From positions 1-57,719 of the IMG/VR virus record IMGVR_UViG_3300029309_000042: DNA of 57,719 nt; one strand, 5' to 3'. Position 1 is the stretch's first letter. Each line of letters starts with the position of its first letter. The notes below the pieces were generated by a model, which was not told the DNA's origin, did no database searches, and saw nothing but the letters and a program-made list of their open reading frames with translations. This DNA comes from a virus. Positions 1 to 57,719 of this stretch are shown piece after piece. Both the position numbers and the translations under genes were made by a program.

Positions 1-468
1 TAGTGAACACCTTGCATCTGCATTACTTTTTCAATTCCGTTTTCTATATTAGAGATGTCAGTCTTTAATCTTTTATCAGAAAAAGCAGTCACATCATTAT
101 TAAAAATCGCCGCTCCTGCACTAGACATATCAAGTGTAAGAGCAGTTATGGAAGAACCACCATCGTTACCTTTAAAAATAATATCTTTATCACTAACTTG
201 AGCATTAAAAATAACATCTGAATTTTCAATACCTATATTCATCATTGTAGTGCCATCATCTTTTATTGCTATATCACCACCACCTACATCTAGCGTAAAG
301 TCACCTGCTACATCTAAAGTTAAAGTACCATTAGGAGTTGCAATAGTTCCATTATCACCATCACTTGTTAGTGTCATATCTGTTCCTGCACCTAATTTTA
401 TTTGAGCATTATCCACAAAAGTAGCATCGTGGTTAAACGCCGCCGTTCCAGCATCTGACATATCAAGT
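1..468. repeat. Left copy of imperfect terminal direct repeat
   Basis: Bases 1-468 match bases 57252-57719 with no net length change. The outer parts (about 1-160 and 325-468) are nearly identical, while the centre differs strongly. Both copies encode the same stretch of a tail fibre, ending in the start of a peptidase S74 domain. The simplest reading is that the two contig ends overlap on a circular or permuted genome, with two alleles of the fibre module captured. Confidence 0.85.
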
Positions 469-1214
469 CTTAAAGCAACAACATCACTTGTGTCATCAAC
501 TCCTACAAATTCCATATCTTGATTGTTAACAGCACTTTTGATTCTAAAAAAATTTGAATTATTTTTTAACTCTCCAATGGTAGTGCCACCATCTTTGAAT
601 AATATATCTCCACCATCAGCATCTAATGTAATATCTCCAGCTACATCAAGTGTTAAGTCACCAGTGCCGTTTGTAATAGTTCCATTAGAACCGTCATGTG
701 TAATTTGTAAATCATCGTCTGCACCTATATTTAAAACAGCAGAGTCTGAATTTAAACTTAAGTCATCACCGACTTTAAGATCTACTACTGATAAAGAAGC
801 AAAAGCATCTGCAACAGCGGCTCCACTTCCTGCACCATCTAAATATACCACCTTTGCATCTCCAGGACCTATGGTTACGTTTGCACCAGACCCTTGTGAT
901 ATAATTATATTTTGTGAACCACTTGTGCCATTTTCAATTATGTGAACACGTTTCATCGTGTTAGGGGTTATGGTAATAGTACAAGCTGAGTCTAATGTAC
1001 CAGTATATTTAATGTACATAGCTCTTCCAGCATCAGTTGATCCATCTGCTATCGTTGTTGCATGAGTGTCAGCATTTGTTGTTATAGCTTCTGTGCCAAA
1101 CCCTAATGCCTCACCAATTAGTTCTAAATTTGTATTAGTTGAAGTACCCCATGTGCCTGATTCATCACCAGTGGCTATTTCTTTCAACCTTAAATTATTA
1201 GTATATTCTGGCAT
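1..1214 (-). CDS. Tail fibre protein, N-terminal part (C-terminus cut by window edge)
   Basis: The reading frame is open from the ATG at 1214 to the window edge (about 404 codons). The N-terminal ~150 residues look like a virion-attachment region. They are followed by beta-rich modules carrying the pattern LDVAGDITLDADGGDI, at least two related copies. The edge falls inside a peptidase S74 (intramolecular chaperone) domain, whose start SDKRLKTD is at about residue 378. In that family the Ser and Lys of this motif form the self-cleaving dyad that releases the chaperone after fibre trimerisation. The start overlaps the stop of the upstream gene as TAATG. The missing C-terminus is supplied by 57053-57251 if the ends are merged, giving 470 residues. 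Confidence 0.9.
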   Translation of the reverse strand, partial: MPEYTNNLRLKEIATGDESGTWGTSTNTNLELIGEALGFGTEAITTNADTHATTIADGSTDAGRAMYIKYTGTLDSACTITITPNTMKRVHIIENGTSGSQNIIISQGSGANVTIGPGDAKVVYLDGAGSGAAVADAFASLSVVDLKVGDDLSLNSDSAVLNIGADDDLQITHDGSNGTITNGTGDLTLDVAGDITLDADGGDILFKDGGTTIGELKNNSNFFRIKSAVNNQDMEFVGVDDTSDVVALRLDMSDAGTAAFNHDATFVDNAQIKLGAGTDMTLTSDGDNGTIATPNGTLTLDVAGDFTLDVGGGDIAIKDDGTTMMNIGIENSDVIFNAQVSDKDIIFKGNDGGSSITALTLDMSSAGAAIFNNDVTAFSDKRLKTDISNIENGIEKVMQMQGVH

Positions 1215-1912
1215 TATGCTACCCTTTCAATCCAATTAGCTACTTGATCTGGTTCTATTAACCCATATACATTTTCTACACCAACAAAACCAGTTACACT
1301 AACTCCCGTTAAAGATACCACAGAATTAGCTGATATTGCAAGTGTTCCTACAGAAATAGTCCCTGCGTTACCAGTAGTAGAAAAATTACAATCACCTAAA
1401 ATTACTGCTGTGCCTATAGATCCAGTTCCAGCAACAGTAGTTGGAGAAACTGTAGCACCACCAGTCATTCCTAATGTGCCAACAGATCCAGTACCAACAT
1501 TCGTGGTTACGGAGGCTCCAGCTCCCGCACCAACTACAACTGTTCCCACAGCAGTAGTTCCAACATTTGTTGTTACTGATAAATTTGATGCTCCTTTTAT
1601 AGTTACAGAGCCGACTGCCGTTGTTCCAACGACTGTTGTAACTGGTGCTCCAGTATTTTCTATAACTGTACTAGTGCCAATAGAACCAGTGCCAACTACA
1701 CCAGTTACAGATATTACTGCTGTTCCAGTGACTGCTTCATCACCAATATTTACTGATCCAGTAAGACCAGTTTCAGTGACTAAAGCTCCACCTCCGCCTA
1801 GAGCATCTCCTATTGCACCTGTACTTTCGAGTCCAGTAACTGCAAAAGAAACATTATCAATGCCACCCCAGCCACCAGAACCCCAAGTTCCTGCTCCCCA
1901 AGCGTTAGCCAT
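1214..1912 (-). CDS. Repetitive beta-structured virion protein
   Basis: 232 residues with a Trp/Gly-rich N-terminus (MANAWGAGTWGSGGWGG). About ten Gly/Val/Thr repeats of the type TNVGTxxVGTVxV follow, about 20 residues each. The composition suggests a beta-solenoid or stacked beta-strand tail or capsid-decoration protein. It is part of the neck/tail block and lies just upstream of the fibre gene with a TAATG overlap. No enzymatic motif is visible. Function is inferred from composition and position only. Confidence 0.7.
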   Translation of the reverse strand: MANAWGAGTWGSGGWGGIDNVSFAVTGLESTGAIGDALGGGGALVTETGLTGSVNIGDEAVTGTAVISVTGVVGTGSIGTSTVIENTGAPVTTVVGTTAVGSVTIKGASNLSVTTNVGTTAVGTVVVGAGAGASVTTNVGTGSVGTLGMTGGATVSPTTVAGTGSIGTAVILGDCNFSTTGNAGTISVGTLAISANSVVSLTGVSVTGFVGVENVYGLIEPDQVANWIERVA

Positions 1913-1923
1913 AAGGGTTTACC

Positions 1924-2391
1924 TTACGCTATACGAATTATAGCATTTGAAGCGTCAGCAGTAGGGAACTGTATTGTAAAAGTTCCAGATGTAGACGTTT
2001 TGTTAGATGTAAAATCTAATACACATACTGCTTTGTTAGAAGCAGAACTATTATAAATTAAAGCTCCCATTGCAGTAATTGTTGCAGTTGTAAAACTTAA
2101 ATCAGCAAAATCAGTAAAAGCAGTTGCAGTAGAAGTAGAAGTAGCAACAGATGGATCTACCCTTGTTAAACTAGCTCCACCAGTTGTATACGAACCACTA
2201 GAAGTTACTTCGCCAGTTGTAACAAGTGCAGTTGTTCCAAAACCTAAAGTAGCAGTTGTAGACGATTTTGCTCCAGTTCCTTCTGCAAAAAGTGCTAATT
2301 TAAAATCATTACCACCAGAATTTTTAAAATTGTGTACCCCCTCCAACAACTCTTTTTTGAAAGAATTACACATTGCTTGTGCTATAGCCAT
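1924..2391 (-). CDS. Virion structural protein (tail/neck)
   Basis: 155 residues, Ser/Thr/Ala-rich, with the N-terminal segment MAIAQAMCNSFKKELLEGVH. Its closing segment predicts beta strands (GTFTIQFPTADASNAIIRIA). Proteins of this type sit among neck and tail genes of marine podoviruses. The gene is 1 bp from its upstream neighbour and 12 bp before the next gene, so it is part of one late transcript. The exact role is unknown. Confidence 0.65.
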   Translation of the reverse strand: MAIAQAMCNSFKKELLEGVHNFKNSGGNDFKLALFAEGTGAKSSTTATLGFGTTALVTTGEVTSSGSYTTGGASLTRVDPSVATSTSTATAFTDFADLSFTTATITAMGALIYNSSASNKAVCVLDFTSNKTSTSGTFTIQFPTADASNAIIRIA

Positions 2392-2392
2392 A

Positions 2393-2680
2393 TTAGAGTC
2401 TCCTTATATATTCAGCCATTTCCTTTTGACCATTAGATCTTAATATGTGAACTATACTAGCTCGTTCTTCTCTCCTTGCCAAGAGTAAATAATTGTATAC
2501 TACTTTTTTAAGATGCTCCCTAAATTGTTTAGCTTGTTGTCTAATATGTGGTGGTGCTTGATCTGATATTGTAACTATCTTATCTACACATAAATCGGCT
2601 ACTTGCTCATTAGTTAACCCTCCATCATGTGAAGTATGAACATTAACACTACCGACTTCAGAAACATTTACATTAAACAT
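2393..2680 (-). CDS. Hypothetical late protein
   Basis: 95 residues from the ATG at 2680, chosen because GAGGAG lies 7 bases upstream; an in-frame ATG at 2695 would precede that ribosome binding site. The C-terminal half is charged and helical (QAKQFREHLKKVVYNYLLLARREERASI). It overlaps the upstream gene by 8 bp. No family is recognised. It could be a small tail-assembly or chaperone-like protein. Confidence 0.65.
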   Translation of the reverse strand: MFNVNVSEVGSVNVHTSHDGGLTNEQVADLCVDKIVTISDQAPPHIRQQAKQFREHLKKVVYNYLLLARREERASIVHILRSNGQKEMAEYIRRL

Positions 2681-3395
2681 TTTTATTCTCCTCATAAGTT
2701 ATCCCGGGAAGATCATCTCTTCCTATAATATTAGGTGAAGCATCCAAAGGCTCTGGCGGTTCTAACTTGGATTTTCTAGTTATTAACATTTCACCTTGTG
2801 TTGTTGTTGTTACAAGAGGGTCATCAAGTCTATGGTATCCATACAATTTTTGGTCATCAGGTATGTTCATATCAAGCAAAGAGGAACTGTGAGCTATATG
2901 TATTTTAATCTTTTTTGATATTGCTATCGCTAACCAAAATTCACAACAAGCTTTCCCAGCCTCAGCAAAATTTATAGCTTTATGTGTATAATCAAGACCA
3001 TACAAATGTAAATTTGTTACTCCTTGTGATATAGCGTAAGCAATGGCATACGGAACAGTATTATTAAAATAAGCGTATCCAGTTTTTTGTATAACTTCTT
3101 GCAATGGGTACTCAACAACGTCTGGGCATCTTTTATCTAGAGTGCAAGAAAATATAGGGACGTCTAATTTAGTAGTCAGCCTTTCAGCCATTATGTTTGT
3201 TTGTTTTCCAGCATTTGGTGTATCTAAAAACCTAGATGGTGGATCCATCATAAAACACTTATCATGAAATATTACACCCGACATAGAGTTTATAGCCCAT
3301 GTTTCATCAAACTTCTCACTTCTTATAGAAGCAAGAATATATTCACTACAGGTATTGCCTAAACCGACAATAGCTACGCTCTTAATTTTACTCAT
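2673..3395 (-). CDS. Rossmann-like hypothetical protein (DUF115/MptE-like suspected)
   Basis: 240 residues. The N-terminus has a beta strand followed by a Gly-rich turn (VAIVGLGNT, residues 7-15), as in Rossmann-type folds. A later segment (YAIAYAISQGVTNLHLYGLDYT) resembles the core of DUF115/MptE-like proteins. Its position between neck adaptor genes and tail genes suggests a role on the virion or on a cell-surface glycan, but no catalytic residues can be assigned with confidence. It overlaps the upstream gene by 4 bp. Confidence 0.6.
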   Translation of the reverse strand: MSKIKSVAIVGLGNTCSEYILASIRSEKFDETWAINSMSGVIFHDKCFMMDPPSRFLDTPNAGKQTNIMAERLTTKLDVPIFSCTLDKRCPDVVEYPLQEVIQKTGYAYFNNTVPYAIAYAISQGVTNLHLYGLDYTHKAINFAEAGKACCEFWLAIAISKKIKIHIAHSSSLLDMNIPDDQKLYGYHRLDDPLVTTTTQGEMLITRKSKLEPPEPLDASPNIIGRDDLPGITYEENKNV

Positions 3396-4036
3396 GTTTG
3401 TCTTTGTCTAACCAAACCTTCTCGATAAGAATCAGAATAATTTCTACCTTCTGCATAGTTCTTTAATCGTGCGATAGACTCTAAATATCTACCGTTGTAT
3501 AAAGTCAACAAATCTTGTTCCCCTTTCATAAAAGTGTATGCCTCTACTAATGTACCATATAGTAAAGCATCTGGGGCATTTGTACTAATCCATGTCGTTC
3601 CACTATCATCTGTAGTAAGAGAAGCTGGTCTATAATAGTAATGTAATTCTACTGCAAAATCTGCATTTGGAGTGGGTGCTAATATAAAATTGTTTACATC
3701 AAACTGTGCATAATATTTAGGTGTGCCAGTTACTGTAGGATCTGGGTGAAACTCTTGTATAAAGTTAACATCTTTTTGTAATAGAAAAATATTACTACCA
3801 CTACTAATAAGAGATAATGAAAAAGTAGCCATGTAATCCTCTGGTTTTTGTAAAAATTTATTACCAGAAGTAGCTGTTCCTTCAACATTTTTTCTAAAAT
3901 AATCAAGGTCAACCGTTTTAAAAATGCGTTCTTCTGCGTTTTTAATAAAAAAATCTAACTCATTTACAAAAGTAGACTCATCATTTTCTGTCCAGTCTTG
4001 AACAGATTGTTTTAATGTAGTTAATGTAAAGCTCAT
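3392..4036 (-). CDS. Head-tail adaptor (SU10-type / tubular A-like)
   Basis: 214 residues. The opening TLKQSVQDWTENDESTFVNELDFFIKNAEERIFKT is typical of phage adaptor proteins that bind under the portal. A later beta region (TGTPKYYAQFDVNNFILAPTP) and a helical end (GRYLESIARLKNYAEGR) follow that family's layout. It lies in the neck gene cluster downstream of the capsid gene, with ATGA overlaps on both sides. It is likely a ring protein connecting portal and tail. Confidence 0.75.
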   Translation of the reverse strand: MSFTLTTLKQSVQDWTENDESTFVNELDFFIKNAEERIFKTVDLDYFRKNVEGTATSGNKFLQKPEDYMATFSLSLISSGSNIFLLQKDVNFIQEFHPDPTVTGTPKYYAQFDVNNFILAPTPNADFAVELHYYYRPASLTTDDSGTTWISTNAPDALLYGTLVEAYTFMKGEQDLLTLYNGRYLESIARLKNYAEGRNYSDSYREGLVRQRQT

Positions 4037-4350
4037 GATACGCTCACTGTTACAGTTCCTAATGAAGCCGTAGCACTAAAACTTGAAAGTTCTGTACCTA
4101 ATATGCCTTTATCAGTATTAGTATAAACAATAAATTTTCTGTTATCATCTATTTCTTGTGGTCTAGGCTGATATAAAGCTTGTGGTTCAAAAGGTGGTTT
4201 TCTAGGTGTAAGTTGTGGATGCTTTCTTTCATATTCTGATCTATGAACTAAGTTACCATTCCACTCCATAACTCTTTCGCGATAAGGAAAAGCAAAACCT
4301 GACCGATCTGATATAAACTTAGATTTTTTTCCTAATGCGTATCTGCTCAT
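4033..4350 (-). CDS. Small neck/tail protein with VTVSVS C-terminus
   Basis: 105 residues, with many basic and proline residues in the middle (HPQLTPRKPPFEPQALYQPRP). It ends in SLGTVTVSVS, and almost the same ending closes the unrelated small protein at 51151-51447. Both sit beside neck or tail-stabilisation genes. The shared tail suggests a short beta strand that docks onto a common partner. It is coupled to neighbours by 4-bp overlaps. No known domain was recognised. Confidence 0.65.
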   Translation of the reverse strand: MSRYALGKKSKFISDRSGFAFPYRERVMEWNGNLVHRSEYERKHPQLTPRKPPFEPQALYQPRPQEIDDNRKFIVYTNTDKGILGTELSSFSATASLGTVTVSVS

Positions 4351-5015
4351 ACAAAACCATAATATGTACTACTTGGGGTTAATGATAAATTAGAACGGTC
4401 GCGATCCTCCGCAGAAGCCCTTTCAAACTCTTCTTCATACATAGCTTTTAATAACTGTACTCTATCTGGTGCTTTTTTCATGGCTAAATAATATGCCAAT
4501 CCAGCAGTCAGACAAGGGTAAAACCTAAAAGGTATTTCTAGAGTATCCTTTGCTGTATCTGCATCTTGTATTCTTGTTAAGGCATCGTATACAAAAACAT
4601 CTGTACTGTTTTCTGGTGTAGACCATAACTTTAATTTTGGTGTTATTTGTCTATCCAAAAAATACTGGCTTGGTCTGCCAGTTTGTGATTTAGTTGGTAT
4701 GTTTAAATATTGGTCACGACCTATTCTACTTATAGTAAAATCCGTACTTCCACGCCTTACAACAGCATTTAGTACATCTATAAGATCGGTAGCCAAATCA
4801 TACTCAGCAGTACCTGAAGTTAAAGTTTGTGTGCGTTGTTCTATTGTCCATTGATTCAATCCTCTATTAGCCCAATCAGCAAGTAATATATTCATAGATC
4901 TTCGTGCTGTTTGTAGATCATAACCAGTGCGAACTTCTAAGCCACAACGCTCAAAAGCTTCTTCTATGTACTCAGCTACATCAAGCTCAAAATTTGTAGA
5001 GGATGAAGTTGTCAT
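4347..5015 (-). CDS. Head completion / tail accessory protein (P22 gp4-like)
   Basis: 222 residues. The N-terminal helices (VAEYIEEAFERCGLEVRTGYDLQTARRSMNILLADWANRG) are characteristic of P22 gp4/SU10 adaptor-type proteins that extend the portal and close the head. The C-terminus has the expected beta and helical segments (FYPCLTAGLAYYLAMKKAPDR). Its position after the capsid genes and next to a second adaptor fits. It starts within the stop of the upstream mini-gene (TAATG). Confidence 0.75.
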   Translation of the reverse strand: MTTSSSTNFELDVAEYIEEAFERCGLEVRTGYDLQTARRSMNILLADWANRGLNQWTIEQRTQTLTSGTAEYDLATDLIDVLNAVVRRGSTDFTISRIGRDQYLNIPTKSQTGRPSQYFLDRQITPKLKLWSTPENSTDVFVYDALTRIQDADTAKDTLEIPFRFYPCLTAGLAYYLAMKKAPDRVQLLKAMYEEEFERASAEDRDRSNLSLTPSSTYYGFV

Positions 5016-5179
5016 TAACTATATGGACCTTTAACTACTTTGCCACCGTTAGCGAAGCTTTTCTTTTTCATAGCACCACCACCTACAGCAAAACTTTTCT
5101 TTTTCATAGCACCACCACCCATCATTTTTTCTTTATCGCCAGTAGCACCACCCATAGCATAGCTTTTTTTCTTCATCAT
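5015..5179 (-). CDS. 54-residue peptide with three KKKSFA repeats
   Basis: This is a short gene between 5176-5853 and 4347-5015, coupled to both (ATGA at its start, TAATG at its end). It encodes 54 residues built from three copies of the unit MKKKS(F/Y)Ax(G)G separated by Gly/Met-rich linkers, ending KVVKGPYS. The repeats are visible in the DNA as three near-identical stretches. The basic, Gly-rich peptide could bind DNA or a partner protein. Function is unknown. Confidence 0.7.
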   Translation of the reverse strand: MMKKKSYAMGGATGDKEKMMGGGAMKKKSFAVGGGAMKKKSFANGGKVVKGPYS

Positions 5180-5853
5180 TCTTTATTCTCCTTATAAAGA
5201 TTATTAAATGTTACATCAGGATCCATATATTGTTCATGTTCCTCTGCATTATGAGTCCATTGACTCGGTTTAAAATCGGGAGCTCCCTCTCCAGTTTCCC
5301 AGAGTGCAGGGGAAGTTACTCTTACCCTGTTGTTTGGCAAGGCAACTATGTTACCTGTCCAGTTGTCCGCCTTGATTAATTGAATAACATGACTCTGCTT
5401 ATGCTGAGCTGGGTCATCCGATAAATCAGACTGACTGTAATCTATTGTAAATAAATATTTACCGATATGCAACTTATTATCTATTTTACATATCCATGGA
5501 CTAACACTCACATAATCTAGCTTAACTACACTATGGTAATGAGAACTACAGTCCCAAGGTTGTGCAAACCGAGGGTGCATTATATCTGGCATAGTGTCAA
5601 GTGGTATATCAGCTACTAATGATGTCAATGGCATTCTAGCCCACATAGCACCACCATGTACATTTGGCTCTTTAGTACCATCAACTTCGCAACCAGTAAA
5701 AACTACTTGAAAACCTAATGTTCTATCAGGCATTGTTGTAACAGCAAAAGCGTGAGCATGAATAAATTCACCTCTATACTTTTCATGATTATGAGTAAAC
5801 TCTTTACGCACCCAACATTTAAAAAATGGGATATTACTAACTAAATAAGGCAT
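5176..5853 (-). CDS. Hypothetical late protein, His/Trp-rich
   Basis: 225 residues, rich in His, Trp and aromatic residues (FTHNHEKYRGEFIHAHAF; HPRFAQPWDCSSHYHSV). It looks like a globular beta protein; several His/Asp clusters could bind metal. It lies in the neck block with 1-4 bp spacing to neighbours. No family could be assigned. A hydrolase or sugar-binding virion component are possible alternatives. Confidence 0.65.
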   Translation of the reverse strand: MPYLVSNIPFFKCWVRKEFTHNHEKYRGEFIHAHAFAVTTMPDRTLGFQVVFTGCEVDGTKEPNVHGGAMWARMPLTSLVADIPLDTMPDIMHPRFAQPWDCSSHYHSVVKLDYVSVSPWICKIDNKLHIGKYLFTIDYSQSDLSDDPAQHKQSHVIQLIKADNWTGNIVALPNNRVRVTSPALWETGEGAPDFKPSQWTHNAEEHEQYMDPDVTFNNLYKENKE

Positions 5854-6125
5854 TAGGATTTTTTCTTTGCAGTTGTTTTCTTTTTAGGTTTTTTACCTTT
5901 ACCAAAAATATGTGCATCTACTTTCGCCGCTTTACCTCCAGTTAGCACAGAGTTAACACGAGCCATAGCCCATTGGTTTGGGGTAGTTCCAGGACGGTGT
6001 CCCGTTTTATAAGCCGCGAGTCCTTTGTTGTAGACTTGTCTTAACTGTCCCGCTGTGACTTTTTTACCTTTAGCTCTAGCTTTTTTTGCTTTTTCAGCTA
6101 AGGTCTTACTTACGTTTGCTGACAC
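5853..6125 (-). CDS. Small basic protein with Lys-rich tail
   Basis: 90 residues. The start codon appears to be GTG at 6125. A helical N-terminal half (KTLAEKAKKARAKGKKVTAGQLRQVYNKGLAAY) is followed by a segment with HRPGTTPNQWAMARVNSVLTGG and a Lys-rich tail. Proteins with a similar Gln-Trp-Ala-x-Ala-Arg-Val core are common beside structural genes in marine phages. A nucleic-acid-binding or packaged internal protein is plausible. Confidence 0.65.
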   Translation of the reverse strand: MSANVSKTLAEKAKKARAKGKKVTAGQLRQVYNKGLAAYKTGHRPGTTPNQWAMARVNSVLTGGKAAKVDAHIFGKGKKPKKKTTAKKKS

Positions 6126-6243
6126 GTTTTTTCCTCCTCTTGCTTGGCATTAGTCCTTTATTAACTGCTCTAGCTCTTTCACTAAAGCCTAGTTTTTTAC
6201 CACTGTTAAGCTTTTTTCTTATTGTTTCTAGTTTTGCTACCAT
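6106..6243 (-). CDS. 45-residue Lys/Arg-rich peptide
   Basis: Starts at ATG 6243 and ends at TAA 6106, overlapping the next gene by 20 bp and the previous one by 38 bp in a different frame. The peptide (MVAKLETIRKKLNSGKK...) ends in the basic tail KRRKKRVSKRK. It is one of at least six such mini-basic proteins in the late block. Condensation of DNA or RNA binding is possible. No family is recognised. Confidence 0.5.
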   Translation of the reverse strand: MVAKLETIRKKLNSGKKLGFSERARAVNKGLMPSKRRKKRVSKRK

Positions 6244-6352
6244 TTTTCTTTTTCATAGTTGCACCTTTAATAATATCACCACGAGTAATTTTATTAAAAG
6301 GTGCTGTTAGTGAAGCTAACTTTTTTTGTTTAGGTGTTAGTTTTTTCTTCAT
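6206..6352 (-). CDS. 48-residue basic peptide (MKKKLTPKQKKLA type)
   Basis: Runs from ATG 6352 (ATGA overlap with the stop of the upstream gene) to TAA 6206. It opens with MKKKLTPKQKKLASLTAP, followed by FNKITRGDIIKGA and a Lys/Asn tail. I recognise this pattern as a small conserved peptide of marine phages that pairs a Lys-rich start with an ITRGD-type motif. Its role is unknown. Confidence 0.65.
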   Translation of the reverse strand: MKKKLTPKQKKLASLTAPFNKITRGDIIKGATMKKKNGSKTRNNKKKA

Positions 6353-6627
6353 TTCTTTTTACCTCCATACATTTTTCTAAATCGTTTAGTGTACACAGAC
6401 TCTTTTGTTTTTCTGCGTTTACCTTTTTTATCAAAATCTGTACTAAATTTATAAGCAGATGGATCATTATCCGCTTTGGGTGCATTACGTTGTATCTCTT
6501 TACGTCTTTTAACTTTTTCTGTAGAGGATAAACCTTTTAAATATTTTGGAGGTATTTTACGTTTAGTTTTCTTTTTGGCAGGAGGCTTACTTATTTGTTT
6601 TGACATTTGTCCTCTTGTTATAGCCAT
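6349..6627 (-). CDS. Basic histone-like small protein
   Basis: 92 residues from ATG 6627, chosen because GGAG lies 6 bases upstream; an earlier in-frame ATG exists at 6681. The sequence is highly basic (KPPAKKKTKRKIPPKYLKGLSSTEKVKRRKEIQRNAPKA), and it ends KRFRKMYGGKKK. Basic proteins with a P-x-YLKGLS core recur next to phage structural genes. A DNA-binding or virion-internal role is likely but not shown. Confidence 0.65.
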   Translation of the reverse strand: MAITRGQMSKQISKPPAKKKTKRKIPPKYLKGLSSTEKVKRRKEIQRNAPKADNDPSAYKFSTDFDKKGKRRKTKESVYTKRFRKMYGGKKK

Positions 6628-6785
6628 TTGAATATCTCCGGAACAAAGGCAGAGGCTATTATCAATACACCTAACCCCCACAGTTTTGTATCAAACCTAT
6701 CAAGTTGTTGTTCAATACGTTTGTATCTATCAGCACATTCTGACTCGTGCTTTTCAAGTAATTTTAAAACTTCATCTGCTTTCAT
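6618..6785 (-). CDS. 55-residue coiled-coil protein with C-terminal membrane segment
   Basis: Starts at ATG 6785 (TAATG overlap with the upstream gene) and stops at 6618. Residues 1-32 form a charged amphipathic helix (MKADEVLKLLEKHESECADR); residues 35-53 form one hydrophobic segment (LWGLGVLIIASAFVPEIF). This layout matches small XhlA/holin-accessory-like membrane proteins. It could help lysis or anchor virion assembly at the membrane. Confidence 0.65.
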   Translation of the reverse strand: MKADEVLKLLEKHESECADRYKRIEQQLDRFDTKLWGLGVLIIASAFVPEIFKWL

Positions 6786-7069
6786 TACCAAGCCTTACAA
6801 GACCAATATCTAGCAGTAAATTTATCCTTTGCAGTATCACATCTATGACGTGCTCTAAAAGATTTTCTGCGTCCTGGCTGATCTTTTTTTATGGACATAT
6901 TAGGGTCACCAAATCGGACTAATTTTATTTGTGTTCCTTTTTTTGCTAATACAGCAGATTTTTTAGGACCTCCAGGAGTTTTCTTAGGTTTATTAAATCC
7001 AGGAAAAGTTTCCCCTCGGTAAGTAATTTTACCTGAGGGGGTTCTTTTTACGTCCTTAGTAGTAGCCAT
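6785..7069 (-). CDS. Small basic protein ending RYWSCKAW (DUF6321-like)
   Basis: 94 residues. Lys/Pro/Gly-rich N-terminal half (FPGFNKPKKTPGGPKKSAVLAKKG), then a segment with IKLVRFGDPNMSI and a compact end RARHRCDTAKDKFTARYWSCKAW. I recognise this ending from a small conserved family in marine phages (DUF6321-like). Two Cys and two His near the end could bind zinc. The stop overlaps the next start as TAATG. Confidence 0.65.
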   Translation of the reverse strand: MATTKDVKRTPSGKITYRGETFPGFNKPKKTPGGPKKSAVLAKKGTQIKLVRFGDPNMSIKKDQPGRRKSFRARHRCDTAKDKFTARYWSCKAW

Positions 7070-7473
7070 TAACTATACTCTTTTTTGACTTGTAGTATCA
7101 CAGTGTATGTATCAGCACTAGAATGCCCTACTGTGGTAAATTGTATATCACCAGTTTTACCTGATCCTGCATTATTTGGTAATCCTCCAAATATTGAGTA
7201 ATCATGATAACCACTTTGGTTTTCACCTAATTCAATACAAAACACATCACTAGTTGCGTCAAACAAAATTTTCACCTTCATACCGTTACATTGCCACCAT
7301 ATTTTTTCTATAGTGGCTCCAGTACAAGCTTGACCAAGAGAATTATTAGATAAGGCACTTACATCTACCTTTGTAACAGCACTTTCACCAGTGCCGTCTG
7401 ACACGTTTGTGAATTTTAATACTGCCTTGCTACTACCATCTATGATAGTTTGTGAGGTTACTGCATCTGCCAT
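7069..7473 (-). CDS. Virion structural protein (beta-rich)
   Basis: 134 residues, beta-rich with alternating Val/Thr/Asp (SKAVLKFTNVSDGTGESAVTKVDVSAL), and a segment IEKIWWQCNGMKVKILFDA that suggests a jelly-roll strand pair. It lies in the late block, 12 bp after the next capsid-adjacent structural gene. It probably decorates the capsid or neck. No motif points to catalysis. Confidence 0.65.
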   Translation of the reverse strand: MADAVTSQTIIDGSSKAVLKFTNVSDGTGESAVTKVDVSALSNNSLGQACTGATIEKIWWQCNGMKVKILFDATSDVFCIELGENQSGYHDYSIFGGLPNNAGSGKTGDIQFTTVGHSSADTYTVILQVKKEYS

Positions 7474-7485
7474 ATAATCCTCCTA

Positions 7486-7992
7486 TTATTGATCAGCAAA
7501 AGCTGGAGCGGTCGCTGATGTTACATTACCAAATATTTGGTAATTAGTTGTGTTCAAACCGATTATAGTAATATCAAATCCAGCAGGAACGTTTAATTGT
7601 ATACTACTGTTTGAGTTTCCATCAGAAAAAACAGAACTTACTTCATTGTCAGAATCTAAAAATGTAACACCACCAATATAAAAATTTGTATTTCCTGGAG
7701 TTACTATAATGGCATCTGTTCCATCAGCGGCTCCACCAGCATAAACAAATCTAAATATTGATCCAGCTATTGGTGCTGGAAGTGTGTATGTATTGTCTTG
7801 ACTTCCATCTGGAACAAGTAAAATTCTACCACTATGAGTAGCATTTGTAAGTGTAACGTCACCATCAGATAAACTTACTGGACCGTCACCTAAAGTAATA
7901 ACTTCTGTAATTGTTCCAGTTGAAGCATTCTTACTGATTGTTTTCATTGTAGTTTCAGATCTTAAGGGACCTGTAAAAGTTGTATTAGCCAT
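7486..7992 (-). CDS. Virion structural protein
   Basis: 168 residues, beta-rich, with Gly/Asp/Thr-rich turns (LGDGPVSLSDGDVTLTNATHSGRI). Its start is preceded by AAGGAGATTAAT, a good ribosome binding site. It is the first gene after the capsid terminator at 8053-8081, so it may be expressed by read-through or from a promoter in the gap. A capsid fibre or decoration role is inferred from position. Confidence 0.65.
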   Translation of the reverse strand: MANTTFTGPLRSETTMKTISKNASTGTITEVITLGDGPVSLSDGDVTLTNATHSGRILLVPDGSQDNTYTLPAPIAGSIFRFVYAGGAADGTDAIIVTPGNTNFYIGGVTFLDSDNEVSSVFSDGNSNSSIQLNVPAGFDITIIGLNTTNYQIFGNVTSATAPAFADQ

Positions 7993-8052
7993 ATTAATCT
8001 CCTTGTCTTGGCTTTGTCGGGTATATTCCCGTCAAGGTATTAAAACTATAAC

Positions 8053-8081
8053 ATAAAAAAAGAGCGACTGTAAAGTCGCTC
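8053..8081 (-). terminator. Intrinsic terminator after the major capsid gene
   Basis: On the minus strand an 8-bp perfect stem (GAGCGACT / AGTCGCTC, bases 8062-8069 and 8074-8081) with a 4-base loop is followed at once by a run of seven or eight T. It lies 25 bp past the capsid stop codon. It would limit read-through from the strongly expressed capsid gene into the neck genes. Confidence 0.9.
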
Positions 8082-8106
8082 CTTAGTCTCCAAGGGGATC
8101 CTTGAA

Positions 8107-9015
8107 TTAAGCTCCTGGAGAGCCAAATACACAACGAGGGTCTGATACACCAAAGCTGTATCTTTCTCTTGCTTTATATCTAACATTACCAGTATCAAAA
8201 TCGCCTTCCATTGATGTTGCAATACCAGCTCTTTCAAAATGTTTAAAACCATTTGGTGAGTCTGTTTTAATGAAAAATGCGTCTGTATCTGTTAGGAAGT
8301 GGTTAACCACATAACCATCAGGTAACATACCCATATTTCTATGTGCATTGACATCATTGTCAGCAGTTCCTGGACGTAAGTTACTCGCCATTAATCTTTC
8401 AGCTACAAACTGTAAGTTTACTGGAATAATTAATTTACGACCCATCAAAGCTATTCTCATACCCCTTTCATCTGTAAATCCGGAGATATCAATTAGAGAT
8501 TGCTCTAATGATGTTTCATTCAAGTCAGCCGCAGTTGATAACTCGTTTCTGAAAGTACCACCACCTGAAGTTGGATGATCTGTAGCACAAAGCTCCTTAC
8601 CATCACCAAAAGTGAAACCACTATCAAAAGCGTTGTTTAAAATACTCGCCGCTTTGACTTGTTTTGTGTTGGACATAGATCTTGCTAACGCTCTTGTGTA
8701 TCTACTAGAAAGTCTATCATAAAGATTATCTTCTATAGCCTCTTCAGTAATAGCAAAAGCCAAAGCTATTGTTTCATGGGTATATCTAGCAGTGAATGAT
8801 TCATTCGCAGTATCAAAGGAAACCGCCGCTCCCTCTGCTTTTTCTGGTGCAGTACCAAACCCTACTAACATTACCTCTTCTTCAAAAGCTCTGTCAGAAG
8901 TTTCTGTCTCAAATATTTCGGCATGTTCGTTTTCATACCTGTCGTACTCCATGCCAAATAGAGCGTTCAATCCTGGCTCTAATTCCTTAAGGAGTTGTGA
9001 TCTTGCAATAGCCAT
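8107..9015 (-). CDS. Major capsid protein (HK97-like, Mu gpT-type)
   Basis: 302 residues. The opening MAIARSQLLKELEPGLNALF, the segment YTHETIALAFAITEEAIEDNLYD and the end ARERYSFGVSDPRCVFGSPGA follow the Mu-gpT-like branch of HK97-fold capsid proteins. It sits downstream of a scaffold gene and two head genes and is followed by a strong terminator, as usual for the most abundant virion protein. The length is normal for this branch, without an N-terminal scaffolding region, which fits the separate scaffold gene. Confidence 0.85.
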   Translation of the reverse strand: MAIARSQLLKELEPGLNALFGMEYDRYENEHAEIFETETSDRAFEEEVMLVGFGTAPEKAEGAAVSFDTANESFTARYTHETIALAFAITEEAIEDNLYDRLSSRYTRALARSMSNTKQVKAASILNNAFDSGFTFGDGKELCATDHPTSGGGTFRNELSTAADLNETSLEQSLIDISGFTDERGMRIALMGRKLIIPVNLQFVAERLMASNLRPGTADNDVNAHRNMGMLPDGYVVNHFLTDTDAFFIKTDSPNGFKHFERAGIATSMEGDFDTGNVRYKARERYSFGVSDPRCVFGSPGA

Positions 9016-9024
9016 TATACCCTC

Positions 9025-9645
9025 CTATAAGCCAGTTGTTGCAGTATGAAATGGTAAATTAAGTTTTACCAAAAAGATAACTCCAGCTGAGGTGACATCA
9101 ATATCTTCAAAGTCATCCTTGATGCCAATGATTCTAAAGTTGTCCGTTGCTGTAGTTGCTCCTGCACTTGCCACAGAAAGTTCACCAATAGATTTACCAG
9201 TTGAACCATTCTCTGAACCAAAGCCAGTACCTTCTGCATTAGAATGTACTAGAGCTTGTGCAGTCGCCGCATTTGTTAAAGAAGCATCTGCTTGAATCTC
9301 AAACACTTGGTGAGGGTTATCATAAATATGAACCGTCGCTTCTGTGCCTGATTTAATTGCAGACGTTCCAGGATAATGATTATCAAAACGAGGTTTCCCG
9401 TTTAAATCAATATATTCACATCCGTTCATAACGCCTAAGATTGCTACACTTCCACCGTCTGAAGCTGAAACATCGACTAAACCATTTGTTAATGGTATGA
9501 CCATATCACCTTGAAAAATTGAACTAGATGATCCAGCCGTCGCCGCTGTCTGTACTTTGTACTTCGTCAGCCCCATTGAGTTTGGTGCAGAACCTAATAA
9601 GTTATGAGGACGTAAACCAAAAGGGGCATCAATATTTGTAGCCAT
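9025..9645 (-). CDS. Head decoration / capsid-associated protein
   Basis: 206 residues. It begins MATNIDAPFGLRPHNLLGSAP and continues with beta segments and a Ser/Thr/Ala-rich part. Proteins with this APFGLRP opening lie directly upstream of gpT-like capsid genes in many marine phages. The gene is 10 bp before the capsid gene and has its own AGGAG site. A capsid stabiliser or decoration protein is the likely role. Confidence 0.7.
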   Translation of the reverse strand: MATNIDAPFGLRPHNLLGSAPNSMGLTKYKVQTAATAGSSSSIFQGDMVIPLTNGLVDVSASDGGSVAILGVMNGCEYIDLNGKPRFDNHYPGTSAIKSGTEATVHIYDNPHQVFEIQADASLTNAATAQALVHSNAEGTGFGSENGSTGKSIGELSVASAGATTATDNFRIIGIKDDFEDIDVTSAGVIFLVKLNLPFHTATTGL

Positions 9646-9671
9646 TTTTGTCTCCTACTCATAAGTTAAAG

Positions 9672-10133
9672 TTATTTGGAACTAGTTGCCTTCGCTCCAA
9701 AGGTTACACGACTTTGCCGTTCTGGTTTAAGGATCGGCATACTTGGGTGTTGCTCTCTCATCATATCATTGTCGACAGCATCCATTTGATCGGACGTTTT
9801 TTGTTGAAAATATTTTTGTCGTTCATTCTTTGTTTCAAGAGGAAATCTTGCAAGTACCAGACCACCCACACCAATAACTCCAGCGTGTTTTCCATCCTGG
9901 ATTGTCGGTGCCTCAAAATCTGGATACTCATCAGCTCTTACTAAATCAAACCCTTCACGGAGTCTGGCAGAAAGATTTTTTACATCATCAAAACCCATTA
10001 CAGAAGTACGGATCCAACGATGCACAAAACCCTCTGGAGCTGGGGGTGCATCTAAAGTAGATGGTGGTTTCCAAGGTGTTCTACGAGTTGTTTTGTCTCT
10101 AGTCGCCTCGGTGCGTGTTTGACGGTTTGACAT
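9672..10133 (-). CDS. Conserved head-region protein
   Basis: 153 residues. Basic N-terminus (TRTEATRDKTTRRTPWKPPSTLDAPP), then GFVHRWIRTSVMGFDDVKNLSARLREGFDLVRADEYPDF, a segment seen in a conserved family next to capsid genes of marine phages. A glycine-rich strand (GVIGVGGLVLARFPLE) follows. The C-terminus is disordered. It may be a minor head protein or assembly factor. No catalytic motif. Confidence 0.65.
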   Translation of the reverse strand: MSNRQTRTEATRDKTTRRTPWKPPSTLDAPPAPEGFVHRWIRTSVMGFDDVKNLSARLREGFDLVRADEYPDFEAPTIQDGKHAGVIGVGGLVLARFPLETKNERQKYFQQKTSDQMDAVDNDMMREQHPSMPILKPERQSRVTFGAKATSSK

Positions 10134-10143
10134 ATTGTCTCCT

Positions 10144-11058
10144 TCACGTTGTAGCTAAACTTTGTTTTTGTTTCTGTTTAGCATATTGTTCTAATGATAC
10201 ACCAAGTTTCTTGGCGATTGCAACCTCTGATTTTGTTAAAGTCACTTTTTTAGAGTTCCTTGCACCAGAAGACCTTGTTGCAGGAGCTACTGGAGTGTTA
10301 ACAGAGGTGGTTTGAGGAGCACTTTCCTCAAACTTGTGAGGGAAAGCTTCCCTTATTTTTTGATCAATGACAGTGTAATATTCATCTGTTAATGCGTATT
10401 GTTCACCATATTGTTTAATTAAATCATTATGAACACTAAAAGCAGTTAGTGTCATAGGTTCATCAGATCCAAACCATGTGTTTTTTTCAGCCCAAGCCTG
10501 AGCTTTTGGATGTACTGGTTTAGGGGCTTGTTGACCTTGTTGTGCTTGAGGTTGTTGTTCCACAACTTTGGCTTGTTCCTCACGTGTTACTTTTGCTTTG
10601 TTCAGTTCTCCAGCTTCAACAGCAAGTCTAGCCAAATCTTTATTTATATTTACCTGAGCTTCAACATCTCCAGCAGATATAGCCTCGGCTAATTTTGTTT
10701 TAAGAGTTGCTTCTTCGCTTGTAACTCGAGCATCATATTCTTTTATGTAAGAGTCATCAATGGTTTTAGAACGTTCTTGTAGAGCTTTATTTTCTTTTTG
10801 TAAGCCTTGTGCATAATCGATCGCCGCTTTTTCCCTACGTTCAGCCTCACGTATCTTCCAAGTCATTTCTTCAATACGTTTGCGTACTTTTTTACTGTAG
10901 CCGTCTAGCCCTTCTTCACTTTTTTCTTCAGCTTCAGTTTCTTTGGCATCTTCGACTTGCTCAACTTTAATTTCTTCTTTGGTTTCTTGTAAGTCAACTT
11001 CAACTTCTTCATTGTCAACCTCTAATGGTAATTCTTCTTGTTTTTGTGCTTCTGCCAT
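10144..11058 (-). CDS. Capsid assembly scaffolding protein
   Basis: 304 residues. A very acidic N-terminal third (EVDNEEVEVDLQETKEEIKVE), a long coiled-coil middle (about residues 60-170) and a basic, disordered C-terminus (RSSGARNSKKVTLTKSEVAIAKKLGV, then a Gln/Lys-rich end) give the classic scaffold profile. It lies two genes upstream of the major capsid gene and downstream of portal. It would fill the procapsid interior and leave before DNA packaging. Confidence 0.85.
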   Translation of the reverse strand: MAEAQKQEELPLEVDNEEVEVDLQETKEEIKVEQVEDAKETEAEEKSEEGLDGYSKKVRKRIEEMTWKIREAERREKAAIDYAQGLQKENKALQERSKTIDDSYIKEYDARVTSEEATLKTKLAEAISAGDVEAQVNINKDLARLAVEAGELNKAKVTREEQAKVVEQQPQAQQGQQAPKPVHPKAQAWAEKNTWFGSDEPMTLTAFSVHNDLIKQYGEQYALTDEYYTVIDQKIREAFPHKFEESAPQTTSVNTPVAPATRSSGARNSKKVTLTKSEVAIAKKLGVSLEQYAKQKQKQSLATT

Positions 11059-11067
11059 TTTAATCTC

Positions 11068-11505
11068 CTATGTATGCAAAATATCTTCAGGGTTATTTAT
11101 AGTAGCTAATATTTCATCATCGTTTAATAATCTAACTTCACCACCATCTATTTTAAATCTACTTCCTGCATATCGACCGAATATTACCCAGTCTTTTTCT
11201 TTGCACCATGGATTATACATATCTCCAAATTTTTCTTTGTCTTTGAATGCAAGAGGACCGATCTTCAAAACATATCCACATACGGTAGCCAAAGCTTCAC
11301 GCTCTACAGCTTCGTCGGGTATAAAAACACCACCCTCAGTTTTGCCTTTACCCTTGTAAGGCAAAATTAAGACACGCCAACCAGTAGGCTGAGGCATTTT
11401 ATCTAGATTGGATTCTTGTGTTTCTGTTTGTTTTTCGGGGGTTTCTTGTTTTGTTACTTCTTGATATTTTTTAGCTAATCTTCTAGGGACTATTAGTTTA
11501 CTCAT
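11068..11505 (-). CDS. GroES-like co-chaperonin (Cpn10)
   Basis: 145 residues. After a disordered N-terminus of about 35 residues, the Cpn10 fold is visible: PTGWRVLILPYKGKGKTEGG, then GVFIPDEA (mobile-loop region), ATVCGYVLKIGPLAF, KDWVIFGRYAGSRFKIDGGEVRLLNDDEILATI. These match the order of strands in GroES. Like T4 gp31, it may replace host GroES on GroEL to fold the capsid protein. Its place between scaffold and portal supports that job. Confidence 0.85.
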   Translation of the reverse strand: MSKLIVPRRLAKKYQEVTKQETPEKQTETQESNLDKMPQPTGWRVLILPYKGKGKTEGGVFIPDEAVEREALATVCGYVLKIGPLAFKDKEKFGDMYNPWCKEKDWVIFGRYAGSRFKIDGGEVRLLNDDEILATINNPEDILHT

Positions 11506-11686
11506 GTTCCACCTTTTTGAGCAAGAGTTTTACCTCTTGTTGTAATGTTGCAAGTTCTGAGAGTCTAGCTCTCGCTTCCTTGTAGGCTTCAAAGTTATCT
11601 ATGTTACCATATAACAGTTGTTCTTCTAAACTTCGTTGCCTTTCTTTTAGAATATTAACTATTCTATCATAAATGTAAAGATCCAT
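11498..11686 (-). CDS. 62-residue coiled-coil protein
   Basis: Almost entirely helical (IVNILKERQRSLEEQLLYGNIDNFEAYKEARARLSELATLQQEVKLLLKKVEHE). The length and heptads suggest a dimeric or trimeric helical hairpin. It overlaps the GroES-like gene by 8 bp. Similar small proteins between portal and scaffold may be head assembly factors. Role unknown. Confidence 0.65.
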   Translation of the reverse strand: MDLYIYDRIVNILKERQRSLEEQLLYGNIDNFEAYKEARARLSELATLQQEVKLLLKKVEHE

Positions 11687-11992
11687 TTATTTTTTTACTT
11701 TTTTCTCTTTTTGTTTTTTAAGGGCGGTCTTCCCCTTTTTCGCAATACTGGCTTGTTGAGGCTTTCCTGCGAACTTTGCTCTCTGCTCAACGACGGTGAG
11801 TATCTGGATTTTTCTGGCGTAGGGTTTTTTAATTCTTTTAACTTTTGCCACAGTAGCTCTAGCATCTGCTGGAGTTGCATATTTAATGCTGACAGTATCT
11901 TTGGGATTTTCATCAGTATATAATCTCCTTCCACTTCCTTTTGGTTTTTTACCAGTGCCTACTTTAGGATCTTTTGTTTTTCTTTTTGCCAT
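11687..11992 (-). CDS. Small basic protein
   Basis: 101 residues with both ends strongly basic (MAKRKTKDPKVGTGKKPKGSGRR; KKGKTALKKQKEKKVKK) and a central segment VSIKYATPADARATVAKVKRIKKPYARKIQILTVVEQRAKFAG. The central part resembles a short alpha/beta unit seen in small phage head proteins. It likely binds DNA or RNA. It abuts the next gene with no gap. Confidence 0.65.
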   Translation of the reverse strand: MAKRKTKDPKVGTGKKPKGSGRRLYTDENPKDTVSIKYATPADARATVAKVKRIKKPYARKIQILTVVEQRAKFAGKPQQASIAKKGKTALKKQKEKKVKK

Positions 11993-12086
11993 TTTTTATA
12001 ACACTCGCTAATGTTTTTGCTTGTCCTTGATGTGTTTTAACAGCTTTTTTCAAACCTTTTATTACACCTTTAATTTTCTTTTTCAT
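11964..12086 (-). CDS. 40-residue Lys-rich peptide
   Basis: Starts at ATG 12086 (TAATG overlap with the upstream mini-gene) and ends at TAA 11964, overlapping the following gene by 29 bp. The peptide opens MKKKIKGVIKGLKKAVKTHQ, an amphipathic basic helix, and ends KNGKKKNKRS. It has a GGAG site before the ATG. It may interact with membranes or nucleic acid. Confidence 0.6.
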   Translation of the reverse strand: MKKKIKGVIKGLKKAVKTHQGQAKTLASVIKNGKKKNKRS

Positions 12087-12223
12087 TATGTTCTCCTTGT
12101 TTTTTTAGCTTCTTTAAAATGTTTAGCAGTTGGTCTGCCCTTTTGTCCAGCTTTACGCATTTTTTCTCCGCTTCCAGCTTTTATTCTTTTACGTTTTGCG
12201 TGTATGTTTTTATATAAACTCAT
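12086..12223 (-). CDS. 45-residue basic peptide (MSLYKNIHAKRKRIKAGS)
   Basis: Begins at ATG 12223 (ATGA overlap with the stop of the holin-like gene) and ends at 12086 (TAATG overlap with the next gene). It opens MSLYKNIHAKRKRIKAGS and ends KHFKEAKKTRRT. The MSLY..I..KRKRI..GS pattern is familiar from small conserved marine phage proteins. Function unknown. Confidence 0.65.
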   Translation of the reverse strand: MSLYKNIHAKRKRIKAGSGEKMRKAGQKGRPTAKHFKEAKKTRRT

Positions 12224-12597
12224 TTTTTTGTATCCACTTTTTTGGTTTTGTCATATGATCGCATTCCAGCGATGCCTAGCATACCGAACAATAAAGGCAT
12301 CATAACCGACATATCTGCTTGAGGTATTATAATTCCAAATCCTGCCAATATAGGACTAATCATGTAATTTATTGCTAACGATAAACCACAAATCCAACCA
12401 ATTAAGGGTCGCCAAGAACTTTGAAACCAGTTACCTTTTGCTTCTTCTTGGTTTACTTTTATCTGTGCTAACGCTAATTCCTGAGCATGTTTCTCGGACA
12501 TAGTTGCTATATCATGTGCTAACTGTGCCTTTTTGTCAGCATCTGGAATAAATTTATCTAGTAATCCTGTGACTGGACCAATAAGTGCTGATAACAT
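12220..12597 (-). CDS. Holin-like protein (GTA 3TM holin family)
   Basis: About 125 residues. The N-terminal helix with LIGPVTGLLDKFIPDADKKAQLAHDIATM, the NWFQSSWRPLIGWICGLSLA motif, and two or three hydrophobic segments (about residues 70-110) match the GTA_holin_3TM family. The start at 12597 overlaps the previous stop as TAATG; an ATG at 12603 is the alternative. It would form the membrane lesion for lysis. It lies far from the endolysin gene (42.8 kb). Confidence 0.75.
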   Translation of the reverse strand: MLSALIGPVTGLLDKFIPDADKKAQLAHDIATMSEKHAQELALAQIKVNQEEAKGNWFQSSWRPLIGWICGLSLAINYMISPILAGFGIIIPQADMSVMMPLLFGMLGIAGMRSYDKTKKVDTKK

Positions 12598-12794
12598 TAC
12601 CAAAGCCTCACTCTGTTTTTATCTACCTTAACTAATTTACAAAAGCACGAGTATCTTTTTTCATCTTCACCAATAACAATATATTGTTCATTAAGGTTTT
12701 GTTTAAAATATTTACATGTATTAACATTTTCAAAATGCAATGTTCCCGCAGGACTTCCACTTAAATAACACATAAGCAAAAAAGCTGGACTCAC
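12597..12794 (-). CDS. Small secreted or membrane protein with Cys
   Basis: 65 residues. A short hydrophobic N-terminus (PAFLLMCYLSGSPA) could be a signal or lipoprotein-like segment. It is followed by FENVNTCKYFKQNLNEQYIVIGEDEKRYSCFCKLVKV, which holds three Cys. It sits directly before the holin-like gene, so a lysis role such as spanin or regulator is possible but unproven. Confidence 0.55.
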   Translation of the reverse strand: MSPAFLLMCYLSGSPAGTLHFENVNTCKYFKQNLNEQYIVIGEDEKRYSCFCKLVKVDKNRVRLW

Positions 12795-13087
12795 TTAACT
12801 CCTCTAAACTTAATACCCTGAGTCGCCGCTCCACCACCACGACTTACCATGCCTCTTGATTCTCTATCAGCACGATTGTCTCTAGCTCTCATTGTTACTG
12901 AACCACCCATATTAAATTTTCGTCTGGTCATTTTCATGGTAGGCACTACACCACCTTTTGCCATACCGCTATCTGTCAACCTCCTAATGTCATCTTCTAA
13001 CATTTCTTTTAAGTCGTCAAAGTTTGGGTTTGACTCATCAAGGTTTTTTAATTGTTCTTGCAGTTCTTTTAATCTATCATCACTCAT
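12791..13087 (-). CDS. Hypothetical head-region protein
   Basis: 98 residues in two parts: an acidic helical half (LKELQEQLKNLDESNPNFDDLKEMLEDDIRRL) and a Gly/Arg/Met-rich half (MGGSVTMRARDNRADRESRGMVSRGGGAA). Such MGG-rich tails recur in marine phage structural proteins. It overlaps the next gene by 4 bp. Function unknown. Confidence 0.6.
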   Translation of the reverse strand: MSDDRLKELQEQLKNLDESNPNFDDLKEMLEDDIRRLTDSGMAKGGVVPTMKMTRRKFNMGGSVTMRARDNRADRESRGMVSRGGGAATQGIKFRGVK

Positions 13088-13097
13088 TTTACTCTCC

Positions 13098-13925
13098 TTA
13101 TCCTAAGTTTCTAAATAAATTACCTAAACCTAATGTATTATCCTTTATAGGTATTCTAACTTCTATGTTTTGCCTAAAATCTCCTTCGTCTGTTCTTTTT
13201 GGAGACGTGTCAATTACCGTTCCTTCCGGAAGAATTTGTTGTAATTGTGGTGAAAAATAATCTACAGCTTTGCCAAGAACGGCAGGATTAGTCAAAAAAT
13301 TTCTAGCATCTCTCATATCAAAAGCTGTTTCTGTTGCTGGACCCGAAAATGGATTGTTTTCATACCCAGAAATTATAGCTTTTTGAAAATCTGACATGTC
13401 AGCACGATCCATGTTTTCCATAATGCCAAGATCTGGTTTTTTCTCTTCTTCTTTTTCTTCAAATATTTTTTGTCCATACTTACCTAAATTTTTTATAATG
13501 CCAGTAATACCAAAATCACTTGCTCCTTGTATTATCGATGGTAATGTTTCTTGTAAGAACCTTTCTGCCCCTGAAAAATACATGCCTTTATCGCCACGAA
13601 CTTGAGGCTGTAAATATGAAGGTCTAACTAAATCTGATTGATTAGCAAAATTTTGAGCTCCAAAATAATCTCCTGCCACACGATTTCCTGGCTGAAGTCC
13701 ACGTGACATATTAAGAGCTTGTGCAAATATAGGATTGTAATTTTCACTTCCTCTAATGTTTGACCTATTACCTACGTTTGCAAGTACCTCAGCGATTGTT
13801 TGTTCCGCTTGTTGATCGGCTGTGTTTATACCAGAGTCTGCATAACTTTGTTGTGCATCAGCTAACTCTGCTATACCTCCTATTCCGGGACCAAAATCAC
13901 TAGCTGTGCCAAATAGTTCGCTCAT
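13098..13925 (-). CDS. Hypothetical virion protein after portal
   Basis: 275 residues. Disordered N-terminal half rich in Gly/Asn/Gln, a helical middle (IIQGASDFGITGIIKNLGKYGQKIFEEKEEEKKPD), and a C-terminus ending in IPIKDNTLGLGNLFRNLG. It starts inside the portal stop (ATGA) and is probably a minor virion or injection-related protein. No family recognised. Confidence 0.6.
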   Translation of the reverse strand: MSELFGTASDFGPGIGGIAELADAQQSYADSGINTADQQAEQTIAEVLANVGNRSNIRGSENYNPIFAQALNMSRGLQPGNRVAGDYFGAQNFANQSDLVRPSYLQPQVRGDKGMYFSGAERFLQETLPSIIQGASDFGITGIIKNLGKYGQKIFEEKEEEKKPDLGIMENMDRADMSDFQKAIISGYENNPFSGPATETAFDMRDARNFLTNPAVLGKAVDYFSPQLQQILPEGTVIDTSPKRTDEGDFRQNIEVRIPIKDNTLGLGNLFRNLG

Positions 13926-16291
13926 CCTTGATTCCTTTGTGAAGCTATAAATCTAGCATTTTGTGCTCGCATGTTAGCTATATCTTCAGTTGTATTGATA
14001 CGGTCTTTTTGTATCAAAGTATTTGCTTGAAGCTTTTGTTTATTAAGTTCTAGTTGCTCTGCATCAGTTCTAGCTTGATTCATTGCTTCTTGTTCTTTTA
14101 TTTGTAACTCTTTTGCTTTTAAGTCTACTAATGGGTCGCTTTGCTGTCCGCCAAGTACTTGAGCTTCTAATTCAAAATATTGTTTTGTAAGTTCAGCTTC
14201 TATTTGTGATAATCTAGCTTGTGCCATAGCTGGATCCATCTGCTGTTGTTGTGCTTCCATTTGTATCTGCATACTAGCTTTTAAACCAATATGTTCAAAT
14301 ATATGTTGCTGTAATATATTTATCATAGCTGGATTACTTCTAACAGATATACTACCCATGTAAGCTAAATGAGTAGATATATGTGCATCATGGTCTTGTT
14401 CTGGAAAAGCTTTAAGTTGCATTTGTCCACCTATTACTGACATAACTTTACCATTCTCTATAACTGCGTTCATAGGTTGTGGTTGTGGTGGAGGTGGTAA
14501 TAACTGCTCAATATTATCTACACCTAAACTTATATACACTCTTCTATATGCTTCATACAAATTGTGCATTTCAGGCTTACTCGTTGCCAACTTTAATTGT
14601 TCTTGTGCCAAACTAATGCGTTGTGACATACTAAAAATATTAGGATTAGCTACTGGTACAATATCAATACGTTGGTCAAAGTCTTGTGCTTTATCACCTT
14701 CTTCGGTATATGGGTATGCACCACCTTCTTGTGATATTAAATCAGCAATAAGTTTAAACTCTTGCTTCATACCATTATACAAACGCTTATGAACAGCACT
14801 TATAATTCTACTACCACGCTCTAACAAAGCTATAGTTGTACCTACTGGCATCTCTTGATTGTTTATATTGCCAGTACCCATATCTGTTGTGCCGACAAAT
14901 TTTTGAGCCGCCTGAACCACAAAACCGAGTAGCTGAAATAATGTGCCACTCGGTTCTTGGTAGGGGAGATTAAAAAATGAGTTTTTAAGTTGGTCACCAA
15001 CAACATCTACATCACGCCATTCTCCAGGACGTAATGGTTCATCGTCATTTTTAATTCTTAAACCCCTAGCTTTAAAACCAGATGGCATATTTGCTAGAGT
15101 ACCTGAGTCTATTAACTGCCGTAAGTTTGCTGTCGCCGCTCTAGACAAGTTACCAAGTAAATGTATAAGTCCATTACCGTAAAAACCTAGTCCAGGAGTG
15201 AACATATAGTGAACAAAATACTGTTTTTTGTTTTTAAAAGCATCATTTGGGTCATAATTTCGGTAAACGGACAAAACTTCGCCATTTTCAGCACTAACTG
15301 TAACAATATACGGTAATTTTACACCAGTTTCCTCACCATCTCCGCCAATATCAGGAAATTTTTCCAAATCTAAGTAACAATGGCACTCAAAAAGCTGAAC
15401 TTCTTCATAATCGCCTTGTGCGTATACACCAGTTATTGATTCTACTGTGTCATCGGCTTCATCTCTGTCTGTTTGTCCTGATTGTATATCTATATCACGG
15501 TAAAATTTACTTACTTGAAGCTTTCTAAGCTCATTTTCGGTCATTGTAATGACTTGTGTTACTCTATCAGCAGAATCTAAGTCCGTAGCATTAAATGGCA
15601 CGAGCATATCTTTCGCCTCAACGAACTTACTTACTTGCCTACCGAGTTGTGGGTCTACATAAATCTTTTTAAAAGCACTACCACCTAGCCCCAAATAATA
15701 TAACATCTGGTCAAACTCAGCTTCATACTCTTTCATAGTGTGCATAATTGTATAATTCATATAATCTTGCACACGTTCTGCTTGTTTTTCTAAATCTGGG
15801 GTTGTTGTTCCCATAACTTGTGTGCGTACTGGACCTTTCGCTGGAAGAAGTTCCTTATATGCTTGACTTTGGAACTGCGTAACTGCTTCATTCAACATAG
15901 GGTGTACTACACCAGTAGCACCATCAAAAGGTTCTGTTCTATTTTCGTAATTCAAACCAAGTAAATTTAAGCCTTCACTGTATGTATTCAACCACTCACT
16001 ACGAGCATTTTTATCTTCTTCTACTTTTTCTAATACAAAGCTACTAATACCAGTTAATTCTTCATCATCTAACTGCTCAGCTAAATTAGCCATAAAACTT
16101 GTATCTTCTGGCTCATCCTCTTGAGAGCCAAGTTCCACGGACCCATCTTCAAGTTCGGTAATTTCCATACCTTCTACTATTTCAGGTTGGTCTTCTATAT
16201 CAACATCAACTGGATCTGGGTCAAGTATTGGGTTGCCAACAAGTGTAAGCTCACGTTCAATATTATTATAAGGGTTTTTCGGTTCAGCCAT
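13922..16291 (-). CDS. Portal protein (P22-like)
   Basis: 789 residues. After an acidic N-terminus, the wing and stem region appears in NRTEPFDGATGVVHPMLNEAVTQFQSQAYKELLPAKGPV and in EYEAEFDQMLYYLGLGGSAFKKIYVDP, typical of P22/VpV262-like portals. A clip and stem follow, and residues ~690-789 form a long Gln-rich helical barrel. The length matches large podoviral portals. It lies directly after the large terminase, as usual, and forms the dodecameric DNA channel. Confidence 0.85.
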   Translation of the reverse strand: MAEPKNPYNNIERELTLVGNPILDPDPVDVDIEDQPEIVEGMEITELEDGSVELGSQEDEPEDTSFMANLAEQLDDEELTGISSFVLEKVEEDKNARSEWLNTYSEGLNLLGLNYENRTEPFDGATGVVHPMLNEAVTQFQSQAYKELLPAKGPVRTQVMGTTTPDLEKQAERVQDYMNYTIMHTMKEYEAEFDQMLYYLGLGGSAFKKIYVDPQLGRQVSKFVEAKDMLVPFNATDLDSADRVTQVITMTENELRKLQVSKFYRDIDIQSGQTDRDEADDTVESITGVYAQGDYEEVQLFECHCYLDLEKFPDIGGDGEETGVKLPYIVTVSAENGEVLSVYRNYDPNDAFKNKKQYFVHYMFTPGLGFYGNGLIHLLGNLSRAATANLRQLIDSGTLANMPSGFKARGLRIKNDDEPLRPGEWRDVDVVGDQLKNSFFNLPYQEPSGTLFQLLGFVVQAAQKFVGTTDMGTGNINNQEMPVGTTIALLERGSRIISAVHKRLYNGMKQEFKLIADLISQEGGAYPYTEEGDKAQDFDQRIDIVPVANPNIFSMSQRISLAQEQLKLATSKPEMHNLYEAYRRVYISLGVDNIEQLLPPPPQPQPMNAVIENGKVMSVIGGQMQLKAFPEQDHDAHISTHLAYMGSISVRSNPAMINILQQHIFEHIGLKASMQIQMEAQQQQMDPAMAQARLSQIEAELTKQYFELEAQVLGGQQSDPLVDLKAKELQIKEQEAMNQARTDAEQLELNKQKLQANTLIQKDRINTTEDIANMRAQNARFIASQRNQG

Positions 16292-16463
16292 GTAACCCTC
16301 CTTTTATCACATAAAAGCGTTGTCTTATTAAGTGTGCCACATTTTCACGTATCTCGCTAGAAGTTAATGGTTCAAAATTTTCATCTTCTACAACCAAAGC
16401 ATCTGTCAACATTTCTACCTCATGGTATAATTGCTGAGGTGTCAACTCATCCGTAGTAGGCAT
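16284..16463 (-). CDS. Small acidic protein between terminase and portal
   Basis: 59 residues from ATG 16463 (MPTTDELTPQQLYHEVEML), helical and acidic. An ATG at 16499 is an alternative, but it would overlap the large terminase gene by 53 bp. It overlaps terminase by 17 bp and portal by 8 bp. A packaging accessory role is only suggested by position. Confidence 0.6.
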   Translation of the reverse strand: MPTTDELTPQQLYHEVEMLTDALVVEDENFEPLTSSEIRENVAHLIRQRFYVIKGGLHG

Positions 16464-17919
16464 TATTTCTAGGTATATATTCTGGCTCATAAACTTCATC
16501 CTCTGGGTGTGTTATAAATCCACCTTCTCTAAATCTTCGTAAAGCTTGGGTTACTGTATCAACAAAGTCATCATGCTCTCCAGCAGGAAAACTCGCACAC
16601 TCTTCAATAACTTCTTCAGCCCAACGAGTATCTGGTGACCATACTAACCCACTTTCTAGTAAAGGTGCAACTGAATTAACACGACTGAATTTATCGTTAC
16701 CTCTACTTGGGCTATAATTTTGTATTGGAATGCCCATCTGCCGTAGTTCATGGGTCAATGGCATACCTGATGCTTTCGCCTCAATCAAGACACATTCTGG
16801 ATCCCAGTATTGATATTCCTCCAAAGCTATTTTGCGTAACTCGGGAAAGTCCCACCTACCACGTCTAGCATCACAAAGAATTATGTTGGGAGGTCCACCC
16901 TCCTCTGGGTAAAAAACACCCCAAGTAGTTATTGCTGAATAGTCCGCTGTTTCTTTTTTACTAAACGCAGTATCGTATGACTGCATAACATAACTCAAAG
17001 GTGGTATATCTTCTTTTTTCCAAACTTGCCACCACTCCCTTTTTAGTATGGCACTTGTTTCACTCGTCGGGTTTTGTTGCCATTGGGCTTCCCACTTACC
17101 AACTGACAATGAAGCCTTAACCTTTAACAGTTCTTCTACTTTCCAAAAGTTAGACCACATTGCCTTACCATCAGGTAAAATAGCTGGGAACTCAATTACT
17201 TCCCACTGGTCAGCTAACACATCTCTAGCTTGTTGCTTAATTAATTTACCAGTTAAATCTATCTCACTCCACCTTGTCATTACGATTACTATAGCTCCTC
17301 CTGGCTGAAGTCTCTGGCGAGGACCTGAGGTGTACCATTCATATGCGTTCTCCAAAGCGGATGGACTTAAAGCATCTTGTTCTGAGTGGGGGTCATCTAT
17401 TATCATCAAATCTGCACCACGACCAGTTATCGCTCCACCAACTCCAGCCGCGAAGTATTCGCCACCTTTGTCTGTTTCCCAACGTCCAGCCGCGAGGCTG
17501 TCTGACCGTAACTTTACATCTGGAAATACTTGGGCGTACTCGGCTCCTGCCATAAGGTTTCTTACTTTTCTACCAAACCTCACGGCTAGTTCACCAGTAT
17601 GAGTTGCTTGTATTATCTTTAACTTTGGGTTACGTCCCATCAACCAACTCGGCAATAAGTAACTTGCAAACTCTGACTTAGTATGTCTCGGGGGCATGTT
17701 TACAATAAGTCGTTTTATTTTGCCAGTAGCCAAGTCGTTAAATTTTTTCGCCATTATCTTATGGTGCTCACCTTCTATAAAATCTTCCCATATAGCACCA
17801 ACATATGTCATAAAATCTTTACGAGCACCCTCAGCAGTCACTAACTGCTTTTGCTTTTCCATAAGTTTTAAGTAATGTCGTAATTTTTCTTCAGGAATGT
17901 TTAAAGGGGCTTGTGTCAT
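16447..17919 (-). CDS. terL: Terminase large subunit
   Basis: 490 residues. ATPase domain: adenine/Walker A region NMPPRHTKSEFA (about 74-85), Walker B LMIIDDPHSE (about 171-180), coupling motif region IVMTRWSEIDL. The RNase H-like nuclease domain starts at SYDTAFSKKETADYSA (about residue 315), with a later acidic residue in CVLIEAKASG and the last in HDDFVDTVTQAL (about 460). It cuts and pumps DNA into the procapsid through the portal. The small subunit gene is 2.9 kb away, unusually far. Confidence 0.92.
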   Translation of the reverse strand: MTQAPLNIPEEKLRHYLKLMEKQKQLVTAEGARKDFMTYVGAIWEDFIEGEHHKIMAKKFNDLATGKIKRLIVNMPPRHTKSEFASYLLPSWLMGRNPKLKIIQATHTGELAVRFGRKVRNLMAGAEYAQVFPDVKLRSDSLAAGRWETDKGGEYFAAGVGGAITGRGADLMIIDDPHSEQDALSPSALENAYEWYTSGPRQRLQPGGAIVIVMTRWSEIDLTGKLIKQQARDVLADQWEVIEFPAILPDGKAMWSNFWKVEELLKVKASLSVGKWEAQWQQNPTSETSAILKREWWQVWKKEDIPPLSYVMQSYDTAFSKKETADYSAITTWGVFYPEEGGPPNIILCDARRGRWDFPELRKIALEEYQYWDPECVLIEAKASGMPLTHELRQMGIPIQNYSPSRGNDKFSRVNSVAPLLESGLVWSPDTRWAEEVIEECASFPAGEHDDFVDTVTQALRRFREGGFITHPEDEVYEPEYIPRNNAYYG

Positions 17920-18055
17920 TTTTTTATAAAAATTTTTCCATGGACAATGAACCTGACTTCATATATACACAAAAGGGGGGTCATGTACAAATAATTTTCT
18001 GATATGCTGTGATTCGTGCGGAACCTGTATGCACTGACGCACATACATGTATATC

Positions 18056-18069
18056 TCCCGTCAGGGAGG
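18056..18069. other. Small hairpin in the gap after the accessory terminator
   Basis: CTCCC / GGGAG with a GTCA loop lies in the 225-bp non-coding stretch 17920-18144. It sits just outside the GA/TC-free block. It could be a weak processing or pausing site. No other signal is clear in this gap besides the terminator at 18097-18133. Confidence 0.3.
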
Positions 18070-18096
18070 GGACCGTTAACATGTTAACTAACTACC

Positions 18097-18133
18097 CAAA
18101 AAAATAGGGCTATGGTTGTAACGCCATAGCCCT
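18097..18133 (-). terminator. Intrinsic terminator of the GA/TC-free gene
   Basis: On the minus strand a 10-bp perfect stem (AGGGCTATGG / CCATAGCCCT, bases 18106-18115 and 18124-18133) with an 8-base loop is followed by A and seven T. It ends the unit of gene 18145-18684. The whole terminator is free of GA and TC dinucleotides. Confidence 0.9.
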
Positions 18134-18144
18134 AGCAGTAGCCC

Positions 18145-18684
18145 CTATTTAAGGGCTACTAGCGTACCAAAGTTAGTACCGTAGGTATGCTTAGCTAAGT
18201 AGCTAAAGCTACCTATAAGCACTGCACCTAGTGCGTTTTGCCTACAACCGTTTTGGCTATTGGCATTTGCTAAAATACTGCTACCACTTAATTGGCTAAT
18301 AGCTTGTATTTGGCTAAGTGGTATTATTTTAGCTTGGCTAGGTACAACCATATTAACAAGCGTTGCGTGTACTTTAGGGCATGTAGTTTTACCCTTAAGC
18401 TTTGTAATAGCTTGTTGGTTAACACCATTTACACAAGCCCATAATATAGCCCCAGCTACGCTATTTTGTGCTTGTTGTGCTTTTAGCATTGGTTGCCACA
18501 AAGTGCCTTTAGCATTAACGCCACCAAACAAAGTGCCATTAGCAGTAAAGGCATTTTTGTTTAACTGTAAGCCCCATTTATGTACGCCACCGTTAGCGTT
18601 AATAAATGCAACCATATTGGCTACTAAAGTGTGTGCGTTTTTTTGTGTTACTGCACTTGTAACATTGTTAAAAGTATTTGGCAT
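18145..18684 (-). CDS. Acid-free 179-residue protein from a GA/TC-free gene
   Basis: The protein has no Asp and no Glu, only one Arg, and many Asn, Ala, Leu, Gln and Lys. The cause is in the DNA: no GA or TC dinucleotide occurs anywhere in the gene, so GAN codons and TCN serines are impossible (all Ser are AGC/AGT). The ribosome binding site is AAGGGGG instead of a GGAG type, again avoiding GA. A segment TLVANMVAFINANGGVHKWGLQL could match GVTVADITAFVQQNAGGNINNVGVRL in the protein at 20320-20787, a weak similarity. The gene has its own promoter (18727-18755) and terminator. No known family; a nuclease, nucleic-acid-binding or inhibitor function is possible. Confidence 0.85.
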   Translation of the reverse strand: MPNTFNNVTSAVTQKNAHTLVANMVAFINANGGVHKWGLQLNKNAFTANGTLFGGVNAKGTLWQPMLKAQQAQNSVAGAILWACVNGVNQQAITKLKGKTTCPKVHATLVNMVVPSQAKIIPLSQIQAISQLSGSSILANANSQNGCRQNALGAVLIGSFSYLAKHTYGTNFGTLVALK

Positions 18685-18726
18685 GTTAGCCCCCTTTTAG
18701 TTAGTTAAGCCGTAGTTGGCAATTAT

Positions 18727-18755
18727 AGAATAGCAAATACAAAATAGGTTGTAAA
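18727..18755 (-). promoter_or_regulatory. Sigma70-type promoter of the GA/TC-free gene
   Basis: TTTACA (18755-18750) and TATTCT (18732-18727) are separated by 17 bases. The block without GA/TC begins at the last base or two of this -10 box, so the predicted transcript from about 18720 lacks both dinucleotides from its first base. The GTGTTTACA context is shared with the promoters at 20832 and 26476. Confidence 0.75.
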
Positions 18756-18896
18756 CACTTAATTTACTTTTTTTACACTTTTTTTATTTTGTGTTGCATT
18801 TTCGCAACAACTACCTTTTTTGATTTGTGATTGTGATTTACATATATGCCACGCTGTCATCATATGATTGAGCACGCGACAATGTGTAACAATCCA

Positions 18897-18950
18897 TCAG
18901 GCAAATAATAATACAGCCATCAGGATTGCTACCACATATAACAATATCAT
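18897..18950 (-). CDS. 17-residue hydrophobic micropeptide
   Basis: Starts in an ATGA overlap with the stop of the membrane-protein gene 18947-19105 and encodes MILLYVVAILMAVLLFA. It is a single membrane-spanning segment with nothing else. Similar coupling and length recur at 23876-23926, which makes chance less likely. Expression is not proven. Confidence 0.35.
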   Translation of the reverse strand: MILLYVVAILMAVLLFA

Positions 18951-19105
18951 TTACTTAGCTCGTGATGCAAAGCAAATACCATAACAGTAGTGACTGCCAT
19001 ACCACATAGTATAAGTTGCCACTCAAAGGTAAATATGCACATAACTAAGAATGCTAGTGAAAGTAAAACACATACCCAAGCAAGAATAAAATTAAATGTT
19101 TCCAT
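18947..19105 (-). CDS. 52-residue two-span membrane protein
   Basis: Reads METFNFILAWVCVLLSLAFL and continues with a short polar turn (FEWQ) and a second hydrophobic segment, ending HHELSK. Two membrane helices are predicted. It overlaps the upstream gene by 14 bp and hands over to a micropeptide by ATGA. It could be a small holin, antiholin or superinfection-exclusion protein. Confidence 0.5.
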   Translation of the reverse strand: METFNFILAWVCVLLSLAFLVMCIFTFEWQLILCGMAVTTVMVFALHHELSK

Positions 19106-19262
19106 TGTTTAGCTCCTTTAAATATTTATGTACTACAAAATTAAGGGCTTGTTGCAACCCGACGTGCATACCATATTCTTTTAAAATATGGTCCTGAACT
19201 TGTTTAAGCCCGTCAGCATCTGAGTGACGTAGCGTAAGCATTTTTTCTTTTACTATTGACAT
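19092..19262 (-). CDS. Small helical protein, paralogue of 23654-23818
   Basis: 56 residues from ATG 19262, chosen because GGAGTTAACA precedes it; another ATG lies at 19274. The C-terminal half (VQDHILKEYGMHVGLQQALNFVVHKYLKEL) matches IQELILNNQGMKISIQQVVNHLIHFYLKER of the protein at 23654-23818. The shared pattern IL...GM....QQ..N..(V/I)H.YLKE suggests a helix-turn-helix or ribbon-helix-helix-type dimer. It has its own promoter (19295-19324). Confidence 0.65.
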   Translation of the reverse strand: MSIVKEKMLTLRHSDADGLKQVQDHILKEYGMHVGLQQALNFVVHKYLKELNNGNI

Positions 19263-19294
19263 TGTTAACTCCATTGGTTGTTTAAGTTATGTTT

Positions 19295-19324
19295 ATAGTA
19301 TTACCTGTGATTTATATAGAGCAA
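19295..19324 (-). promoter_or_regulatory. Promoter TTGCTC-18-TACTAT
   Basis: TTGCTC at 19324-19319 and TACTAT at 19300-19295, 18 bases apart. The stretch TTGCTCTATATAAATCA is almost identical to the one at 19711-19740 (TTGCTCTATTTAAATCA), so the two form a promoter pair with conservation also inside the spacer, possibly a regulator site. Confidence 0.65.
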
Positions 19325-19380
19325 TAAAAAGATTGTCATGTCTGAACGGGCTGAATCAAATTGACTCTGCTCGCCCAGTC

Positions 19381-19405
19381 AAAAAGAAGGAGGGCGTGAG
19401 CCCCC
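19381..19405 (-). terminator. Possible weak terminator after 19414-19677
   Basis: GGGC/GCCC with a GTGA/TCAC loop follows the stop by about 10 bp and is followed on the minus strand by TCCTTCTTTTT. The stem is short and the T run is interrupted, so termination may be partial. Confidence 0.4.
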
Positions 19406-19413
19406 CCACTTGA

Positions 19414-19677
19414 TTAAACATTTAAAAGCTTTCCATCCATCCCAAAGTTCAATACATGCTTGAGGTGTCCATCCTCATACACATTGTAAGATAAAGGTTG
19501 CTTTTTGACAGGCTTACCATACGTTCGGTAAAAGTCAATGAAGCCTTGGACATCTTCCATTACCCACATGATAGCATCCTTTGAGTTTGTGAAACTCGCC
19601 GCACTCTTCATATATGCAAAAACATACTGTCCAGGTTTTAGTGGACCTCTACATACTAACCATTCTTGATTACTCAT
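19414..19677 (-). CDS. Hypothetical accessory protein
   Basis: 87 residues: an alpha/beta protein (QEWLVCRGPLKPGQYVFAYMKSA, DAIMWVMEDVQGFIDFYRTYGKPV). GGAGTTAACA precedes the ATG, the same leader as for the gene at 19262. It has its own promoter (19711-19740) and perhaps its own terminator. It is an early-type single-gene unit within the terminase interval. No family recognised. Confidence 0.6.
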   Translation of the reverse strand: MSNQEWLVCRGPLKPGQYVFAYMKSAASFTNSKDAIMWVMEDVQGFIDFYRTYGKPVKKQPLSYNVYEDGHLKHVLNFGMDGKLLNV

Positions 19678-19710
19678 TGTTAACTCCTAAGGTTTTATTT
19701 AATTATTTAA

Positions 19711-19740
19711 ATAGTATGGGGCATGATTTAAATAGAGCAA
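19711..19740 (-). promoter_or_regulatory. Promoter TTGCTC-18-TACTAT (second copy)
   Basis: TTGCTC at 19740-19735 and TACTAT at 19716-19711 with an 18-base spacer. The spacer's first half (TATTTAAATCA) is shared with the copy at 19295-19324. It drives gene 19414-19677. Confidence 0.65.
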
Positions 19741-19845
19741 TAGTAGAAGTGTCATACGATTTCTTCTTCCCGTCGTGAATCAATTGGAATCAAGTATGTT
19801 ACTGTATATGTGATGGTACATGTATATGTGATTCAAATAGAATCA

Positions 19846-20271
19846 TCAATCCATCCATCCATCCTGTCCCGAGAACATTTGAGAAAATAAGAGTTGCCAT
19901 GCGTTTTGATCCATGTTGATCGGTCGCTTCGCATCGTACGAAACGTCACCATCCATCAACCTCGCTCCAAGGTTCTTTCCATCAATAATTAATACGCTCT
20001 GGGAGGAAGGATGATGAACCAAGTTATAAACCCGACCTCCATGCTGAGTTCTTAAGGTCTGCCATGCAATCTGCAAGGGTCTAAATGTTGGGTAGCTCTT
20101 GTCGTTTCTTGTTGTCAAAACCTTTAATTCAAACCAAGCTTCGTTCCCCTTATAACATCCACTCAGGTCAGGTATCCCAGTCGCCGTGTAGGATTCTAAC
20201 CTACTCCAATGACACATTCCCTCGGTCTGTTTTTTAATTATGTTCCAAAATTTTGTTTCAGGTTTAATCAT
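19846..20271 (-). CDS. PD-(D/E)XK endonuclease (resolvase-like)
   Basis: 141 residues. The motif TGIPDLSGCYKGNEAWFELKV (about residues 31-51) contains the PD...(E)xK catalytic core of this nuclease superfamily: Asp in IPDL, Glu and Lys in FELK. A following segment RPLQIAWQTLRTQHGGRVYNLVHH fits VRR-NUC/Holliday-junction-resolvase-like proteins. It may resolve branched DNA before packaging or help host DNA breakdown. It lies between the terminase genes. Confidence 0.75.
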   Translation of the reverse strand: MIKPETKFWNIIKKQTEGMCHWSRLESYTATGIPDLSGCYKGNEAWFELKVLTTRNDKSYPTFRPLQIAWQTLRTQHGGRVYNLVHHPSSQSVLIIDGKNLGARLMDGDVSYDAKRPINMDQNAWQLLFSQMFSGQDGWMD

Positions 20272-20282
20272 TTTGTTAGGTC

Positions 20283-20312
20283 TAAAAAAACCCCCAGTCG
20301 TAAAACTGGGGG
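20283..20312 (-). terminator. Strong intrinsic terminator of 20320-20787
   Basis: Minus strand: CCCCCAGT / ACTGGGGG perfect 8-bp stem with a 6-base loop (20291-20298 and 20305-20312), then seven T. It starts 8 bp after the stop codon and closes a single-gene unit. Confidence 0.92.
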
Positions 20313-20319
20313 CTGAATA

Positions 20320-20787
20320 TTATTGTTTTGGGATAACGTATAACTCTACGAAGTTTTTACCCCATGAAGTAGACTTGGCTGACTGCCCACCGTTAAGAGC
20401 GTCAATTAAAGCGTGGAACGAACGTGCCTTAATTGATTTATGGTATTGGTCAACCATAGCTAAGGTAAGAGGATCTTTACCTTGTTGACAATTAATTAAT
20501 TGCCAGACAACTTTGGCACGGAGGGTAGATTTAGCCGTACCATTTTCCTCATATAAGGTTTTTTGTTTTTCCCACGGAAAAGGTAATTTGTCTTTTACGT
20601 TAACACCGTCAACAAGACGAACACCAACATTGTTGATATTACCCCCAGCATTTTGCTGAACAAAAGCAGTGATATCTGCAACGGTAACACCCTCACGGGA
20701 TTTGATACGCTCAGCTGATAAGCTAGTAATACCAGTGAATGTGATAGGCTTTTGAGGTGCCTTTACCTTTAAAGCTGATTTAGCCAT
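20320..20787 (-). CDS. Hypothetical protein from a single-gene unit
   Basis: 155 residues. Basic N-terminus (MAKSALKVKAPQKPITFTGI) followed by a mixed alpha/beta domain. It has its own strong promoter (20832-20860), a leader with a good AAGGAG site and its own terminator, so it is likely made at high level. A segment may be distantly related to the acid-free protein at 18145-18684, but this protein has normal composition and contains all dinucleotides. A host-takeover or anti-defence role is possible. Confidence 0.7.
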   Translation of the reverse strand: MAKSALKVKAPQKPITFTGITSLSAERIKSREGVTVADITAFVQQNAGGNINNVGVRLVDGVNVKDKLPFPWEKQKTLYEENGTAKSTLRAKVVWQLINCQQGKDPLTLAMVDQYHKSIKARSFHALIDALNGGQSAKSTSWGKNFVELYVIPKQ

Positions 20788-20795
20788 AATAAACT

Positions 20796-20826
20796 CCTTT
20801 CTACGAGTTTTGTTGTTTAAGTTATG
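20796..20826 (-). promoter_or_regulatory. Shared leader elements CATAACTTAAACAAC and CTCGTAGAAAGG
   Basis: The 15-base element at 20826-20812 is identical to the one at 19291-19277, and the 12-base element at 20807-20796, which includes the ribosome binding site, is identical to 24868-24857. They occur just downstream of predicted promoters, at the 5' ends of transcripts. A common 5' leader for phage mRNAs is likely. Confidence 0.5.
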
Positions 20827-20831
20827 CTAAT

Positions 20832-20860
20832 AGAGTACTACATAACTTCGTCATTGTAAA
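20832..20860 (-). promoter_or_regulatory. Promoter TTTACA-17-TACTCT
   Basis: TTTACA at 20860-20855 and TACTCT at 20837-20832 with a 17-base spacer; context GTGTTTACAA matches that of the promoter at 18727-18755. It lies in the gap between the small terminase stop and gene 20320-20787. Confidence 0.75.
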
Positions 20861-20867
20861 CACCTAA

Positions 20868-21392
20868 TTACTCATTACGATTACTTTTTTTATCTGCTGA
20901 ATGTTCTATTAATTGTGGGAACTCTTCCTGAATACGTTTGATTTCGTCCATGACTTCATCACGATTCATTTGGTCAATCCGTCCGTGTAATATTTCTTTT
21001 CTATCTATATATAATCCAGCCGCCTGACCTCTTGCTTTTTCAGCGGCGACAGCAGATGCGTAATTCTGGTTAGCCATCGCATCGTCTCGTATTTGTGATA
21101 GTTTACGAACATGACTTTCAAAAGTGACCTCATACTTCTGTTGTAGTTCAATCTTAAGTTGATGTATCCTATCCAAGATTTGTGGGAAGTCCCTGCCGTT
21201 CAGCATCTTACTAGCAATCGCATGAGCATTGGACTTTGCATATCCTGCTTCAATCGCCGCCTCAGTCTGTGTTACTTCCTGAGTTGCGTAGATTTTACAA
21301 AACTTTTCTTGTTTGGGTGTCAATCCAAAACTTACTTTAGGATTAGCGACCACTTCTAGTTTAGGTCGGTGTGTTACTTTAGCTCTAGCCAT
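20868..21392 (-). CDS. terS: Terminase small subunit
   Basis: 174 residues. GLTPKQEKFCKIYATQEVTQTEAAIEAGYAKSNAHAIASKML (residues ~22-64) is the helix-turn-helix region typical of Terminase_2-type small subunits. A long coiled coil follows (DRIHQLKIELQQKYEVTFESHVRKLSQIRDDAMA), then a C-terminal acidic-basic end. It would recognise the packaging site and load the large subunit. It opens the late block, next to the element at 21468-21530. The large subunit is separated by accessory genes. Confidence 0.85.
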   Translation of the reverse strand: MARAKVTHRPKLEVVANPKVSFGLTPKQEKFCKIYATQEVTQTEAAIEAGYAKSNAHAIASKMLNGRDFPQILDRIHQLKIELQQKYEVTFESHVRKLSQIRDDAMANQNYASAVAAEKARGQAAGLYIDRKEILHGRIDQMNRDEVMDEIKRIQEEFPQLIEHSADKKSNRNE

Positions 21393-21424
21393 ATCTTTAT
21401 TATATAACTTTGCTAAATAGAAGC

Positions 21425-21467
21425 AACAAGTGAAATCTTATCGTCGCCGAAGAACTCCACTTGTTGT
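21425..21467. other. 9-bp inverted repeat upstream of the small terminase gene
   Basis: CAACAAGTG (21425-21433) and CACTTGTTG (21459-21467) form a perfect 9-bp stem with a 25-base loop in the 175-bp gap before terS. It could be a pac/cos-proximal site, an operator or an RNA leader hairpin. Confidence 0.45.
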
Positions 21468-21525
21468 CGCGAAACGGAAATAATCGATATTAGATATCGT
21501 ATATTATAATATCTGATTTTGTATT
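21468..21525. repeat. Palindromic AT-rich element, copy 1
   Basis: Starts TCGCGAAACGGAA, followed by ATCGAT and nested AGATAT/ATATCT inverted repeats. It is related in inverted orientation to 40318-40368, sharing the AAATCAGATATT-TAATAT core, GATATCGAT and the TTTCCGT-TCGCGA end. It lies at the boundary of early and late blocks. A replication origin, regulator site or packaging signal are possible. Confidence 0.65.
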
Positions 21526-21530
21526 TCACT

Positions 21531-21570
21531 CTAATTTCATTTTAGTACTATATAGTAAAGTCTAATTTCA
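21531..21570. repeat. Direct repeat TCTAATTTCA and TATATAGTAAAGTC box
   Basis: TCTAATTTCA occurs at 21531-21540 and 21561-21570 (30-base period). Between them, TATATAGTAAAGTC repeats a box present at 40413-40426 before the plus-strand gene, in the same orientation. The gap 21393-21567 thus carries several repeat families. Confidence 0.5.
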
Positions 21571-21768
21571 ATTAGTAATGTCTTGATGTTCAGGGTACAA
21601 ACCTCGCTTTTCATCAATGCGTTGTTGCTCTTTTTTGTACTCTTCTAACCTATTCATATGATCCGAGACTCTTTGTGCGTCGGCATACGAATTATGTTGG
21701 GTGACTGTTTTGCCATCAGCCACTACCACATATACCCCATCGGGCATGGTTCTTACTTCATATTGCAT
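21568..21768 (-). CDS. Hypothetical early protein
   Basis: 66 residues from ATG 21768 (GGAGG 6 bases upstream; TAATG overlap with the previous gene); another ATG at 21780 precedes the ribosome binding site. Two beta strands (YEVRTMPDGVYVVVADGKTV) and a charged helix (AQRVSDHMNRLEEYKKEQQRIDEKR). It is the last gene of the early block. No family recognised. Confidence 0.6.
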   Translation of the reverse strand: MQYEVRTMPDGVYVVVADGKTVTQHNSYADAQRVSDHMNRLEEYKKEQQRIDEKRGLYPEHQDITN

Positions 21769-22007
21769 TACTGCCTCCACTCTTTAGTTTTAATGAACTT
21801 ACCTTTTTCAAAGTGATAAGTTTTACCCTCACCGTTTTTGTAAGCACCGTTGATACGACCTATGTACTCAGACTTTAGATTTTTATTACTGATACTTAAA
21901 ACATAAGCCATCATATCGTGAACGTCTTTTTCGTTGTCGTGTTGAAATATTTCACGAACACTACCATCTTCGTCATAAATGACACCAGTTGCATATAATT
22001 TATCCAT
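21768..22007 (-). CDS. Hypothetical early protein
   Basis: 79 residues (MDKLYATGVIYDEDGSVREIF; KTYHFEKGKFIKTKEWRQ), mixed alpha/beta, slightly acidic in the middle. It is preceded by AGGAGGTAACA, a strong site, and overlaps the next gene by TAATG. Function unknown. Confidence 0.6.
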   Translation of the reverse strand: MDKLYATGVIYDEDGSVREIFQHDNEKDVHDMMAYVLSISNKNLKSEYIGRINGAYKNGEGKTYHFEKGKFIKTKEWRQ

Positions 22008-22016
22008 TGTTACCTC

Positions 22017-22358
22017 CTATAATAAAAAATTATGCTTGATTACTTTTAAGCAGTTGTCCAAGGTCTGTGAGTCATCACAATACCAAATTTGTTTTTCTGG
22101 TGACTTGTTACCAATTTGTTTAAGAAAAAACTTTTCATAAATTACCATGATAGATTCGGCACATGGCATCGGCTGTTGTGGCATACGAACAATAGTAAGT
22201 TCTTCCACATCACTGGGTGACCAAGTCCATACATTTTCATGTTGGCATATTGCTTGAGCCTCTATAACTAAGACGCCCCCTGAAAAACACTTTGCTTTAT
22301 TTTTGTATTCTGCAGAGTTGTAAAGCTCTGTAAAATATTTAGTAGCACGTTCAAACAT
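22017..22358 (-). CDS. Hypothetical early protein
   Basis: 113 residues from ATG 22358, chosen for GGAG 6 bases upstream; earlier ATGs exist. It opens MFERATKYFTELYNSAEYKN, with a central beta segment GGVLVIEAQAICQHENVWTW and an acidic stretch. No domain recognised. Confidence 0.55.
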   Translation of the reverse strand: MFERATKYFTELYNSAEYKNKAKCFSGGVLVIEAQAICQHENVWTWSPSDVEELTIVRMPQQPMPCAESIMVIYEKFFLKQIGNKSPEKQIWYCDDSQTLDNCLKVIKHNFLL

Positions 22359-22427
22359 GACTAACTCCTTTGATGTTAAATTTACTTTATAATTTAATAA
22401 TAACCCATGATATACCATGAGGTACCA

Positions 22428-22925
22428 TTATTTTGTCTGTTGACGATTGGCTTTTCTCATGGAGAAATAATGAGGGTACACTTTGTAGCAAGAAGCACAC
22501 TTGTAAATGATTGTGAACATAGAATAAAAGAACTCGCCAATGTTCGGGGGCGGAGCTCCACAACAATAACATCTTGGTACTTCATCTAATGTACAATGTA
22601 GTATTGACTCACGATGGAATGGGTCAATCCGCTCTTCAGTCGTTGCAGTAAACATTCCGTGGACACCAGATTTACCATTTGTTTCTTGCAGTCTGGCTGA
22701 GCGTATGTAAGGGTCTTGTTTCTTCTTATATTTCTTTTTACGTTTATTTCTTACTGTTCTTGCACCACTTCCATCATCAATCAAATGTTTTGCACGATAC
22801 TTGAGTGGTGGTAGGGGGATCGTGGTAAGTGTAGGAAGAGGATCAACCGTAACCTCTTCCATCTTTATACCTTGAGCTTCGGCAAACTCCCTAAGGATAT
22901 CATCAAGTTCGTCGTTTAGGGACAT
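22428..22925 (-). CDS. Protein with C-terminal zinc finger
   Basis: 165 residues. Acidic start, a basic middle (RNKRKKKYKKKQDPYIRSARL) and a C-terminal zinc-binding unit (CYCCGAP...YKCASCYKVY, two CxxC pairs about 24 residues apart). A DNA- or RNA-binding role is likely. It overlaps the upstream gene by 10 bp. This is one of four small CxxC proteins in the early block. Confidence 0.65.
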   Translation of the reverse strand: MSLNDELDDILREFAEAQGIKMEEVTVDPLPTLTTIPLPPLKYRAKHLIDDGSGARTVRNKRKKKYKKKQDPYIRSARLQETNGKSGVHGMFTATTEERIDPFHRESILHCTLDEVPRCYCCGAPPPNIGEFFYSMFTIIYKCASCYKVYPHYFSMRKANRQQTK

Positions 22926-23122
22926 TCAGTATCTACTATTTGCTCAATGTGGTCAGCAGTGCATCCACAAGCGTGAAGTTTGCTAACTAATCTTATCTTA
23001 GCGTTTTTCACATTAGTAACGCTCCTGCTATCTTTCCAACCATAATCTAAACTAATTTCATCATGGTATTCTTCAATGGCTTGATCAATCTCGTCTTGCC
23101 ATAACTGTTTTACTTTACCCAT
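22916..23122 (-). CDS. Hypothetical small protein
   Basis: 68 residues, helical (QLWQDEIDQAIEEYHDEISLDYGW), with a Cys-rich end (KLHACGCTADHIEQIVDTECP). It is coupled to the MazG gene by an 8-bp overlap. No family recognised; perhaps a MazG partner. Confidence 0.55.
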   Translation of the reverse strand: MGKVKQLWQDEIDQAIEEYHDEISLDYGWKDSRSVTNVKNAKIRLVSKLHACGCTADHIEQIVDTECP

Positions 23123-23459
23123 CGGCTTCCTCCTTTACAAAAATGCCGTCAACTAATTTACCCTTACGTTCTTTAATATCGTTGAACGCTCTGTGTAAAC
23201 ATGTCCGTAAGCTAAGACCATTACGAACGGCTATATTAATCAATACAACTAATATATCACCAATAGCATCAGCAGTTTGATAGTTGGCTAATGGCTTTTC
23301 ATTACGCAATGCTCTTGCTAACTCACCGACTTCCTCGGTGAGCTTTGCTAGTTGTGCCTGATCGGTGCTACCATCAATCAGGTTTCTTTTGTGATGCCAA
23401 TCAACAACGGCTTGATGCAGTTCTTTGAAGGTCATCCCCATATAATTAGGTATCGTCAT
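23115..23459 (-). CDS. mazG: MazG-type nucleotide pyrophosphohydrolase
   Basis: 114 residues. QLAKLTEEVGELARAL (about 37-52) and DAIGDILVVLINIAVRNGL (about 67-85) give the EExxE...ExxD metal-binding pattern of MazG/all-alpha NTP pyrophosphatases. These hydrolyse (d)NTPs to monophosphates plus pyrophosphate. In marine phages MazG may alter ppGpp or trim unmodified nucleotides. Here it shares a genome with a DNA modification cluster, so clearing of competing dNTPs is one option. Confidence 0.85.
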   Translation of the reverse strand: MTIPNYMGMTFKELHQAVVDWHHKRNLIDGSTDQAQLAKLTEEVGELARALRNEKPLANYQTADAIGDILVVLINIAVRNGLSLRTCLHRAFNDIKERKGKLVDGIFVKEEADG

Positions 23460-23652
23460 ATTCTTTAATCCTTTCCCCTAACTCTTCTTTTATATAATCA
23501 ACTACTACTTCCTCGTCTATATTGTCACACATAAACTGAGTGAGACTGTCACCTTCTATTTCATTTTTTTCATACAACTCAAGTAAATGATACATAAGGT
23601 CACGACCTTCTAACGCATCTAAATACGTTTCACCTTCTTGTGGTACACCCAT
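23446..23652 (-). CDS. Small acidic protein
   Basis: 68 residues, strongly acidic (LYEKNEIEGDSLTQFMCDNIDEEVVVDYIKEELGERIKEYDDT). The acidity could reflect DNA mimicry or a protein-protein adaptor. It overlaps mazG by 14 bp. No known family. Confidence 0.55.
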   Translation of the reverse strand: MGVPQEGETYLDALEGRDLMYHLLELYEKNEIEGDSLTQFMCDNIDEEVVVDYIKEELGERIKEYDDT

Positions 23653-23653
23653 A

Positions 23654-23818
23654 TCAACGCTCCTTTAAGTAAAAGTGAATTAAGTGGTTAACGACTTGTT
23701 GTATACTTATCTTCATACCTTGATTGTTTAGTATGAGTTCTTGTATATGTTTGAGATCGTTAATAGTTTCCTCACCCTTAATAAGAACAGAGGGTTCTGT
23801 TAGTTTTTTATCTTGCAT
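23654..23818 (-). CDS. Small helical protein, paralogue of 19092-19262
   Basis: 54 residues (MQDKKLTEPSVLIKGEETIN, then helices to the end KER). GGAGGT precedes ATG 23818. The C-terminal ~30 residues match the protein at 19092-19262. Two copies of this family flank the early/late boundary; both may be small transcription regulators. Confidence 0.65.
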   Translation of the reverse strand: MQDKKLTEPSVLIKGEETINDLKHIQELILNNQGMKISIQQVVNHLIHFYLKER

Positions 23819-23847
23819 AGCGACCTCCTTGTTGTTTGCTATACTTA

Positions 23848-23875
23848 ATTATACCAAGTGATGTTGCCTGAGGTA
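23848..23875 (-). promoter_or_regulatory. Possible extended -10 promoter
   Basis: TGGTATAAT (TATAAT at 23853-23848) fits an extended -10 box. No good -35 hexamer is visible. It lies 30 bases before gene 23654-23818. Confidence 0.35.
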
Positions 23876-23926
23876 TTAAAACAATATCCAAACGACAAAT
23901 AATATTACGATAGCCCAACAAATCAT
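23876..23926 (-). CDS. 16-residue hydrophobic micropeptide
   Basis: Starts in an ATGA overlap with the stop of gene 23923-24138, with GAGGGG just before it, and encodes MICWAIVILFVVWILF. It is almost purely a membrane segment. It parallels the 17-residue peptide at 18897-18950. Expression is not proven. Confidence 0.35.
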   Translation of the reverse strand: MICWAIVILFVVWILF

Positions 23927-24138
23927 AAGCCCCTCTTTGCATTTTCTTCAGCTTCAATCATAGCTAACCAATCATCATATTGTTCAGCTAAATCATTTGG
24001 CATATCGTGGTGACTTACTTCTTCCTTAGTAGTATCATTCCATGATATTAAAATACGAGTAGATACAATACGTCTTGGTATTACATCATCCCTTTTGCGA
24101 TAACCGTGTGTTTCGGTTAGTGTTAGTTTTCTTGACAT
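23923..24138 (-). CDS. Hypothetical small protein downstream of a structured leader
   Basis: 71 residues, mostly beta then helix (RKLTLTETHGYRKRDDVIPRRIVSTRILISWND). It starts 42 bases after the structured RNA candidate at 24180-24346 and has an AAGGAA site. That leader may control it. No family recognised. Confidence 0.55.
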   Translation of the reverse strand: MSRKLTLTETHGYRKRDDVIPRRIVSTRILISWNDTTKEEVSHHDMPNDLAEQYDDWLAMIEAEENAKRGL

Positions 24139-24179
24139 TTCTATTCCTTTCTATAATAGATTAATAAAAGTGTGAGTAT

Positions 24180-24346
24180 GGTGTGGATTCGGTTGCTAAC
24201 CTTTTTTAACGAGGGAACGAAACCATCAGCCTATATGAGCTGTTCCAACTCATTACGTTACAAGGCGTCCACATGCAGATGCGTTTCATAACGGAGTAAA
24301 ATCTGAAAAACTCCTCTGGGAGCCACTCTACATGTGCATCCACACC
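24180..24346 (-). ncRNA. Candidate structured RNA (leader or stand-alone)
   Basis: A 9-bp perfect closing helix (GGTGTGGAT / ATCCACACC; 24338-24346 with 24180-24188) encloses 149 bases. One base inside it on the 5' side of the minus-strand RNA lies a second helix (24328-24336 with 24270-24278, 8 Watson-Crick pairs and one G-U on the minus strand; on the plus strand this pair would be C-A). A third hairpin is GAGTTG-GAA-CAGCTC. The 222-bp gap 24139-24360 has no plausible gene. The G-U supports transcription with the genes. No known family could be named. Confidence 0.55.
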
Positions 24347-24360
24347 CTTCAACACGCTAC

Positions 24361-24585
24361 TCACCGTCGTGTTTTACGAAAGGAGCGTTCCCTCCTCCCC
24401 GAAACTTTTACAACTGGTTTATGATAACCCCATGGAGCCGATGGCATCCATGGAACTAAATCAATTTGCACTTTATCATCATGAAGCTTTTGTACACGTT
24501 TCAGCTCAGGTATAACTTCAGCTATTGAATTATGCCAATACTCCATATCCCCATCGGGATAGGTAACTTTAAAAGTATGCCTCAT
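24361..24585 (-). CDS. Hypothetical small basic protein
   Basis: 74 residues: MRHTFKVTYPDGDMEYWHNS, a helix, a Pro/Trp-rich stretch (DLVPWMPSAPWGYHKPVVKV) and an Arg-rich end. It overlaps the upstream gene by 4 bp and precedes the RNA candidate. Function unknown. Confidence 0.6.
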   Translation of the reverse strand: MRHTFKVTYPDGDMEYWHNSIAEVIPELKRVQKLHDDKVQIDLVPWMPSAPWGYHKPVVKVSGRRERSFRKTRR

Positions 24586-24848
24586 TGTTTTGCATCCTTC
24601 TTAAGTGTAGCCTCGGCGACTAGTTTACCTTGCTGATATAATGTTGGATCCTTCATGTTAATGTATTCCATGAACATGGTACAGAACAAGTAATCCTCTG
24701 TAAGTACTTGAATTTTAGTACTTAATTCCATACACTCTTTCGCTAACGCGAGTGGACCATGTTGTAACCGAGTAGGTAAGTGCTGACGTATTTTAACATC
24801 ACCTTCTACTAACTGGTCTTCCTTAGGTGGTAATGGTTTGATTTGCAT
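24582..24848 (-). CDS. Hypothetical early protein
   Basis: 88 residues from ATG 24848 (AAGGGG 7 bases upstream; an earlier ATG at 24932 would lie upstream of the promoter). Basic and helical (MQIKPLPPKEDQLVEGDVKI; HGPLALAKECMELSTKIQVL). It has its own promoter (24889-24916). No family recognised. Confidence 0.6.
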   Translation of the reverse strand: MQIKPLPPKEDQLVEGDVKIRQHLPTRLQHGPLALAKECMELSTKIQVLTEDYLFCTMFMEYINMKDPTLYQQGKLVAEATLKKDAKQ

Positions 24849-24888
24849 TGTTATCCCCTTTCTACGAGATGTTGTTAATATATAATTA

Positions 24889-24916
24889 ATAGTACCAAAT
24901 AGATGCGTGAGTACAA
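24889..24916 (-). promoter_or_regulatory. Promoter TTGTAC-16-TACTAT
   Basis: TTGTAC at 24916-24911, TACTAT at 24894-24889, spacer 16. The -10 equals that of the promoters at 19295 and 19711. The leader after it carries the CTCGTAGAAAGG element (24868-24857), as at 20807. Confidence 0.6.
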
Positions 24917-24918
24917 GT

Positions 24919-25269
24919 TTAAAGTTGTCCATTTAATCTGTGTTGTTCCATAGTTCTTATAATGGTGTGAACACGTTGACGTGACATATTATACTCTGCA
25001 CCTAACTTCGCAAGAGTCTTGTAACCCTTCCAGTAATCCTCGTATATCTGCAAATTCCTGTCTACTTTATTATGTGAGTGAACACCAGTTCTACCATCGC
25101 GAATATACTTATGCAGTTTAAACTTATCAATCCATCTACTAATAGTATTTATACGGACGTTGTACTTTTTAGCTAACTCTATTTTACTCTTAGGGTTTTT
25201 ATCCCAAGCATTTTGTAAAACAAAATCGTAAAAGTCTTGCCATACTTCATCAGTCAGTTTTGTCATCAT
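24919..25269 (-). CDS. Helix-turn-helix DNA-binding protein (two HTHs)
   Basis: About 116 residues from ATG 25269. Two helix-turn-helix units: IELAKKYNVRINTISRWIDKF and LAKLGAEYNMSRQRVHTIIRTM, each preceded by helices. The arrangement recalls short transposase-like or sigma-region-4-like regulators. It probably controls phage or host transcription. It overlaps the upstream gene by about 20 bp. Confidence 0.7.
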   Translation of the reverse strand: MMTKLTDEVWQDFYDFVLQNAWDKNPKSKIELAKKYNVRINTISRWIDKFKLHKYIRDGRTGVHSHNKVDRNLQIYEDYWKGYKTLAKLGAEYNMSRQRVHTIIRTMEQHRLNGQL

Positions 25270-25552
25270 CTTGCTCCAATGTAAAATCATACTGGGTTTG
25301 CGTAGTCATGCCCTCTTGGTTTTCCCAGAAGTCATCATCACGATCGTAAGGGTGGCGTGGTTTATCAGCATCTGTTTTTTTAAACTGCACTACACGATTA
25401 TTAGTAGGCTTTTCATAAAACGATTGTATAAACCTCAAAGCATTTTCCATGCTGTCTGCCATGTGTTTTTGTATGTGGATACCGTGATAGTATCGCACAA
25501 GATACTTGTTACCAAGTTCATATATTTCAAATTTAGGCTCTAAGGGCTTCAT
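25250..25552 (-). CDS. Hypothetical early protein
   Basis: 100 residues from ATG 25552 (MKPLEPKFEIYELGNKYLVR), preceded by AAGGA; a longer form from 25618 would overlap the previous gene by 86 bp. A beta-rich start, a helix, and an acidic end (LEQDDDKTD). Function unknown. Confidence 0.6.
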   Translation of the reverse strand: MKPLEPKFEIYELGNKYLVRYYHGIHIQKHMADSMENALRFIQSFYEKPTNNRVVQFKKTDADKPRHPYDRDDDFWENQEGMTTQTQYDFTLEQDDDKTD

Positions 25553-26021
25553 AATATCCTTCCTCCATAAAAAATGGTTTAGGTCGCTTTGTCCATTTAG
25601 CAAACCGACTTTTTTCATAATAGTAGTATTTGCGATAAGCTTTTACTACATCAGGGTTTTTGTACTCATCAGGCATAGCTTGTGGTAGCTCAGTTATTAT
25701 TCCAGGAGGAATATAATCTAAACACTCATTACCAACTTGCGATAATACTTTTTCACAATCATGTGTTCTACCATATCTAAAAGTATACTCTTTACATAAG
25801 GCAAATCCAAACATGAGCAACCAAAAGAAATTACCTTTAGTTCTGCCTCCCCATAAAGTGCATGGATGTTTGGCATGAACTGGTAGATATGGTGGACTCA
25901 TATATTTATGTGCGATTGTGCAGATCATCTGCGTTGTTTCCAACGGCATTTTGACAATGTGTTTATCACAATGATACTGAACACATTTATCCATACTGTT
26001 ATCCAGCAAAAATATATTCAT
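25533..26021 (-). CDS. Conserved phage protein (MNIFLLDNSMDKCVQYHCDKHIVKM family)
   Basis: 162 residues. The Cys/His-rich start QYHCDKHIVKMPLETTQMIC, the core HPCTLWGGRTKGNFFWLLMFGFALCKEYTFRYGRTHDC and the end YRKYYYYEKSRFAKWTKRPKP are strongly patterned, and I recognise this family from many lytic phages near nucleotide-metabolism genes. Conserved His, Cys and Lys suggest an enzyme or metal binding, but the reaction is not known to me. It overlaps its neighbours slightly. Confidence 0.65.
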   Translation of the reverse strand: MNIFLLDNSMDKCVQYHCDKHIVKMPLETTQMICTIAHKYMSPPYLPVHAKHPCTLWGGRTKGNFFWLLMFGFALCKEYTFRYGRTHDCEKVLSQVGNECLDYIPPGIITELPQAMPDEYKNPDVVKAYRKYYYYEKSRFAKWTKRPKPFFMEEGYYEALRA

Positions 26022-26254
26022 AATGTCACCGATATTTCCAGCCTACGGTCAGGTGGAAGTGATACACCATACACCATACAACGACCACCTTGCTGACGTA
26101 TGTCATCAGCAAACTGTTGAGCTTTGTATCCTTCGTTAAGGTTGAAGTAAGTTTTTTTATATTTACCTCTACCTAAAAATTCAGTAACAGAATACTTAAT
26201 AATGTGGTCACGAAGGTATTGTTCGTAAGCCTCACGTTCTTCAGCATTACTCAT
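26018..26254 (-). CDS. Hypothetical early protein
   Basis: 78 residues: helical start (NAEEREAYEQYLRDHIIKYSV), then KYKKTYFNLNEGYKAQQFADDIRQQGGRCMVYGVSL. The second half looks like a small alpha/beta unit. It overlaps its neighbours by 4 bp. Function unknown. Confidence 0.6.
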   Translation of the reverse strand: MSNAEEREAYEQYLRDHIIKYSVTEFLGRGKYKKTYFNLNEGYKAQQFADDIRQQGGRCMVYGVSLPPDRRLEISVTL

Positions 26255-26445
26255 TTACTACCTCCCAGTTTAATTTCAGTAAACCTAGCAGGGACAACAA
26301 TCTCTGCATTACACTTGTTACAACATCTACCGTCGTGTATTGGCATGGCATCATTACCTTGCGTCCAATATATTTCACCACTTTCGGTACGGTCTGGTTC
26401 TATTTGCTTGTGGCAAATACAACAATCAATAATTTGTAAATCCAT
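26251..26445 (-). CDS. Zinc-finger protein (two CxxC)
   Basis: 64 residues from ATG 26445 (AAGGAGG upstream and a strong promoter at 26476-26505). Two CxxC pairs (DCCICHKQIE and DGRCCNKCNAE) frame a Trp-containing loop with a His (MPIHDGRCC). It resembles DksA/TraR-type or other zinc-ribbon mini-proteins that bind RNA polymerase or DNA. Confidence 0.65.
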   Translation of the reverse strand: MDLQIIDCCICHKQIEPDRTESGEIYWTQGNDAMPIHDGRCCNKCNAEIVVPARFTEIKLGGSK

Positions 26446-26475
26446 AGTAAACCTCCTTAAATACAAATATGCTAT

Positions 26476-26505
26476 ATTATAAAGGCAGGACTTTAAAAAT
26501 GTAAA
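26476..26505 (-). promoter_or_regulatory. Promoter TTTACA-18-TATAAT
   Basis: TTTACA at 26505-26500 and a perfect TATAAT at 26481-26476, spacer 18; GTGTTTACA context as in the promoters at 18727 and 20832. It starts an internal transcript for gene 26251-26445 and onward, from within the end of the upstream unit. Confidence 0.75.
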
Positions 26506-26516
26506 CACATAAGTGT

Positions 26517-27038
26517 TCAAATGATTAATTTTAAATGTCGTAAGACTTGCCTGACTGGTTCAAAGTCGGAGAGCGAAGAGTAATTGTCCATAAGATAGTT
26601 AACACCAGTCTGCATAATAAGTTTCATGCGAGGGTTACTATCATTAAGTTTATGACAGTACATGACTAACTCAAGCATATCTGCCATTTTTAATCTGTTT
26701 GTTTCACGTTCTGTTAACACAAAGTTTATACCTAGATCCTTAGCTACTTTGTCTTCTGCTTTTTTAAATGCTTTCTTTATTTCAGGGTATTCCCACTTAG
26801 CCGTCGCTGGGATATCACCTAATACTATCTCAGGTACGTCGTGATAGAGAGCAGAGAGCAATAGACTCTTGGAGCAGTTATCCCATAGTTGGTCCAATAA
26901 AACTACGACGGCATAAGAGTGAGCACCCACAGTTTGCCTCAATCCGCCAAGTGGTACAGTGTGATACCGATTAATAAATTGTGCATCATATATAGTTTCA
27001 ATCTTATCATAATTAATTTGGTTGCTCACTGTGTCCAC
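26517..27038 (-). CDS. HD-domain 5'-deoxynucleotidase (YfbR-like)
   Basis: 173 residues. The HD signature is H40 (VGAHSYAVV), H66-D67 (ALYHDVPE) and a distal Asp in the C-terminal half. GDIPATAKWEYPEIKKAF after it is typical of YfbR-type 5'-deoxynucleotidases, which dephosphorylate dNMPs. It overlaps the polymerase gene by 26 bp. It may adjust the dNMP pool for the hydroxymethylated or modified pathway. Confidence 0.85.
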   Translation of the reverse strand: MDTVSNQINYDKIETIYDAQFINRYHTVPLGGLRQTVGAHSYAVVVLLDQLWDNCSKSLLLSALYHDVPEIVLGDIPATAKWEYPEIKKAFKKAEDKVAKDLGINFVLTERETNRLKMADMLELVMYCHKLNDSNPRMKLIMQTGVNYLMDNYSSLSDFEPVRQVLRHLKLII

Positions 27039-28920
27039 TACTTAATCCTCTTGTCCATGGTTTATCACTGAGTGTTTGTTTTGCCTCACCCCAACTATTA
27101 CCAAGCTCAACATCTACTACACTTGGCACTTGTAGAGTTACACACTCTTCCATAATTTCTTGTATTTGTTTACATTGCTTTTCACTTGTTACACTTATGT
27201 CAAGTTCATCATGTACTTGTATCATTGGTAATATTCCTTCTTTATGTAAAGCGACCATCGCTTGTTTGGTTTGATCTGCGGCTGAGCCTTGTATAAGTTT
27301 GTTGAGGGCTTTATAAGTAAAACACCTTTTGATAGCTGGACCATGTTCAGCGTACGCGTCTTCATATGATAGTGGTTTGAATGTTCCATACATGTTTGGT
27401 TCCCACTTATCAAACCTACACTTACGACCTAACAGTGTTCGTATTACACCTTTCTTACTTGCTTTATTCATTGCAAAGGTAGCTAACTCTTGTACGAAAG
27501 GAACTTTGGCATGGTACTCAGCGAAGAGTTCTTGTGCATCTTCATACTCCAAGCCTAACTGCTCTGCTAATTTATTCTTACCCATTCCATAAAACAGACC
27601 TAAGTTTATATCTTTTGCTTGTTTCCTAGGAACTCCAACAATATCTGCGGCGAGTTGGTGGAAGTCAGTCATTTTATCTTTTGCATATTCAGCAACAAAC
27701 TTTTCTGCCCCAGTAAACTTCATCAATCCTGCATAATGAACAACTAATCGAGGCTCTTGGCTACTGTAATCAAACGCACCCCACAAACTATCTTCCTCAG
27801 GTAGAAACAAACTACGTATCATTGGACCTATCTCAGCATTCCTTGCAGGAACTTGCTGAAGGTTAGGATTAGTATAACTAAATCTACCAGTGACAGTGCC
27901 ACCACCATCACTACGCAGAGGGTGAGCTTCGGCATATATTCTACCATTATGTTGGTGTTTGAGTATTGTATCAATAAATGTAGTTCTAGCTTTATTTAGT
28001 TCCCTTGCCCTAACGACTGCACGAGGTAACTCATGTTCATGGTTAGCTAGAAAGTTTTTAGTGAAGCTTGGTGCATCTATCTTTTGCGTTCTAGGATACT
28101 TCAGCCCAACTTCATCAAATGCTTTCGCAATGGACTGAGCCGCCCAGATATCAATATCTTGACCACCTACAGAAGCTAATACTTCTTGCTCTTGCTTTTC
28201 TAACCTATCCTTTAACACTTCTGCTTTTTCTAAATCTACTCTAACTCCTTGTTTTCGCATGGCTAATACGACTTGGAGTACATTAGTTTCTAGTGTAAAT
28301 ATATCGTTAATATCTTCTTTAGCCATCTCAGTCTGGAACCGTTTCCATAACTTTAATGTTAAACTTGCATCTTGTTCTGCGTAGGCTCCAACAAAGTGAG
28401 CAGGAAGTTTCCACATCTCGCTTTTAGCATTGACTCCAAAAGACTGAGCGGCTTCATTAAGTTCTGCTTCATTCTTACGTTCACCTAGATAATCACGACC
28501 AAGTGCATTTAGAGCATAACTAAATCTATTTTCATCAAGTAATGCTCCTACTATCATAGTATCAATAATCCTACCTTTTATATCAATACCTTCTCGCCAT
28601 AACCATCCAGCATCATACAAAGCATTATGCATAATATAATCACGATCAATGCTACATAAATCTTTTACCCATGCGAGTGTTTGGTTGGGGTCAAGGTTGC
28701 CACCATTCTGGTGTCGTATCGGGAAGTACCATGAGTCAGCTCCAGCAGATACTGCTACTCCTATAACTTCGCCATCACCTCTAGCCCAACCACTACCGTG
28801 TGACAGTAAGTTAGGGTCTCTAGTTTCTAAGTCAATCGCTACTTCTTTTGCATGGGCTAAGTTAGGATAGCCATCTGGCATAACCCACTCAGTCGGTGGT
28901 GTGAACAACGGGAACTGCAT
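27013..28920 (-). CDS. polA: DNA polymerase A family (3'-5' exonuclease and polymerase)
   Basis: 635 residues. Exonuclease: AIDLETRDP (ExoI, about 28), then IMHNALYDAGWL (ExoII) and GAYAEQDASLTLKLW (ExoIII). Polymerase: motif A GAFDYSSQEPRLVVHY (about 385), motif B RKQAKDINLGLFYGMG, and motif C IQVHDELDI (about 565-575). No 5' nuclease domain. The length and layout are of phage replicative Pol A. It lies downstream of the modification genes. Motif B Tyr (LFYGMG) suggests normal dNTP selection. Confidence 0.93.
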   Translation of the reverse strand: MQFPLFTPPTEWVMPDGYPNLAHAKEVAIDLETRDPNLLSHGSGWARGDGEVIGVAVSAGADSWYFPIRHQNGGNLDPNQTLAWVKDLCSIDRDYIMHNALYDAGWLWREGIDIKGRIIDTMIVGALLDENRFSYALNALGRDYLGERKNEAELNEAAQSFGVNAKSEMWKLPAHFVGAYAEQDASLTLKLWKRFQTEMAKEDINDIFTLETNVLQVVLAMRKQGVRVDLEKAEVLKDRLEKQEQEVLASVGGQDIDIWAAQSIAKAFDEVGLKYPRTQKIDAPSFTKNFLANHEHELPRAVVRARELNKARTTFIDTILKHQHNGRIYAEAHPLRSDGGGTVTGRFSYTNPNLQQVPARNAEIGPMIRSLFLPEEDSLWGAFDYSSQEPRLVVHYAGLMKFTGAEKFVAEYAKDKMTDFHQLAADIVGVPRKQAKDINLGLFYGMGKNKLAEQLGLEYEDAQELFAEYHAKVPFVQELATFAMNKASKKGVIRTLLGRKCRFDKWEPNMYGTFKPLSYEDAYAEHGPAIKRCFTYKALNKLIQGSAADQTKQAMVALHKEGILPMIQVHDELDISVTSEKQCKQIQEIMEECVTLQVPSVVDVELGNSWGEAKQTLSDKPWTRGLSSGHSEQPN

Positions 28921-29065
28921 CTTCTTTTACTCTCACTTTCATTGGTGTGCCACATCTCATACAGATGTTCCACTTGTTTTTTAATTTACGGAAAGTAGTT
29001 TCAATACGAACATTACATTCCTCACAAGAGGCTATTGCCTTTGTATCTAAGTTTACTTTGTTCAT
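28889..29065 (-). CDS. 58-residue zinc-ribbon protein
   Basis: Encodes MNKVNLDTKAIASCEECNVR with C14xxC17, a basic middle (FRKLKNKWN) and C35xxC38 (ICMRCGTP), then an acidic/hydrophobic tail. It starts in an ATGA overlap with the Nmad1-like gene and runs 32 bp into polymerase in another frame. It may be a DNA- or RNA-binding cofactor. Confidence 0.6.
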   Translation of the reverse strand: MNKVNLDTKAIASCEECNVRIETTFRKLKNKWNICMRCGTPMKVRVKEDAVPVVHTTD

Positions 29066-29370
29066 TTACCCTTTGTTCGCATGTGTGCTTCTACTAATAA
29101 TAAATAACGTCGCAAGTCTTTAATATCATCCATAAGCCCCTCAGGTCTTTTGTCCTCCTCTAAGGCTAGAAAAATATCATATGTATAATCATGAACTTGT
29201 TTTTCAATACGATCCCACTTACGAGCTAACATCATAAAAGCACCAATACCACCTCGTTTACGCCAACTATCGCCATAGTCTTCTTCGGCTCTGTCGAGTG
29301 AAGTCCAGTCCTCTGCACATATAATTTCTGTTTGTTTTATAATAGGGCTATATTCTTTTTGTTTTGTCAT
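29062..29370 (-). CDS. Nucleotide modification associated domain 1-like protein
   Basis: 102 residues. The pattern YGDSWRKRGGIGAFMMLARKWDRIE, followed by PEGLMDDIKDLRRYLLLVEAHM, fits the Nmad1 (DUF1599) type: a conserved (G)-x-W, then RKWDR and a DDIxDLRRYL helix. Such proteins are named for their association with phage DNA modification. Function is unknown in detail; the gene is directly after the thymidylate-synthase-like gene. Confidence 0.55.
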   Translation of the reverse strand: MTKQKEYSPIIKQTEIICAEDWTSLDRAEEDYGDSWRKRGGIGAFMMLARKWDRIEKQVHDYTYDIFLALEEDKRPEGLMDDIKDLRRYLLLVEAHMRTKGK

Positions 29371-30362
29371 TTGAGTTTGTCCTTTCTACGATCAATCCAC
29401 TCTTTACATGCAATATGCCAGTCCTCCGACTTGATTTCTGACAAAGCATCCATACATTCTAAGTAGCTTTTAGTTTTCCATGATGTCCATAACTTCCACA
29501 TTGGTAAAGCTACCTCAGAAAATATCTTGTTTTTAAAATCTTTACGCATTTGACCAACCATAAATATTTTTAATTCTTCATCAAATGTTTTAGGGTAAGT
29601 CATCAAAGGCGTTTGATATTCTATTTGCCTAACTGCATACGAATCATAGTCAGGTTGCATATCTTTTAGTGGAGTAAGTGTGTCTAAATAAGCATGAAGG
29701 TTATGTGTAAACTGAGTATAAAAACCTATATTCACACCACACATACTCGCTATATATTCTTGTAAATAACTCATATGAACTGCATTAGCACCACAACAAC
29801 CCCATATCAAATCATTACTTCTGTTACACACAGTCATGTCTAAAAACCCATCACGAATACTAAAATAAACATGAGTATTACAAGGTAAATCTTTACTAGT
29901 GTTTAAGTGCGTTAAGTCTTGCTTTGCATCCCACATTGCCAACACTGCACGTCTATCATTTTTGTAAGAGGTTAAGCGTTCAATTATTATTTTAAGTTGG
30001 TCAAACTCAAAATGTTTTCTCCACCTATAACCATAAGCACCTTGCAGAGTTTTACCATCATCACTAAAGTCACTCATACGTTTGTTGTAATATTCTACTG
30101 TTTCTAAATCACGCATACCGTTCAGCATCCAGAGTGATTCCATGAAGTGAAATATTGGGTTAGCATCACGCTGTTCGTAGAACATAACTCTTTCTTGTGG
30201 GTGATTATAAGTAATCGCAACTGGTGTAGGAAACTCAAGAGCAGTACCCACTCTAGTTTCTATCTTTCTACCCACTTGCATGATTGATTGTTTAGCTAAG
30301 TGTAAAGCTTCTGAGACGTTGCCTACTACAAAAGTTTCTACACCATACATTCTTTTATACAT
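29367..30362 (-). CDS. Thymidylate synthase superfamily (dUMP/dCMP hydroxymethylase-like)
   Basis: 331 residues. C161 in DLPCNTHVYFSI is the active-site Cys; the usual following His is Asn here. The phosphate-binding DRRAV (136-140) and NRSND (180-184, cf. QRSxD) are present. The residue set after it is GCCGANAVHMSYLQEY in place of GLPFNIASY of classic ThyA, with one extra residue, as in the phage branch that includes hydroxymethylases. It likely makes dTMP or hm-dUMP. In the present cluster hm-dUMP as precursor of hypermodified T is an inference. Confidence 0.8.
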   Translation of the reverse strand: MYKRMYGVETFVVGNVSEALHLAKQSIMQVGRKIETRVGTALEFPTPVAITYNHPQERVMFYEQRDANPIFHFMESLWMLNGMRDLETVEYYNKRMSDFSDDGKTLQGAYGYRWRKHFEFDQLKIIIERLTSYKNDRRAVLAMWDAKQDLTHLNTSKDLPCNTHVYFSIRDGFLDMTVCNRSNDLIWGCCGANAVHMSYLQEYIASMCGVNIGFYTQFTHNLHAYLDTLTPLKDMQPDYDSYAVRQIEYQTPLMTYPKTFDEELKIFMVGQMRKDFKNKIFSEVALPMWKLWTSWKTKSYLECMDALSEIKSEDWHIACKEWIDRRKDKLK

Positions 30363-30389
30363 ATGTCCCCCTTTCTTTGGAGCTTTTTA

Positions 30390-30405
30390 AAGCCTCACGA
30401 GGCTT
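30390..30405. other. Hairpin in the leader of the thymidylate-synthase-like gene
   Basis: AAGCCT / AGGCTT with a CACG loop lies in the 77-bp gap between the radical SAM stop and this gene. It has no T run in the gene direction, so it may be an mRNA processing or attenuation element. Confidence 0.35.
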
Positions 30406-30439
30406 GGAATGTTATGTTTAGCACCTAACCTACCTAAAA

Positions 30440-31480
30440 CTAAATCAACTTATCAGAGGGCAAGTTAATAAAGTCATAAACTGGTTTGACTGCTTTAGTA
30501 TAACTATTACCACCACAAGCTTGTTCAATAAAGTTATTTGTCATCGCTGTGGGCTTCGGTAGCTCGTACTTACCCATTCTGTCAGGTAACAACCCATTAC
30601 GGATTGTAGTATTATCGCAACCATTACAAGCACCGAAGTTCCGTTGTCCGTGGTACAGTTTCACTCTAGCTGAGTAAAACGCATCATTGTTCCACAGTTC
30701 ATCCATGCCATTGTAGTCGTGTATATTACCACACTTATAGATGCCAGTCCAGTCATTGCAACATAGTGCTACATTACCGTCCCAACGAACACTTAGTTCA
30801 CGGAAAGGTTTTGCACATCGTTTGTCTTGTTGTTTGTAGTTTAATGGGAAAGCAGATCCAGCATGGTTGCTGACCTGAGCATGTGTACCACTCGTTGCTA
30901 TTGTTAAATCAGCACCGACTACAATTAATTTTTCTTTTGGTTTTCTTCTTTTATGAGGATTACCCTCTGGGTTTTGTGGATACTCTACAACTTTATGAGG
31001 TCCATTGTAATTAGCTTTTATTTTATCAACAATACGGATACGTTCATAATTATCTAAAAACAAAATGTTAAGTCCTGCATCCATAAGATCGTTAACTTTA
31101 TTACTTACATTACCGAGTAAACCACCCCCATTACTTGTCATCATAATAGAGGCTTTTGGAAAATACTGCCTAGTTGTTTGTATGAATACACAATACTCAG
31201 GGTGCATAGTCGGCTCACCGTGCATGGCAAACTCAAAGCGTGGATTCCAACTACTGTTTTTTATGTTCGTTAAAACCCTCAGTAGAGTATTACGTGTCAT
31301 AAATTTATACTCTTTAGAGTTTTTGCCATGCGTCCAACTTGGACCATCAGCACCATTATCTCTTATTTGTTGTATGCCACAAAAAGAACAAGCGAGGTTA
31401 CAACCCTCAGTTAATTCAATTTGTACTGCGTTCGGGGCATCCTGCTTTAAACGCTCGTTGCCATTGCACTCTAACGTCAT
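30440..31480 (-). CDS. Radical SAM enzyme with SPASM/twitch-like C-terminus
   Basis: 346 residues. C27-x3-C31-x2-C34 (CNLACSFC) is the iron-sulfur cluster motif. Additional Cys in KRCAKPFRELSVRWDGNVALCCND and in NFGACNGCDN suggest an auxiliary cluster, as in SPASM/twitch enzymes. It overlaps the upstream glycosyltransferase-like gene by 65 bp. In known T-hypermodification clusters radical SAM enzymes rearrange or methylate the side chain; here that is inferred from context. Confidence 0.85.
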   Translation of the reverse strand: MTLECNGNERLKQDAPNAVQIELTEGCNLACSFCGIQQIRDNGADGPSWTHGKNSKEYKFMTRNTLLRVLTNIKNSSWNPRFEFAMHGEPTMHPEYCVFIQTTRQYFPKASIMMTSNGGGLLGNVSNKVNDLMDAGLNILFLDNYERIRIVDKIKANYNGPHKVVEYPQNPEGNPHKRRKPKEKLIVVGADLTIATSGTHAQVSNHAGSAFPLNYKQQDKRCAKPFRELSVRWDGNVALCCNDWTGIYKCGNIHDYNGMDELWNNDAFYSARVKLYHGQRNFGACNGCDNTTIRNGLLPDRMGKYELPKPTAMTNNFIEQACGGNSYTKAVKPVYDFINLPSDKLI

Positions 31481-32210
31481 ATCTTTTTTTCATTCCTTCC
31501 CAACCAGTTTTAGTTTCTTTTTCAACGACTTTAACAAACTCTGGAAACTTGGTGGCTAATTCATAACTAGCTTTTTCTTGTAACTCAGGTGTTCTGTAAT
31601 TACTACAACCTCCCTTTTGTCCGCTACCACCACGCTGATCCCATGTCCAGTCTACTATTACTGCATTTGGTTTACCTCTAGCAAATAAAGATAGAGTCAT
31701 GTAATAGTCTTCCATAAGTTCTACATCATTGTATCTAATATTTAATTTACCAATGTCAAGTGGTCGTAAACCATGCACTGCATTGATACGCATACCATGT
31801 TTGAGGGTATGGGGATAATGTTTATCATTCATTTGGCGAGGGCTAACACCGACATGCCAATACTCATTTAATAAATGTTCCATACGTTGAAACAAATACT
31901 GCATATCATCTTCAGTTGTTTTACGCAAACTTGGTCCGTGATTGCTAATACGTTTACCAAATATTAAATCATCATCTAACATAATAATTTTATCTTGTCC
32001 ATGTTCAATGGCATGATCCATTATAAATTCACGCACATTGTTTATGCCACTTACGTCGCCTCTTGACAACACATTTCTTCCATAATTTAAATGATACTTT
32101 ACTTCACTTTCAGGGCAAACTAAACAAGCCCTTTGTCTAGCCCACTCACCAATACTTCTCCAAGTTGTTTGTGTCGCAGTACGACCTCTTGTTGGTATAT
32201 ATATTTTCAT
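31416..32210 (-). CDS. Glycosyltransferase, TET-associated (TAGT)-like
   Basis: 264 residues. It begins IYIPTRGRTATQTTW, and KIIMLDDDLIFGKR holds a DxD-type metal motif. Later DVELMEDYYMTLSLFARG fits the acceptor-site helix of GT-A-like phage enzymes. The combination resembles TET-associated glycosyltransferases that sugar-modify hydroxymethyl bases in DNA. It is adjacent to an aGPT-pyrophosphorylase-like gene with a 1-bp gap. Confidence 0.75.
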   Translation of the reverse strand: MKIYIPTRGRTATQTTWRSIGEWARQRACLVCPESEVKYHLNYGRNVLSRGDVSGINNVREFIMDHAIEHGQDKIIMLDDDLIFGKRISNHGPSLRKTTEDDMQYLFQRMEHLLNEYWHVGVSPRQMNDKHYPHTLKHGMRINAVHGLRPLDIGKLNIRYNDVELMEDYYMTLSLFARGKPNAVIVDWTWDQRGGSGQKGGCSNYRTPELQEKASYELATKFPEFVKVVEKETKTGWEGMKKRYDVRVQWQRAFKAGCPERSTN

Positions 32211-32211
32211 T

Positions 32212-33114
32212 TTAGTCTCCGTTTACTGGTCCCTTTGGTATGCTTTGCATAACTTCTTTAAATTTACTTCTTGGTTTACCTTGACCAAGCCTTACTCTTT
32301 CGTATTTATCCCACTCACATAAACTATGTTCAATACAACGCATGTCTACATCATCATGATCGATTATATCCCAATCGACATACTTATGTTTTTCAGCTAA
32401 TATATTTTGCATGAACCTATTAGCTCGTTCTTGTGAGTGCATCTTTTTGAGGGGGTAACCATGTATCCTATTTATACCCCTCATTGCTCCTGGTCCTGCG
32501 TTCGCCCAACTAAAACGGTCTGTCGCCTTGTCCAGTACAGATGTGTAGTTGAGGTCGGAAACGACTTCGTAAGACATAAAGCCCCCTCCTCCCCACCCTT
32601 TATAGGCAGACAACGCATTGTGTACGGCTTGTAACGACTGAGTCTCGGACGCAAGTTTTCCAAGCGAGACTTGACTCTGGTAAATCGGTACAAGGAACTC
32701 ATATACAACAACCTCCGCTTTTGGTTTTTTAATACCTTGATTAGTTATTATATACGCTCCAGTGAATGTTTTTAAACCATGTTTAATTCTATTTGAAATT
32801 AAATTTACAGTATGCTCAGGATCCCACTCTAATGCGTCAGCATGTACCCAACCATGTACTTCAGCGAACTCCATAGTGCCTACCATTCTAAACAAGCAAC
32901 AGTTGAATATTATTTCACCAAAGGGGCGATTGTTGTGTGGGTCAGTCCATGCTTTTCGCATATAGACTGTGGTACGGTCGTTTTCCCTAAATGGGTTTGT
33001 AAATTTATATTCACGCAAAATAGGGTCTTCAGTCCATGGTGGACTGTCGCCCCTGACTCTAGCTAAATAAATGGCATGACGTTCATTTATCCAGTTGTAA
33101 AAATTTTCTATCAT
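32212..33114 (-). CDS. alpha-Glutamyl/putrescinyl-thymine pyrophosphorylase-like (aGPT-Pplase)
   Basis: 300 residues. The signature ARVRGDSPPWTEDPILREYKFTNPFRENDRTT (about 18-49) is that of the aGPT-Pplase family, which displaces pyrophosphate from activated 5-hydroxymethyl-dU in DNA by an amino acid or amine. A later conserved part is FMSYEVVSDLNYT and PGAMRGINRIHG. The length is normal. Start: ATG 33114 with AAGGAGG. No hmU DNA kinase, which would supply the pyrophosphate-bearing base, is visible nearby. Confidence 0.85.
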   Translation of the reverse strand: MIENFYNWINERHAIYLARVRGDSPPWTEDPILREYKFTNPFRENDRTTVYMRKAWTDPHNNRPFGEIIFNCCLFRMVGTMEFAEVHGWVHADALEWDPEHTVNLISNRIKHGLKTFTGAYIITNQGIKKPKAEVVVYEFLVPIYQSQVSLGKLASETQSLQAVHNALSAYKGWGGGGFMSYEVVSDLNYTSVLDKATDRFSWANAGPGAMRGINRIHGYPLKKMHSQERANRFMQNILAEKHKYVDWDIIDHDDVDMRCIEHSLCEWDKYERVRLGQGKPRSKFKEVMQSIPKGPVNGD

Positions 33115-33238
33115 TTGTCCTCCTTATTACTTTTCTTGCTAAAACTCTATAACCTTTTTTCTTATATTTTTTTGCATCTTTTTCAACATAAGTTTCTTTA
33201 ATTTTAACACCGTCTTTAGATATATAGAACTTTCTCAC
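33083..33238 (-). CDS. 51-residue basic protein (GTG start)
   Basis: Starts at GTG 33238 in a GTGA overlap with the upstream zinc-ribbon stop and ends at 33083, running 32 bp into the aGPT gene. It encodes MRKFYISKDGVKIKETYVEK followed by a Lys/Arg-rich half (KKYKKKGYRVLARKVIRR). A DNA-binding helper of the modification cluster is possible. Confidence 0.5.
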   Translation of the reverse strand: MRKFYISKDGVKIKETYVEKDAKKYKKKGYRVLARKVIRRTNDRKFLQLDK

Positions 33239-33417
33239 TTTGTGTTTATTCCCACTAAATGTTTAAAGTTAGTGACTACAACGTAATTAGATTTGTGCAT
33301 TGGTACAACAGTGTGAACAACTTGCTTTGCCTCTGCATCACCACAAGCTAAGCAAGTAGTGTATCCTAACTCTACTCGCTTAGTTGTAATAGTTTCGCTA
33401 CACTTCCTGCAGAGCAT
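33235..33417 (-). CDS. 60-residue zinc-ribbon protein
   Basis: From ATG 33417: MLCRKCSETITTKRVELGYT, then CLACGDAEA. The two CxxC pairs form a zinc ribbon; a basic tail NYVVVTNFKHLVGINTK follows. A longer form from 33510 would overlap the previous gene by over 100 bp. Possibly a DksA-like or RNA-polymerase-binding protein. Confidence 0.6.
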   Translation of the reverse strand: MLCRKCSETITTKRVELGYTTCLACGDAEAKQVVHTVVPMHKSNYVVVTNFKHLVGINTK

Positions 33418-33781
33418 GGGTGTAATTCCAAATAGCTTGTGATAAAATTCTAAGTGCAGAACCTCTACCAAACTTTTCGGACGCATCTTGCTGAGCACCA
33501 TGTAAACCAAACACTCTTACCAAAGCATCAGCTATTGAAGAAGACATAACACCTTGTACATCTTTAATAACCTCACCCTCCTCATCGTATATTGTGTACT
33601 TAGGATTGCTTGTATCTGATTTATAGGTGCGAGCATAGTTCATGACAAACTCCTCGGGTAAACCTAAATCAGTAAATGCAGTGGGCTTAAATATAGTGTG
33701 AGCATCACCCATAACTTCCCAATAGTCTTTTTCATTACTATTTTTTATTGCTTCAAATAATATTTCTTTACTATCTGACAT
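33398..33781 (-). CDS. Hypothetical protein in the modification cluster
   Basis: 127 residues: KEILFEAIKNSNEKDYWEVMGDAHTIFKPTAFTDLGLPEEF, then a beta strand, then a helical half with FGLHGAQQDASEKFGRGSALRILSQAIW. Good AAGGAAAGG site. Downstream of a strong hairpin at 33831-33859. No family recognised. Confidence 0.6.
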   Translation of the reverse strand: MSDSKEILFEAIKNSNEKDYWEVMGDAHTIFKPTAFTDLGLPEEFVMNYARTYKSDTSNPKYTIYDEEGEVIKDVQGVMSSSIADALVRVFGLHGAQQDASEKFGRGSALRILSQAIWNYTHALQEV

Positions 33782-33830
33782 AACCTTTCCTTTCTATAAA
33801 AGTTTATTTAATTAATAATAACAAGGGATT

Positions 33831-33859
33831 GGTAGAACACAATATGTTTGTGCTCTACC
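33831..33859. other. 12-bp hairpin between DUF932 gene and the modification cluster
   Basis: GGTAGAGCACAA / TTGTGTTCTACC on the minus strand (33848-33859 with 33831-33842), loop 5, one G-U pair. There is no T run after it, so it is more likely an mRNA stability or processing element than a terminator. Confidence 0.5.
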
Positions 33860-33866
33860 AGATGAA

Positions 33867-34895
33867 TTAAGCTTTAGCATATTCCAAAGCTTTAGTGAGT
33901 GCTTTACGCTTGGTCACTGCGGAGTTACCAAACCAAGCAGATACTAGTCTGTTGTCTTGGGAGCTAGACTTTTTCTGGTGGTCCATAACATATGTTAAAC
34001 CATTCAGTGCTCCCCACCAAGTACCCTTAGCAGACTGCAAATTTGCTCCTGGACTAAGATCAATTGCTTGGCGAACTAACTCTGAAGTATTGGTAAACTG
34101 CTCATGGAGAGGGGGTTGCTCAAGACTGTCTGCCTTTGCCCTATCAATAAGAAGTTTTGGTTGCAACATCTCAGCGATGTAGTTATCAATTTGGTCTTGC
34201 TTAGCTCGCTTACTAGCAAGGAACTCAGACTGCTCTTGGAACTGTTTCATTTGTTCGCCAGAGATACCCAACGCTTGTTCGGCTGACTGCATAATTTCTT
34301 CGTCAAACATTTGTAAATGTAAAACTCTGAACTTACCAGTCATACCTTCTTGGTTGAGGGCTAAGGTTATCGTATTGTTACAAACAACCCTGATAGGTGT
34401 GAACATAATTGTCATGGCAGAACCTACTTTGTGACTGTTAGCCATAAGTAAGTAGCCTTCTATTTCATCACCTCCTGCTAATTTAAAACCTTTTTTAATT
34501 TTAGCAAGACCCCACACACGTTCACCGTCTGATAAACTTCCTGCAGTATCCATTTCCATGTGTCCTGCATCAGTAAACTTTTTGAAAAACGACATTGTTT
34601 CTTGGTTTTGAAAAGGCACAAAAGCCTCACCACAATGTGACAACACTCTGTTGTCTGTGTCACGAACAATAGCATAATGTTTGTCCGCTTTTAACATACT
34701 AGCTTCACCACGAGGGTCGTTTAAATCCCAAGTATTTGGTTTGTCTGCATAGTACAATGGACGTTTTGATACTGTCCAGTCAAGCTGAGCGGCGACTAAC
34801 ATTTCATCTGGTGTTAAGTTACCGTCAACTTTATTACCTAAGCCATGCCAAGGAACTTTCCCTGCATAAGCCATCGTTTCAACCATGTGTGCCAT
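33867..34895 (-). CDS. DUF932 phage/plasmid-like protein
   Basis: 342 residues. The opening MAHMVETMAYAGKVPWHGLGNKVDGNLTPDEMLVAAQLDWTV, and a following RPLYY, are diagnostic for the DUF932 (TIGR03299) family, including the IRVVCNNTITLAL segment. These are found in phages and plasmids, often near recombination or replication genes. Biochemical role unknown; length is normal. Confidence 0.85.
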   Translation of the reverse strand: MAHMVETMAYAGKVPWHGLGNKVDGNLTPDEMLVAAQLDWTVSKRPLYYADKPNTWDLNDPRGEASMLKADKHYAIVRDTDNRVLSHCGEAFVPFQNQETMSFFKKFTDAGHMEMDTAGSLSDGERVWGLAKIKKGFKLAGGDEIEGYLLMANSHKVGSAMTIMFTPIRVVCNNTITLALNQEGMTGKFRVLHLQMFDEEIMQSAEQALGISGEQMKQFQEQSEFLASKRAKQDQIDNYIAEMLQPKLLIDRAKADSLEQPPLHEQFTNTSELVRQAIDLSPGANLQSAKGTWWGALNGLTYVMDHQKKSSSQDNRLVSAWFGNSAVTKRKALTKALEYAKA

Positions 34896-34912
34896 AATAT
34901 ACCTCCTTTACA

Positions 34913-35224
34913 CTACATTGTTTCATTTACGTTTAGTTCAACACTAGGGAGTGCCTCATACTCCTTAAAACTAATGTCTAACCATAGTTGGTGACCTTCA
35001 TGTGTTGCAAAGCTACAACGCATCTCCACATCATTGTGTGGCATTGCCATTGTAACTGGATAACGTATAAGGTCGTTTGCATCCTCACCCTCTAAGCCTA
35101 CTTCACCTAAAGTGTTTGGAAGTTTGTCAAGAGCTTTTGGTTTAAGCGTTCTGTTAGAATTACGCCTAATAGCCCTATTGTTGAGTTTAATTAACAACTC
35201 TTTATTTACATATAACTGCGACAT
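34913..35224 (-). CDS. Hypothetical early protein
   Basis: 103 residues: KELLIKLNNRAIRRNSNRTLKPKALDKLPNTLG (basic) and a beta-rich acidic second half (RYPVTMAMPHNDVEMRCSFATHEGHQLWLDISF). It is first in its transcript, behind the promoter-like region 35259-35295 and a leader with GCATAACTTAA. Function unknown. Confidence 0.6.
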   Translation of the reverse strand: MSQLYVNKELLIKLNNRAIRRNSNRTLKPKALDKLPNTLGEVGLEGEDANDLIRYPVTMAMPHNDVEMRCSFATHEGHQLWLDISFKEYEALPSVELNVNETM

Positions 35225-35258
35225 TACAAACCTTTCTGTTTTTAGTTAAGTTATGCTT

Positions 35259-35295
35259 ATATAATATAGTGGGATTAGTTGGTGTAAATCGTCAA
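35259..35295 (-). promoter_or_regulatory. Probable promoter in the gap before the DUF932 unit
   Basis: TTTACA (35288-35283), and further TTGACG (35295-35290), precede an AT-rich -10 region (TATATTATATAA). The exact -10 is ambiguous. The leader contains CATAACTTAA, partly matching the leader at 20812 and 19277. Confidence 0.45.
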
Positions 35296-35312
35296 CTACT
35301 CTTTTTGAGCAT

Positions 35313-36830
35313 TTAGTTAGGTATTGAGTATCCTTGGGAATACATCGGTTGTATTAAGTGTAGATTTTTTATAGCTCTAGTTAAGCCAACATAAAAGACA
35401 CGAGCTTCATCATAGTGTGCATTCTCAAACTTTCGCCACATAGAGTATGAACGCTTCATAGTATCTGTTAACATTAGAACATTTGTGGCTTGAGCTCCTT
35501 TGGCTGAATGAATGGTAGAGATACGGATACGAGGAACTGTTGTTAATGATTCACCTTTACGAAGACATGCTTTAATATATCGTCGGTCAGACTCAGGTAT
35601 CTTACCAAGTCCCTCATCCCATGGAAGACTGTGTAATAATCCATGGAAGTCTTGCAAATCTTGTAGACTATAGAGCTCTCCATCTACTCCTTTGGGTAAA
35701 GTCTTATGTCCATACTCTACTTGTTTTCCAAGTATCATTTGCTTATAGACTGTTTTAACTTGTTCCATCCTTAGCCTATCCCCTGACCGAAGTTTTTCCC
35801 ACAACCTAACTGCTTCTAAAACTCTTGAGTCAATCGAACTACTACCATTGTAGATATACAAATGCCCTCGCCTTCTTACTTCTTCCTCAAGTTGTTTTGC
35901 CCCACGAGTGGTTCTGCTCAGTAATAACCAATCCCCTTCAGATATATTTACCATCTCAGAGTGGCGATACCAGTTTACTGTACCTTCCTCAGCTCTTGGC
36001 AAAAATTGTTTCTTACGTCTGCCAACAACAGTGCTGATAACACTTTGACTTAATCTATGGTGTAAAGAAGGTATCCTAAAACTTTGATTTAAAACAGTAA
36101 CTTCTCCTTCTAACCCAATAAAGTAATCTACATCAGCTCCTGCATATCTAAATATTGCTTGATCATCATCTCCTGCCACATATATTTCTTTAGTGTTTTG
36201 TTGTAACTGATGCACCATCTCCCATTGTAAAGGTGATAAGTCTTGTGCTTCATCAATAAATACTGCTTCTAGTTTTGGAGATAACTTTCTTTTACAAAAA
36301 TATTCAAGCATATCAGTATAATCATATAACTCATATGTTTGTTTCCAATGCTCTAAACCTCTGTTTACATAATCAACCCTAGCCCAATCAGTACGCAGTG
36401 GAACAGTTGAGGCATTGTACACAGACCGTAGAGGTTGTTGTAAAATCCTTGACATATTTATAATCTCTAAAAACTTATCACCATATCCATAATCTTTAAA
36501 TGGGCTATCAGCTACATCTGACTGACCATAAAAATTACCTATTTTTAACCAATCCGATATTTCTTTATATTTAGTTTGTGTCATAATCTGTGAATGACTA
36601 ATACCAATCTGCATAAATGCTAGGCTATGAAGTGTTCTAAAAAACGGTAAGTCTTTTTTTACTAACTTAAATTTATCACATGCTCTTTCTATAGCTTCAG
36701 TCGCCGCTCTTCTTGTAAAAGCAAAGTAACCAATTTTGTCTGGTGGTACACCTGATGATATATATTGTTCTACTAATGATAATAGTTTAGTTGTTTTTCC
36801 AGTTCCAGGAGGTCCAACAACTATCTTCAT
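35313..36830 (-). CDS. SF1 DNA helicase (UvrD/PcrA-like)
   Basis: 505 residues. Motif I GPPGTGKTTKLL (6-17), motif Ia GYFAFTRRAATEA, motif II VFIDEAQDLSPLQ, motif III VAGDDDQAIFRYAGAD, motif IV VLNQSFRIP, motif V ISTIHSAKGAQATNVL, motif VI VFYVGLTRA. All helicase motifs are present in order. It is shorter than UvrD (about 720), as usual in phages. Overlaps the primase gene by TAATG. It probably serves as the replicative or recombination helicase, since no DnaB-like helicase was found. Confidence 0.9.
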   Translation of the reverse strand: MKIVVGPPGTGKTTKLLSLVEQYISSGVPPDKIGYFAFTRRAATEAIERACDKFKLVKKDLPFFRTLHSLAFMQIGISHSQIMTQTKYKEISDWLKIGNFYGQSDVADSPFKDYGYGDKFLEIINMSRILQQPLRSVYNASTVPLRTDWARVDYVNRGLEHWKQTYELYDYTDMLEYFCKRKLSPKLEAVFIDEAQDLSPLQWEMVHQLQQNTKEIYVAGDDDQAIFRYAGADVDYFIGLEGEVTVLNQSFRIPSLHHRLSQSVISTVVGRRKKQFLPRAEEGTVNWYRHSEMVNISEGDWLLLSRTTRGAKQLEEEVRRRGHLYIYNGSSSIDSRVLEAVRLWEKLRSGDRLRMEQVKTVYKQMILGKQVEYGHKTLPKGVDGELYSLQDLQDFHGLLHSLPWDEGLGKIPESDRRYIKACLRKGESLTTVPRIRISTIHSAKGAQATNVLMLTDTMKRSYSMWRKFENAHYDEARVFYVGLTRAIKNLHLIQPMYSQGYSIPN

Positions 36831-38347
36831 TATATTACATCTTTTGGTTTAGGTATATCTGGTAACTTCATAGGTTCATTATCAGTTTCAAAGTACCCTT
36901 GAGGTAATGACCACACATGTATTCCTTTGCCTTTCACTCGCCAAAACATCTTATCCGCTTCTAAGTTCTGTAATCGCAAAGTAATCTTTGATGAGGAGTA
37001 ATGATTGAAGTCGTTTACTGATAAATGCTTTTTTATATCCTTGACTTGAAAATAAACTAATCCATCCATCCATACTGCGACTCCTTGTAATATATCATCA
37101 CGTTCAACACCCCTTGCTCTTTCGCTACAAAAAGAGTGCAATAAATCTTCAAACTCGCCTTTTATTGTAGCATCAGGTGGTACTTCCACAATAGTTAAAC
37201 TGTCCAATAATAATTGTATTCTTGTCTGCCAAGCATTTTGACTCACTGTTCTTGGTAACTTATTTATCTGTGATACACAATCTTTTTGAAACCTAGTTTG
37301 TGAAACTAAACCATCTGTGCTTAATTCTAACCTTTGTCCATCCACATTAAGTATCCATATGGGTGGGTCACCATCTATTTTTGTAAGTGCTGACATACTA
37401 TTTTGTACACCGTTTGGTCCAACACCATGTTTTCTTGTGACACATACTTCTTTATTACAATACGGTTTGATAGGTTGGTCTTCACATTTATAAAAGTAAT
37501 CTTTCCGTTGCAACTGTTTGATTACTGCTCCAACTTCAGCATGTGAAAGTGATGGTTTTAAGTAATCAAGGTTATACTTTTGTATCAAAGCTTCCCAGTT
37601 ATCAGCATCAAACATTCTTGCATAAACACCTAAATTAAATAAAGCATTATTCCTTGAACCCTCACCAAAGCCCATACTACATAAATGTTGAAGGCATGGT
37701 GGTCCATCGGGTAAGTAACTGTCTTGACTAGCATTTATCTTATAATCAGAAAACTGTTGCTTAGTGATTTTATATTTACTGGCTTTTGCAACAAAATCCT
37801 GAGGCGAGAGTATCTCTAATGTTTTTAAATCATACACCGACCTTGTACTCATTTTACCTTTAAAGTAAGGCATGTTCAAACCGTTTCCAGTATCGCCCCT
37901 TTCTACTAATATTTCAGCTTGTTTGGGAAACACTTCACCTTCTGCTTGACCCAAGCCTGATGCTATCTCTGCAAGTTTATTTTTTATTGTTGAAGCTTTT
38001 ATTGGTTCTTTAAAAAAGAAATATATATGTGCTCCACCTGATTTACTTCTTGCTACCCAACCAACTATTCTTTCTTTGCGTAATCTCTCTACTAAGTTTT
38101 TGTGGTCAACTTGATAGTTGTCAACATCTATTGCTCCCCACATACAAGTGTTATCATCCATGATGGGTATAACACCAAGACCTTGTTTGCCCTTTAAGTG
38201 ATCAATCCAATGTTGTGTCTCTAACGGCTTTTTAATAATTTTATAGACACCAGTTTTTTTCCCTACCCCATTATCATCTAGATCGACAACTCCGTAGGCT
38301 CTTTTATTGCCTTCAAATAAATTTAAAAACTGTTCTGCTAACTCCAT
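36830..38347 (-). CDS. Archaeo-eukaryotic primase (TOTE-associated type)
   Basis: 505 residues from ATG 38347 (AAGGAG upstream). CMWGAIDVDNYQV holds the DxD catalytic motif of AEP primases; RSKSGGAHIYFFF is the sxH-type nucleotide-binding motif; VFPKQAEI the third region. The rest contains a helical and PriCT-like segment and a C-terminal winged-helix-like part. This is an unusual primase choice for a phage, which normally has a DnaG/TOPRIM type. An inverted repeat (38363-38400) lies in its leader. Confidence 0.85.
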   Translation of the reverse strand: MELAEQFLNLFEGNKRAYGVVDLDDNGVGKKTGVYKIIKKPLETQHWIDHLKGKQGLGVIPIMDDNTCMWGAIDVDNYQVDHKNLVERLRKERIVGWVARSKSGGAHIYFFFKEPIKASTIKNKLAEIASGLGQAEGEVFPKQAEILVERGDTGNGLNMPYFKGKMSTRSVYDLKTLEILSPQDFVAKASKYKITKQQFSDYKINASQDSYLPDGPPCLQHLCSMGFGEGSRNNALFNLGVYARMFDADNWEALIQKYNLDYLKPSLSHAEVGAVIKQLQRKDYFYKCEDQPIKPYCNKEVCVTRKHGVGPNGVQNSMSALTKIDGDPPIWILNVDGQRLELSTDGLVSQTRFQKDCVSQINKLPRTVSQNAWQTRIQLLLDSLTIVEVPPDATIKGEFEDLLHSFCSERARGVERDDILQGVAVWMDGLVYFQVKDIKKHLSVNDFNHYSSSKITLRLQNLEADKMFWRVKGKGIHVWSLPQGYFETDNEPMKLPDIPKPKDVI

Positions 38348-38362
38348 AACTTCTCCTTTATG

Positions 38363-38400
38363 AAGCCCTAGCAAATGCAAACAAGGAGGTGCTAGGGCTT
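38363..38400. promoter_or_regulatory. 11-bp inverted repeat with anti-Shine-Dalgarno loop
   Basis: AAGCCCTAGCA (38363-38373) and TGCTAGGGCTT (38390-38400) form a perfect stem in the leader of the primase gene. The 16-base loop on the minus strand contains CCTCCTT, complementary to the AAGGAG site that lies just downstream. No T run follows. It could regulate primase translation or stop part of the SSB transcripts. Confidence 0.55.
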
Positions 38401-38436
38401 CTACCTAATAATAAACAACAAAATTACTAGGTAATC

Positions 38437-39267
38437 TTAGAAAGGATCGTCGTCAGCTTCTACCTTAGCTTTTGGTGCATCTTTAATTGGTGGTAAGTCA
38501 GTAGGTGCTTGGTCTGGCACTACCTCTTTTACATCAACCTCTCCAGCTTCTACTGATTTTGCAAACGCTACACAGTTTTCAAAAATAGCTTTGTGTAAGT
38601 CATCTGATAAATCTAACTGTCTAACTCTGTTGATAACCCAACCGTACCATTTACCTTTATCATTTTGCTCAGGCACAGTTGACAAGTTGTACATTTGGGA
38701 CATCATTGGTAGAGTGTATGGACCATTCTTACCCATAGCCGTCATAGCGTTCATTTGGGATAGCCACCTTCTTGACTTTTTAAGTTGTGTGCTAGACATT
38801 GTTATTAAACATCTGCTATATTGCTCACCCTCTAACAACATAACGAAGTGTTGAGCCGTGTTGGTAAGTAGATTACCATTTGGCAATACCTCATCATTGT
38901 TATCGTTGCGTGTAGCAGTTGCTACTATTGGGTCATCAGGCAAGTAACTGCCTACATACCCACCACCCTGATCTCTTGGTTTCCACTCAACAAACCTTCT
39001 ATTGTAATAACAAGGCACGACTGTAATACCTTTATCACTTGCACCAGAGTAAACTGCATTTGCTACTGTGTTATATATCATTCCTGCCTTTGCACCTGAA
39101 ACATATGCACCTTCGTTTTCATCTACTTGTGGGCTTTGTGCTCCAAGTATTCTTAAAAAAGGTATTGACATATCTTGTGTTGTTGTCTCAGCAAAACCAA
39201 GACCAGACATTTCTTCAAATGAAGCGTTGACAAGTGCTCCTTCTTGTTTTTTGACTACTTCAGCCAT
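38437..39267 (-). CDS. Single-stranded DNA-binding protein (gp2.5-like)
   Basis: 276 residues. The N-terminus MAEVVKKQEGALVNASFEEM, a beta-rich OB-like core (MSIPFLRILGAQSP, GITVVPCYYNRRFVEWKPRDQGGGYVG), and an acidic, phenylalanine-ended C-terminus (KVEADDDPF) fit phage SSB proteins, in which the tail binds polymerase and helicase. It lies between the primase and a coiled-coil protein in the replication block. Confidence 0.8.
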   Translation of the reverse strand: MAEVVKKQEGALVNASFEEMSGLGFAETTTQDMSIPFLRILGAQSPQVDENEGAYVSGAKAGMIYNTVANAVYSGASDKGITVVPCYYNRRFVEWKPRDQGGGYVGSYLPDDPIVATATRNDNNDEVLPNGNLLTNTAQHFVMLLEGEQYSRCLITMSSTQLKKSRRWLSQMNAMTAMGKNGPYTLPMMSQMYNLSTVPEQNDKGKWYGWVINRVRQLDLSDDLHKAIFENCVAFAKSVEAGEVDVKEVVPDQAPTDLPPIKDAPKAKVEADDDPF

Positions 39268-39813
39268 TTACTTTCTCCTTATTTTAGTTTGTAAACCTAA
39301 AAATACACCAAATATATCATGAGGTATATTTTCACCTTTTCCAGTTTGTTCCTTAACAAACGACTTTAAAGTTTGTGGCTCTACCCAAACTTTATTTGTA
39401 ACTGCCATGCCCTGACCTTGTAAGTCAGCTAATAAATCTTTAGCCTTATTATCTTCGTTCCTACCAAATGAAGCCGTAACAGTATTCTTTATCAAACTTC
39501 CAAAACCATTAGAAGTTAACCAATCATGTGCATCTTTACGATTAGCTTCTGATATGTGTGCCGAAACAAAATCAGTAACCGTAATCTCATGTCCATCTTC
39601 TGTTTGCAAAGTTTTTAAGTTTTGTTCTTGCATAGCAGAGGGTAACAAGTCTTGTGATATTTCTCTTAGCACCCTTTCAGTTTCTTTTAGTTCAGCCTTG
39701 AGTTCTTTTACTCTATCCTCAAGTTGTAGTTGTTTTTTACACAAAGAACTGACATTACTCAATCCTTGTTCGCTTACTTTAGTAAGCTCATTTGCAGTTG
39801 TTTCAAAATCCAT
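39268..39813 (-). CDS. Hypothetical coiled-coil replication-block protein
   Basis: 181 residues. A long coiled coil (QLQLEDRVKELKAELKETERVLREISQDLLPSAMQEQ), then a globular domain with FVSAHISEANRKDAHDWLTSNGF and a C-terminal part FVKEQTGKGENIPHDIFGVFLG. It sits immediately before the SSB gene with no gap (ATG next to stop). Proteins of this arrangement occur beside SSB in marine podoviruses; a replication or recombination mediator role is possible. Confidence 0.65.
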   Translation of the reverse strand: MDFETTANELTKVSEQGLSNVSSLCKKQLQLEDRVKELKAELKETERVLREISQDLLPSAMQEQNLKTLQTEDGHEITVTDFVSAHISEANRKDAHDWLTSNGFGSLIKNTVTASFGRNEDNKAKDLLADLQGQGMAVTNKVWVEPQTLKSFVKEQTGKGENIPHDIFGVFLGLQTKIRRK

Positions 39814-40131
39814 TTATACCTCCTTGTCATAGATATCAACTGTTACTGGATAGTACTCTTCATCTTGCCTATCCCACTTTAGTATATTTAACTTGCCTAT
39901 ATTATTAGACATGGCAACGGCACAAGAGATGCCAATAATCACGGGATCCCCTGATAGCAATAAGTAATCCTTGTCGTTAAACTTACGGAGCAACCTATTT
40001 ATCCGCCTAACTGTTGGTTGTGCTGATAAGGCTACTTGTTCCTTAGCTGGAATTAATATTTGCAAATCACCATACTCAGAGGCTTTTGTAATATCTCTTC
40101 CTGGAACTTCCTGCGTTATAAAAACCGTCAT
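39814..40131 (-). CDS. First gene of the early block, hypothetical
   Basis: 105 residues: MTVFITQEVPGRDITKASEYG, a basic segment (RRINRLLRKFNDKDYLLL), a hydrophobic core and an acidic C-terminal end (DEEYYPVTVDIYDKEV). AGGAGAAAG precedes the ATG. It is the first gene behind the 14-bp closed RNA element (40150-40263). No domain recognised. Confidence 0.65.
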   Translation of the reverse strand: MTVFITQEVPGRDITKASEYGDLQILIPAKEQVALSAQPTVRRINRLLRKFNDKDYLLLSGDPVIIGISCAVAMSNNIGKLNILKWDRQDEEYYPVTVDIYDKEV

Positions 40132-40149
40132 ACTTTCTCCTATGCCGTT

Positions 40150-40263
40150 GTTGTTAATGTTTAACCCTTGTCGCCCACCTCACCACCTTTGCCTAGAAAC
40201 TTGGTGGTTCTTGGTGTTAGCCTAGTGAACGGTTAGCATGTCACGCTACTAAACATTAACAAC
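40150..40263 (-). ncRNA. Candidate riboswitch-like leader of the early block
   Basis: On the minus strand a 14-bp perfect helix (40250-40263 with 40150-40163) encloses 86 bases. Inside are a TAGC...GCTA hairpin and a CCACC...GGTGG hairpin. The helix ends 18 bases before the start codon of the first early gene and 6 bases before its AGGAG site. This tight placement suggests control of translation. No known riboswitch class could be matched; a CGTTCA sequence recalls the glutamine-sensing downstream-peptide family only faintly. Confidence 0.6.
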
Positions 40264-40317
40264 TATTAAATATATACTTTTATATATAGTAGTAAAACTA
40301 AATTTAGTCTACTTGAT

Positions 40318-40372
40318 AAATCAGATATTGTAATATCAGATATCGATATATTTTCCGTCTCGCGAAGAATAT
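40318..40372. repeat. Palindromic AT-rich element, copy 2 (inverted)
   Basis: Reverse complement of the element at 21468-21525: AAATCAGATATTGTAATATC, then GATATCGAT, TTTTCCGTCTCGCGA. Lies between the divergent early block and plus-strand gene. The direct repeat ATCAGATAT occurs twice within it. An origin, an operator or both are possible. Confidence 0.65.
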
Positions 40373-40412
40373 CACACCGACAAAAAAGAGCTTAAATTTT
40401 TAAAACACTTTG

Positions 40413-40426
40413 TATATAGTAAAGTC
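40413..40426 (+). promoter_or_regulatory. TATATAGTAAAGTC box before the plus-strand gene
   Basis: The 14-base box lies 15-28 bases before the ATG at 40441 and is repeated at 21550-21563. TATAGT could be a -10 hexamer, though no clear -35 is seen. AAGGTA before the ATG is the ribosome binding site. Confidence 0.4.
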
Positions 40427-40440
40427 AGAAAGTTAAGGTA

Positions 40441-41877
40441 ATGAAATATAAATTTAAGATGCCTCCCTATGAGCACCAACTAACTGCTCTAAGGAAAGGT
40501 TGGAACTTAGATGAGTTTGCATATTTTATGGATATGGGAACTGGTAAGTCTAAAGTCTTGATAGATAATTTTAGTGTCTTGTATGACAAAGGTCATATAG
40601 GGGGTGTTCTCATTATTGCACCAAAAGGTGTGTATAGAAACTGGTCTAGTAATGAGATACCTACCCACATGCCAGACCATGTGTTAGCAGACATTTGTAT
40701 ATGGCAACCTAATCATACACAAAAGTTTTTAACGACTTGGAAAAAGTTGTTTGAAGATAATTATAATTTAAAAATATTTTTAATGAACATTGAGGCATTT
40801 AGCACACGCAAAGGTGTAGAAGTAGCCGAAAAGTTTTTGTTGGCTCATAGCACACTTATGGCAATAGATGAAAGCACCACAATAAAAAGTAAGAATGCTA
40901 AACGTACTAAGTCAATAGTGAAGCTTGGTAAAATGGCGAAGTACCGTAGAATTATGACTGGTAGTCCAATAACAAAAAGCCCTATGGATTTGTACACACA
41001 ATGTGAATTTTTAAACCCAGAGTTACTTGGTCACAAAAGCTTTTATAGTTTTCAATATGAGTACGCAATAATTAAAAGACGTAACTTAGGTTCATATAGT
41101 TTTAACCAAATAGTAGGATATAAAAACCTAAAGGAGTTGAATGGGTTGTTAGATAATTTTAGTTACAGAGTTAGAAAGCAAGATTGTTTAGACTTGCCAG
41201 ACAAAGTATATACAAAGCGAGTTGTAGAACTTACACCTGAACAAGCTAGAATGTACAGTGACTTAAAAAAGATAGCACTTGGTATATGTGAAGAAGGTAC
41301 AGTTACCCCTACCACAATATTGACACAATTACTCAGGTTACAACAAGTTTGTTCTGGACATGTAAAATTAGATGATGGTACAATAAAAACTTTTTCATCA
41401 GCTAAAATAAAAGAGTTAGAAGCAGTGGTAGAAGAAATAGATGGCAAAGCCATTATATGGGCTAACTTCACACATGATATTGAGAGTATTGTAGAGTTGT
41501 TAACAAAAATGTATGGCGAGAACAGTGTAGTATCTTATTATGGTGCAACTAGCACTGACCAACGAGACTATGCTATGTCATCTTTCCAAAATCAAAATAG
41601 CCCAGTAAGGTTTTTTGTAGGACAACCTAGAACTGGTGGCTATGGTCTAACACTTACTCAGGCATCTACAGTTATATATTATAGTAATAGTTATGACCTT
41701 GAGGTTAGGTTACAAAGTGAAGACCGAGCACATCGTATTGGTCAAGTGAATAAGGTAACATATATAGACATTATTGCAGAGAAAACAGTAGACGAAAAAG
41801 TGTTACAAGCCCTAAGAAGTAAAATTGACATAGCAAGTGTAGTTTTACAAGAAAATGTTACAGATTGGATAGTTTAG
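40441..41877 (+). CDS. SNF2/SF2 DNA helicase (only plus-strand gene)
   Basis: 478 residues. Q-like motif YEHQLTALRKG, Walker A DMGTGKSKVL (31-40), DEAD-type AIDESTTIK (about 141-149), motif III MTGSPITK, motif V and VI SEDRAHRIGQVNKVTYIDI. SNF2-type C-terminal helicase lobe with YGATSTDQRDYAM. The protein may remodel DNA or act in replication restart. It is transcribed opposite to everything else, between the late end and early start, and likely has its own promoter in 40264-40440. Confidence 0.88.
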   Translation: MKYKFKMPPYEHQLTALRKGWNLDEFAYFMDMGTGKSKVLIDNFSVLYDKGHIGGVLIIAPKGVYRNWSSNEIPTHMPDHVLADICIWQPNHTQKFLTTWKKLFEDNYNLKIFLMNIEAFSTRKGVEVAEKFLLAHSTLMAIDESTTIKSKNAKRTKSIVKLGKMAKYRRIMTGSPITKSPMDLYTQCEFLNPELLGHKSFYSFQYEYAIIKRRNLGSYSFNQIVGYKNLKELNGLLDNFSYRVRKQDCLDLPDKVYTKRVVELTPEQARMYSDLKKIALGICEEGTVTPTTILTQLLRLQQVCSGHVKLDDGTIKTFSSAKIKELEAVVEEIDGKAIIWANFTHDIESIVELLTKMYGENSVVSYYGATSTDQRDYAMSSFQNQNSPVRFFVGQPRTGGYGLTLTQASTVIYYSNSYDLEVRLQSEDRAHRIGQVNKVTYIDIIAEKTVDEKVLQALRSKIDIASVVLQENVTDWIV

Positions 41878-41919
41878 CTAAAAAAAGACTCCGTATAAGC
41901 TCGATACAGTCATTAGAGC

Positions 41920-41946
41920 AAGGGTTCCGTGTATGTTTGTACCCTT
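41920..41946. terminator. Possible bidirectional terminator at the convergent end
   Basis: AAGGGT / ACCCTT (41920-41925, 41941-41946) with a 15-base loop lies in the 72-bp gap between the plus-strand stop and the late block's last stop. T content after it is modest. Weak evidence. Confidence 0.35.
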
Positions 41947-41949
41947 AAA

Positions 41950-42270
41950 TTACTTCCCATTCTTGGTCATGTACGCAGTAGTCCCCATGTAAGTTCCTAC
42001 TATTCCAGCACCAGAAATATAGAATAAATTGCTAATATCAGCTAAAGCTTCTACTCTTTCAATAGGAACTACAAACATTGCTAAAGTAAACACACCCATA
42101 CCGATTAATGTGTATCTTGCCATGCGTAATTGTGCAAGATTTTTGCGTAACTTAGTTTCTGTTTCTTTTATTTCTTTTATATGACTGAGTTCGTCGTCGG
42201 AGACTATACCATCACCGTCAATGTCGTACTCAGCATATTTAGACTTTTTTTGTAATTGCTTTTGTGTCAT
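41950..42270 (-). CDS. EF-hand membrane protein
   Basis: 106 residues. DIDGDGIVSDDE (16-27) is a canonical EF-hand calcium loop with Asp at 1, 3 and 5 and Glu at 12. A coiled helix and two membrane segments (about 52-68, 82-100) follow. This layout is known from marine phages near lysis genes. It may sense Ca or Mg at the membrane during lysis. Last gene of the late block. Confidence 0.75.
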   Translation of the reverse strand: MTQKQLQKKSKYAEYDIDGDGIVSDDELSHIKEIKETETKLRKNLAQLRMARYTLIGMGVFTLAMFVVPIERVEALADISNLFYISGAGIVGTYMGTTAYMTKNGK

Positions 42271-42746
42271 CTACTTTCCTTATAAACCCAAGCAAGAAAA
42301 AATAAAAAGCCCACGACTGTACAAGCTAAAAACACCCAACCTATAACTTCCCAAATCTTTCTTATAAATTGTTGTCTATCGTATATTTCTTTTTTTCTTT
42401 CCAGTCTTATATTAGCTTCCATTTCTAATATTTCATTCCAAGACTTAGGACCATAATGAAAATTAATGAAAGTTTTAAGTTCTTGCCTTTGTGCTTCTAG
42501 TTTCTTTTTTGCAGTAAAAGCTTCAATCGCACTTGCTTGTAGCTCATTACCTTTAAACATTTTTCTTAGTGGAGACGCATTTTTGGCAGACTTTTCAGCA
42601 TTGTCAATATCACTTAATGCAGACATCCAACGCCCAAGATCTTTACCCATAGACTCTATTTCACGTCCAGCTTGGAAACCACGCTTAATCGCATTGAATG
42701 CTGTGTTCGCGGCTGTGATGGCTACTCCAATGGTTGCTGGATCCAT
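42267..42746 (-). CDS. Coiled-coil protein with one C-terminal membrane anchor
   Basis: 159 residues. MDPATIGVAITAANTAFNAI, a long helical region, and a single hydrophobic segment near the end (IGWVFLACTVVGFLFFLAWVY). It starts inside the endolysin's downstream side and overlaps the EF-hand gene by 4 bp. It could be a spanin or holin-associated component of the lysis set. Confidence 0.65.
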   Translation of the reverse strand: MDPATIGVAITAANTAFNAIKRGFQAGREIESMGKDLGRWMSALSDIDNAEKSAKNASPLRKMFKGNELQASAIEAFTAKKKLEAQRQELKTFINFHYGPKSWNEILEMEANIRLERKKEIYDRQQFIRKIWEVIGWVFLACTVVGFLFFLAWVYKESR

Positions 42747-42758
42747 GCCGTTCTCCGC

Positions 42759-43217
42759 TTAACCTATTGGAAACTTTTGTAGATTAGCCATTCTTTCTAC
42801 CAATCGTTCTGCACGATTGGTTACTTGACGATACCACTTAGAGTCTTCCATTTGTAATGAGGCTTCAATCCAATCTTCATCAGCAATGGCTTTATTCATT
42901 TTCTTAAATTTACTGAGTCTTGGTCTACCCATATTAAACATCATATTTGCAAGTATGAGTTGTGCTTCTTCAGGTAAGTCATCAAAGTTTTCATATAATA
43001 TTTTACACTCATCTAGAGTAACCTTAATATCTTCTTTGAACAAAGCGTTTACTCTTTCCTCAGATATTTCTGTGCCAACTGGTTTACCATACTCTTCATC
43101 CCACTCAGTAATTAGATGACCTATACCACAAGTCGGTAAGTTTAAATGATCAAGATACACAGCATTTACACACCCCTCATCTCGTTTTAACTCTTGTTGT
43201 AATTGATCTATGTTCAT
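42759..43217 (-). CDS. Endolysin (T4-type lysozyme, GH24)
   Basis: 152 residues. The catalytic triad spacing is exact: E14, D23 and T29 (E-x8-D-x5-T) in RDEGCVNAVYLDHLNLPTCGIGHL. The C-terminal helical lobe RLSKFKKMNKAIADEDWIEASLQMEDSKWYRQVTNRAERL matches GH24 muramidases. No signal peptide, so it needs a holin, likely the protein at 12220-12597 or its neighbours. It cleaves peptidoglycan at the end of infection. Confidence 0.92.
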   Translation of the reverse strand: MNIDQLQQELKRDEGCVNAVYLDHLNLPTCGIGHLITEWDEEYGKPVGTEISEERVNALFKEDIKVTLDECKILYENFDDLPEEAQLILANMMFNMGRPRLSKFKKMNKAIADEDWIEASLQMEDSKWYRQVTNRAERLVERMANLQKFPIG

Positions 43218-46198
43218 ACTAATCCGCCTATTCCTGCTCTACTTGATATGGCACTTCCCGTAGTGTCAAATGGAAAAAGAGAGGCAAAGTTCGTGTTAGA
43301 TGGAGGACTACCAACAGAACCACCACCTGACACTGTGGGAAGATTCAGGTTCAATGTATTTGGTGTAATTGTGTTTTGACTTAATTTATCACCCATGAAG
43401 GGAGGCTTACCAGTTCTTTCAAATTCTTGTTGCCTTGTTTCATCTTCAAATCCAGGAGTAATTTCCTCACTGGCTAACCCTAACTCTCTTTCAATACTTG
43501 TAAGTATTCCACTTAATTTGTTTAACTTACCACTTCTGTCTAAAAACCCACTAGGCTTAGAGTGAGCTTGTTCTAGTTGAGCTACGCTCGGTTTCATTGA
43601 CATTAATTTTGCTAATATGTTTCTTGGTAAAACAGATTGTACAAACTCAAAAAGTTGTCCTCTTGTTGCTTTACCTATTTCTGAACCAGTTGCAAATGAT
43701 GCTCCAGCATCTTCACCTATATTAGCAAAAAACCCATATATTCTTATACCTTCTAAATTTTTAAAATAGTTATTATCTATTTCATTTGGTTTCCCAGCTT
43801 TAGAAAACAAAGGTTTTAGATTACTATATTGTCCAGCAAACCTTTTTAAATCATCCAATTCTTTTGTAAGGGCTTTACCGTTTATAACAGTAGAACCATC
43901 GATATCACTTATTCTTGTTACACTAGGCTTATCTAATATGGTGCTTAAAACATGTAGTCTTAATTTTTCAGCATATTTACCGTTTACACCACCAGTAGCA
44001 TTTATCTTATTTATAAATTCTGCTTGAGTGCTTTTTGCAATCTCATTAAATGCACTTTCAGCATCTACCAACTCTCTTTCCATTGCTTTGACAGTAGCAC
44101 TATTTTTTAACCAATTTTGTTTATCTGTAAAGGTTAGTAATGCTTTACGAGTATTAGCATTTGGCACGAGTAAGTTAAACAGTTCTTGGTCTTTTGCTAT
44201 ATCTTTAATAAGGGTAGCACCAGTATCTATGTTTTGCAGAGTATATTGTATAAACCCATCTTGTATGTTTTCCATAGTCTTTATATTATTAGCTTGTGAT
44301 ACTGCTTTTGTCCCACCTTCTTTACTAACACGCATAAAGTTTTTGAGTAACTTTAAGTCCGTTGCATTGATATTACCATCATATAAAGATTTCATGGTTT
44401 TCATTACGTTAAGTCCAGCGTTTCTATCAAACAAAGTACCTAGACTTGTAAAATTAATCACATCCGTTTTTTCTTTTGTAAGTTTTCTTGCATCATCTAG
44501 AAATTTTTTGAACTGACCTGAACCACCAGTTGGAGTATCAATAACTTTATCAATCTCATCCATCAACTCTTTAGCTACAAAAGCACCTTCACCTTTTTGA
44601 GATACAATATCACTAAGTTTATTTCTTACAGTAAGCATTTGTTTTAAGGCGTCAAATGTTCTTTTTTTACCAAAGGTTTTTACAGATATTGTACCAACAT
44701 CAGTATCCGCTCTTTTAAGTTGTGCTAATAAATTACCTAAATCACCTTGTAATTCACCACCTATTTTTTCATATAGATTTTGTTTATTTTTACCCTTTTT
44801 TGCCATTTTGATTTGTGTGCCAGTAAGTATTTCATCAATCTTGACACCTAGACCACTAATATCAAACTTTACATTATCTGTTCTTGCAGAAGAAAAAGCT
44901 TTAGTAAAAGTTCTATCTATTAATTCATTCATACCTTTTTTGTATATATCAAGATCCTCAACAATATCTTCATATCTAACATTTATAGCTTTACCTTCTA
45001 TAGTTTGTACCCTACCTATAGTGTCTGATATTATATTTTTTCCTAAACTATCAATAGTAAACATAAGTTCACCTTGTGATAAATTTGATATATCTTGTTT
45101 AGCTATTTCTTTAGCTTTTTGGTACAGTTTCTTTTGTTGGGTTGTTGTCATCTCTTGTAATATGTTAGATGTTCCACCTACTTGTTGAGCCATTTTTTGC
45201 AAGATAGGGGAACGTGTAGCTAATTGAGATATGGAGAGTAATGGTAAACCCTCTTTTTGTGCAAACTTTTGAGCTGTAACAGCAGTTGGAGGTGTCTTAC
45301 CAACAAAAGCTCCAAAAGGCACACCACCTTTACCTAACATCTTATCAACAAAATATCTACCCATTCCTGGAGCAAATTTGTTAATAGAAGCTTCTATCAA
45401 ACCTTGTAATGCTACATCAGTTGTAAAAGAATCAGTAAGTTTTTGCCTAAAACTTTTATCTTCTACATCTACACCTTCATCAGCAAGAGCTTTATCAAGC
45501 ATAGCTCCAAATATAACACCACCACCAGTTCCAAAAAAAGGTGCAACAAAAGAACCTACAACTCCTCCTGCTGTAGCAAAGTTGAGAAAAGTACCAGTAA
45601 AATCACCAAAGTCTCCAGCAAAGTCACTAAAGCCACCTTTTGGATCTACTCTGTATAGTGGACCATCTTTAGTGAGTGAGTATAACATCTCTGTTTTTTT
45701 ACCACCAACACCAGTTCTTAATAGTCTACCTTCTGGATATTTACGTTTAAAAAATGCAAATTTATCTGCAAACTGAGATCTACGAGCTAGGCTGTCTCTA
45801 TCATTAGTGGTAAGACCACCTATTGCATCTTTACCTAAATAATTATCACCAAACTTTTCTTGTAAAACATTTTCAATACGTTGGTTTTCTAATGCCATAT
45901 TATTCAATATAGTATCAATACCTTCAGCATATTTATTAAACTCGCCTTCTGGCTGTGTCATCATTGAAAGTGCTGGACTAGTTGCAAAGTCTAAAAAATT
46001 ACCTGAGTCTGGCATAATAGCACCAAGTAAATCAAAAAAATCAGAGTCAGGTACAGCGTCTAATGATATGCCACTAGCAGTCTTTGCACCAGTGGATCCC
46101 TCTGATATTGTAATTTCTTCACCTACTGGCTCTTTTAAAGAACTTGTAGGAGTGTTGGAAACATTTATGTCTGTACCAGTTGGTTCATTAAATTCCAA
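43214..46198 (-). CDS. Large internal virion / DNA injection protein
   Basis: 994 residues. A Gly-rich hydrophobic region (NFATAGGVVGSFVAPFFGTGGGVIFGAMLDKAL, about 205-240) could insert in membranes. Long helical stretches follow. Large, helix-rich proteins in this position, beside another of 875 residues, correspond to podoviral ejection proteins (cf. T7 gp14-16, P22 gp16/20). No lytic transglycosylase motif was seen. Confidence 0.75.
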   Translation of the reverse strand: MEFNEPTGTDINVSNTPTSSLKEPVGEEITISEGSTGAKTASGISLDAVPDSDFFDLLGAIMPDSGNFLDFATSPALSMMTQPEGEFNKYAEGIDTILNNMALENQRIENVLQEKFGDNYLGKDAIGGLTTNDRDSLARRSQFADKFAFFKRKYPEGRLLRTGVGGKKTEMLYSLTKDGPLYRVDPKGGFSDFAGDFGDFTGTFLNFATAGGVVGSFVAPFFGTGGGVIFGAMLDKALADEGVDVEDKSFRQKLTDSFTTDVALQGLIEASINKFAPGMGRYFVDKMLGKGGVPFGAFVGKTPPTAVTAQKFAQKEGLPLLSISQLATRSPILQKMAQQVGGTSNILQEMTTTQQKKLYQKAKEIAKQDISNLSQGELMFTIDSLGKNIISDTIGRVQTIEGKAINVRYEDIVEDLDIYKKGMNELIDRTFTKAFSSARTDNVKFDISGLGVKIDEILTGTQIKMAKKGKNKQNLYEKIGGELQGDLGNLLAQLKRADTDVGTISVKTFGKKRTFDALKQMLTVRNKLSDIVSQKGEGAFVAKELMDEIDKVIDTPTGGSGQFKKFLDDARKLTKEKTDVINFTSLGTLFDRNAGLNVMKTMKSLYDGNINATDLKLLKNFMRVSKEGGTKAVSQANNIKTMENIQDGFIQYTLQNIDTGATLIKDIAKDQELFNLLVPNANTRKALLTFTDKQNWLKNSATVKAMERELVDAESAFNEIAKSTQAEFINKINATGGVNGKYAEKLRLHVLSTILDKPSVTRISDIDGSTVINGKALTKELDDLKRFAGQYSNLKPLFSKAGKPNEIDNNYFKNLEGIRIYGFFANIGEDAGASFATGSEIGKATRGQLFEFVQSVLPRNILAKLMSMKPSVAQLEQAHSKPSGFLDRSGKLNKLSGILTSIERELGLASEEITPGFEDETRQQEFERTGKPPFMGDKLSQNTITPNTLNLNLPTVSGGGSVGSPPSNTNFASLFPFDTTGSAISSRAGIGGLV

Positions 46199-46200
46199 AA

Positions 46201-48828
46201 TTAATTCCTCTTTAAAAATTTGTATTGTGTATAAGCATCATAAAAGTCATTTATATCTTTTGGACTAAATCTTTTCTTAGGTTCTTGTTTTGATAATAGC
46301 GTAGAAAATTCATCAGCATAGTTTGTTATAAAGTCATCTTTGTTTTTTGCCTTAAATATAATCTGTGCTCTTTGTTCTTGTATTGGTGTAATATTTATAC
46401 CAACATCTTGATTATTTTCATCAGCAAAGAAAAAACCACTTTCAGCTTGAGGTTTTGCACCTTGTAGTTTTTCAATCGTTTCTGGCGTTACAAGTGGATT
46501 GTCCTTACGATATTTATCTATTCTTGCAGTCATTTCAATATATCTATCTTCAGGATTTAAATTCTTTAGTTTAGGATCTTTCATTGCATCTTCAATTATT
46601 TTAAGCTCTGCTGTTGAACGGACTGAAGCTTGTTTGAATATTCCTTCCATGATTGCAATACCTTCAGGTGTAGTTGTTAACTGCAATCCAGCTTCTTTAA
46701 CTAAGTCAACTTCTGACTGGTTTAAGTTTCCTGGGAAGTTAGAAGCAAAAGTAACAGCAAATTGAGCACCTATTTTATTTAATGTTTCACCTACGGCTAT
46801 ATTACCACCAATAAAGGCTTCTAAGTTATCCTTACCTATTGCACTTTCAAACTTTGCTTTGAGAGTTGGTGAGGCATTAATAAACTTACCAATAGCTAAT
46901 CTTGCTGGAGCAAGTGTACCAGTTCTAAAACCTTGACTACCCTCTTCAAATATCTTTGCAAAACTTGCAAGTTTTTGATTACCCTCAGCAACCTCTCTAG
47001 TGTCAGTAATAAGTTTTTCAATAGACTTAGCAAATACTTTATCCATTGACTCTGTTGGGTTGTATGATGTTGTTAAAGTAGATTTTTTATTTATAAAATC
47101 ATCATAAGCTTCTTCTTTATAACCTAATACTAAACGGTTAGCATCGTTTTCACTTAACCCAGCTCTGAGGAATCTTGTCCTCATAGCTTCGCCCTTAGCA
47201 TTTACAACATTTTCAAACTCACTAGTATCAAATAAATCACGTGTTAGAATCTGTTGTTTAGTTTGTAAGTTTTTATATTCTTGACTATTTCTGTTTAATT
47301 CAGGATTTTTTAAAGCTGTTTGTGTTTCTAGTAATTGATCTATTTTTTGAAATACTTCTGGTTGTACACCTTCAGTTAGTTGTGTTTTTATGAGTTTACC
47401 ATCTGCACCTCTTTTATTAAAATCAACAGCCACAAAACCAGTATCCTTATTACCAAAAGTTTTAAAATCTGTTCCTTTAGTGCCTTGAAAAACTTGAGTA
47501 GTCTTTTTAGTTTTATTGACTAAAACAAGACCTACTCCTTGAACTTCTTTAATTTCTGTTTCATCTTTGCCTTTAACTCTTTCTGTTGCAGTATTGGTGA
47601 GTTTATTAATAGAATAAATTGATCCGTTTGGACCTTCTTTAATAACGGTATTTTCTGCACTTATCTGAGCATTGGTTTTACCACCAACTATTTGAAATTT
47701 TAAATTACCTTTACTGTCAACTTGGTTTTTATCAAATATGTATGTTGCACCTGATGCTTCATCTTTAAATTTATCAATATTTGGTGTTTGTTTAAGTACT
47801 TTTAAAGAGCTACCTCCTCCAGGATCTCTTGAAAGTCTAAATATAGAACCACCTTCTTGGATTATTTGTCCTGGACCTGCATCTACTACTTTTGTATCAC
47901 CAGTTCTTTTATTTGTTGCAATAATATCGCCAAAATCGTTCTTCATAAATTCGTATCCCGATTTAGCTAATTCTGTAAATATGGGTTTAGCTAAATCAGC
48001 TTTAGCTTTAGCACTTGCTTTTACTTCTTCTTTATATACATCTCCTGCTTTTTGTAATCTATCTGACTTTTCTTTAGCTTGAAGCATAGAGAGTTGTATT
48101 AGTGGATCTGCTATTTTAGTTGTTTCAGGACTTAGAGCCGCGTCTAATAATGTTGGGCTACGACCAATTATTTGTCCAAATTTTGCTAATGTAAGTCCTG
48201 GAAGTGTATCAGCATATTGTTGATAGGCACTAGGCTTGTCTGTGTATTGTTTTTGTAACTCAGCTAAAGGTGTTACTTTTGGAGCATACTTTTGTGATAA
48301 AGCTAACAATCCAACTGGAGTATTTGCTAAAGCGTTTAATCCAGCTATTTGTTGATTTACATTAGGTACAGTACCTACACTCAACATAGCTGTAGGTTCG
48401 TTTTGCATCATTCTAGCCATAGCTTCCATTTGGTTTGCTTCACCAATATTCGGTGCAACTGGTGATTCTTCACCTTCATCAGCATCTAAACTAGCTATAC
48501 CACCAGTAGATTCTATTACTGTCATTAAGGGTTGTACTATTGTTAAAACCGATTCCGGAGTTTGGTCAGCATCTGCTTTACCGACCAACTGCCCCAACTC
48601 AGTACGACGCTCCTCCACCGAGGCTTCATCACCTCTGATAGCGTCCATAATTTCTTTTGGATTTTCCGCATTATCAATATTTTGAAAAAGTGTTTCAATA
48701 CCAGACGCGATTCCACCGAGAGCCTCAGTTGATTCAACAGCCTCAGCTTCATCAAGTCCCGACGTGATACCACCCATAGGCTCATTTGCTGTAGGCGTTT
48801 TAAACATTTGTCTTTGTAAAACATTCAT
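46201..48828 (-). CDS. Large internal virion protein
   Basis: 875 residues. Acidic Ala/Gly-rich N-terminus (MQRQ..., GGITSGLDEAEAVESTEAL), helical middle, a central beta domain (FKDEASGATYIFDKNQVDSKGNLKFQIVGGKT) and helical C-terminal part. It lies between the 335-residue and 994-residue virion proteins. Probable ejection-apparatus component; no enzymatic motif recognised. Confidence 0.75.
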   Translation of the reverse strand: MNVLQRQMFKTPTANEPMGGITSGLDEAEAVESTEALGGIASGIETLFQNIDNAENPKEIMDAIRGDEASVEERRTELGQLVGKADADQTPESVLTIVQPLMTVIESTGGIASLDADEGEESPVAPNIGEANQMEAMARMMQNEPTAMLSVGTVPNVNQQIAGLNALANTPVGLLALSQKYAPKVTPLAELQKQYTDKPSAYQQYADTLPGLTLAKFGQIIGRSPTLLDAALSPETTKIADPLIQLSMLQAKEKSDRLQKAGDVYKEEVKASAKAKADLAKPIFTELAKSGYEFMKNDFGDIIATNKRTGDTKVVDAGPGQIIQEGGSIFRLSRDPGGGSSLKVLKQTPNIDKFKDEASGATYIFDKNQVDSKGNLKFQIVGGKTNAQISAENTVIKEGPNGSIYSINKLTNTATERVKGKDETEIKEVQGVGLVLVNKTKKTTQVFQGTKGTDFKTFGNKDTGFVAVDFNKRGADGKLIKTQLTEGVQPEVFQKIDQLLETQTALKNPELNRNSQEYKNLQTKQQILTRDLFDTSEFENVVNAKGEAMRTRFLRAGLSENDANRLVLGYKEEAYDDFINKKSTLTTSYNPTESMDKVFAKSIEKLITDTREVAEGNQKLASFAKIFEEGSQGFRTGTLAPARLAIGKFINASPTLKAKFESAIGKDNLEAFIGGNIAVGETLNKIGAQFAVTFASNFPGNLNQSEVDLVKEAGLQLTTTPEGIAIMEGIFKQASVRSTAELKIIEDAMKDPKLKNLNPEDRYIEMTARIDKYRKDNPLVTPETIEKLQGAKPQAESGFFFADENNQDVGINITPIQEQRAQIIFKAKNKDDFITNYADEFSTLLSKQEPKKRFSPKDINDFYDAYTQYKFLKRN

Positions 48829-49835
48829 TAAAAAATCCCCAGTTTACTTCCAGCACCGTATAAACCAAGACCAGTTATTCCAGCACCTAAAGCTTGTTGA
48901 AATATTGGTGTTTGTGGAGCTCCACCACCTGTCAAAGTTTGTATTTGTGTACTAGGCACACCTCTTAATATATCACTATAAAAACTAAGTCTTTGTTGTG
49001 GTTCTAAAAATTTAAATCTTTCTCCAGCTAATCTTGCTTGTTCATCAGCTTGTCTTTGTTGCTGTTCGATAGCTCCAACTGAAGTTAAAGCATTAATATC
49101 TTTCAACGCTTGGTTTTGTGCTAATTCACCTAATCCAGCTTGTTGCATTGCTTGACTTGCTTGTTGTCCGCCTATCCCTGCTTCTTGTCCTGCAAGTTGA
49201 CCTATTAATCCAGCTTGATTGGCTTGACGTCTTTGTTGATTTTCAAATGATGTCATTGCAGATTGTTGTGCTTGACCAAAGTTTCTAGCTAAATCTTCAA
49301 ATATTCTTCTACTAGCTACATCACCTAACTCACGTTGAGCTATACCTTCTAAAACCCCTTGACGTGAACCACCAAATGCTCCAGCACCTATTGCTCCTGC
49401 TGACCTTCCAGCTTGTTGTTCTGCAAATTGTTTATTTAATTGTGCTAACGCTGATTCAGTTACTGCTTTTTGATATGGGTTCATAAATTCTTGCACCATA
49501 GTTGGGTCAAATATACCAGTAGATAACCCTCCTGCAGTTTCTGCTCTACCTAATGTATCTAATGCACTAGTTAATGTTTCTCCTGCTGTATCTAATCCAG
49601 CTCCTGCATCAGTCAAATAATCTTTATAACCACCTATACCTTGAGTACCAACATCTGTTAAAGCATCTACGGCTTGTTGTTGTAAGCCACTCAAACCTAA
49701 TTCACTAGGTATTAAACTAGCTAATTGTTCCTCTGTGGGAGCTGTTCCAGCTAAAGCTTTAGCTTGTTCCATCAAGCCAAGTTTATAGGCTTCTATTTCA
49801 GGGGCTTCTCTTTGTATTACGGTTTGTTCTGCCAT
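48828..49835 (-). CDS. Ala/Gln-rich virion protein (internal core)
   Basis: 335 residues, strongly Ala/Gln/Gly-rich (AEQQAGRSAGAIGAGAFGGSRQGV; QAGLIGQLAGQEAGIGGQQASQAMQQAGLG). Helical throughout except a Gly-rich end. Such proteins form the inner core or the conduit of podoviruses. It follows the 422-residue protein without a gap. Confidence 0.7.
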   Translation of the reverse strand: MAEQTVIQREAPEIEAYKLGLMEQAKALAGTAPTEEQLASLIPSELGLSGLQQQAVDALTDVGTQGIGGYKDYLTDAGAGLDTAGETLTSALDTLGRAETAGGLSTGIFDPTMVQEFMNPYQKAVTESALAQLNKQFAEQQAGRSAGAIGAGAFGGSRQGVLEGIAQRELGDVASRRIFEDLARNFGQAQQSAMTSFENQQRRQANQAGLIGQLAGQEAGIGGQQASQAMQQAGLGELAQNQALKDINALTSVGAIEQQQRQADEQARLAGERFKFLEPQQRLSFYSDILRGVPSTQIQTLTGGGAPQTPIFQQALGAGITGLGLYGAGSKLGIF

Positions 49836-51103
49836 TATGCTACCTTCTCAAACTTTTTCATCATTTGGTACATACGCTTTGCACCTTGTTTTCTATCACC
49901 ACCTCCAGCACCTTTTACTGCTCTTGCATTCATAACAAATTCACCATCACTTAACATTGCTGGAATAGAATCAGAGGTTGCTGTTCCAGGACCAACTATT
50001 TCTCCACCTTCTGCTCTATTTTGATAGTAAGGATTATCTCCATAAAAGTTTGTAAACGTAAACCTATCAGGATCCATGTTTAATAAATCTAGACCAGTTG
50101 GCATTCCTGGACCCATTTCTTCTTCTTTTACGGTAAATATTGGTAGACCTGCTTTATCTAATCCGTATAAACCTAATGCAGTTAAACCACCTATTGGAGC
50201 AAACTTTTGGAAAGCACTAGGGGCTAAACTTTCTTTAACTGCTTTGAGGTCTGGCTTAAACTCCCCTGGAGTAAATTTCAATCCAGCTTTTTCAAATATA
50301 TCTTTTCTTAATTTTTCTGATTCTGCAAATGTTTTTGCTTCTTTTGTAAGAGCTTCACCAATCTCTTTTGATGTTGGTTGTATGCTTTCACGGCTTGGTG
50401 ATATGTATTTGTCATAAAAACTACTTACTGAGTCAACTGCATCTCCAGCACCTTTTTTAATTGTTGATAATATGCCAGTGTCTTGTTTTATACCAGTTGG
50501 GAAACCTTTTTCAATAAGCCCTCCTTTGACTGTTGGTTGTGGAGCACTTACTAATCCTGAATCTATAGCACTACCAGTAAACCCACCTTGACCAAATGCC
50601 ATATTACCTAATCCAGCTAGACCACCTGATATTATAGCATTACGCAAAGCATCTTGTGGTTTTTGACCACCAACTAAACCTCCAGCTAATGTGCCTATAC
50701 CAGTTGATAAAAACAAAGGCATAGTAGGTAATAAAAACGGAGCGGCGATTGGAAGCACAACAGGTGCAACCTTTTTGACTATTTTTTTCAAACCCTTAAA
50801 TAGTTTTTTTATAAAAAACTCGGGCTGACCAGTATCAGGGTTTATAGAATTTAACTCATTACCAACAATATAACGGTATGGATCTAAGTCCAAATCACGC
50901 ATTTGTTGAAATAACATATCCTTGAGTCTTGGATTATTATCCAATACTTCCATAGGTATAACAGTTTCGCCCTCTTTAGCGTGAACTACATAGGTATCAC
51001 CATTACGACCAAAGTCAGCTAACATTTTAGAAGCATTTTCTAAAGTAGCTAAACCTATTGGATTGGCATTTGTTACATCATATGAAAGACTTGCAATACT
51101 CAT
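49835..51103 (-). CDS. Tail/injection protein with SDSIPAMLSDGEFVMNA motif
   Basis: 422 residues. Basic and hydrophobic centre (FKGLKKIVKKVAPVVLPIAAPFLLPTMPLFL; TLAGGLVGG). Near the C-terminus is TSDSIPAMLSDGEFVMNARAV, a motif I recognise from tail proteins of many marine phages, followed by a basic amphipathic helix (RMYQMMKKFEKVA). It probably participates in DNA transfer. Confidence 0.75.
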   Translation of the reverse strand: MSIASLSYDVTNANPIGLATLENASKMLADFGRNGDTYVVHAKEGETVIPMEVLDNNPRLKDMLFQQMRDLDLDPYRYIVGNELNSINPDTGQPEFFIKKLFKGLKKIVKKVAPVVLPIAAPFLLPTMPLFLSTGIGTLAGGLVGGQKPQDALRNAIISGGLAGLGNMAFGQGGFTGSAIDSGLVSAPQPTVKGGLIEKGFPTGIKQDTGILSTIKKGAGDAVDSVSSFYDKYISPSRESIQPTSKEIGEALTKEAKTFAESEKLRKDIFEKAGLKFTPGEFKPDLKAVKESLAPSAFQKFAPIGGLTALGLYGLDKAGLPIFTVKEEEMGPGMPTGLDLLNMDPDRFTFTNFYGDNPYYQNRAEGGEIVGPGTATSDSIPAMLSDGEFVMNARAVKGAGGGDRKQGAKRMYQMMKKFEKVA

Positions 51104-51150
51104 ATCACCATCTTAACAGATAAAAAACTTTTATACAAGTGTGCAGTCAG

Positions 51151-51447
51151 TTATGAAACTGAAACTGTTACAGAACCTAATGACATAGTTAAACTATTAC
51201 CATCAACTCCTGCGATATTCAACAAAGATACTTTAACATCATTTCCAACTCTGTACAAGGTTCCTTGTTCTAAACCAACATCACTCGTAGGTAATGCTGT
51301 AAAAACTAATTTTGTGTTTCTACCCTCTCCTGGATTTGTTTGTTGTTGAATAAATAAATCAAGAGAGGTGATTAAATCATTCATATAATCGAGAGTTAGC
51401 TCACCGTTTGGTTGTGGTAATCTAGGTGGTACTAAATTTCTTGACAT
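51151..51447 (-). CDS. Small tail protein with VTVSVS C-terminus
   Basis: 98 residues: a helical N-terminus (LTLDYMNDLITSLDLFIQQQ), beta strands, and the ending SLGSVTVSVS, the same tag as in the neck protein at 4033-4350. It lies directly after the stabilisation protein gene. It may fill a tail-hub position and bind via its last strand. Confidence 0.65.
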   Translation of the reverse strand: MSRNLVPPRLPQPNGELTLDYMNDLITSLDLFIQQQTNPGEGRNTKLVFTALPTSDVGLEQGTLYRVGNDVKVSLLNIAGVDGNSLTMSLGSVTVSVS

Positions 51448-53312
51448 TATTTACGTCCATCTGGTCTAATATCCACTCTTGGTGTGCCTAATTTCCAAGC
51501 TACACCTTGCTCTGTAGACTCTAATTTCATATTAAAAGATCGACCTCTTATTCTAAGATTTAAGGTGTCTGTAAATTGTTCCACTGGTGAGGTTGCTGTT
51601 CTTGCTGTAGAACCACTAGAGGTATTGTCGTAAGTACTTCCTGGACCATTCCTAGCTTGTAGCGTAAAGTTTGCAGTAGGATTACCAGTAGAAGAAGTAG
51701 AGCCATCAAATGTTATATCTGGGATTAATTGTTTTATAAAAGTAAAATTATAACCATCACCAATATCAATCTGACTTGATTCTATTGATGCAGTCATAGC
51801 TGAACCATCATCATCGTTACCACTTTCATGATTAAATAAAACTTGTGATCCAGCTCCTATTGGAAATCTTCGTATGCCTCTATCATGCCACGCTGTTCTA
51901 GCAAGTGTTCCATAGTACCATGTTTGATTTGCATAATTATATATTACATATTTGTTATTTTCTTCACTATTTGCTGAAGGATAAAACCACCAAATTTCAC
52001 TCCATTGTGAGTTTACTCCTGCAACGACCTTTTCACCTTGAGAAAAATTAAAATCTAAAAAAACTTTATCTTTTACAGTACAAGCTATTTGTTGTGCTCT
52101 ACCAGTATAAATATAAAAATTATCTTTACCCATCCAAAAAACTATGTCATCTACAGCCACAGCAGATTTAGGACTCATGATTGATATATTTTTAGAAAGT
52201 TCTTGTAAACCAAAAGTAAATGGTGGACCTATAAATCGCATACTAAATAAACTTCTATCTGTAAAAACCAGTATTTGTTGTTTAGTTTCTACGGCTTGTA
52301 TAAAAGTAGAACCACTACTAAGTCTTAAATCACCTGCTGTGTTTGTGGTATCAGGTGTAAAATTTGTTAGTGATTCTTGTGATCCAAACCTTATAAGTAG
52401 AGGGTCTTGTGTGGTAGTGCCAATAGTATTTGCACCAAATACTACGATATGTCTATCAATATCAGACACTAAAACTTGTTTTGCTATTGTAGGTACATCA
52501 CTAGCACCACTTAAACTAGAAAGTAAAACTGCTCTTGAGCCAGTGCCATTTGATTCATCCCAGTAAAAAATAGCACCATCTCTTGGGTTAATTAATAAAT
52601 CCTCACCAAAATTATCATGCGTCCATAATCTTATTTCAGCAGTTGTTCCACTACTCGCCGGATCACCCCAACCAAATGTAGACAGATCAGCATTTACACC
52701 ACCATAACCTCCAGCACCCCAACCATTACCACCTACTGTTGTATCTAATCCAACATTTATTTGATACACACCGTCAACACCAGAACCACCATTACCAGTG
52801 TCAGAAGAATTAGCTGTCGCACTTACCGTAATTTTATAAGAATTAGCATTTACAATAGAAGTTATTTGATGTTCGGCATTAAGTATTGTTGCTGTAATAT
52901 TACCACCCAAACTGACAGCACCAGATATTGTAACAAAATCATTTGCTATTGCACCATGACTAGAATCTGTAACTGTTAATTCTGCTGAACCATCAGAAGC
53001 TGAAAAAGTAATACTATTAGTTGATGTTTTTCTTATAGGAGTTACATCATTAAAAACACCACCCTCTTCAATATAATATTTAAGATGTGTTCCTATACCC
53101 ATATAATTAGAGCCATCAAGAGCTAACCAATTATGTAATGCTCTAGCTGTACCTAAATAAGTATTGTCAGAATATTTTACCCAACCACCGATTTTTTCTG
53201 GAAACTGAGTATAAAACCTGACTTTTTCACAATCAAAAAACCCACCCTCATTAGAGTAAGATGTTATTTCTCTGTTGATTCCTGGTCTAAATTTCAAACT
53301 AGTTAAAGGCAT
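51447..53312 (-). CDS. Tail-hub / DNA stabilisation protein (P22 gp10-like)
   Basis: 621 residues from ATG 53312 (AGGAG upstream; an ATG 15 bp earlier lies before the site). Opening MPLTSLKFRPGINREITSYSN and FDCEKVRFYTQFPEKIGGW are typical of the podoviral stabilisation/tail-hub family. The rest is beta-rich, propeller-like (repeated TW/GW segments). Seals the head and links to fibres. The C-terminus ends PRVDIRPDGRK. Confidence 0.8.
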   Translation of the reverse strand: MPLTSLKFRPGINREITSYSNEGGFFDCEKVRFYTQFPEKIGGWVKYSDNTYLGTARALHNWLALDGSNYMGIGTHLKYYIEEGGVFNDVTPIRKTSTNSITFSASDGSAELTVTDSSHGAIANDFVTISGAVSLGGNITATILNAEHQITSIVNANSYKITVSATANSSDTGNGGSGVDGVYQINVGLDTTVGGNGWGAGGYGGVNADLSTFGWGDPASSGTTAEIRLWTHDNFGEDLLINPRDGAIFYWDESNGTGSRAVLLSSLSGASDVPTIAKQVLVSDIDRHIVVFGANTIGTTTQDPLLIRFGSQESLTNFTPDTTNTAGDLRLSSGSTFIQAVETKQQILVFTDRSLFSMRFIGPPFTFGLQELSKNISIMSPKSAVAVDDIVFWMGKDNFYIYTGRAQQIACTVKDKVFLDFNFSQGEKVVAGVNSQWSEIWWFYPSANSEENNKYVIYNYANQTWYYGTLARTAWHDRGIRRFPIGAGSQVLFNHESGNDDDGSAMTASIESSQIDIGDGYNFTFIKQLIPDITFDGSTSSTGNPTANFTLQARNGPGSTYDNTSSGSTARTATSPVEQFTDTLNLRIRGRSFNMKLESTEQGVAWKLGTPRVDIRPDGRK

Positions 53313-53353
53313 AATCTTACTCCTCAAACATAATATACTAAATTATTAGTATA

Positions 53354-53947
53354 TCATAAATTATTTTTTTGAAAGTTATAAGCTAAACTTATCCTTACAG
53401 CATCGTCTACTTGTTTTTCAACACTATGTTCAAGATAACTTCTAAAAACTAATAACAATCCAGGTCTAGGTTCATAATAGACTCTTTGATAATTGTCAGG
53501 GTTATATTCATCATACTCTGGAGATATCATATCTACTAAAGGGCTTTTAAAATAAATTTTAGCAGATGTTGTATTAGTCTTTAAAAAATAAACAGCACTA
53601 ATCAAACTACCCCCATGATGATGATATTCTTGATAATCTCCTTTTTTATATACGTTAAACCAAGCGTCATAACAATGTGTGTTTAAACATGACTGTTTAA
53701 TTCTACACTCGTTTAAATATTCTTTAATACTTTCTAAAACAAAATCATTAATGGGTTTAAATTTATTATCAGTCCAAATATTATAAGTACCTATTGTGTT
53801 ATAAGTTGTTTTAGCCAACCAGTTTTCTCCACCTTTTTTTGTTGCATTTTCTAATTCGTAACATCTATTAACAACCTTTTTTTCAATCAAATCATGGTGT
53901 GGGTTATCATAAAAACCTATAAGCGTTGGAAAAAATCTATCTATCAT
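53354..53947 (-). CDS. 2OG-Fe(II) oxygenase 1 (TIGR02466-like)
   Basis: 197 residues. Iron/2-oxoglutarate site: YQEYHHHGGSLISAVYFL (His about 109-111), EHS (His174) and VRISLAYNF (Arg185). FFPTLIGFYDNP near the start is typical for TIGR02466-like proteins. Substrate unknown. First of three oxygenases next to tail genes; virion protein hydroxylation is one hypothesis. Confidence 0.85.
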   Translation of the reverse strand: MIDRFFPTLIGFYDNPHHDLIEKKVVNRCYELENATKKGGENWLAKTTYNTIGTYNIWTDNKFKPINDFVLESIKEYLNECRIKQSCLNTHCYDAWFNVYKKGDYQEYHHHGGSLISAVYFLKTNTTSAKIYFKSPLVDMISPEYDEYNPDNYQRVYYEPRPGLLLVFRSYLEHSVEKQVDDAVRISLAYNFQKNNL

Positions 53948-54286
53948 TTATAATAATTCATCTTGTGATACTCCGTTTTTTACAAATAATTTATTTTCTA
54001 TTTCTTCTTTGTAAACAACACAATCTGACAAAACACAATAAAGGCTTGAGTTTGTTAAATTATAGAACTGAGTATCTTTTTCTATGTTAAAAGAACCTTC
54101 TTTAAGTCCATGTGGCTTTTTAATAATTAAATAAATTTTACCCCCAGATAAGGTTATATCTTGGTTTTTGTCCAGTTTTATAAAAGTATTTTTATCATAA
54201 AACATTTCAAGCCCTTCATAATTAGAGGGTTTATATGGTCTACTAACTATAAATTTATATTTTTCAAAAATTAATTCTTTTGACAA
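53948..54286 (-). CDS. Hypothetical beta-rich (cupin-like?) protein
   Basis: 112 residues, almost all beta strands (FYDKNTFIKLDKNQDITLSGGKIYLIIKKPHGLKEGSFNIE). The small sandwich could be cupin-like but no metal ligands are evident. It sits between two oxygenase genes and overlaps the second by 16 bp. A partner or carrier of the substrate is possible. Confidence 0.55.
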   Translation of the reverse strand: MSKELIFEKYKFIVSRPYKPSNYEGLEMFYDKNTFIKLDKNQDITLSGGKIYLIIKKPHGLKEGSFNIEKDTQFYNLTNSSLYCVLSDCVVYKEEIENKLFVKNGVSQDELL

Positions 54287-54891
54287 AAACTTGGCAAACC
54301 CAAAAAAGGTCTTCTATCAAATATGTTTTCATCTGCAAAATCCCCCTTTTTATCATTGTAATGTAGAAAAACCTGACAACAGTTATTTCCTTCAAATTGT
54401 TCTCTCCAATGTTCTAAATCACAACCTCGATAAACTAACATATCGCCACTTTTTAAATTAACTTTAATGCCATCGTTACCCTCTCCTTTTGTCGGGTCAA
54501 GAAAAATATCCCATTCATCGCCACCTAAATTCAAAGTACAAGATATTTCACAACTTGGTCTATCTTTGTGTCTTGGTAAAATATCGCCATATCTATATAA
54601 TCTAACGTAGCTGTATGTTGGAACTAAATCTAAATTAGTTTCTTTCAACATGACTGGTAACACTCTTTCTAATAATGTTTCCATAGCAATATCACCATAA
54701 CAACAATAAGTGTTGGGTATTTGACTTTGGTTGTATTCTCCAAATGTAGTGTCATGTTGTGAAATTAAATTATTTTGAAATAAGTATTGTGTAGTTCTGT
54801 CTTTGTTTAAAATATAACTATAACAAAAACTAGCTAATTCTTTCGATATTGCACTTCTAACAACTTTGTATTTATTTTTAGCAAAACTCAT
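54271..54891 (-). CDS. 2OG-Fe(II) oxygenase 2 (prolyl-4-hydroxylase-like)
   Basis: 206 residues from ATG 54891 (ATGA overlap with the upstream gene; a longer start at 54915 is possible). H108-x-D110 in RYGDILPRHKDRPSCEIS and H161 in CDLEHWRE form the iron triad. NLGGDEWDIFLDP and KSGDMLVYRG complete the jelly-roll. The distal Arg/Lys for 2OG binding is less clear. Substrate unknown. Confidence 0.82.
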   Translation of the reverse strand: MSFAKNKYKVVRSAISKELASFCYSYILNKDRTTQYLFQNNLISQHDTTFGEYNQSQIPNTYCCYGDIAMETLLERVLPVMLKETNLDLVPTYSYVRLYRYGDILPRHKDRPSCEISCTLNLGGDEWDIFLDPTKGEGNDGIKVNLKSGDMLVYRGCDLEHWREQFEGNNCCQVFLHYNDKKGDFADENIFDRRPFLGLPSFCQKN

Positions 54892-55487
54892 GTATGTGGA
54901 CTCCCTAAATGCCAACTGACTAGACTATATCTTGTACCTTTTGTAACTGGAGTTACCCTATGCCACACAAAAGATGGAAAAACGACAACAGACCCTTTTT
55001 GTTTCAAAGTTTTTATGTTATTTATAGTATTCTTTTTAGGCGATAAATTATTTACTTCAAAGTCTCCCCCCTCGTATTCTGTTCCATCAACTAAAGCTAT
55101 AGACATAGATAGTTTTCTAACTAATCCAAATTCATTTGGTATTGTTGCAGAATCAGTATGCCAATCATAATGTTGCTTTTCATCACCAGAATATTTTGTA
55201 AATTGACAAGACTCACTTGAAGTCCATTGAAAATTCCATCCAGCATTTGCATTAGCTGTGTTCAACCAATAATGTATCTCACGATATATCCAAGGATGAT
55301 TTAGCCAAACAACTTGAGAGTTTCTTTTCTTTTTTAATTCTTCTACATCTTTATCACTTGATAAATTATCAACATTAGACACTGTTGCAAGTTTTTCTTT
55401 TTGAGATTTACCATGTGCTAAAATATAATCACATATTCTATGAGGAACAGCGTTTTCAAATACCCAGAAATAATTATTTAATTGCAT
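54888..55487 (-). CDS. 2OG-Fe(II) oxygenase 3 (PKHD/PiuC-like)
   Basis: 199 residues. H110-x-D112 (DWHTDSA), H176 (FVWHRVTPV) and R186 (TRYSLVSWHLG) are all at expected places. GTEYEGGDFEVNNLSP is a typical jelly-roll loop. Prolyl-hydroxylase-like PKHD proteins of this length occur in many phages. It is coupled to the next oxygenase by ATGA. Confidence 0.88.
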   Translation of the reverse strand: MQLNNYFWVFENAVPHRICDYILAHGKSQKEKLATVSNVDNLSSDKDVEELKKKRNSQVVWLNHPWIYREIHYWLNTANANAGWNFQWTSSESCQFTKYSGDEKQHYDWHTDSATIPNEFGLVRKLSMSIALVDGTEYEGGDFEVNNLSPKKNTINNIKTLKQKGSVVVFPSFVWHRVTPVTKGTRYSLVSWHLGSPHT

Positions 55488-55512
55488 TTTGTTATCTTAA
55501 TTAATTTTATTT

Positions 55513-56025
55513 TTAAGTGCTTACCCATTGTGAATTATCTGGATTCCATATATGAACTGTATAGGGTTCTTCTCTTTCATAACCAAGCCACCTTAAATTA
55601 TCCTCATCCCAATCAAGTTCATAATTAAATTCAACACCTTCACTATTTGTATATTTTTTATTGCTAGGTATGGCTACTGGTGGATCCCATAAACAAGTTG
55701 TTTCATTTAAAGTCCAAGATTCGTAATTTTTTGGGTCTATAAAAGCATCTCTAATAGGATCATATGTCCCACCGATTGTAGCATAGTTTTTTCTAAAGGC
55801 TTTTTCTTGAGTATCTGATAATGTTTGTCTATCAATATAGTGTTTACCACCACGAGTATTATATGATGTGCGTTTGTAAGTATTTGTTACACCATGAACA
55901 TTTTGTAAAAAAGCTTGTCCTATTGCATCGCTTTCATTACCATTTGAATCTTGACAATCTTTATCAGCAACGACTTCTACATTTAAAACTACATTGTTAT
56001 TATCTAATTTAGCAAAATGTGCCAT
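55513..56025 (-). CDS. Virion-associated protein (cyanophage-type)
   Basis: 170 residues from ATG 56025 (MAHFAKLDNNNVVLNVEVV); an ATG 6 bp upstream is possible. RTSYNTRGGKHYI, FRKNYATIGGTYDPIRDAF and PVAIPSNKKYTNSEGVEFNYELDWDED are strongly conserved in marine phages, where the protein is found among structural genes. Trp-rich end. Likely a virion component. Confidence 0.75.
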   Translation of the reverse strand: MAHFAKLDNNNVVLNVEVVADKDCQDSNGNESDAIGQAFLQNVHGVTNTYKRTSYNTRGGKHYIDRQTLSDTQEKAFRKNYATIGGTYDPIRDAFIDPKNYESWTLNETTCLWDPPVAIPSNKKYTNSEGVEFNYELDWDEDNLRWLGYEREEPYTVHIWNPDNSQWVST

Positions 56026-56032
56026 ATACAAC

Positions 56033-57049
56033 CTATTGAAACTTATACCTTATAATAACTATACCAGAGCCACCACTACCAGAACTTAGACCATCTGGCG
56101 TACTTGCCGCTCCACCTCCTCCACCTCCAGTGTTACCACTACCATTGCTTCTGTTAGCACCTCCACCACCAGAGCCTCCAGAACCTCCACGAGGTGCTGA
56201 ATCATTACCACCTCCACCACCTCCAGCTCTTGTTGTAGATGAACCATTTATAGAAGTAGCTGTTCCATTTCCACCATTTCCACCTGATGATCCGCTTGGA
56301 CTTGAAGCATTGCTTCCAGCGGCTCCAGCTCCTCCACCGCCTCCACCAGCATCTCTTGTTGATGGAGTGCTTGGTGGTGATGAAGGTGGTCTAGCATTAC
56401 CACCACTATTTCCTTGTCCTGAAGTACCAGAGCCACCAGAAGTGCCTTCTCGACCTCCACCGCCTCCACCCGATCCTCCAGGTCCGCCAGTATTTCTATC
56501 ACCTGCTCCGCCACCACCTCCACCGAAGCCTCCACCAGTAGAAGTTATGGAATCAAAAACAGAGTTACCACCACTACCACCATTACCAGCACTAGTTTGA
56601 TTACTGCCTCCACCCCCAACAGTTATTGGGTAAGCTTGTGCTGAAACTGGGTGACCTCCAGTTGCAGGATTAGGAAAGGATACTCGGTGACCACCAGCAC
56701 CTCCGCCACCACCACCTTGACCTCCGCCACCACCAGCACCTCCGCCAACGACTAAAAAATCAACAGTGTTACTTCCAGCAGAATTACCACCATTCGAAAC
56801 TGTAAAAGTTCCTGAACTTGTAAAGGTATGTATTTTAAAATCTCCAGATGTGGTAATACTCCCACCACTTGCAGATACAAACTGTGCGTTACTTTTACCT
56901 TGCAAATCAGACATTGCAATAGCACCAGAGGGTTGTCCTGCTAATGTTCTAACAGCAGTTGCTCCCATATTTATTTGAGTTGATGAAGGAGATATACTTA
57001 ATTCTGTATTGACTTGAGAAAGTGATATGGCTCCAGTAGGTAACGTCAT
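56033..57049 (-). CDS. Glycine-rich tail fibre / adhesin
   Basis: 338 residues. The N-terminus MTLPTGAISLSQVNTELSIS plus LSDLQGKSN is a known fibre-anchoring cap. Residues ~95-320 are glycine-rich (GGGGG runs), which likely fold as packed polyglycine type II helices as in phage S16 gp38-like adhesins. The end SGIVIIRYKFQ is common. Determines receptor binding, adjacent to another fibre gene. Confidence 0.85.
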   Translation of the reverse strand: MTLPTGAISLSQVNTELSISPSSTQINMGATAVRTLAGQPSGAIAMSDLQGKSNAQFVSASGGSITTSGDFKIHTFTSSGTFTVSNGGNSAGSNTVDFLVVGGGAGGGGGQGGGGGGAGGHRVSFPNPATGGHPVSAQAYPITVGGGGSNQTSAGNGGSGGNSVFDSITSTGGGFGGGGGGAGDRNTGGPGGSGGGGGGREGTSGGSGTSGQGNSGGNARPPSSPPSTPSTRDAGGGGGGAGAAGSNASSPSGSSGGNGGNGTATSINGSSTTRAGGGGGGNDSAPRGGSGGSGGGGANRSNGSGNTGGGGGGAASTPDGLSSGSGGSGIVIIRYKFQ

Positions 57050-57052
57050 AAT

Positions 57053-57719
57053 TTACCCCTTTTTTAATTCATCAATTTCTGCTTTTAAATCTTTAATAGC
57101 TTCAATCAACACTGCCGTAAGTTTACCATAATCTACTGATTTAGTTTGCATTTCATCATCGGCGGTTAACACGACCTCTGGAACAATAGCTTCCATATCT
57201 TGTGCCAACACACCTATTTGTGGTTTTGCATCTTCAACATCATTTCTTTTATAGTGAACACCTTGCATCTGCATTACTTTTTCAATTCCGTTTTCTATAT
57301 TAGAGATGTCAGTCTTTAATCTTTTATCTGAAAAAGCAGTCACATCATTATTAAAAGTCGCCGCTCCTGCACTAGACATATCAAGTGTAAGAGCAGTTAT
57401 TGTTGAGCCACCATCATTACCATTAACAACAAAGTCTTTATCTGAAACTGATACGTTGATATGAAAACTAGATGAATTATTTGCAATATTACCTATTTGT
57501 GTACCAGCATCTTTAAAACGAATAACACCATCATCAGAATCAAGTATTATTTCTCCTGCTGAATCAACAGAAAAGTCGCCATTAGGAGTTGCAATAGTTC
57601 CATTTGTACCATCACTTGTTAGTGTCATATCTGTTCCTGCACCTAATTTTATTTGAGCATTATCCAGAAAAGTAGCATCGTGGTTAAACGCCGCCGTTCC
57701 AGCATCTGACATATCAAGT
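57053..57719 (-). CDS. Tail fibre protein, C-terminal part with peptidase S74 (5' end beyond window)
   Basis: 222 residues visible; the frame is open at the window edge. It holds the module LDMSDAGTAAFNHDAT, then FSDKRLKTDISNIENGIEKV (S74 Ser/Lys dyad), HYKRNDVEDAKPQIGVLAQDMEAI, and KSVDYGKLTAVLIEAIKDL, the full S74 chaperone order, ending in a coiled coil. Bases 57252-57719 duplicate 1-468; joining 57251 to base 1 completes the fibre gene in frame. Confidence 0.9.
   Translation of the reverse strand, partial: LDMSDAGTAAFNHDATFLDNAQIKLGAGTDMTLTSDGTNGTIATPNGDFSVDSAGEIILDSDDGVIRFKDAGTQIGNIANNSSSFHINVSVSDKDFVVNGNDGGSTITALTLDMSSAGAATFNNDVTAFSDKRLKTDISNIENGIEKVMQMQGVHYKRNDVEDAKPQIGVLAQDMEAIVPEVVLTADDEMQTKSVDYGKLTAVLIEAIKDLKAEIDELKKG
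57252..57719. repeat. Right copy of imperfect terminal direct repeat
   Basis: Aligns end to end with bases 1-468 without gaps. The central part (about 57415-57580) differs at many bases, the flanks almost not. See the left copy. Confidence 0.85.

Follow-up and report, generated by a model that had tools for sequence, protein, structure and literature searches.

Why should one small phage gene, together with its promoter and terminator, be written almost without the dinucleotides GA and TC? This question is raised by a 57,719-nucleotide stretch of viral DNA (IMG/VR record IMGVR_UViG_3300029309_000042, positions 1 to 57,719, hereafter the window). The original prediction was that a transcription unit at 18073-18727 contains no GA or TC on either strand, that this symmetric loss reflects avoidance of a duplex-level signal, either a nuclease or a base modification placed in this context, and, as one idea, that T in TC is the modified context and this gene must stay unmodified. 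We first recounted the sequence, and the observation is correct. There is no GA or TC between the GA at 18071 and the GA at 18728, and the other 14 dinucleotides all occur. The density of GA plus TC in the window is 0.100 per base, so that about 66 were expected in the block, and at that density the probability of 655 empty positions is of the order of 10^-30. The gap is 657 bases, whereas the next longest (74) is the adjoining stretch 18728-18802 and the third is 67, so that no similar gap exists elsewhere in this genome; no other dinucleotide pair except the rare CG has a gap above 208. A segment scan placed the depleted stretch at 18072-18802 with a single GA at 18728, and so it also covers the promoter. 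A different kind of compositional gap, a 442-base stretch at 56084-56526 poor in AA on the plus strand (8 against 39 expected), lies inside a predicted structural gene and is probably due to amino-acid composition.

The block holds a single gene on the minus strand, 18145-18684, coding for a protein of 179 amino acids with no Asp or Glu, which we call B. It lies directly upstream of the gene for the large terminase subunit, TerL (16447-17919, minus strand). Its inferred promoter is sigma-70-like, with a -35 hexamer TTTACA at 18750-18755, which avoids the GA of TTGACA, and, 17 bp away, a -10 hexamer TATTCT at 18727-18732, which holds the one TC of the promoter; an alternative TATAAT at 18722-18727 overlaps it (all on the minus strand). 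A GGGGG Shine-Dalgarno-like stretch replaces a GA-containing one. The terminator hairpin GGGCTATGGCGTTACAACCATAGCCC (18107-18132, minus strand), followed by a T run, is free of GA and TC and is conserved downstream of homologues. At the 3' edge of the block, at 18075-18088, lies a palindrome, GTTAACATGTTAAC, conserved in close homologues; it, or a close form of it, is also found upstream of B in some relatives (labelled L004, L012 and L013). Because TGA and TCA are absent, a spurious antisense frame of 146 amino acids is open on the plus strand at 18260-18700, and homologous artefacts appear in two related records (G036 and G007). Searches for Rfam RNAs and tRNAs found none in the window.

Could the composition of the protein, or a mutational process, account for the gap? 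With the protein held fixed and synonymous codons drawn from phage usage, the probability of a coding sequence without GA or TC is 10^-19.3, with 30.6 expected, and the 5' leader, intergenic DNA and terminator are free as well. Avoidance of acidic residues at the protein level only is thus rejected, since TC, NGA codons and untranslated DNA are depleted too. Erasure by a TC-specific cytosine deaminase would remove exactly these two steps by converting TC to TT and GA to AA, but AA plus TT is not raised in the block (141 of 654 steps, 0.216, as in the genome) while GC doubles. Furthermore, the limits of depletion follow promoter and terminator in dozens of diverged genes and the residual GA sits at Asp/Glu codons, a pattern of selection, so that we consider this or any other mutational erasure very improbable.

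We next asked what kind of phage carries this cassette. TerL is 59-64% identical to those of HTVC023P, HTVC027P, 023Pt_psg01 and DSL-LC04, and PolA is 51-56% identical, so this is a relative of the HTVC023P-type pelagiphages. Unlike those four, it carries a thymidylate-synthase (TS) homologue (PF00303; 29367-30362), a presumed dUMP hydroxymethylase that could make 5hm-dUMP and is 45% identical to gp58 of Pseudomonas phage M6, and a PF18723 protein (32212-33114; E 3.5e-49), annotated in Pfam as 5-hmdU DNA kinase, helical domain, and also as aGPT-PPlase1, which is 32% identical to M6 gp55. Two further members of the cluster are a radical SAM/SPASM protein (30440-31480) and a TAGT glycosyltransferase (PF20691; 31416-32210); all four genes are on the minus strand. 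A tblastn search with the P-loop kinase M6 gp54 gave no match in the window or related records, and the only GKT P-loop is in the UvrD-like helicase. TS and aG/PT-PPlase1 have been reported in clades V, VIII and IX of this pelagiphage lineage (PMC9599517), where we found no mention of a GA/TC-free gene in the parts consulted; HTVC023P, HTVC027P and psg01 themselves lack pathway and block.

If the block is linked to this pathway, it should be conserved with it. Fifteen close homologues of B (74-100% identity) were found in IMG/VR, of which 14 have no GA or TC in the gene and one has three TC. An alignment-based search gave 55 loci down to 38% identity, most again with none. TS and PF18723 were found in 11 of 26 of these records, the same 11 for both; from contig coordinates we infer that the other 15 end before the region where these genes would lie. 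We then performed the converse test, searching IMG/VR for the PF18723 protein, fetching 27 long records, four of them already known to carry B, and scanning each for depleted segments of every dinucleotide. PF18723 is present in every long record fetched. Three of the 27 (G031, G040 and G053) lack the terminase region. Counting the window, 25 records are informative and 22 of them have one GA/TC block, next to TerL wherever TerL is in the record, although the B proteins diverge strongly: in many of these the gene escapes a profile of the closer homologues, yet an iterative profile joins them. The four relatives without the pathway have neither block nor member of the protein family. The block is found with and without TAGT and radical SAM, which about half the block-bearing phages lack, so that it tracks the shared steps. 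Over whole genomes, GA/TC is mildly low in pathway phages (0.79-0.94 of expectation against 0.92-1.00 in the four relatives), in line with a mild general cost, but the relatives are few.

There are exceptions to this association. Homologues with near-normal content exist in 3 of the 25 genomes (G035, G041 and G052), although even there B has fewer coding GA than expected (22 of 42, 13 of 41 and 16 of 44, respectively). A search of these three for another depleted dinucleotide or longer motif gave nothing of comparable strength, only GA-containing words, and in a tree of the PF18723 proteins they do not form one clade. PF18723 phages outside this group (M6, PaMx11, SH-Ab 15599, RHph_I65, Sonora, Epa5 and PrincePhergus; up to 50 kb of each scanned) show no comparable GA/TC block. 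TG/CA- or TC-free genes of comparable score were likewise not found in the first six; PrincePhergus has a 240-bp stretch at 24012-24251 poor in CA/TG (3 against 34 expected, score 25.7), TG being the other published context of modified T.

In 24 of the 25 records the profile finds two paralogues, B and a second member, A, with ordinary GA/TC content. In the window A is at 20320-20787 on the minus strand and codes for 155 amino acids, with 12 GA and 28 TC. A and B of one phage share 23-65% identity. In the pairs compared, strongly depleted B proteins have 0-3 acidic residues where A has 11-17, and also fewer Lys/Arg (10-16 against 17-27), so B stays net positive. A tree of A and B has many long branches, leaving room for one duplication or several. 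In G055 the block (record positions 38185-39116; 10 GA/TC against 97 expected), at the same place before TerL, holds a 221-amino-acid gene outside the family while A is normal, so the constraint may belong to the position or role rather than to the protein. Neither B nor A matched any described family or fold in searches of Pfam, PHROGs and PDB sequences; AlphaFold2 models are confident (mean pLDDT 89.2 for B and 85.4 for A), and Foldseek found no match to them among PDB or BFVD structures. B is a small basic protein of a new family, and any role given to it is a guess.

Which molecule, DNA or RNA, carries the constraint? Over 39 strictly depleted B genes, GA and TC each occur at 0.0008 per base inside the gene, against roughly 0.04-0.05 in distant flanks. 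Depletion begins about 120 bases before the start codon and ends 60-80 bases after the stop. The inferred -35 box sits mostly at -70 to -85, so untranscribed DNA upstream of it is depleted too, which argues for a DNA-level cause covering promoter footprint, transcript and terminator. Of 44 inferred -35 boxes 28 are TTTACA and none is the GA-containing consensus TTGACA, and 7 of 44 B genes have a GA-containing Shine-Dalgarno against 12 of 26 other window genes. An RNA-level avoidance, in which an RNase cuts GA (and UC) in mRNA and the B transcript is immune, would fit the end of depletion at the terminator and the strict avoidance of coding GA described below. However, it does not account for the depleted DNA upstream of the inferred start site, it needs a second enzyme for UC, and it leaves the link to the 5hmdU pathway unexplained, so that we regard it as very unlikely.

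The loss is symmetric in this genome but not in the family. Of 44 B genes, not all of them independent, 28 have neither step. Of the 21 remaining coding-strand GA, 20 are Asp/Glu codons, whereas the 95 remaining coding-strand TC, most of which synonymous codons could avoid, are concentrated in a few lineages (for example 30 in L027 and 17 in G020); in several lineages coding-strand TC relaxes while coding-strand GA stays at 0-3. No longer sequence context of the residual GA/TC was apparent. Coding GA, which is TC in the template strand, is thus the step most strongly avoided, and this points to the template strand and to transcription rather than to a duplex nuclease. For the same reason we think it unlikely that a host modification-dependent nuclease cuts at modified TC and that the cassette survives as an uncut fragment encoding an inhibitor of that defence: the sparing of the whole promoter-gene-terminator unit and the small basic early-type protein without a recognised fold would suit this idea, but cleavage of duplex DNA should not depend on which strand is the template.

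Published work offers a possible mechanism. Hypermodified T in M6, Salmonella phage ViI and Delftia phage phiW-14 lies in TG or TC (PMC6449724, PMC7653180), and treatment with 5hmdU DNA kinase protects sites with TG or TC. 5hmU itself raises transcription by E. coli RNA polymerase, while phosphorylation of 5hmU by kinase treatment lowers it to 10% of the 5hmU template. Bulky modifications block bacterial RNA polymerase, and with T7 RNA polymerase bulky or charged modified U inhibits from the template strand and is tolerated in the other. Put together, a TC-directed hypermodification would silence ordinary genes for naive host RNA polymerase, and a TC-free cassette would stay readable. No T7-type RNA polymerase was detected in 17 of these phages, in a search whose control was also silent.

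The position of B may also matter. Contigs from several assemblies end, and one begins, at the equivalent of 18025-18042, about 107-125 bp after the B stop codon and between B and TerL, with end classes about 13 bases apart (contigs L022, L007, L042, L043, L037, L060 and L256). This suggests a cos site with B at one end of virion DNA, although the evidence is suggestive only. The same exemption could operate at a different time, B being the gene that stays readable late, after progeny DNA has been hypermodified and the other genes fall silent, for example as a packaging or lysis-timing factor. The same sequence evidence and the location beside the terminase gene and the putative cos site are compatible with this; however, it does not explain how the first genes are read from modified virion DNA, and the sigma-70-like promoter is as expected of a gene open to unaltered host RNA polymerase. 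We therefore consider the late alternative unlikely, although the least so of the rival readings.

The explanation that we favour, with moderate confidence, is the following. The phage would make 5-hydroxymethyl-dU DNA and then hypermodify T in 5'-TC-3' steps on both strands, so that an ordinary gene would carry a bulky T about every ten base pairs. Host RNA polymerase would read such DNA poorly, above all when the modified T is in the template strand. One cassette, consisting of promoter, gene B and terminator, is written without TC on either strand, could not be hypermodified, and would be the gene that naive host polymerase can read from incoming virion DNA. Its product would then be needed before the rest of the genome, including A, is expressed, since, if the modification blocks transcription, the one readable gene should supply what the others need; the simplest idea is that B starts and A sustains the same function. 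Our analysis establishes the exact block, its conservation, its extent from promoter to terminator, its co-occurrence with the 5hmdU pathway, the strand asymmetry and the paralogue, whereas the presence of a modified T, its restriction to TC, the block of the host polymerase, the timing and the activity of B are inferences. Against this view, M6-type PF18723 phages infect without such a block, three pathway phages show only partial, coding-GA depletion, the absence of an M6-type P-loop kinase homologue leaves the enzyme that would choose TC unidentified, and genes other than B must be transcribed somehow. The interpretation in the original prediction is thus partly supported: modified T in TC, with this gene exempt, is the reading best supported here, but the avoidance points to the template strand rather than to the duplex, and the protected unit is promoter, gene and terminator, not only a transcript.

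How does this compare with described systems? The thymidine hypermodification phages M6, ViI and phiW-14 share the TS homologue and PF18723 protein (as M6 gp58 and gp55 homologues) and provide the published TG/TC context, but no GA/TC- or TG/CA-free gene of comparable strength was found in the M6, PaMx11, Sonora and Epa5 stretches scanned. Avoidance of restriction sites in phage genomes is likewise composition shaped by an enzyme that reads short DNA words, but here a two-base word is removed from one transcription unit only and in step with the phage's own presumed modification pathway. First-entering early genes such as T7 0.3 (Ocr) are small and read by host RNA polymerase before the rest of the genome, as proposed for B; Ocr, however, is an acidic DNA mimic, while B is basic. 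A search of open-licence papers, limited as such a search is, found no precedent.

Phages with hypermodified DNA pose a puzzle, namely how the host polymerase starts on DNA full of bulky bases. In this group of marine viruses, which probably modify T in their DNA, a sequence signature would mark one gene as exempt; it predicts the modified dinucleotide (TC), the strand that matters and the first gene expressed, and it would make a chemical modification readable from sequence alone in uncultured phages. B may also be a tool for transcribing modified DNA. A further possibility, more tentative than the exemption itself, is that the exempt unit encodes an ignition protein that lets host RNA polymerase read hypermodified DNA, an activity that A then sustains; a chemical mark on virion DNA would thus decide which single gene can be read first.
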